This document shows positions 1 to 27,368 of a stretch of DNA of 27,368 nucleotides, one piece after another (positions within the stretch are counted from its first letter, which is position 1; each line of letters starts with the position of its first letter). The translations under genes and the position numbers were made by a program. The notes below the pieces were generated by a model. It was not told the origin of the DNA. It did no database searches and saw only the letters and a program-made list of their open reading frames with translations. The stretch is from a virus, in the IMG/VR virus record IMGVR_UViG_3300025128_000254, positions 1 to 27,368 of that record; one strand, given 5' to 3'.

Positions 1-2
1 TC

Positions 3-314
3 CCAATAGCAGCTGCGTTGGGATTAGGCTTCTTTATATGGAAATTAATTAACCGGATCATTGATGGGTTAGAGACAAAGGTAAATACATTAGACGATAA
101 AGTAGAAGCGGCTTTGAATGCTATGGAAGAAAGGCTTAGTACTAAATTAGATAGTCAGCACGTTATTATTATTAGCCTTATCGATAGAGTACGCGCTGTG
201 GACAATCAAACTATACGTCAGGATGTCTTGCTTAAAACGTTGCTGGGTGTACCAAATCTAATTGATATAGAAAAAGTAGCCAAAGCAGATCGGGATGACC
301 AGCGTAAAGATTAG
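3..314 (+). CDS. Membrane-anchored coiled-coil protein, 5' truncated
   Basis: The reading frame is open from the first bases of the window and ends at TAG 312-314, so the true start probably lies upstream; a TTG at 18 is the first possible internal start. The visible N-terminus is a hydrophobic segment (AAALGLGFFIW) followed by a charged, heptad-like stretch of about 45 residues (ETKVNTLDDKVEAALNAMEE) and a second hydrophobic patch (HVIIISLIDRV). I do not recognise a family with certainty. A short TM plus coiled coil fits a holin-like or lysis-accessory phage protein, or a membrane partner of the curli genes that follow. Its last codons overlap the csgF start by 20 nt, which suggests translational coupling. 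Function is unassigned. Confidence 0.6.
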   Translation, partial: PIAAALGLGFFIWKLINRIIDGLETKVNTLDDKVEAALNAMEERLSTKLDSQHVIIISLIDRVRAVDNQTIRQDVLLKTLLGVPNLIDIEKVAKADRDDQRKD

Positions 315-786
315 TCTGCTGCTTCTGGCATTGCCGGTGATGGCATCCGAGTTGGTCCATCGCTTCAATAGCCCGTCTTTTAATGGCATTAATCAATCCG
401 CGCATTACTTAACCATCGATGAGCAAGAACGTACACGAGCTGACGATCTAGCGAGTGAGATTCAAGAGAAGCTCGATGAGGCAGAGCGAGAGGCAGACAA
501 CACCGTACTGTCTAAGTTTATTCGAAACCTGGAATCTCGCATTTACTCGACCTTAGCGAAAGACCTGAGTGAATCCCTATTTAACTACGACGGTATTCCA
601 ACCTCTGAGAACCCCATTACAGGAGAGATTAACTTAGAAGGGAATATCCTGAGATGGGTGAATGATGGGACAACGATTACGTTAACCATCGAGGAATGGT
701 TTGATGGTGTCATGATTTCTACGACAGAAATTGTTATTCCCGTAGGCAACTTTGGTGGTTGCTGGGCTGAGTGCGATGCGCCGTGA
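295..786 (+). CDS. csgF: CsgF-type curli assembly protein
   Basis: This 163-residue protein has a cleavable signal peptide (KISLLLLALPVMAS) followed by the mature N-terminus ELVHRFNSPSFNG. That matches the CsgF signature (aromatic/N-x-P-x-F-G-G) which in E. coli inserts into the CsgG channel. Further on, NTVLSKFIRNLESRIYSTLA corresponds to the helical linker region of CsgF, and a beta-rich C-terminus follows. In known systems CsgF caps CsgG on the cell surface and positions the nucleator. The length is close to typical CsgF proteins (about 140 residues). An unusual C-terminal tail carries two cysteines (GGCWAEC). The start ATG lies inside the preceding gene, and the end overlaps csgG by 11 nt. 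Assignment by motif is good, although no alignment was run. Confidence 0.85.
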   Translation: MTSVKISLLLLALPVMASELVHRFNSPSFNGINQSAHYLTIDEQERTRADDLASEIQEKLDEAEREADNTVLSKFIRNLESRIYSTLAKDLSESLFNYDGIPTSENPITGEINLEGNILRWVNDGTTITLTIEEWFDGVMISTTEIVIPVGNFGGCWAECDAP

Positions 787-1603
787 ATTTGTGTTGGTAT
801 GCCTTCTGTTTTTGGGTGGATGTACCGCATTCACTGGGGTGCAGCGTAGTCTAGAATTCGAAAGACAGGGACCGGAAATTGTTCCAAGTGCGGCTCATCA
901 GTTACTAAATTTACCCCCTCCTAAGACTAAAGCGGTAGTAGCCGTTTATGAGTTTTTAGATAAGACGGGACAGCGTAAGGCGTTAGATAATATCGCGTCG
1001 TTTAGTACAGCCGTGACGCAAGGCGGCATTGATATCTTGATCGAAGCATTGCGGGATGCCGGTCGAGGCAATTGGTTCGCGGTAGTGGAACGTGCGGGAT
1101 TAGACGGTTTAACTCGCGAACGTCAACTGATTAAAAATACCCGTGATATGTACGAAGGGGAAGGAGCTAACCGGCTCAAGCCTTTACTGTACGCGGGCAT
1201 TATTATTGAAGGTGGTATTATTGGCTACGACACCAACCTCAGAACCGGAGGGAGTGGAGCACGAACATTAGGTATTGGGACACGGCATCAGTACCGTGAA
1301 GACAAAGTTACTGTTGTTTTGCGCGCAGTTTTGGTACAAACAGGAGAAGTATTGCTGAACGCAACGGCAACCAAAACAATTCTGTCTACCGGGGGTGGTA
1401 CAGATTTCTTTCGGTTCTATGAATTAGGGACACAACTAGTAGAGGCGGAAAGCGGCAGTACGGAAAACGAAGCGGTCAATCACGCAGTCAGAGCAGCCAT
1501 AGAAGCTGCGGTGTATGGGCTCGTTATCAAAGGACTTGAACAACAGGTATGGGACTTTGATTACTCAACATTGGAGGACAGCGAGGATGAAGAAGCTTCT
1601 TAG
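776..1603 (+). CDS. csgG: CsgG-type curli secretion channel lipoprotein
   Basis: The ORF can extend to 752, but ATG 776 gives a clean lipoprotein signal: MRREF, a hydrophobic run, then lipobox LGGC with Cys16 as the lipidated residue. The 275-residue product matches CsgG in length and in ordered motifs. These include VAVYEFLDKTGQRK near residue 60, the segment around WFAVVERAGLDGLTRERQLI, YAGIIIEGGIIGYDTN, and the DKVTVVLRAVLVQTGEVL strand pair. CsgG forms a nonameric outer-membrane pore that exports unfolded curlin subunits. It sits directly after csgF, with overlapping ends, and before two curlin-type subunits. The periplasmic adaptor CsgE is not visible in the window and may lie upstream. 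A full-length, intact reading frame argues against decay. Confidence 0.92.
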   Translation: MRREFVLVCLLFLGGCTAFTGVQRSLEFERQGPEIVPSAAHQLLNLPPPKTKAVVAVYEFLDKTGQRKALDNIASFSTAVTQGGIDILIEALRDAGRGNWFAVVERAGLDGLTRERQLIKNTRDMYEGEGANRLKPLLYAGIIIEGGIIGYDTNLRTGGSGARTLGIGTRHQYREDKVTVVLRAVLVQTGEVLLNATATKTILSTGGGTDFFRFYELGTQLVEAESGSTENEAVNHAVRAAIEAAVYGLVIKGLEQQVWDFDYSTLEDSEDEEAS

Positions 1604-2405
1604 TGTATTTGTACTATGTTTCCCCATGATTTCATTGGCGGGCAATAATGACATCTATCTCACACAAACGGGTACGGGGCTAACACTCACGATAGATCAG
1701 ATTGGTGCAACCAATACAATTGGTACGTCACAAGCAAGAGCCGAAATAAGTGGTGCAAGCATGACGGTTGACCTAGACCAAATCGGAGATAGCAACATTA
1801 TTGCGGCAAGTATTTTACAAGCTGGCAGTAGTAGTTGGACCTATAAAGCTACGGGGGATTCGAATACCGCGACCTTCGCAGTGGGTGGTACGGGCGATGT
1901 AGCAGGGTCAGATTTTGATTACGATGCAGCTGGTGCAAGTAATGTTTTGGTGTTCACGCAAGGTGACGCAGCGACGGCTACCACGGGTAACCAAGATTTT
2001 GATATTGACGGAACATCCAATAACGTCAACGTGAAATGTAATGTCGTGGGTTGTGTGAACAACTGGACGATTGCAGGAAACAGTAGTGATGTCGATACGA
2101 CACAGGCGGGATCAGCAGATTCCAATATTACTGGAACGCTCACTGGAAACTCCAACGAAGTGACAATCACCCAAGCGGGAGACAAGAAAAACCTGACGGC
2201 TACCGTCACTGGAGCCAGTAACGATATTGATGTTACGCAGTCAGGGAAAGAACACACGATTGCTATGACGTACACGGGTTCCAACATGAATATCGACATC
2301 GATCAAACCGATACGGTAAGCAGTAACGTAGCGAATCTACTACTGCAATCCAGCGGTGGATCAGGTTCTAGTATAAATATTGACCAATGCGCTTCTGGCT
2401 GCTGA
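1587..2405 (+). CDS. Curlin-repeat amyloid subunit 1 (CsgA/CsgB-like)
   Basis: ATG 1587 is chosen over upstream in-frame starts because it directly begins a signal peptide (MKKLLSVFVLCFPMISLAG) and follows GGACAGCGAGG. The mature chain is made of imperfect curlin-type units of roughly 22 residues. Alternating polar/hydrophobic strands end in Q-x-G turns followed by S-N or T-N: IDQIGATN, LDQIGDSN, ITQAGDKKN, VTQSGKEH, IDQTDTVSSN. About ten such units are visible, more than the five of E. coli CsgA. It is rich in T, S, N, G and D and almost free of aromatics. Two cysteine pairs occur (KCNVVGC and a terminal DQCASGC), which enteric curlins lack. It overlaps csgG by 17 nt and the FecR gene by 19 nt. 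The likely role is an exported amyloid fibre subunit using the neighbouring CsgG/CsgF. Confidence 0.85.
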   Translation: MKKLLSVFVLCFPMISLAGNNDIYLTQTGTGLTLTIDQIGATNTIGTSQARAEISGASMTVDLDQIGDSNIIAASILQAGSSSWTYKATGDSNTATFAVGGTGDVAGSDFDYDAAGASNVLVFTQGDAATATTGNQDFDIDGTSNNVNVKCNVVGCVNNWTIAGNSSDVDTTQAGSADSNITGTLTGNSNEVTITQAGDKKNLTATVTGASNDIDVTQSGKEHTIAMTYTGSNMNIDIDQTDTVSSNVANLLLQSSGGSGSSINIDQCASGC

Positions 2406-3466
2406 TTTTAGCGGGGTGGGCTAATGCAATTGATGTGGGGTCCATCTCGGAGTTGCGTGGAAACGGGGAGGTCATTCGACAGGGTTCTGATGATAAGCTG
2501 CTGGCAGAGCTGGCTCTAGGAATTTCCTCTTACGATGATGTCCGTACCGGAAATGGTCGGATCGCTATTGAGTTTTTGGATTCTTCGGTGGTTCGTTTAA
2601 CGGAGCATTCGAAGCTGGTCATCGATGATTTCGTGTATGACCCGGACCCCAACAAATCGAAACTGGCTCTCAATATGGCTAGTGGTACGGCGCGTTTTAT
2701 TACGGGCCGACTGTCTGGAATAAAGAAAGAAAACATTTTCATTAAGACACCCAGCGCCACAATAGGTATCCGAGGAACGGATTTCACGACAACGGTGGAT
2801 GAGCTAGGGCGTAGCTTGGTGATTTTGTTACCGGATGCGAGTGGCAACTCATCTGGGTCTATCTCAGTAACGACATGGTCTGGTACGGAAATACTCGATC
2901 AACCGTTCCAAGCGACAATGGTGAGTACGTTTGAATCGCGCCCCACCAAAGCGGTAGTACTGGGCAATATCAGTTTGGATTTGATCGACAATATGCTCAT
3001 TGTCAATAAGCCTCCCGCCATCGTGGAAGCCGAGGCAGAGCAGCAGGGCGAAACGAGTTCCGATATAGACCGGGACTTCTTTGAGGACGCACCCGATTTA
3101 GATAAAGATTTCCTAGAAGAAGAGGAAGAGATCACTCGGCTGGATATCGATTTGTTGTCGTTTGATTTCCTGGTGGACTTGTTGGCGGTCATGGAAACCA
3201 GTTCTAAAAAGAAAACCGAAACGGTTAATGAACTGGACGGGATTGAGATTGCAGGCATTTTGCCGGGGTTCGATCCACAACTTCAGACGTATACGTTTAT
3301 TGAGGGGGAGCATCTGTTTTTTGTACACCAAGGAACGAATACGTTCGACATCGCGATAGATAAGTACAAGTCAACATCGCTGCGGATCAACAGTGTAGAA
3401 ACAATAATGGATGTAGAAGTTAATGGTGTGGGTGATAACACTATTATCATTTATCAGTCTCCCTAG
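2387..3466 (+). CDS. Secreted FecR-domain protein with curlin-like tail
   Basis: A short signal peptide (MRFWLLILAGWANA) precedes a FecR domain at about residues 18-135. Characteristic elements are G-x-G-E-V-x-x-x-x-x-D, RTGNGRIAIEFLDSSVVRL, and the hallmark TPSATIGIRGTDF at residues 121-133. There is no N-terminal anti-sigma helix or TM, so it is a periplasmic or secreted FecR protein, not a TonB-pathway sigma regulator. Residues about 225-250 are strongly acidic (DKDFLEEEEEITRLDIDLL). The last 45 residues contain curlin-like strand-turn units (HQGTNTFDIAID, NGVGDNTIIIYQ). Stand-alone FecR proteins are often neighbours of CHASE2 cyclases in bacteria. Here the gene lies between two curlin genes, overlapping both. 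Possible roles are surface nucleator, anchor or sensor ligand; the function is inferred only. Confidence 0.75.
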   Translation: MRFWLLILAGWANAIDVGSISELRGNGEVIRQGSDDKLLAELALGISSYDDVRTGNGRIAIEFLDSSVVRLTEHSKLVIDDFVYDPDPNKSKLALNMASGTARFITGRLSGIKKENIFIKTPSATIGIRGTDFTTTVDELGRSLVILLPDASGNSSGSISVTTWSGTEILDQPFQATMVSTFESRPTKAVVLGNISLDLIDNMLIVNKPPAIVEAEAEQQGETSSDIDRDFFEDAPDLDKDFLEEEEEITRLDIDLLSFDFLVDLLAVMETSSKKKTETVNELDGIEIAGILPGFDPQLQTYTFIEGEHLFFVHQGTNTFDIAIDKYKSTSLRINSVETIMDVEVNGVGDNTIIIYQSP

Positions 3467-4214
3467 CTTCGCGGGGGATAACCTCATTACGCTAAAGGCT
3501 CAAGGGACTGGTGCGACTATTACAACGAAGCAAGTAGGGACCAGCAACACCACAGGCATCTACTGCGGGCTTGGAAGTTTTGATAATACGTTGGTTCAAA
3601 ACCATACATGTGATAATGCGACCATAACGGTGAACGTGACAGGCGATTCGAATCAGGCATACACACAATCGGTCTGGTCTAATCACGACGGGCAGACCTG
3701 GATTACCACAGTAAACGGCAATAGTAATTATTCGGTCATCGACATGGATGAGGATGACAACACCTCGACCATCATCCAAACAGGTAATGACCATCAGGCG
3801 TGGATACTGGGCTCCGGGGATGACAATGTGTACAAGATCGAGCAAGACGGCGAGAGCCAATACGGAAAGATTATTTCCTTTGCGGATGACAGCGACATCT
3901 GGATCACACAAGAAGGAACGGGTGACCACAATGCGTATGTCTACAACTACAGCGCAGACAACGCCTCAACACGCTTGATACAGAAAGGCTCAGGAAATAA
4001 AGATGCGGATATATTCTGGTACAGCGGCGGTGATGACGGTGAAGTGACACTGACGCAACAAGGCAACGGAGCGCACACCTCGTTGATGCGGTTTTATACT
4101 AGTGACTATGATGTCACCGTGGTACAGAAAGGCGCAACTAATAAGTCGTACAGTGCGACCTTTAATTGTACAAGCAACTGCAACAAGACGATTTCAATCA
4201 CACAACAGGACTAA
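3423..4214 (+). CDS. Curlin-repeat amyloid subunit 2
   Basis: ATG 3423 lies 44 nt inside the FecR gene and gives a signal peptide ending LPSFAG. The mature N-terminus (GDNLITLKAQGTGATITTKQ) aligns position by position with subunit 1 (GNNDIYLTQTGTGLTLTIDQ), so the two are paralogues. Around nine Q-x-G type turns follow: IIQTGNDH, IEQDGESQ, ITQEGTGDHN, LIQKGSGN, LTQQGNGA, VVQKGATN and a final ITQQ. Unlike subunit 1 it is rich in W, Y, H and D. It carries cysteines near both ends (IYCGLG/NHTC and FNCTSNC). The gene ends 8 nt before the cyclase GTG start. Having two unequal curlin proteins parallels the major/minor CsgA/CsgB pair, but which one nucleates cannot be told from sequence. Confidence 0.83.
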   Translation: MVWVITLLSFISLPSFAGDNLITLKAQGTGATITTKQVGTSNTTGIYCGLGSFDNTLVQNHTCDNATITVNVTGDSNQAYTQSVWSNHDGQTWITTVNGNSNYSVIDMDEDDNTSTIIQTGNDHQAWILGSGDDNVYKIEQDGESQYGKIISFADDSDIWITQEGTGDHNAYVYNYSADNASTRLIQKGSGNKDADIFWYSGGDDGEVTLTQQGNGAHTSLMRFYTSDYDVTVVQKGATNKSYSATFNCTSNCNKTISITQQD

Positions 4215-4215
4215 C

Positions 4216-4229
4216 GTTTCACGTGAAAC
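4216..4229. promoter_or_regulatory. parS-like ParB-binding palindrome over cyclase start
   Basis: The sequence GTTTCACGTGAAAC is a perfect 14-bp palindrome, identical to the core of the bacterial chromosomal parS site (B. subtilis type TGTTTCACGTGAAACA). With flanks it reads CGTTTCACGTGAAACA, 15 of 16 positions. It begins 2 nt after the curlin-2 stop and contains the likely GTG start codon of the cyclase (4223-4225). As RNA it could also form a 5-bp hairpin with the start codon at its loop. By reading the window I found no second copy. The site match is exact; ParB binding is inference. Confidence 0.6.
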
Positions 4230-6010
4230 ATGCGCTTGTCATTCTTGCGGCCTTAATTGTTCTACGAGTCGCTGACCCGTGGCCCATAGAAACCTTGCGA
4301 CTAAAGTTCTTTGACAGCTTGTTTGCACTCGACGATCCGGTTCCTAGTGAAACTATTGCAATCTATAACATCGATGAGGATGCGCTTGCTGACAAAGGTC
4401 AATGGCCGTGGCCTCGATCTTATTTGGCTGATTTAAATAACGAGTTGCTCAATAAAGGCGCTGCAGCGGTGGTGTATACCGTATTGTTTCCAGAGGAAGA
4501 TCGCTTTGGTGAAGATGCGGCATTTGCACAAAGCATGGTAAACATACCGACGTTCTTATCTGCGGTAGCGACAACAGATACAGACCGAAAGGACGGTTGG
4601 CATATTGGTGTCAGTACTATTGGCCCGGTTTTAGAAAACGCCCCGGAGTATTCTGGCATTTTACCGAATGTGCCATTACTGCAAGCGGCAGCGGTGGGAA
4701 CCGGTATAGTCAATTCGGCTTTAGAGATAGATGGTCTGGTCCGTCGAGTTCCTATGCTCGTGCGCGTGGGTGACTCGTTGTATCCAGCGTTAGGTTTGGA
4801 TGTTCTACGTGGCTTGGCGGGTGACCCCAGTTACCAAGTAAAAGCGGGTGATGCAGGTATTCAAGCGGTGCGTGTGCCGCAGTTTTCTACTATCAATACA
4901 GACCGTTTAGGTCGTGTCTGGCTGAAGTGGAATACCACGTTTAGCGATAACGTCGAATCCAAAATTGTATTGGTGGGAGTGACAGCTGCGGGAGTCAGCC
5001 CGATGGTATCCACGCCTATTGGATTGATGCATCCGCATCGTATCCAGGCGGCTTTATTCGAAACATTGATGCAGGGTACATCACCTACACGCCCCGACTG
5101 GTCATTGGCTGCTGAAATAGCACTCATTTTAGTTGTTGGTGTAGTGGTTGCGGCCTTAACAAAATACATCGCGGTCATGTGGGTGAGTGCCGTGGTACTG
5201 ATCAGCGGTGCAGTAACGGCTTCGGCATCCGTGTATGCGTACACCCGGTATGGATTGCTTTTAGATGCGGCCTTTCCACTTTTAACCCTTTTCAGTGTGG
5301 GTGCGACGGGTATTGCCCAGAGAATGATTACGGAATATCGGCTGAAGTTGCAGATTCGAGGCCAGTTTGGAACGTATGTATCTCCTGACCTGGTGAAGCA
5401 ACTAGAGAACGATCCGTCGCTATTGAAGCTGGGTGGCGAAACAAAGACGATGACGTTTCTTTTCTCGGACATAGTGGGCTTCACTCCTATCTCAGAGAAA
5501 TTGCAAGATGATCCACAGAAGCTGGTGGACTTGGTGAATCGATTGCTGACACAGCTCACTGATTGTGTGCTTCGGCATGGAGGTACGGTCGATAAGTTTA
5601 TGGGTGACTGCATCATGGCATTCTGGGGTGCGCCTCTGGATTGTGAGAATCATGCGGAACGCGCCATGCTGACAGCCAAAGATATGTTGGCATTGATTGA
5701 TGATCTTAACGCAGAGCTCGATGCGGAAGGGTTGCCCAATCTCAATGTGGGCGTAGGCATTAATAGTGGACCCTGTGTGGTGGGGAATATGGGAAGCCAG
5801 AGTCGATTCGATTACTCGGTGCTGGGGGATGCCGTCAACGTGGCAAGTCGCCTCGAGGGTCAAACTCGAAACTACGATGCATGGATTCTCATGGGCGAAA
5901 ATACGGTAACATATAAGCCTGAATGGGCTACCTATGTGGATGCGATTCAAGTGAAAGGGAAGAGTGAACCTTTGAAAGTCTTTACGTTAAAAGAGCATGT
6001 GGCAGATTAG
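4223..6010 (+). CDS. CHASE2-domain class III adenylate/guanylate cyclase
   Basis: The frame has no ATG near its start. GTG 4223 is preferred over TTG 4166 because it gives the usual CHASE2 N-terminus: a short tail, TM1 (ALVILAALIVL), then DPWPIETLRLKFFD. From GTG the protein is 595 residues. CHASE2 sensor spans about residues 20-285, followed by three TM helices (about 296-366). A class III catalytic domain follows at about 408-590. Metal-binding Asp416 (FSDIVGFT) and Asp462 (KFMGD), purine-recognition Lys458 and Asp530, and transition-state Asn539 and Arg543 (GDAVNVASRLE) are all present, so it looks active. The Lys/Asp pair favours ATP over GTP. The sensor faces the periplasm, where the FecR protein passes. 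It overlaps the spanin gene by 14 nt. A phage-borne intact cyclase is unusual. Confidence 0.92.
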   Translation: MKHALVILAALIVLRVADPWPIETLRLKFFDSLFALDDPVPSETIAIYNIDEDALADKGQWPWPRSYLADLNNELLNKGAAAVVYTVLFPEEDRFGEDAAFAQSMVNIPTFLSAVATTDTDRKDGWHIGVSTIGPVLENAPEYSGILPNVPLLQAAAVGTGIVNSALEIDGLVRRVPMLVRVGDSLYPALGLDVLRGLAGDPSYQVKAGDAGIQAVRVPQFSTINTDRLGRVWLKWNTTFSDNVESKIVLVGVTAAGVSPMVSTPIGLMHPHRIQAALFETLMQGTSPTRPDWSLAAEIALILVVGVVVAALTKYIAVMWVSAVVLISGAVTASASVYAYTRYGLLLDAAFPLLTLFSVGATGIAQRMITEYRLKLQIRGQFGTYVSPDLVKQLENDPSLLKLGGETKTMTFLFSDIVGFTPISEKLQDDPQKLVDLVNRLLTQLTDCVLRHGGTVDKFMGDCIMAFWGAPLDCENHAERAMLTAKDMLALIDDLNAELDAEGLPNLNVGVGINSGPCVVGNMGSQSRFDYSVLGDAVNVASRLEGQTRNYDAWILMGENTVTYKPEWATYVDAIQVKGKSEPLKVFTLKEHVAD

Positions 6011-6434
6011 CGCGGCGCTTGGCGTAGCTCTAGTCGTTGCGGGTGGTGCATTTAAAATGTACTACGATAAATCCGAGGCTGAAAAAGAAGCGATGGCTAC
6101 CCAGTTGCAACAAGCGATGGATAATCAGCAACGCTTAGAGAATGCGATAGCGGATCAAAATGAGCAGATCGAGAAGGCGCTTGCAGAACAGAAAGAATCG
6201 CAGGAACGCATTCAAAGTTTAACGGTGGCAAACAATGAAGCCAACGAGAAAGTAGAAGAGTTACGCAACAAGTTTGCACGGCACGATCTGGATATGTTGT
6301 CGATACGCAAGCCAGGTCTAGTAGAGAAACTGGTGAATCGAGGCACAGCCAAGGTGTTTGCTGATTTAGAAAAGCTGACTGACCCCAATCAATTTGATGA
6401 AGATACTAGTACCGATACTGTTAATCCTAGTTAG
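5997..6434 (+). CDS. Inner-membrane spanin (Rz-like)
   Basis: This 145-residue protein has one N-terminal TM segment (ISAALGVALVVAGGAF) with N-in topology. A long charged coiled coil follows (about residues 24-95, rich in E, Q, K and A), then a conserved-looking tail, ARHDLDMLSIRKPGLVEKLV. This is the layout of an i-spanin, the Rz component that spans the periplasm and fuses inner and outer membranes after the peptidoglycan is cut. The start lies inside the end of the cyclase gene, and its 3' end overlaps the following lipoprotein gene in another reading frame, as in many Rz/Rz1 pairs. The endolysin follows. Assignment rests on architecture and context. Confidence 0.78.
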   Translation: MWQISAALGVALVVAGGAFKMYYDKSEAEKEAMATQLQQAMDNQQRLENAIADQNEQIEKALAEQKESQERIQSLTVANNEANEKVEELRNKFARHDLDMLSIRKPGLVEKLVNRGTAKVFADLEKLTDPNQFDEDTSTDTVNPS

Positions 6435-6789
6435 CGGCTGTTCTCTTTTGGGGCCGTCGCGGTTTACTCCACCGGAAGTGCGGCCGGTTGAGGTGATAAC
6501 TATTGAGAAACCAGCCCCGATGTATCACCCTCCGTTACCAATGGCAGTCAAGTCAGTTCCCGTGGAGTGGAAGATCCTGACACCAGATACCATGGAAGAG
6601 TATTTGAATGATTTAAAAGCAGGCGAAGCACCTGTAAATGCTTGGTATTCTTTGACAACCAAAGGATACGAAAACCTTAGTAACAATGTGGCACAGGTTC
6701 AAAGATATATTCAGCAGGTTCTTTCTATTGTTGAATACTATAGAGAAACCGATAAGGCGAAAGAGGAAGACAATGAGCAGACTGACTGA
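6397..6789 (+). CDS. Lipoprotein, candidate outer-membrane spanin (Rz1-like)
   Basis: ATG 6397 (a TTG sits just before it) starts a 130-residue lipoprotein with lipobox LVSGC and Cys15 as lipid anchor. A proline-rich segment follows (PPEVRPVE, KPAPMYHPPLPM), as in Rz1 proteins. Next comes a helical domain with WKILTPDTMEEYLNDL and WYSLTTKGYENLSNNVAQVQ, of a type I associate with marine podo- and myophages. It overlaps the i-spanin gene by 38 nt in a different frame and the lysozyme by 17 nt. It is longer than classical Rz1 (about 60 residues), so an alternative is a general phage lipoprotein with a role beyond spanin function. Confidence 0.65.
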   Translation: MKILVPILLILVSGCSLLGPSRFTPPEVRPVEVITIEKPAPMYHPPLPMAVKSVPVEWKILTPDTMEEYLNDLKAGEAPVNAWYSLTTKGYENLSNNVAQVQRYIQQVLSIVEYYRETDKAKEEDNEQTD

Positions 6790-7210
6790 GATGCTAAGAA
6801 GACATGAAGGTGTAGAAAGTCATGCGTACATGTGTTCGCAGAATTTCTGGACGATTGGCGTTGGGCGCAACGTGGACCCCGGTGATAATGGAGCGGCCAA
6901 AGGTCTTGGCTTGTCAGATGATGAGATTGACTACTTACTTAGTAATGATATTAAGCGAGTGGAAAAAGAATTGAGTGATGAGTATGAATGGTTCTCTGGT
7001 TTAGATGATGTGCGTCGAGACTGCATGGTGGACATTAGCTTTAATCTGGGCCAAACCCGTTTGAGAGGATTTAAAAAAGCTTTGAGTGCTATGGCAGAAA
7101 GTGATTGGGAAGAGGCTAGTGAGCAATTTTTAGATAGCCGTTGGGCAGATCAGGTGGGGAATAGATCGACTGAATTGGCTGAGATGATTAGAACAGGGGA
7201 ATATAGATAA
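6773..7210 (+). CDS. T4-type lysozyme / endolysin (GH24)
   Basis: ATG 6773 is chosen over upstream starts because it follows GAGGAAGACA and places the catalytic motif near the N-terminus. The 145-residue product has the GH24 triad with exact family spacing: Glu12 (RRHEG), eight residues, Cys21 in the Asp/Cys position, five residues, Thr27 (FWTIGVG). The C-terminal lobe shows DVRRDCMVDISFNLG and WADQVGNRSTELAEMIRTGE, also typical. It would hydrolyse murein beta-1,4 bonds. There is no signal peptide, so release presumably depends on a holin, perhaps encoded upstream. The stop TAA shares its last A with the ATG of the next gene. Confidence 0.92.
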   Translation: MSRLTEMLRRHEGVESHAYMCSQNFWTIGVGRNVDPGDNGAAKGLGLSDDEIDYLLSNDIKRVEKELSDEYEWFSGLDDVRRDCMVDISFNLGQTRLRGFKKALSAMAESDWEEASEQFLDSRWADQVGNRSTELAEMIRTGEYR

Positions 7211-9099
7211 TGCCTCTTCAAAAGTTTTTGTTTAATCCTGGCATCAATAAAGAGGGAACCGATTATACCGCCGAGGGTGGTTGGTATGACGGTAACCTGG
7301 TCAGGTTTCGCAAAGGCTTTGCTGAAAAAATAGGCGGGTGGAAGAAAGTAATTCAAACGTCTTACAACGGAACGGGTCGAAAGTTATTGGGATGGGTTGA
7401 TTTAGAAGGGACAAAGCTTTTAGGTCTAGGTACGCGCACCAAACTTTATATACAGGAAGGCGCAAGCTTTAATGACATCACGCCCCTTCGCAGTACTACT
7501 GGCGCGGGGGATGTCACGTTTGCAGCAACCAATGGTTCTTCCACATTAACTATAACCGATGCTAGTCATGGCGCTTCAAAGGGAGACTTTGTCACATTCA
7601 GCAGTGCGGCTTCTTTAGGTGGAACCATTACAGCCACGGTTCTAAATCAAGAATATGAGATAGCGGCTATTTCATCCTCTAATGCTTATACGATTACAGC
7701 TAAAGACACGAGCGGTGATACGGTTACAGCGAACAGTAGTGATAGTGGAAATGGAGGCAGCTCTACTGTAGGCGCGTATCAAATTAATGTGGGCCTTGAT
7801 GTATTTGTTGATGGTACAGGATGGGGCGCAGGTACTTGGGGTGGAGGAACGTGGGGTTCTACCAGTTCGTTAAGTGATTTAAATCAGTTGCGCCTTTGGT
7901 CATTAGATAGCTTTGGAGAAGATTTGATTGCTTGCCCAAGAGCAGGAGGAATTTATTACTGGGATGTTAGTGCAAAAACTCTGGGAACTGATAGGGCGGT
8001 TCCATTAACCGAATTAACTGGCGCTAACCTTGCGCCCACAAAAGGATTACAGGTTCTTGTTTCGGATGTAGATCGCCACGTTGTGGTTCTGGGAGCAGAT
8101 CCTATTAGTGATGGCTCTCGCTCTGGTTCTATTGATCCCCTCTTAATTGCTTTTTCAGATCAAGAGAACGCGGCTGAATGGGAACCTAAGTCTACAAATA
8201 CCGCTGGTTCACTACGATGTTCAGCAGGTTCTGAAATTATTGGCGGCTTACGCGCCCGACAAGAAACTTTGATATGGACTGATGTGGCGCTTTACAGCAT
8301 GCAGTTTATTGGAACGCCATTAACTTTTGGTCTTAATCTTATCAACGAAGGCGTTAGTTTGATTGGTCCTAACGCTGCAATTAATACACCATCTGGTGTG
8401 TTCTGGATGGATAAGAAGGGGTTTTATAATTACACAGGCGCAGTTAGTCCTGTGACATGTAGTGTTCATTCCTATGTGTTTGACGATTTGGAAGAAGGTC
8501 AGGCGTACCAAGCTTTTGCTTTTTTAAATAAACAATTTAATGAGGTTGGTTGGTTCTATTGCTCTACTGATTCTACAACCATTGATAAATATGTGGTGTA
8601 TAACTATGTAGAACAGACTTGGAATATCGGGGCGCTTTCACGTACCGCTTGGTTGGATGAAGGGATCGTGGCATTTCCCAGAGCTGCAGGTAAGTCGAGT
8701 ACCACTCCTTATTTGTATCAACACGAAACGGGCAATGATGCAGATGGAAGCCCGATGGATGATGTTTATATTGAGTCGGCTGACTTTGATATTGGAGAGG
8801 GAGAAGACTTCCAGTTTATTAAACGTATGATTCCTGATGTTAAATTCACAGGAAATGGTGGTAGTGATCAGCAAATTAATGTGGTGTTAAAGCAGAGAAA
8901 TTACCCGGCGAGCTCTTTAAGTACAGATCAAACGAGTAGCTTTACTGCTTCTACTACTAAGATAGATATGAGGGCTAGAGCTAGACAGGCGGCATTAAGA
9001 TTTGAATCTGATGATGATGCGTCTGTCGATATAAGAGAAGGAGTGGGATTTAGAATTGGTGGAACGAGACTCGATATTAAACCGAATGGAAGAAGATGA
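7210..9099 (+). CDS. Phage structural protein, P22 gp10-like tail hub
   Basis: A 629-residue protein beginning MPLQKFLFNPGINKEGTDYT and continuing GGWYDGNLVRFRKGFAEKIGGW. This N-terminal motif is one I associate with the P22 gp10-like packaged-DNA stabilisation/tail-hub family of podophages. Many short beta strands and tryptophan-glycine turns (about residues 200-216, GAGTWGGGTWGS) fit a beta-propeller-like fold. A central insertion (about residues 97-190), rich in T, S, A and G, resembles an immunoglobulin-like or carbohydrate-facing decoration. The position just after the lysis cassette and before the internal virion genes fits a tail component. No signal peptide or enzyme motif is present. 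The exact role in the tail is not certain. Confidence 0.65.
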   Translation: MPLQKFLFNPGINKEGTDYTAEGGWYDGNLVRFRKGFAEKIGGWKKVIQTSYNGTGRKLLGWVDLEGTKLLGLGTRTKLYIQEGASFNDITPLRSTTGAGDVTFAATNGSSTLTITDASHGASKGDFVTFSSAASLGGTITATVLNQEYEIAAISSSNAYTITAKDTSGDTVTANSSDSGNGGSSTVGAYQINVGLDVFVDGTGWGAGTWGGGTWGSTSSLSDLNQLRLWSLDSFGEDLIACPRAGGIYYWDVSAKTLGTDRAVPLTELTGANLAPTKGLQVLVSDVDRHVVVLGADPISDGSRSGSIDPLLIAFSDQENAAEWEPKSTNTAGSLRCSAGSEIIGGLRARQETLIWTDVALYSMQFIGTPLTFGLNLINEGVSLIGPNAAINTPSGVFWMDKKGFYNYTGAVSPVTCSVHSYVFDDLEEGQAYQAFAFLNKQFNEVGWFYCSTDSTTIDKYVVYNYVEQTWNIGALSRTAWLDEGIVAFPRAAGKSSTTPYLYQHETGNDADGSPMDDVYIESADFDIGEGEDFQFIKRMIPDVKFTGNGGSDQQINVVLKQRNYPASSLSTDQTSSFTASTTKIDMRARARQAALRFESDDDASVDIREGVGFRIGGTRLDIKPNGRR

Positions 9100-9422
9100 G
9101 TAAGCTTTTACAAAGCAGGCTTCCCTTTGAAAGGAACAATGTTGTTGAGGCGGGTACGTTTAATAGAACGGTTAGATTGCTCGAGCTTAGTCTTGATTCA
9201 TTTGACCCTGATGAAACTCCTCAGTTTACTGCATCAGAGATAGATGAGATTAAATTCCAAGCAGGGAATCTGATATGGAATACTACTACTGAAAATTTGC
9301 AGGCATGGACGGGAACTGAATGGGTTAATGTAACAACTCCATCCTCTTCAGGGCTTAGTGCGACCGCTTCTGTCGGGGAAGTTCAGGTCATTGCAAATGG
9401 TTCAATTGTGGTTGCTCTATGA
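9096..9422 (+). CDS. Small virion/fibre-adaptor-like protein
   Basis: A 108-residue protein whose ATG overlaps the previous stop (ATGA). It contains the unit GNLIWNTTTENLQAWTGTEW, a pattern (G-x-x-x-Y/W-N-T-x-T-x-x-L-x-x-W/Y-T-G-x-x-W) common in tail-fibre and tail-tip proteins of phages. The last 25 residues are small and hydrophobic (SASVGEVQVIANGSIVVAL). I cannot assign a specific function. Tight coupling to the hub gene suggests a structural partner, such as a fibre adaptor or head-tail decoration. Confidence 0.55.
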   Translation: MSKLLQSRLPFERNNVVEAGTFNRTVRLLELSLDSFDPDETPQFTASEIDEIKFQAGNLIWNTTTENLQAWTGTEWVNVTTPSSSGLSATASVGEVQVIANGSIVVAL

Positions 9423-9446
9423 TATATACTAAAAATTGGGAAAAAA

Positions 9447-10424
9447 ATGGCTGATTCAATGAAAAGACCTCCCATGCAAAAACAGGCAGAGCGTTTAGCC
9501 GCGCAAGGTCGTTACGGCGATTCGATGCTTGTGCATATGAGCCCGGCCGAAGTTCAAGGGATTGCGTCTTTAGTTCCTGGTGGTCAATTACCTACTAACC
9601 CCCAGACCGGCCAACCAGAAGCGTTTGATTTTTTGAAAGCTGTAGGTGCGCTTTGGGGGGCTATAAAAGGAAGAAAAGACGCAAAGAAAGCTTCAAAGAG
9701 AGCGCAAAAACAAACGGCTGCAATTCAAGCTAGACAACAACCATTTGATGTTTTTACTGCACAGGCGCTGAATACAGCTATGGCTTCTGACGCACTTCGC
9801 CCCGGACAAACCCTCGCAGATCTAGGCGGTAAAGCTAGTTTCTTACCAGCTGGTACGTCAGCTGGAATGAATATGGGTTATCAAGGTATGCCAGGGGTAA
9901 TGTATGCAAATCGCCAGTCTATTGGGCCATTTTCAAGACAGGAAACTCCACCACAAGTAGCACCACAACCCATCATGGAATCCCCGGCTGTGGCTGATGG
10001 TGGTTCAAGTGTTGATCAGTTAGAACTCATTAATGTAAGAAGAAGAGCGCAAGGTCTTCCTGAATTTGAAAGCATAGAAGATTATTTTGACTTCGTTTCA
10101 ACTACTGATGATGACGATTTTTATGGAGGATTCCCAATCATGGCAGCTGATGGAGGTATTGCGTCATTACCTCATTTTGCTGGTGGAAATATGGTTGAGA
10201 ATTTTCCCAGAGTGGGTGGCCAAATCTCTGGGCCAGGAACAGAACGGTCAGATGATATTCCAGCCATGTTGAGTGATGGTGAGTTTGTTGTTAATGCAAA
10301 AGGACTTCGAGGTCTAGGAAAAATAAATGGTGCTAATGGAAGTAAAGCTGATCAACGCAGAGAAGGTGCTCGAACTATGTACGCGCTACAACGAGCTGGT
10401 GAACAAGCATTAAGGAGGGCTTAA
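9447..10424 (+). CDS. Virion-associated protein with GPGTERSDDIPA motif
   Basis: A 325-residue protein preceded by GGGAAAAAA. The N-terminal third has a small hydrophobic patch (FLKAVGALWGAI) followed by a strongly basic stretch (KGRKDAKKASKRAQKQ). The middle is Pro/Gln/Met-rich and looks disordered. The C-terminus holds GGQISGPGTERSDDIPAMLS then DGEFVVNAKGLRGLG, a motif I recognise from structural or internal proteins of many marine podo- and cyanophages. Two GIASL motifs occur (residues 38-42 and within ADGGIASLPHFAGG). The gene opens a run of four large internal/ejection-type proteins. There is no enzymatic signature and the function is unknown. Confidence 0.6.
   Translation: MADSMKRPPMQKQAERLAAQGRYGDSMLVHMSPAEVQGIASLVPGGQLPTNPQTGQPEAFDFLKAVGALWGAIKGRKDAKKASKRAQKQTAAIQARQQPFDVFTAQALNTAMASDALRPGQTLADLGGKASFLPAGTSAGMNMGYQGMPGVMYANRQSIGPFSRQETPPQVAPQPIMESPAVADGGSSVDQLELINVRRRAQGLPEFESIEDYFDFVSTTDDDDFYGGFPIMAADGGIASLPHFAGGNMVENFPRVGGQISGPGTERSDDIPAMLSDGEFVVNAKGLRGLGKINGANGSKADQRREGARTMYALQRAGEQALRRA
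10412..10419 (+). promoter_or_regulatory. Strong Shine-Dalgarno deciding a GTG start
   Basis: AAGGAGGG lies inside the last codons of the preceding gene and ends 6 nt before GTG 10426. It supports GTG as the start of the 604-residue protein, where no ATG is available nearby. Confidence 0.8.
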
Positions 10425-10425
10425 A

Positions 10426-12240
10426 GTGCCTACTACTACTACTGAATTAGTTCAGGAAAGTGCTCCCTTTCTTGCTCCTGAATGGCAAAGACAATATCAA
10501 GATCCAGCGGTTGAACTTACAAGTCGCCGTATGCTCGAGTCTTACTTTGGCCCTGAAGGATTAATCAGTCAGCAAATACCTGTTCCTATTCAACAGATTG
10601 CAGGTCTTTCTCCTCAAGAAATTCAAGCTAGAAATCTAGCTCAAGGTCTTGGTGGGTTTGGTCAACAACTCGCAGAAGCTCAAAATATGTATCGCCAAGG
10701 GGCAAGAGGATTTGACCCCTCTACTGCTGGGGTGTTTGGCGATCCTAGAGCGAGACAATTATATGAGCAAAGTTTAGGTGTTTATGACCCAAGAACTGGG
10801 CAAGAGTTTGTTGACTCAAGTGCTAGGGAGATGATGGAAAGTGCGGCTGGAGATGTACGAGGCGCACAAGAAGGTATTAGTGAAGAAGTGTTTGATGCCC
10901 AACGAGGTATGAGAAGGGCTGGTCAAGGCGCAAGAAGAGAAGCGAAAAGAGGTCAAAGAGGAATTCTTGATGCGGCTGGAGGTATATCAGGCCAAGTGGG
11001 TGGAGCGCAAACTGGCGCTGGAGAGGCCGCTCGAAGAGCAAGAGCAGAAACAGCTGCAGCTGGGAGAGATTTAAGAAGCGCAGGACAGATGGGCAGAAGC
11101 ACTGCGATGCAGGGTATTGCAGGGCTAGAAGGAACTGGTGAGGAATATGATCCCTCTTCTGCAGGTAGATACATGGACCCGTTCAATCGGGATGTAATTG
11201 AAGCGCAGCAAGCTGAAATTGCTAGGCTTGGAGAGAAACAAAAACGTGATGCCAGAGCGCAACAAGTTCAAGCTGGTGCGTTTGGTGGATCAAGGGGCGC
11301 TATTCAGGAAGCTGAGATAGGCCGTAACGTATTACAACAGCAAGCAAAGACTGGTGCGGAGTTGAGATCACAGGGATTTCAACAGGCACAACAACAAGCA
11401 CAACAAGCTTTTGAACAGGCTCAAGGAAGAAGACAACAAGCTGCACAAATGACTGGCTCTCTAGGTCAGGCAGGGGCGCAGACTGGTATATCTGCAGCGG
11501 GCCAAGCTGGACAATTAGGAATAAGCGCAGAGCAATTAGCTCAACGAGGCGCATTGGAGGGAGGACAACTTGGTCTGTCTGGACAACAGGCCATGGGCGA
11601 TCTTGCTCAACGAGCAGCACAAATGGGTATTTCTACTCGAGAATTACAAGGTCAGCTGGCTCAACAAAGAGGCATGATGGGAATGCAAGGACAGCAGGGC
11701 ATTGGTGCTCTAGCTGCACAACGAGCGGGTATAGGTCAGAACATTGGATCTCAATATCTCCAAGGACAACAGCTCGGCTCTAATGTCTTTAGTGATCGAA
11801 TGGGCAGAATGGCTGGAGCGGCTAGAGGGATGGGCGCTCTCACAGGACAACAGTTTGGCCACGCTATGGACGCTTGGGGTCAAGGCGCTGCAGGGCAACG
11901 CGCTGGAGCTGCTGGGATAGCTGGCTTAGGACGGCAAGGTCAAGACATGCTCGGAAGACAAATAGGAATACTTGGAGGTCTTGGTCAAGAAGGCAGAGGC
12001 ATACAACAGCGTGGATTGGATGCTCAGTATACTGCAGCAAAACAAATGGCTGATGAGCCATGGATGAGAATGCAAAGAGGTATGCAGTTACTGGGACAAG
12101 GCTCTCAATTCTTGCCTCAATACCAAACTGCTGTTGGAACCGGGCAACAACCCGTTGGTCATTACCAACAACCAGGCTCGTTCGCTGGAGCTGCAGCTGG
12201 AGCAACTGCAGGCGCAGATTTCGCTAGTTTATGGGGCTAA
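10426..12240 (+). CDS. Gln/Gly/Ala-rich internal virion-type protein
   Basis: A 604-residue protein starting at GTG behind a strong ribosome-binding site. Composition is extremely biased to Q, G, A and R, with helical glutamine-rich stretches (QGFQQAQQQAQQAFEQAQGR) and repeated AGQ/GIAGLG-type units through the C-terminal half. Two conserved-looking phage motifs appear at about residues 245-295: GRYMDPFNRDVIEAQQAEIA and QVQAGAFGGSRGAIQEAE. The latter closely resembles the AGAFGGSRHA motif of podophage virion proteins. The C-terminus is Ala/Gly-rich. It likely forms part of an ejected core or internal tail extension. This is inference from position between other virion-type genes and from composition. 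Confidence 0.6.
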   Translation: MPTTTTELVQESAPFLAPEWQRQYQDPAVELTSRRMLESYFGPEGLISQQIPVPIQQIAGLSPQEIQARNLAQGLGGFGQQLAEAQNMYRQGARGFDPSTAGVFGDPRARQLYEQSLGVYDPRTGQEFVDSSAREMMESAAGDVRGAQEGISEEVFDAQRGMRRAGQGARREAKRGQRGILDAAGGISGQVGGAQTGAGEAARRARAETAAAGRDLRSAGQMGRSTAMQGIAGLEGTGEEYDPSSAGRYMDPFNRDVIEAQQAEIARLGEKQKRDARAQQVQAGAFGGSRGAIQEAEIGRNVLQQQAKTGAELRSQGFQQAQQQAQQAFEQAQGRRQQAAQMTGSLGQAGAQTGISAAGQAGQLGISAEQLAQRGALEGGQLGLSGQQAMGDLAQRAAQMGISTRELQGQLAQQRGMMGMQGQQGIGALAAQRAGIGQNIGSQYLQGQQLGSNVFSDRMGRMAGAARGMGALTGQQFGHAMDAWGQGAAGQRAGAAGIAGLGRQGQDMLGRQIGILGGLGQEGRGIQQRGLDAQYTAAKQMADEPWMRMQRGMQLLGQGSQFLPQYQTAVGTGQQPVGHYQQPGSFAGAAAGATAGADFASLWG

Positions 12241-12249
12241 GGTAAATAA

Positions 12250-13830
12250 ATGTACGAAGACATTATGCGAAGACCTATGTTTCAAACTCCACAACAACGT
12301 GCGGGTGGAGGAATTATGAGGGGTGTTGCGCCTGTCCAAGGATATCAAGAGGGTGGTGAAATTAATCCTTTTGGAATGACTGAATCATCAGCAGGACAAC
12401 CTGTTCCTAATGATATTTTTGCTGAAGATTTTTGGACAACAGAGACAACCGAAGAAGGATCAGGCATTACATCTAGAGATGTATTTAATTTTTTAATTGC
12501 TAATCCTGATGATCCTACTGATGTAGCAATAGCTGCTGCAATGGCTCCTTTATGGATATTTCCTCCTGCCGCTATAGCAGCAAGGCTTGCTCGTATGGGA
12601 TACAAAGGGCTTAAAGTTACTAAGGCATTAGAAAAAGTAGCTGATGTACAAAATAAAATACCTAAAGCATACGGACTTCTTGGTAGTGGCACAGGTAGAA
12701 GATCTGGTCTTGCACAAGCAAACATAGCCAGAGAGGTTCCTACCATAGGCAGAGAGGCTTCTGACGTTTACAAAGCATTTGGCGAAGAAGTGGAAGAAGG
12801 TTCTCGTGAAGGCATTGCTTCATTACCCCAAACAGAAGAAGTTGAAGAAACTGAAGAAGTATCTAGTCAAGGTATTGCATCACTTCCTAAAGATTCAGGA
12901 CGTTTCGGTGAAGGTGATTCAAAGGTTCGTAATAATTTAGCGAATGTCAGCAAAGAACAATTGGATGCATACGGCGGTTCATTAACCGAATACATGAACG
13001 AATGGAACAGAACAGGGAATCGTCCTACAACTTTAAGAAAACAACAAGAGCCTGTTGAAATGTGGGGGGGTGGTCTTGCTATTGCTAGACTTTTGGGAAG
13101 ACTTCGCGGGAAAGGTAAAAAAGGTGGTGCTGTTGATGATGTCGTTGATGAAACGGTTGAAAGTGTAGCTGCACCACCAAATCCTCCAGCGACTATAGGA
13201 TCGAAGATATTAAAAGCTGCAGGAATTGGTGGAGGGCTTGGAGTTGGAACAACTTTAGGTCTTAGTGCGTTACCGGGAGATGATGATGAAGAGTCTCTTA
13301 TCTCAAAGGAGGATGCAGAAGCCTTATCAAATGAACCCACGATTGAACCCACGATTGAAGTTGCTCAAGAGCAAATTCAAGAAGAACCGGGAGGGGTTAG
13401 AGGGTTTGTCGGAAACCTAGTGGATAAATTATCTGATCCAAGACTTCAATATCAATTAGCCAAAGCAGCTCAACCATCAGAAGGCTTTGTTCCAAGAAAC
13501 TTCTTTAGCGATGTAACTCTTGCGGGTCAAGAATACGATCAGCTTCAAGCGGAACTTGATGCCAAAAAACCAGAACTCGTTCAGCAGTATGAAGCTATAA
13601 GACCTTATGCAGAACGCGGTCCCAATGAAACAGAAGAAGATGTTGACCGAAGAGTATTAAAAAGTTTGTTTGACAGAATGAATGCATCTGCTCAGTTAGA
13701 AGCCCTTCTTACTCTTTATAAATCTGTTCCTGATGCAGCTACGAATCTTGAAGCCTTTGAAGATTTTGCCCGTAATTTAGGATTAGGCGCTGTATCAGAT
13801 GTCTTAACTAAAAAAGCCGATAAACAGTAA
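12250..13830 (+). CDS. Internal virion-type protein, acidic
   Basis: A 526-residue protein, ATG behind CTAAGGTAAATAA. The N-terminus repeats the GGGIMRGV/GYQEGGEI glycine turns typical of this phage protein class. Hydrophobic segments occur around residues 95-115 (AIAAAMAPLWIFPPAAIAAR) and 320-340 (AAGIGGGLGVGTTLGLSA), which could insert in membranes. Two GIASLP motifs lie about 20 residues apart in an acidic Glu/Val linker (residues 188-213). A short tandem EPTI repeat occurs near residue 358. The C-terminal 120 residues are helical. It sits between the Gln-rich protein and the 1329-residue protein, as expected of ejection-complex components. No known enzymatic domain is seen. Confidence 0.55.
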   Translation: MYEDIMRRPMFQTPQQRAGGGIMRGVAPVQGYQEGGEINPFGMTESSAGQPVPNDIFAEDFWTTETTEEGSGITSRDVFNFLIANPDDPTDVAIAAAMAPLWIFPPAAIAARLARMGYKGLKVTKALEKVADVQNKIPKAYGLLGSGTGRRSGLAQANIAREVPTIGREASDVYKAFGEEVEEGSREGIASLPQTEEVEETEEVSSQGIASLPKDSGRFGEGDSKVRNNLANVSKEQLDAYGGSLTEYMNEWNRTGNRPTTLRKQQEPVEMWGGGLAIARLLGRLRGKGKKGGAVDDVVDETVESVAAPPNPPATIGSKILKAAGIGGGLGVGTTLGLSALPGDDDEESLISKEDAEALSNEPTIEPTIEVAQEQIQEEPGGVRGFVGNLVDKLSDPRLQYQLAKAAQPSEGFVPRNFFSDVTLAGQEYDQLQAELDAKKPELVQQYEAIRPYAERGPNETEEDVDRRVLKSLFDRMNASAQLEALLTLYKSVPDAATNLEAFEDFARNLGLGAVSDVLTKKADKQ

Positions 13831-13832
13831 TC

Positions 13833-16800
13833 ATGCCTACCTACCATAAGGTTAGGGAAGATGGTCGGAGTCTATACATCGATGCAGACAGCCCTGAAGA
13901 TGCAAGTCGAATATTAAAAGAAAAAAACCTAGCCCTAAGACAAGCACGAAAACAAAGAGCTTTTGAAACTGGACCTGATTACCAACCGGGAGAAGTCTTA
14001 GAAAAAGAAGACATTAGTTTCGGGGGTAGTGTATGGCGTGGAGGTCTTAACGGATTAGTTAGCATCCCCACAAATGTAACAAGCGCTGTGGGCTATGGAT
14101 TACAAGCAGCTGGTGCAGAAAAAGTAGGCTCTGAATTTGTTGATCGAGCTAAGGCAGTGCAGTCTAGATTTGCTCCTGATATAGAAGGACTTGGTTTGGC
14201 TGCGGAGATTCCAAAAGCTTTAGTTCAATTTGGTCTTCCTGCATACAAAATATTTAAAGCTCTTCAAGGCTCGAACATGGCTACTAAAGTAGCCGCTACT
14301 GCAGCAGCAGAAGGCCTAGTGGCTGAAGAGGATATGAAAACTTTTGGTGATGATTACTTGCCAAATCCTCTTACCAAAACTCAAGAGCTTGAATTTCTTG
14401 ATGGTCAAGAAAGAGCATTTGCTGCGTTAATGAATAAGGGAAAGATTGGCCTTGAAGCAGCAGCATTAACAGCGGGAATTCCATTGGCCTTAACTGGCGC
14501 AGGTGCAGTAATAAAAACTTCCAGTGGGGCAATAGCTAAAGTCCCTGGTATTCGTGAAGTTGCTGATGGTGTTTATGCGGTCGGAGAAGGGTTTGGTAAG
14601 CTCCTTGATAAAGCAGAAAAAGCATCCCCTGCTTTTAAGAAGGGAATCGGATACGTTAGGTTTAGAGGAGATCTTCCTGATAAGGCAACCGCCGAATTAA
14701 AAGCCTTATATGCTACTCGGCTTTCATCTATGGCTGGTGCAAACAATGTGGCTTTTAAAGACCTAAATGATGCTATTGCAAATGTTGCAACTTCAGGAAA
14801 GGCGAATGGTTTTTCTCAAGAAAAAATAATACAAGCAATAGGTGATGCGATTAATCCAGATATGGCTGACTCTGTTAGTCAGAATGAAGCGTTTAAAACA
14901 TTGATGGAAGCAGATAAGGCATTGGGTTTTGTTAAGAGTGGTAAGTTAAATATCAACACCAAGCCTGACCAGATCAGATCAAAGCTAAGTTTATTTAGAT
15001 CCGCAAAGAATGTAAGAAGCTTGGCAGATGATTACACTAAACAAATACTAGATAATCCAGAGTTCTTACCGGATGGAGCGGCTGAAACACTAGCTGGTCA
15101 ATTAGGTGTGTATGGGACCAGAGCTTACAGAGTTTTCTTAGATAAAGAGTGGCTTCCAGACCAAGAAAAAGTTAACAAAGCAATAGCTGTTTTGAAAGAG
15201 TCAAATGCAAGGCAAGGAAATCCAATACCAGAAGATGAACTGCCTGGATTACTTAGACAGATAATAGATAAAAAACAATTTTCAAATGCGGCTTTAAATC
15301 CAGAAGATCTTTTAAAAGATAGTACTTTAAGGGGAGTTCTGAGTGGCCCATTAAAAAACAGAACCGTTGATAATGAATTTATTAGAGATTTTCTTGGAGA
15401 ATATACCTGGAAAAGAGGAACTTCTATGGAGAGGAAAGAAGGACTTCTGCAAATGGTAAAAGAAACGTTAGGTAAGCAGTCTGCTATTATTGGCAAAGGT
15501 AAATACTTTAAAGAATTAGAAGATCTCGATAAATTAAGAGCGCCTGAAAACAAAATGTTTTTAGATAATCTTCCTGAGTCTGATTTATTAAAGGGCGAGT
15601 ATCAGCAAATTCCAAACTCGTTAGGTTATGGAAATTTAAGAGGAAAGTATGTAAAGACAGAATTTTTACAAGCTTTAGAAAAGCAAGCAACGAGTATGCC
15701 TTTTGAAAACGTTCCTATTGTTAGTAACTTGTATGCAAGCTTGTTGGGATTAAAGGGTGTAAGCCAAATGATGCAGACTGTTTATAATCCTACAGGTCAG
15801 ATAAGAAATGCATTAAGTGCTGCTGGATTTGCAATTGCCAATGGTAATGTTCCTAATGGAAAAACATTATCTGAAGCCTATCAAGTGATAGCCTCTGACT
15901 TTGGTAATAGATTTAGAACTCAGCCAGAAAAAAAGAAATTATATGAAGAGCTAACAGAAAAAGGATTGATTCAACAACAAGCACAGTTAAAAGAACTTGA
16001 AGACTTAATTGATATTGCTGCCGAAAAAGGCGTAGGCGGCTTGGTTGGTCGAGGAATGAAGTTTGCTCAAGGAAGACAGAATGGTTTTTCTGCAAAACTT
16101 TATAACGCAAGTGATTCTGTTTGGAGGGTGTTTAATTATTTAACTGAAAAGAAAAAGCTTGCGGGGATGGTTCAGTTTTCCCAAGTAAAGAATCAACCCT
16201 TTAACATGAAAGCAAATACATTAAAACAAATGGAAATTGCAAGAGAGGCTGGCCTTGACACTAACAATGTTAATGTGACAGAACTTGCAAGAAGATTTGG
16301 AACATCAAAAGAAAATCCTACTTTATTCGATGATTTTATTGATGAAGAAGCAGCATTAATAACAAGAGATGTAGTACCTAACTATTCAAGAGTGCCTACT
16401 GCGATTCACGCAATAAGACAATTACCATTAGGTAATTTTATTGCATACCCATCCGAGTTAATTAGAACCAGTGGAAACATAATGGGTCAGGCTATAAAAG
16501 AAATAGCCAGTGAGAATGCGTTGCTTAGACAAAGAGGCATTGAAAGGCTCATGGGATTTGGTTCCATGACTGCAGGCATACCTTCAGCTAGTGTTGCTTT
16601 GGGTTTATCTATGACAGGAACAAGCGAAGATCAACTGGGTGCATACAAAAGATCTGGTGCTGCGCCATGGGATGAGAACGGTACATTAATACCTGTTAAA
16701 GCAAAAGATGGAAACATTGAAGAAGTCATAAACGGATCTTACTTTTATCCATATGATTATTTAACAAGGCCGTTTAAAGCTGTTTTAAATGAAGTCGTTA

Positions 16801-17822
16801 ATGGAGAAAGGAGAGAAGAGCCTTTAAACACTGCGCTTATGAATGGACTTAGTGAAGCGTTTTTTGAGTTGGTTGAACCATTCTTTGGAGAATCAATCAT
16901 CACCGAAAGAATTGTTGATATAACTGCAAGAGGTGGTAGTAGAAGGCTGGGCAGTAAGCTATATGAAGAGAGTGATTCTGTAGGAGATAAAACTTGGGCA
17001 ATGATGACGCATGTTCTTAATGGCCTTGTCCCTGCGTTTTCTCCAGTTGAATTTAATCCTCAAGAAAATATATTTGATACCATCTCCTATGGTGATCCTT
17101 TAAGGTCTTTAAAGTTAGGAGACATTCCTCAATCGGTACTAGTTGAATCATCTTTGATGGACCCAAGGTATCGAGTAAGCGAAAGAGGAGAGCAATTAGA
17201 TTTCTTTAATGAGTTAGGACAAGCTGCAACTGGCGTTAAAACCTTAAAGATTGATATGGAAAAGTCTTTATACTTTAAAGCGCAAGAAGCAAAGTCAGAG
17301 GTTGCTGCTGCAACACAAGACTTCAGAAGACTTAGAAGAGCTTATGGTCCTCGAATTCCTGAAGAAGCGTTATATAAATTTAAAGAAGCAAATGAAAGAA
17401 AGTATAAGGCATTAAGAGACTTATCAATTGCAATAGATGATTCAAGGTTGTTAGGCGTTACAGACAACAAAATAGCACAGATATTAGGCAAAGAAGTAGG
17501 AGGGGTTGCTGACTGGCGCGCTGTTATGAGACATGTTTTCATTCCATACAAACCGCCGCCTTCTGTTTACGCTGGTGCATATGAAGCTTCAAAAACTAAA
17601 GTAAGAAATATTCTACCTTTGAAGGAAATGACTGAAGAAATTGGTGCTACTGCTGGACAAAGATTTCCAGCGCCTCCACCTCCTGATCCAAGACCAGCGC
17701 CATTACTTGATCGTATTGGAGAGTCGGTTAGAGAAACTACTCAGTCTTTACCTTCCTTATTTGATAGAGCATCAAAAGTTCTTAGAGAAGAGGAAGAAAG
17801 AAAACTTCTAGGTGCAGATTAA
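13833..17822 (+). CDS. Giant internal virion / DNA-ejection protein candidate
   Basis: At 1329 residues this is the largest gene here and starts 2 nt after the previous stop. It opens with MPTYHKVREDGRSLYIDADS, a small alpha/beta head. Amphipathic and hydrophobic helices follow (about residues 65-90, 100-150, and 205-235 including TAGIPLALTGAGAVI), then a long helical body rich in K, E, L and A. Segments such as RQLPLGNFIAYPSELIRTSG and GFGSMTAGIPSASVALGLSM in the C-terminal half could be membrane-interacting. Size, helical content and position fit T7 gp15/gp16-like or marine podophage large internal proteins that extrude into the cell envelope. No lysozyme or transglycosylase motif was recognised. 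The C-terminus is proline-rich (PAPPPPDPRPAP). Confidence 0.6.
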   Translation: MPTYHKVREDGRSLYIDADSPEDASRILKEKNLALRQARKQRAFETGPDYQPGEVLEKEDISFGGSVWRGGLNGLVSIPTNVTSAVGYGLQAAGAEKVGSEFVDRAKAVQSRFAPDIEGLGLAAEIPKALVQFGLPAYKIFKALQGSNMATKVAATAAAEGLVAEEDMKTFGDDYLPNPLTKTQELEFLDGQERAFAALMNKGKIGLEAAALTAGIPLALTGAGAVIKTSSGAIAKVPGIREVADGVYAVGEGFGKLLDKAEKASPAFKKGIGYVRFRGDLPDKATAELKALYATRLSSMAGANNVAFKDLNDAIANVATSGKANGFSQEKIIQAIGDAINPDMADSVSQNEAFKTLMEADKALGFVKSGKLNINTKPDQIRSKLSLFRSAKNVRSLADDYTKQILDNPEFLPDGAAETLAGQLGVYGTRAYRVFLDKEWLPDQEKVNKAIAVLKESNARQGNPIPEDELPGLLRQIIDKKQFSNAALNPEDLLKDSTLRGVLSGPLKNRTVDNEFIRDFLGEYTWKRGTSMERKEGLLQMVKETLGKQSAIIGKGKYFKELEDLDKLRAPENKMFLDNLPESDLLKGEYQQIPNSLGYGNLRGKYVKTEFLQALEKQATSMPFENVPIVSNLYASLLGLKGVSQMMQTVYNPTGQIRNALSAAGFAIANGNVPNGKTLSEAYQVIASDFGNRFRTQPEKKKLYEELTEKGLIQQQAQLKELEDLIDIAAEKGVGGLVGRGMKFAQGRQNGFSAKLYNASDSVWRVFNYLTEKKKLAGMVQFSQVKNQPFNMKANTLKQMEIAREAGLDTNNVNVTELARRFGTSKENPTLFDDFIDEEAALITRDVVPNYSRVPTAIHAIRQLPLGNFIAYPSELIRTSGNIMGQAIKEIASENALLRQRGIERLMGFGSMTAGIPSASVALGLSMTGTSEDQLGAYKRSGAAPWDENGTLIPVKAKDGNIEEVINGSYFYPYDYLTRPFKAVLNEVVNGERREEPLNTALMNGLSEAFFELVEPFFGESIITERIVDITARGGSRRLGSKLYEESDSVGDKTWAMMTHVLNGLVPAFSPVEFNPQENIFDTISYGDPLRSLKLGDIPQSVLVESSLMDPRYRVSERGEQLDFFNELGQAATGVKTLKIDMEKSLYFKAQEAKSEVAAATQDFRRLRRAYGPRIPEEALYKFKEANERKYKALRDLSIAIDDSRLLGVTDNKIAQILGKEVGGVADWRAVMRHVFIPYKPPPSVYAGAYEASKTKVRNILPLKEMTEEIGATAGQRFPAPPPPDPRPAPLLDRIGESVRETTQSLPSLFDRASKVLREEEERKLLGAD

Positions 17823-18189
17823 CTTGATCCCTAAACGGGCTAAGAAAAAGAAAAGCAAATACTTTGCGGTCAAGACTGAATACGACGGGATCACCTTTGA
17901 TTCCAAACTTGAAGCCGCTCGATACAAGATACTCAAAGAAAGACAAGACCGGGATGAGATATCAGACCTCGAGGTTCAGATAGATTTCCCGTGCGTCATT
18001 ACCGTAGAGGGTAAAGAGAAGAAGATCTGTAAATACATTGCAGACTTCAGGTACAAGAACGGTCGTGGTGATTGGGTCATCGAGGATACCAAGGGTGTCA
18101 TCACCCAGGTGTTCAGCCTCAAGAAGAAACTCGTTGAGGCGTTGTACCCTGGTATAAAGATCAATATCGTGAAAGACCCAAGGATCTAG
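17812..18189 (+). CDS. DUF1064 PD-(D/E)XK-type nuclease
   Basis: GTG 17812, overlapping the end of the previous gene by 11 nt, starts a 125-residue protein. It matches DUF1064: DGITFDSKLEAARYKIL (Glu34), ISDLEVQIDF, KYIADFRYKNGRGDWVIEDT, then KG, with Asp78 and Glu91/Asp92/Lys94 forming a PD-(D/E)XK-like active site. The final segment, SLKKKLVEALYPGIKINIV, is also typical. The family is small, found in phages and predicted to be a nuclease or resolvase; biochemical role here is inferred. Base composition shifts sharply to higher GC at its start, so it belongs with the replication module although it lies downstream of virion genes. It ends tail-to-tail with the exonuclease gene. Confidence 0.8.
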   Translation: MQINLIPKRAKKKKSKYFAVKTEYDGITFDSKLEAARYKILKERQDRDEISDLEVQIDFPCVITVEGKEKKICKYIADFRYKNGRGDWVIEDTKGVITQVFSLKKKLVEALYPGIKINIVKDPRI

Positions 18190-18200
18190 AAAGGGTCTTT
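18172..18200. terminator. Symmetric hairpin at convergent gene ends
   Basis: AAAGACCC (18172-18179) and GGGTCTTT (18193-18200) form a perfect 8-bp stem around a 13-nt loop. The loop contains CTAG, which provides the TAG stop of both convergent genes (18187-18189 plus, 18186-18188 minus). Short T-rich tracts follow on each side (TCTTTGGTTT on plus, TCTTTCACG on minus). They are weak, so efficiency as a bidirectional intrinsic terminator is uncertain. Confidence 0.55.
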
Positions 18201-19292
18201 GGTTTCATCCATGTGCTCGACATAACTGCCGGGGAATTCTTTCTTAATACCTTCGGCCTTCTCCATCATCTTCAATTCGAACTGACACTTCGATAACTCT
18301 CTGAGCTCTGCGCTACTGTAGTAATGACCCGGCTCTCTGGCAGAAGGTATCGCGTTATAGAACTTGGTGAACCCCGCTTCATAGGCGATCTTGGTGTCAT
18401 CACTTTCATCAGGCAAGTATGTTGCAGTCACGATGAGTCTCGGATTCCACAGATGGTTCTCACAACCAGTCCTTTGATCCTCCAGATCTACGGCTTTATT
18501 GGTACGTTTGCATATCCAAGTAGCCCCATTACTGGTTATCAGTGGCTTAGAGAACACACAGTTCCTGCAGTTCACTGACTGAGGGAACCTCTGGCGCTGA
18601 TATATATCCACATAGGCATCAGACTGCCCTCTAAGCCTCCAGTCCTTCTCTGACATCCTCCCATGATGAGGAGGACCATCACTTGTGATCACCCTCTCAG
18701 CGCGTTCCTGAGCCTTCTCCCAGATGTCTGGGTTGTAGTCTATGATTTCCGAGTAGATCTTACTGTTGTTCTTGTTGACGACGATGACCATGCATTGAGT
18801 CAGACCAAACACACCCATGTACCCATGGATCTGCCAGCGGTACGTTTCGCTCCAGAGCTCATAGTCACCCAGCTTCTCCAGTTCATTCCATCGTTTGTCA
18901 TTGGCGCTCTTGATCTCAAGAAGAACGACTGTATCCTGGTTGGGTTCAGGCAGTACTCCACGCAGCCAGCCATCACATGACCCAGCGAAATGTCCTCCGA
19001 GAGTAGATGCCCGGATCTGATTCCCATCTTTGCCATGGGATGCAATCGAAACACCTGTCGCTTCCTTGCTGTCCCTGATGTTCTCCACCACTTGGTCCTC
19101 GATGCGATTGCCCAGATCGAACAGTCGCAACATACGACCATCAAAGTCATTAGGCAGACACCAATGGAAATTCATCCACAGTTTGTGTTCATCCTCATCT
19201 CCGATGACACTGAAACCCAAGTGACCTCGATGGCCTTCGTTGTTCGAGGCAATCCACTCATCCACTTTTTCAATAATAGACACTGACGACAT
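18186..19292 (-). CDS. PD-(D/E)XK (Cas4/RecB-like) exonuclease with Cys4 cluster
   Basis: The open frame extends to 19454, but the ATG at 19292 has a good ribosome-binding site (AAGAAGGAAAG) and begins the conserved part, giving 368 residues. Active-site elements are in RecB-nuclease order: Glu65 (LGNRIEDQV), Asp107 (AGSCDGW), Glu126/Lys128 (VVLLEIKSA) and Gln154/Tyr158 (WQIHGYM). The C-terminal half carries Cys242, Cys245, Cys261 and Cys277 (NCRNC, WICK, TGCENH), a likely zinc or iron-sulfur site. Phage members are thought to resect DNA ends for recombination or genome processing. It overlaps the helicase gene end by 23 nt and lies in one operon with it, which supports a shared role in DNA repair or replication. 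Confidence 0.8.
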   Translation of the reverse strand: MSSVSIIEKVDEWIASNNEGHRGHLGFSVIGDEDEHKLWMNFHWCLPNDFDGRMLRLFDLGNRIEDQVVENIRDSKEATGVSIASHGKDGNQIRASTLGGHFAGSCDGWLRGVLPEPNQDTVVLLEIKSANDKRWNELEKLGDYELWSETYRWQIHGYMGVFGLTQCMVIVVNKNNSKIYSEIIDYNPDIWEKAQERAERVITSDGPPHHGRMSEKDWRLRGQSDAYVDIYQRQRFPQSVNCRNCVFSKPLITSNGATWICKRTNKAVDLEDQRTGCENHLWNPRLIVTATYLPDESDDTKIAYEAGFTKFYNAIPSAREPGHYYSSAELRELSKCQFELKMMEKAEGIKKEFPGSYVEHMDETKDPF

Positions 19293-20943
19293 TCCAATAC
19301 TTTCCTTCTTTTCTAACGGTGATTCTTTTGATGTGATCGAAGCAGCCTTCATCATTGATGAGCTCTTCTCCACGCTCAATGGTGTACGGAACAGGGGTTC
19401 CATTCGCAGCGCATGCCTTCCATTTCTTTTTCGCGATGATTCCAGCGGGGCCATTCATACCTATCATGAAGGGCATAGATTGAGGCCAGAACTCATCGAC
19501 CAATTTGAAGGTGACGTTTAGATATTCGTTGCCGCTCTTGGACTTTTTCTTTTCAGCCCGTGCAAACTCAACCTCTTTAATCTTCTCGAATTCTTTGATG
19601 TTTAAATCATTCTCATCCGATAGCACACTACCTTGAGCGGCGACACGATCCTTGGCGATCTCTGGCTTACCTCTTGGAGGAGGCGCAGCTCCTTTCGGTT
19701 TCTCTGCCCCGCACTCAATGCACTTCTTGTCAATCCAGTCGTTGATCGCGAGACACGGTTGACCTGCCGGTGTGATTTCAGCGCAAATCCATATCTTTGG
19801 TTTGTCATCTGGCTTGGTGTTGGGTCGCGCCTTATCGATACACCCATGCCGGTTCATGTTCTCGCCGTAGTCAAGAAGCAGACAATCTTTCTTGTCACCC
19901 CAGGTGCGCATGCCCCTGCCACAGATCTGCACATATAGGCCGAGTGATTTAGTGGGCCTCAGTAGTGCAATGCAATCAGTCCTTGGCGCATCCCATCCCT
20001 CGGTCAGTACCGCTACATTACACAGCGCATGGATCACACCGTCCTCAAACCTTTCGAGGATGTCTGCACGTTCATCACCCGGCGTGTTCGCCGTAACAAC
20101 GGCTGCCTCGATGCCAGCGTTCTGTAACAACAGGCACATCTTGTTAGCGTGAGCGACAGTCACGCAGAAGAAGACGGTACTCAATCGACCTTTGCTATAG
20201 GCTTTGTCGATCCAGTCGGCAATAATCGCCAACATCACCTGGTCTTCCATCGCCAGCTTCTCAAGATCAGACTCTCGGTAGTCGCCGCCTTTGAACTTCA
20301 CCCTTGCTGTTGACGCATCGATCACGGCCTTGTCATCCACCTTGAAGGCAGACAAGCGACAGAGATAACCATCCTTGATCAACTGAGGTATGCCTATCTG
20401 ATAAGACACACCGCCAAAGAATTCATCACCCAAGCCATAGATAAATCCTTGGCCCATCCGATAGGGAGTCGCAGTCACACCGAATATCTTAGGCGCGTAA
20501 TGTTGAGAGGCATTGAAGTGGTTGAAGATCTTTTGGTAACGACTCGCTTTCTCCAGCCCCACATGGTGGGCCTCATCCACAATGATGTAATCAAAGTGAG
20601 TGGTGTTTTCTAACCGCTTGGGTGTAGCGAGAGTGTCTCGACTCGCAATCACTACGGGTGAGACATCGTCAAATTCTTTGAGGCCAGCCGCGAGTATGCC
20701 GCACGGCGCACAGGGCCAGACCGATAACAACTTGTCCTTTGCCTGGCTTATCAATTCCTGTCTATGTGCGAGTATGAGAATCCTGCAGTCAGGATCTCGT
20801 TCAAATAACTGCTTGATGATGGTCGTGAAGACAATGGTCTTGCCACTGCCAGTCGGCAGAACAATCAACGGATAAGTCGATTGAGTGTCCAACCACTTCA
20901 GTGTTTCATCAACGGCGTCTTTTTGATAGTAACGTAATTTCAT
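19270..20943 (-). CDS. SF2 DEAH-box DNA helicase with zinc-ribbon tail
   Basis: This 557-residue protein has all core SF2 motifs. Q-motif-like RYYQKDAVD is at residues 4-12, Walker A PTGSGKT at 30-36, Ia AHRQEL at 59-64, and DEAH at 123-126. Motif III TATP is at 157-160, motif V TEGWDAPRTD at 314-323 and motif VI QICGRGMR at 339-346. This is the RecQ/UvsW-like ResIII group. After the helicase core, four cysteines (387, 397, 408, 411; WICAEITPAGQPC, KCIEC) suggest a zinc ribbon. A further C-terminal domain (about 450-557) of unknown function resembles an OB or DNA-binding add-on. It probably remodels replication forks or recombination intermediates with the exonuclease next to it. The ribosome-binding site is weak. 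Confidence 0.9.
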   Translation of the reverse strand: MKLRYYQKDAVDETLKWLDTQSTYPLIVLPTGSGKTIVFTTIIKQLFERDPDCRILILAHRQELISQAKDKLLSVWPCAPCGILAAGLKEFDDVSPVVIASRDTLATPKRLENTTHFDYIIVDEAHHVGLEKASRYQKIFNHFNASQHYAPKIFGVTATPYRMGQGFIYGLGDEFFGGVSYQIGIPQLIKDGYLCRLSAFKVDDKAVIDASTARVKFKGGDYRESDLEKLAMEDQVMLAIIADWIDKAYSKGRLSTVFFCVTVAHANKMCLLLQNAGIEAAVVTANTPGDERADILERFEDGVIHALCNVAVLTEGWDAPRTDCIALLRPTKSLGLYVQICGRGMRTWGDKKDCLLLDYGENMNRHGCIDKARPNTKPDDKPKIWICAEITPAGQPCLAINDWIDKKCIECGAEKPKGAAPPPRGKPEIAKDRVAAQGSVLSDENDLNIKEFEKIKEVEFARAEKKKSKSGNEYLNVTFKLVDEFWPQSMPFMIGMNGPAGIIAKKKWKACAANGTPVPYTIERGEELINDEGCFDHIKRITVRKEGKYWNVVSVYY

Positions 20944-20951
20944 CTGAATCT

Positions 20952-21191
20952 TTAGTTCAATACGATTTCTTCATCGTCTTCAAAAAAGGAAATATTTTCT
21001 TTAGCCTGCCGAATCAATTCATTCAAGGACTCTTCACCAGAGAACTCATAATGATATGAAATGGCGAAAGACAAGCAGGTTTCTATGAACACATCCGGGT
21101 GAACATTGTTATCGACTGAGGATTTAAAAAGTTCTGATAGAGAATCCAAAACCTTTTCGTGAACTTCCGTTTCAACTTTAATTCGTATCAT
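20952..21191 (-). CDS. Small acidic helical protein, unknown
   Basis: The open frame extends upstream, but ATG 21191, preceded by GGAGAGAAAAG, gives a 79-residue protein starting MIRIKVETEVHEKVLDSLSE. It is helical and acidic, ending FFEDDEEIVLN, with no recognised domain. The N-terminus (R-I-K-V-E-T-E-V-H) hints at a ribbon-helix-helix-like strand plus two helices, but this is weak. It overlaps the DUF3310-like gene by 14 nt and is followed after 8 nt by the helicase gene, so it belongs to the replication operon. Confidence 0.6.
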   Translation of the reverse strand: MIRIKVETEVHEKVLDSLSELFKSSVDNNVHPDVFIETCLSFAISYHYEFSGEESLNELIRQAKENISFFEDDEEIVLN

Positions 21192-21414
21192 CTTTTCTCT
21201 CCAGTCGTTTGACTTCGTGTTGCGCGTAAAACAAGATCTTCTTTGCGTCTCTAATCTGATCGCTGTGCGCTGCCTCTCCGTAACGATAGCAGGCGCGAAA
21301 GATCTCACCGATTTGTGCGTTCATATCCTTGTGCGAAATTAAATCCTGTAGCTCTTCGGCATAGATGGGTAGCTCATAATACGAGGCCGTGCTCCCATCT
21401 GACTTGACTTTCAT
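21178..21414 (-). CDS. DUF3310-like small protein
   Basis: A 78-residue protein with the pattern ASYYELPIYAEELQDLISHK, then MNAQIGEIFRACYRYGE, then DAKKILFYAQHEVKRL. This is the order seen in phage DUF3310 proteins (His/Tyr-Tyr start, G-x-x-F-K-A-x-Y-R-x-G core, D-x-x-K-x-x-x-Y/F-A helix). That family is related to T7 gp1.7, a nucleotide kinase, and resembles MazG-type helices. A role in nucleotide metabolism is possible but not shown. Its ATG overlaps the stop of the upstream gene (ATGA) and its end overlaps the next gene. Confidence 0.65.
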   Translation of the reverse strand: MKVKSDGSTASYYELPIYAEELQDLISHKDMNAQIGEIFRACYRYGEAAHSDQIRDAKKILFYAQHEVKRLERKDDTN

Positions 21415-21671
21415 TTTTTACTCCGACGTTTTCTTCCGCTCGGCGTGAATTCTTCGTTCAGCATCCACACTCGATATGTTTTTTTTCCAAGTTCCCTTCG
21501 TATCGTAGTTTGTTTCCCTCGATGCCGCCTGATGGTTATCGCAACAGTACTTGCTACCGATTTATTAGGGAAACCCCCCATAGAATCACCCGCCTCCATA
21601 AGGGAAATTTCATATGAATACTTTGCACTTTTTGTCTTAGGCGGTATCGGAACACCTTTATCGATTTTCAT
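21411..21671 (-). CDS. Small basic 'IDKGVPIP' phage protein, copy A
   Basis: An 86-residue basic protein: MKIDKGVPIPPKTKSAKYSY, then LMEAGDSM, a central Arg-rich segment (TIRRHRGKQTTIRRELG), and KKTYRVW near the end, with a KRRSKK tail. The order K-I-(D/E)-K-x-x-P-(I/L), M-x-x-G-D, basic patch, R/K-V-W is typical of a small protein family common in phage replication regions. Its function is not known to me. A second member occurs on the other strand at 24140-24397. The start is supported by a G-rich site (TAGGGGGTTAAGAG). Confidence 0.7.
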   Translation of the reverse strand: MKIDKGVPIPPKTKSAKYSYEISLMEAGDSMGGFPNKSVASTVAITIRRHRGKQTTIRRELGKKTYRVWMLNEEFTPSGRKRRSKK

Positions 21672-21682
21672 CTCTTAACCCC

Positions 21683-22153
21683 CTACCAGCTGAACGACAT
21701 TTTTGAAATGGAGGCTTGGACCCGAACGTGGTAGCTGCCGTGGTTTTCAAATGCTTTACAGAGTGCGTCTACCAAGGGGCCGACTCGCTCCATTCGTTCA
21801 TCCCAAGTCATGCTCTCTTGAACTTCAAATTCAGGATTGATAGGGATTCGTGTCAGCAGTCTTTTGGGCTTCTCACTGTCATCTTCGAGATAGATGTCGA
21901 TGCCAATGTCTCTAACCTTGTGGAGGTGGATCAATTCAGGATCACATACGCGAAAGAGTTGTCCGTTGTTTAGCTTTTCTAACTCATCGTCTGGAGTGAT
22001 TTGTTCCAGGTCGAGAATCGTTCCCTCGAGATCCTTGATTCTTTTCATGTAATCTTCTCGGAAGTTTTCAAATCTTTTGATGTGATCTTTATCGGCTAAC
22101 AGTTCTTGCTCAAGTTCCTCAATCCGCGCCTGCATGTCTTTCTTCAATACCAT
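21683..22153 (-). CDS. Coiled-coil hypothetical protein
   Basis: Two in-frame ATGs exist. I prefer the one at 22153 (MVLKKDMQARIEELEQELLA), because AAGGG lies 7 nt upstream of it, while the upstream ATG at 22168 has only a TATG repeat before it. The 156-residue product has an N-terminal coiled coil of about 50 residues, then a compact alpha/beta domain (GQLFRVCDPELIHLHKVRDI, IDIYLED, RLLTRIPINPEFEVQESMTW), and ends SKMSFSW. No family is recognised. It lies in the replication operon between the DUF669 protein and the small basic protein, and is separated from DUF669 by the only sizeable non-coding gap in this operon. Confidence 0.6.
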   Translation of the reverse strand: MVLKKDMQARIEELEQELLADKDHIKRFENFREDYMKRIKDLEGTILDLEQITPDDELEKLNNGQLFRVCDPELIHLHKVRDIGIDIYLEDDSEKPKRLLTRIPINPEFEVQESMTWDERMERVGPLVDALCKAFENHGSYHVRVQASISKMSFSW

Positions 22154-22167
22154 TTTCTTACCCTTCA

Positions 22168-22187
22168 TATATGTATGTATGTGTGTA
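22168..22187. repeat. TATG/TGTA simple-repeat tract
   Basis: A tract of TATATGTATGTATGTGTGTA lies in the leader of the coiled-coil gene. It is a short tetranucleotide microsatellite, unusual for this window. On the coding strand it reads as ACATA repeats and carries no ribosome-binding site. Confidence 0.6.
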
Positions 22188-22212
22188 TTGCTTTGGTTTG
22201 TAGCCCGTCGCT

Positions 22213-22265
22213 AACCAGGAGTGGGCCAAGCTCCGCTCGAAAGCAGGTGGTCATCCTGCCTGGTT
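22213..22265 (-). other. Possible three-way-junction RNA in non-coding gap
   Basis: The 114-nt gap 22154-22267 lacks a convincing gene. It contains nested inverted repeats, given as plus-strand positions. The outer stem pairs AACCAG (22213-22218) with CTGGTT (22260-22265). Inner stem one pairs GCAGG (22243-22247) with CCTGC (22255-22259) around a 7-nt loop. Inner stem two pairs CAAGC (22227-22231) with GCTCG (22235-22239) around a 3-nt loop, with one G-U pair. On either strand these would form a compact three-way junction just after the DUF669 stop. No T-tract follows, so it is not a standard terminator. It could be a leader element or a processing site. Confidence 0.35.
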
Positions 22266-22267
22266 GA

Positions 22268-22765
22268 TCAAGACCAATCAGCCTTCTGCAGATTCGCAGA
22301 TGGTTGAGCTGGTGCTTGCTGATTCACATCCCCAGTGGAAGCAGCTGGTTGAGCAACAGGTTTCGCAACATGGTCTGGTGGGTAAAACCCATTCAACTTG
22401 TTGTTGGTATACCCGTTGTATTCTTCCTGTGTCAGCTTCCCTTTGAAGTGTCTTCCCATCGCTGCTTGAATCGTGTCACGAGTAATCTCGGTCGTAACCT
22501 CGATACCCGTTGCTCTGATCCATCGCTTCAAAATGCTATAGGCAACCTGACTCCCCACTACAAAGTGCGTTTTGATTGAACGCCTCTTTTCCAGAGAGGA
22601 ATCTACAAACGCAAAGTCTACGACCAACATGTCGTTTCCTTTTGATGAGGTCGCCGTGTCATCGAACTCCACCGCCTTCATGAGGTATTCACCTTCAGGG
22701 AGTGGCTCCGAACCTACGTTGTCAGGTATGTCACTGACATCTATTTTGTTATCAAAAAAAGCCAT
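22268..22765 (-). CDS. DUF669 protein, probable ssDNA-binding role
   Basis: A 165-residue protein of the DUF669 type. It starts MAFFDNKIDVSDIPDNVG and shows EPLPEGEYLMKAVEFDDTAT, KGNDMLVVDFAFVD, RRSIKTHFVVGS, and LKRWIRATGI. The tail is flexible, rich in P, A, Q and N (VAKPVAQPAAS, NQQAPAQPSANL) and ends with an acidic/aromatic tip (KADWS). A beta-rich OB-like body with a disordered tail and acidic tip is the layout of single-stranded DNA-binding proteins, and DUF669 genes usually neighbour AAA_24 recombinases, as here. A good ribosome-binding site (AGGAGA) precedes ATG 22765. The SSB role is inference from architecture and context. Confidence 0.8.
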   Translation of the reverse strand: MAFFDNKIDVSDIPDNVGSEPLPEGEYLMKAVEFDDTATSSKGNDMLVVDFAFVDSSLEKRRSIKTHFVVGSQVAYSILKRWIRATGIEVTTEITRDTIQAAMGRHFKGKLTQEEYNGYTNNKLNGFYPPDHVAKPVAQPAASTGDVNQQAPAQPSANLQKADWS

Positions 22766-22777
22766 ATGTATTTTCTC

Positions 22778-23569
22778 CTATGCGGCTTCAGTTTTTGTGG
22801 ATGACGCTGAGGACAGCGCCTTTTTATATGCAACGCGGTACGCCTTAATGAATTCATCCCAGGACAGCGGTAGCTGCACAGGAATATCAAGTCTAGACTT
22901 CGCTTCGAAACCCATACCGTATCGGGTATACAAGAAGCGATTCCCTGAGCTCTTGGCCGTGCCGTCAGCATTCAAAGTCTTGTCGTAATCAGCAAATAAG
23001 TTGAAGTCCACCCAGTCTTTGATGAGCGCATTGACCTTCTTATTAGAGCGCATTTGAAAGGCTCGATACTCACCGACTGTCGGGTCATTGACGATCTTGT
23101 CGCCCACATGTGATAACAAGATGACATTCATTCCCTTGTTATCGTGGAGCCAGTTCAATCCCTGTAGCAGATGTCGCCATGCATTCTCTTCCGCCACATA
23201 GAATGCACCGTAACTTGCCTTCGGATCGCTTGGACTTTTCCAGCCGTTCTCCTTCACAACAAACTCTTCAGCCAGCTTCGATGCTGCATCTGTCGTATCC
23301 AGCACGACGGTCTTAAACTGATGATCCTCGGTCATCAACGCTTTAATTTGTTCCTTGATCTCTTCCCATGTGTTAGCAACCGGGAATCGAGAAACTTGGT
23401 CGATATAATTAAGTCCGTCCTCGGCTTGTATAAAGATAGGTGTGTCTGCATCCGCACCGAACGTGGACTTTCCGATTCCATCTATGCCCTGAATGTTGAT
23501 GCGAACTGGTGTGTACCCATCGTCTGATTGAGAATCAGGTTTGGTCGTCACCTGGGTTATTAAACTCAT
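22778..23569 (-). CDS. AAA_24 / Sak4-like RecA-fold ATPase
   Basis: A 263-residue ATPase with Walker A GIDGIGKST (28-36), Walker B TVVLD (Asp91) and a downstream VILLSHVGDK element (149-158) typical of RecA-fold proteins. The length and the pairing with a DUF669 gene fit the AAA_24/Sak4 single-strand annealing recombinase group of phages. It presumably works with the ssDNA-binding protein, helicase and exonuclease of this operon in recombination-dependent replication. ATG 23569 is preceded by GAGGAGGCTC and overlaps the upstream stop (ATGA). Confidence 0.85.
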   Translation of the reverse strand: MSLITQVTTKPDSQSDDGYTPVRINIQGIDGIGKSTFGADADTPIFIQAEDGLNYIDQVSRFPVANTWEEIKEQIKALMTEDHQFKTVVLDTTDAASKLAEEFVVKENGWKSPSDPKASYGAFYVAEENAWRHLLQGLNWLHDNKGMNVILLSHVGDKIVNDPTVGEYRAFQMRSNKKVNALIKDWVDFNLFADYDKTLNADGTAKSSGNRFLYTRYGMGFEAKSRLDIPVQLPLSWDEFIKAYRVAYKKALSSASSTKTEAA

Positions 23570-24003
23570 TGAGCCTCCTCTAGTTTTTCTTCATTAATGG
23601 TTTTGATCTTTGAATCACCGAGTTTGATCGAATGCGCCCCATGCAGTGCCTGAACTAAAGCATCGCTTGGATTTCCCATTGCATAGGTTTGGAACGCACG
23701 ATAGTCCACTTTGTATGTGATCGTTTGAGTTATGAATTCAGGTCGCTGTTCTTGGGGTAATTCAGCTAGGATTTGAGAGAGTCGTTCTTGATCCCACACG
23801 TGATCGCGTTTGCTTTCTATTGTGATGCCGTTGTGGGTTTTCTGGCCGCCCTCGTTGCTAAGAAGTAGCTTAAGGTTTGAAATCTCAGGTGTCTCGAGGA
23901 GATCTCTTTCGACTTTTTTGATGTGTCGATTGATTTCTTCTCGACTTTTTCTGGCAGCTATCCACTGCATTGCCAAGCACTTAGCATCGTTCATCTTCAT
24001 CAC
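23566..24003 (-). CDS. Conserved-looking phage hypothetical protein
   Basis: A 145-residue protein, first gene of the minus-strand operon. The start may be GTG 24003 (8 nt after GGAG) or ATG 24000. It is a two-helix coiled-coil region (AARKSREEINRHIKKVERDL) followed by a mixed alpha/beta domain (GITIESKRDHVWDQERLSQI, ITQTITYKVDYRAF). I see a general likeness to small proteins that sit beside Sak4-type ATPases, but I cannot name the family. It is translationally coupled to the ATPase gene by a 4-nt overlap, so an accessory role in recombination is plausible. Confidence 0.6.
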   Translation of the reverse strand: MMKMNDAKCLAMQWIAARKSREEINRHIKKVERDLLETPEISNLKLLLSNEGGQKTHNGITIESKRDHVWDQERLSQILAELPQEQRPEFITQTITYKVDYRAFQTYAMGNPSDALVQALHGAHSIKLGDSKIKTINEEKLEEAQ

Positions 24004-24139
24004 ACTTTCTTCTCCATCAGATTCACACGGTACGGGTTATCAGATCAGAACGCAAGTACTAAGTAGAATAAATGACCAAATAGTTTGAAGGATTTGAGTG
24101 TTCGGTGTAGAGTCTCGTAAACAAAGTGCGGAGATCATT
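24004..24139. promoter_or_regulatory. Divergent intergenic region
   Basis: Genes diverge from here, so promoters for both the minus-strand replication operon and the plus-strand primase operon are expected. On plus, TTGAAG (24085-24090), 17 nt, TAGAGT (24108-24113) is a weak sigma70-like candidate. No clear consensus was found on minus. The heptamer ATCAGAT occurs twice as a direct repeat (24016-24022 and 24039-24045), 23 bp apart, and could be an operator. All regulatory roles are inferred. Confidence 0.4.
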
Positions 24140-24397
24140 GTGGAAGTAAAGATAGAAAAGAACGCGCCCTTGATAAATAGAAAAAAAGAATGGGGCAAGT
24201 GGCAGAAGATTATCAAAGACATGAATGTCGGTGATGCTGCAATCTTGCAAGACGATGAGAACCTTACAGCCTATCATGGCCTACGAAGGGCAGCTAAGGG
24301 TATGGGATTCACCGTTTCAATGCGCACACTTGATGATGGAAAGATTAAGGTGTGGAAGTTAAAAGAAGAATCATCCCCAGTTTCTGTAGTTGAATAG
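24140..24397 (+). CDS. Small basic 'IEKNAPL' phage protein, copy B
   Basis: The frame is open from GTG 24098, but GTG 24140 has GGAG 6 nt upstream and starts at the conserved region (VEVKIEKNAPLI). This gives an 85-residue protein. Ordered motifs match the protein at 21411-21671: K-I-E-K-x-x-P-L, a M-x-V-G-D turn (DMNVGDAAIL), a basic helix (LRRAAKGMGF), an Arg in the strand after it and KVW near the end. The two are therefore divergent paralogues. It is the first gene of the plus-strand replication unit and ends 2 nt before the primase-helicase. The function is unknown; a small DNA- or protein-binding regulator is one option. Confidence 0.65.
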   Translation: MEVKIEKNAPLINRKKEWGKWQKIIKDMNVGDAAILQDDENLTAYHGLRRAAKGMGFTVSMRTLDDGKIKVWKLKEESSPVSVVE

Positions 24398-24399
24398 CG

Positions 24400-26430
24400 A
24401 TGGCCTTTTTCCTTGATAAAAAGTCTGGTGATCTATCGCCCGAAGCCAAGGAAGAATTGCTATTAGATATGTGGGAATGGGGAATGCACATCATTCCGTG
24501 TGGTTCCCCGACCGAAGTCGTTCCGAAGTATTTCTCAGACCGTAATCCATTCACCCCGGAGGATGAGCTTCGACGCAAGTGGAGCAAGACTCCACGTGGT
24601 GTACGTTGGCAGAGCTACCAAAAGACACAGCCCTCACGAGAAGAGATCCTCCACTGGCACACCCAATATCCGCAGGCTAACTGGGCCGCCATCACAGGCA
24701 TTAGTTTTGTTGTCGTCGATTCAGATTCCGAGGAAGGAACCGAGTGGATTAAGTCGGGTGGAATCAGTCGTACTCCGATGACGCAGCGATCACCAAGTGG
24801 TGGCTGCCACTTCTTTTATAGCGTCCCTCCTCATCGGACGGTACGCAACAGCGTTGGCAAGAACAAAATCGATGTGCGTGGAGAAGGCGGTTACATCATG
24901 TTTGTACCCTCGTTCAACTACGCCATCGAGTATGACGATAGCTTTGTCATGAGTAACTTCGATGAGCTCCCGATCCTGACCGAAGAAGATGTCCAAAAGA
25001 TATACGACTTCAACAACGACGGGAAGGTAGAGACTCTTAGAGAGAAGCTCACTGAAGATCCCAGAGTCGAGGGCAGTCGTAACGACACACTCGCCAGGTT
25101 AGTAGGCAAGTGGGTGAAGGAAGGATGGGGAATGCGTGAGGTCATGATCAAAGCGCATGACTGGAACCAAACGTGTCAGCCCCCCATGGACCTGGTCGAG
25201 ACGACAAGAACAACAGCCTCTATTATTAGCGGCCACATCAAGAGACACCCAGAGGATGTGGACTCCGGTGTCCTGCACTGGAACACCTCGACATGGAACA
25301 CCGAGATAAGCGAAGACCTCAAAGAAATCCAAGAGGTGGTGGTTGAGGAAGAGGAACAGGAAGAGGAAGAGAAGCCTCAGTCTGGACCCATGGGACTCAA
25401 GCCGTTCAGTGACACCGAGTGGTCAGAACTCGACGACAACAAGATCGAGCAGTACTGGGGCGATGCGTTCATCTTTGAGAAGAGCAGGGTACTACTGCTT
25501 GGTAAGCCCAAGATAGGGAAGAGCAACTGGCTCGGTGCATTCGCAGCGGGGGCAACTACGGGCACAGATTTTATGGAGGTTCCGTTCAGCAGACCGCTCA
25601 AGGTCGTATGGTTTCAAGCGGAGATCATCGCTGAGTTCCTCAAACGCAGAGTGGAATTATATTACAAGCGCTTCGGTGCAGACGATGAGCTACGGAGAAT
25701 CGGACACGACAACCTGATCATCAGTGGCAGGCTACGCAAGAACCTCATGAAAGACGCAGACATTCAGGCGTTCAGTGATGAGGTGGCGTTTCATGAGCCC
25801 GATATTGTCATGATCGATCCCGTCATTAACTTTTTTGATGGGGAAGAAAACAACAACAGTGACATCCGTAGGCTCATGGACCGCATCGACATGCTCATGG
25901 AGATGAACAACGTGTCGGTTATCCTAGCCCATCACACCGGCAAAGAACGAGCGGATGACAAGACGTTCATGTCAGCACGGGGTGGGTCCGTGTTCGCAGG
26001 GTGGTTCGACTCCGGGGTCAAGCTCAGTGGTGAGAAGCCTGAAGTGAATATGTTCTACGAGGCACGTAACTCTAAGGAACCGGAAGAACATCTCGCGCAT
26101 TTTAATTTTGATGAAGGTCTATGGAAGGTCAATGAGTGGACTCCGAAAGAAAAGAAACAGTTGAGTGAGGCCGATGAAGTCACAATCGCTCGAGTCGTGG
26201 TTGAAGCAATGAGTAGCACGACATTCTATAAGCGAAAAGAATTAGAGATCTTGGCACAGGAAGCACTGCACAACGCGAAGATGAGCAGCGGAAACAAAGC
26301 CGCGCAGAAGGCGGTGAGTTATGTGCAGAAGTATCAGGGTAATGTGGTCAAGACACACGCGGAACCCGGCAAAGCGGTGTGGCATTATCTTGAGTCAAAT
26401 GAAATGCAACGACCTTGGGAGGTTGAATAA
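24400..26430 (+). CDS. AEP primase-polymerase fused to RepA-like helicase
   Basis: A 676-residue two-domain protein. The N-terminal Prim-Pol/AEP domain (about 25-200) shows the catalytic VVVDSDS (Asp107, Asp109), SPSGGCHFFY with His137, and IDVRGEGGYIMFVPS with Asp158. A helical linker follows (about 215-290), then a Glu-rich stretch (VVVEEEEQEEEEK). The C-terminal RecA-like domain (about 345-590) has Walker A GKPKIGKSNW (368-377), Walker B IVMIDP (Asp473) and the AHHTGK element at 510-515, as in RepA/AAA_25 helicases. It likely primes and unwinds DNA at the phage fork, substituting for a DnaG/T7-type primase-helicase. The final 80 residues resemble a winged-helix segment. The next gene starts on its stop codon (TAATG). 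Confidence 0.88.
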   Translation: MAFFLDKKSGDLSPEAKEELLLDMWEWGMHIIPCGSPTEVVPKYFSDRNPFTPEDELRRKWSKTPRGVRWQSYQKTQPSREEILHWHTQYPQANWAAITGISFVVVDSDSEEGTEWIKSGGISRTPMTQRSPSGGCHFFYSVPPHRTVRNSVGKNKIDVRGEGGYIMFVPSFNYAIEYDDSFVMSNFDELPILTEEDVQKIYDFNNDGKVETLREKLTEDPRVEGSRNDTLARLVGKWVKEGWGMREVMIKAHDWNQTCQPPMDLVETTRTTASIISGHIKRHPEDVDSGVLHWNTSTWNTEISEDLKEIQEVVVEEEEQEEEEKPQSGPMGLKPFSDTEWSELDDNKIEQYWGDAFIFEKSRVLLLGKPKIGKSNWLGAFAAGATTGTDFMEVPFSRPLKVVWFQAEIIAEFLKRRVELYYKRFGADDELRRIGHDNLIISGRLRKNLMKDADIQAFSDEVAFHEPDIVMIDPVINFFDGEENNNSDIRRLMDRIDMLMEMNNVSVILAHHTGKERADDKTFMSARGGSVFAGWFDSGVKLSGEKPEVNMFYEARNSKEPEEHLAHFNFDEGLWKVNEWTPKEKKQLSEADEVTIARVVVEAMSSTTFYKRKELEILAQEALHNAKMSSGNKAAQKAVSYVQKYQGNVVKTHAEPGKAVWHYLESNEMQRPWEVE

Positions 26431-26672
26431 TGAGCGAAAGTACTTTTAGAAAAGAGCTGACAGAAGCCGACTATCAAGAGTATGCGGATGAGGATCAGGA
26501 CCAATGGGTTACTTATGGCCCAAGGGGGCTGGTAGCCGAGGCTAAAGGACTAGCGTTGGCAGAGGGTATCGATTTAGCCGTAGCGATGACTGCTTGTGTG
26601 GAGTCAAAGCGAAACTATGAACTTCAAATGATTCGTAAGGCCTTATATGAGATCAAAGCTAACCGTAATTAG
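26430..26672 (+). CDS. Small acidic hypothetical protein
   Basis: An 80-residue protein starting at the TAATG junction with the primase-helicase. The N-terminus is very acidic (EADYQEYADEDQDQW), followed by predicted helices (AEAKGLALAEGIDLAVAMTA, LQMIRKALYEIK). No family is recognised. It overlaps the PP-loop gene by 26 nt, so it is probably co-translated with its neighbours. Confidence 0.6.
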   Translation: MSESTFRKELTEADYQEYADEDQDQWVTYGPRGLVAEAKGLALAEGIDLAVAMTACVESKRNYELQMIRKALYEIKANRN

Positions 26673-27368
26673 TCTGGGCGCAGGTGTGCAGTCAAGTGTC
26701 ATGGCGTTGATGGCAGCGAAGGGAGAGATCACTCCGATGCCTGACTATGCAATCTTCGCAGACACTATGGCTGAACCCCAAGGGGTGTACGCCTGGCTCG
26801 ATTGGCTCGAAGGACAACTACCTTTTCCTGTGATACGAGTGAGCAAGGGCAATCTGTATGAGGACATCATGGATGGGACAAAGCGATTCGCTACGCCTCC
26901 GTTCTTTACGAGTAGCCCCGATGGATTTGGTGAAGGTTTGTTGCGTAGACAATGTACGACTGAGTACAAAGTAGTTCCTATCATTAAGAAGATCCGAGAA
27001 CTCGCAGGGTACAAGCCCCGTCAGCGCATACCGGCTGATCATGTGGAGCAATGGATAGGCATCTCTCAGGATGAGATACAACGCATGAAGGATGCATCCG
27101 AGAAGTGGATTAACAATCGATGGCCGTTGCTTGAACTGAGGATGAGCAGGCTGCAATGCCTGGAGTGGATGAGAGACAATGGCTACAACGAGCTCCCCTC
27201 GAAGAGCGCATGTACCTTCTGTCCCTATCACAGCAACAAGGCGTGGCGTGACATGCAGTCAACGGACCCAGAGTCTTGGGCGCAAGCCGTTGAAGTAGAT
27301 GACAGGATACGAAAAGGATTCAGCAAGACCACACAACAGCTGTACATTCACCGGAGTCTAGTGCCGTT
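26647..27368 (+). CDS. PP-loop PAPS-reductase-like protein, 3' truncated
   Basis: The frame starts at ATG 26647 behind TAAGG and stays open to the window end (240 codons visible). SLGAGVQSSVM at residues 9-19 is a PP-loop ATP-pyrophosphatase motif. It is followed by DYAIFADTMAEPQGVYAWLD, Cys103 in RRQCTTEYKV, and a Cys-x2-Cys pair at 189/192 (ACTFCPYH), with Cys171 between. This layout is that of the phage phosphoadenosine-phosphosulfate-reductase-like family, relatives of which include DndC. The cysteines may bind an iron-sulfur cluster or take part in sulfur transfer. True PAPS reduction, tRNA thiolation or DNA modification cannot be told apart here. Context with replication genes makes a nucleic-acid modification role worth considering. 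Confidence 0.82.
   Translation, partial: MRSKLTVISLGAGVQSSVMALMAAKGEITPMPDYAIFADTMAEPQGVYAWLDWLEGQLPFPVIRVSKGNLYEDIMDGTKRFATPPFFTSSPDGFGEGLLRRQCTTEYKVVPIIKKIRELAGYKPRQRIPADHVEQWIGISQDEIQRMKDASEKWINNRWPLLELRMSRLQCLEWMRDNGYNELPSKSACTFCPYHSNKAWRDMQSTDPESWAQAVEVDDRIRKGFSKTTQQLYIHRSLVP

Follow-up and report, generated by a model that had tools for sequence, protein, structure and literature searches.

The FecR-domain protein encoded between the two curlin genes of a marine phage curli module ends in a curlin-like tail. The curli module with FecR and cyclase has already been published; the tail is a new feature for which we found no report. As the best explanation we propose that the protein acts as a periplasmic adaptor linking the curlins to a CHASE2-cyclase in this phage-borne curli system, a proposal that we hold tentatively and with slightly less than even confidence. 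An adaptor that would inform the cyclase about the state of the curlins or of the fibre is preferred over a nucleator of the CsgB type.

The curli module and its gene order

The window, that is the whole stretch of DNA that was analysed, is a 27,368-base IMG/VR virus record from a marine phage, and a structural protein of this contig has remote relatives in pelagiphage HTVC027P and in 023Pt_psg01 (26% identity). Its curli (type VIII secretion) module occupies positions 18–6010, where the ORF list and profile matches gave the order CsgF, CsgG, curlin, FecR, curlin and CHASE2-cyclase, with all features described here on the plus strand. CsgF (295–786; PF10614, E 3.6e-7) is followed by CsgG (752–1603, with a probable start near 785; PF03783, E 2.6e-53), curlin 1 (1587–2405, starting inside the ORF listed at 1515–2405; PF07012, E 1.5e-8), the FecR-domain protein of 359 aa (2387–3466; PF04773, E 4.8e-12; PHROG 37870 over residues 5–357), curlin 2 (3423–4214; PF07012, E 1.1e-5; CsgA model E 5.5e-11, which is under that model's cut-off) and the CHASE2-adenylate/guanylate cyclase (4223–6010; PF05226, E 9.3e-38; PF00211, E 5.5e-22). 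Successive genes overlap in different frames by 17 (1587–1603), 19 (2387–2405) and 44 bases (3423–3466), which suggests translational coupling. Curlin 1, ending in SINIDQCASGC, overlaps the start of FecR, and the 44 bases are shared by the FecR tail and the start of curlin 2, which itself ends in KTISITQQD. Conserved cysteines are present at the curlin C-termini of many loci, here as CASGC in curlin 1 (2385–2402) and as a Cys pair ahead of the last strand of curlin 2 (4160–4210). At the upstream edge a small membrane/coiled-coil ORF of 98 aa with a membrane-like start (18–314) stands where published modules have a 'histidine kinase', and the profile search matched no kinase domain in it; small ORFs akin to it also precede CsgF in five other loci. 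At the downstream edge (5997–7210) a coiled-coil membrane-type ORF overlaps the cyclase stop, and behind it come a lipoprotein-like ORF and a phage lysozyme. The module adjoins an apparent lysis cassette, an arrangement relevant to the published proposal that lysis is affected by the pores of phage curli.

The order curlin–FecR–(curlin)–cyclase is fixed across divergent viral loci, as computed from 127 of them: in 123 FecR directly follows a curlin, and in 105 the cyclase is located downstream, the rest being mostly short contigs. Annotations of Pelagibacter phage HTVC008M and of the Melnitz phages give the same order. One FecR gene of the collection is split over two frames and looks broken or misassembled, and three viral records show a cyclase match with one in-frame TAA. 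PMC9599517 describes a curli module of uncultivated pelagiphages with the same genes in the same order (CsgF, CsgG, CsgA/B-like, FecR, second curlin, adenylate cyclase) and calls FecR an iron-dependent or ferric citrate regulator; phage type VIII secretion modules are also the subject of PMC7029224 and PMC9004378. Term searches of the text of PMC9599517 and of two other phage-curli papers gave no mention of a curlin-like FecR C-terminus, and no paper dealing with curlin repeats and FecR jointly was found in a search of open-access literature.

Two Caulobacteraceae assemblies carry a chromosomal csgF-csgG-curlin-curlin-FecR-CHASE2-cyclase locus with a FecR ending in QDVSVNGGGT[VI]INVTQD, and thus the tail also occurs outside phages. 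The idea that alphaproteobacterial curli operons usually include FecR and cyclase was rejected; seven ordinary Caulobacterales csg loci gave no match to either within the DNA read. The tail was also rejected as a general property of FecR proteins, as about 35 alphaproteobacterial FecR matches outside curli operons are without the ending, many of these being read to the end of the retrieved DNA and not to the protein end. In a sample of Alphaproteobacteria at least 19 of 89 FecR matches have a CHASE2 match no more than 6 kb away versus about 0.6 expected, where 19 is a lower bound from an approximate count and the expectation is rough. Taking gene adjacency or a common operon as the mark of a FecR/CHASE2 signalling pair, the window contains such a pair.

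The curlin-like tail of the FecR protein

The N-terminus of the protein (MRFWLLILAGWANA) is signal-peptide-like as judged by eye, from which a periplasmic location may be assumed, and the FecR profile PF04773 was matched above its cut-off (46.6 bits vs 24). AlphaFold2, run with 116 homologues, predicts a FecR-fold domain (residues 16–180, 2432–2926) with a pLDDT of mostly about 90 or more, an acidic low-confidence linker (residues 200–278, 2984–3220; pLDDT 50–60) and a C-terminal all-beta domain (residues 280–359, 3224–3463; pLDDT 85–96 in the full protein). The first of these has the fold of solved FecR-type periplasmic domains (4m0h and 6ovk; Foldseek probability 1.00, E < 1e-3). A further Foldseek match to the cell surface anchoring domain 5ix9 probably also belongs to the FecR domain, since 5ix9 was not among the matches listed for the C-terminal domain alone and since the sequence of another FecR-region protein gives a match to 5ix9 (E 3.9e-5, with antifreeze protein as molecule name). 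This domain anchors an RTX adhesin in the periplasm. The N-terminal domain fold is common to the phage protein, to FecR-type anti-sigma regulators (4m0h; PupR, 6ovk) and probably to the antifreeze adhesin anchor, whereas the phage protein differs from the anti-sigma regulators in having no evident cytoplasmic anti-sigma region and a CHASE2 cyclase as partner gene.

Curlin repeats of 23 ± 5 residues are built from the kernel N-x-psi-x-psi-x-Q and X-G-X-X loops (PMC10192328). Alignment, profile-profile comparison, AlphaFold2 and self-similarity define a curlin-like repeat segment with a strand period of about 10.5/21 at residues 300–359 (3284–3463), and the kernel is matched at its end by N351-T-I-I-I-Y-Q357 (3437–3457). 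The initial annotation had described a FecR domain joined to a curlin-like segment beside curlin genes, with curlin-like strand units at 3320–3463, which encodes residues 312–359 of the FecR ORF (protein end DVEVNGVGDNTIIIYQSP). This arrangement is what we find, and motif, period and profile-profile scores bear the strand units out. The tail is real, but it starts near residue 300 (3284 in the window) and not at 312, and the first of the units then named, FVHQGTNTFDIAID, lies outside the conserved register, the conserved units being TFDIAID-KYKS-TSLRINS and IMDVEVN-GVGD-NTIIIYQ.

The terminal motif stands out by its conservation. G347, I355 and Q357 are invariant in 25 aligned phage homologues, with the surrounding third of the protein poorly conserved, and the last columns of 127 non-redundant homologues read I (97%), x, I (99%), x, Q (99%). 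[IV]x[IV]xQ closes 284 of 285 FecR homologues, and the strict motif including the glycine is present in 277 of them; seven of the remaining eight are without the glycine only, and the eighth, which is also the single exception to the shorter motif, is the Hyphomonas locus L067, where curli genes, FecR and cyclase are present and the protein ends in VFILE without the Q. When counted as [IVL]x[IVL]xQx(0-6)-end, that is at most 6 residues from the stop, the ending was found in 126/127 FecR proteins, 84/118 upstream curlins and 53/67 downstream curlins versus 11/1080 other ORFs. This corresponds to 71–79% of the neighbouring curlins against 1% of other ORFs, a terminal strand common to FecR and the flanking curlins at about 70–100 times background. 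As the homologues are related, the motif counts are not independent events, and the control consists of other proteins of the same contigs. Of the 127 FecR homologues 107 close with a kernel that has N or S in first position, and elsewhere such a kernel turns up just 37 times among 47,192 positions; for a relaxed kernel preceded by a G-containing loop the counts are 114 of the 127 versus 5 elsewhere. Overprinting by the signal peptide of curlin 2 was rejected as the source of the motif, since the motif is kept in three loci that have no overlapping second curlin and the cyclase directly after FecR. Thus, a FecR tail motif beyond chance is confirmed.

The likeness extends to the repeat pattern. 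Over its last 60 residues the protein is self-similar at lags of 10, 21 and 31 (P = 0.001 vs column shuffles), the same analysis revealed no internal period in the FecR domain, and for the curlins of these phages the peaks fall at 11 and 22–26. In a profile-profile comparison the tail aligned to the phage curlin repeats over 31 of 32 columns with a score of 20.2 (E 4e-5 for this single comparison), for which 100 column shuffles reached a maximum of 10.5; a slightly different window gave 16.7, so that the score ranges from 16.7 to 20.2 depending on the window. All nulls stayed lower, with 200 shuffles in two sets at ≤ 10.8 and 75 CsgF, CsgG and cyclase windows at ≤ 10.9; FecR-domain windows scored ≤ 9.7 against the curlin repeats. 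With Caulobacterales curlin repeats as a separate set, the tail scored 13.5 and shuffles up to 10.75. We regard this profile signal as consistent but modest. A control set of C-terminal 45-mers that proved to contain curlins was left out of account. The tail of the window alone scores weakly (4.1 bits), and a PF07012 profile search, the check suggested initially, gave no match among the listed families for the window protein, 7 divergent homologues and 116 homologous C-terminal domains, which places the curlin signal in the family. The FecR tail thus resembles CsgA/CsgB in its kernel, G-rich loop and strand period and differs from them in the missing PF07012 match, a degenerate first unit, the attached FecR domain and the lack of a curlin fold by Foldseek.

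Predicted fold of the tail and alternative roles

When modelled alone, as had also been proposed initially, the C-terminal domain was predicted with confidence as compact and all-beta (AlphaFold2, pLDDT 91, pTM 0.81). The model of the full protein places regular strands at residues 301–306, 309–314, 320–325, 330–335, 340–345 and 351–356, which may either stack as curlin-like beta-arches in a solenoid or pack into an antiparallel sandwich. A likeness to curlins did not emerge at this level: the 50 PDB matches listed by Foldseek, all non-significant, include no curlin or solenoid structure and show weak similarity to Ig-like designs and crystallin-type sandwiches, and in a viral structure library a phage FecR protein was matched. 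Mean-field covariation from a shallow alignment (N 285, Neff 88), aimed at telling solenoid from sandwich, gave some excess at separation 21 and no clear strand registers, and thus did not separate the two. The confident model without a curlin match, the weak sandwich matches and the negative PF07012 search would all suit an ordinary small beta-sandwich domain of the FecR family with a role in dimerisation or CHASE2 binding, in which alternating hydrophobic strands ended by Q have become curlin-like by convergence. However, a period of 10/21 is not expected of a sandwich, the curlin-profile score exceeds all nulls and the terminal kernel is common to the neighbouring curlins, and we consider this explanation unlikely, although it deserves to be taken seriously.

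We saw no CsgC, CsgH or CsgE among the genes of the module, and CsgC, CsgD and CsgE are reported to be absent from these modules (PMC9599517). A small all-beta domain whose terminal strand mimics curlin could take their place as a periplasmic chaperone or inhibitor, capping curlin edges with its own strand and preventing premature amyloid. This is rather improbable, as the matches listed for the C-terminal domain include neither CsgC nor CsgH by sequence or fold and the fixed cyclase partner would be left unexplained.

The role suggested in the initial annotation, that of a nucleator or anchor comparable to CsgB and here placed on the cell surface, would agree with a terminal strand resembling curlin ends, including AIKVTQSGGR of Caulobacterales, and with the binding of CsgB by CsgF at the surface of E. 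coli (PMC6957492). The other observations do not support it and we judge it to be quite improbable: the module already has two true curlins, the tail offers only about three rung-equivalents versus five in CsgB, none of the 116 domains matches PF07012, the large folded FecR domain preceding the tail would need export, and no curlin structure was among the listed matches to the fold predicted for the tail. Least probable of all is a tethered nucleator-sensor, in which a periplasmic FecR domain would sit on CHASE2, an anchoring role drawn from the fold match to 5ix9, the linker would pass through the CsgG-CsgF pore and the curlin-like end would template the fibre outside, with growth or pull being reported to the cyclase.

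A possible link between curli fibres and cAMP

For the periplasmic adaptor we count the common terminal strand, the kernel and its period, the profile-profile score above all nulls, the fixed gene order, the Caulobacteraceae ending, the non-curli FecR proteins without it, and the proximity of FecR and CHASE2 together with published clusters. Counted against it are the missing PF07012 match, the missing match to a curlin or solenoid structure, covariation without clear registers and the ending of L067. A part of FecR in reading curli assembly, as suggested initially, is made plausible by the CHASE2-cyclase encoded as the next conserved gene and by the recurrence of FecR/CHASE2 pairing elsewhere, namely in a Burkholderia LysM-FecR with a CHASE2 kinase (PMC5192318) and in FecR and CHASE2 cyclase clusters of Campylobacterota (PMC9239204). 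In these pairs a FecR-domain extracytoplasmic protein likewise adjoins a CHASE2 receptor; the Burkholderia protein carries a LysM (peptidoglycan) domain, whereas here the attached part is curlin-like. We infer the compartment, the contacts and the signal of the adaptor as follows: after Sec export the FecR domain would contact the CHASE2 sensor that the cyclase exposes in the periplasm, and the curlin-like end would dock onto curlin subunits or onto the fibre base at CsgG/CsgF via the common strand ending. A backlog of curlins or the status of the fibre might then change cAMP in the infected cell.

Curli modules are present in some of the most abundant phages of the ocean, and neither their purpose nor the reason for FecR and the cyclase has been explained so far. 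The fibre-like end of FecR argues against a function as iron regulator here and provides a concrete candidate for the link between fibre subunits and cAMP signalling, which is suggestive and not proof. It would also suggest a general logic by which different envelope structures are connected to CHASE2 receptors through FecR adaptors.
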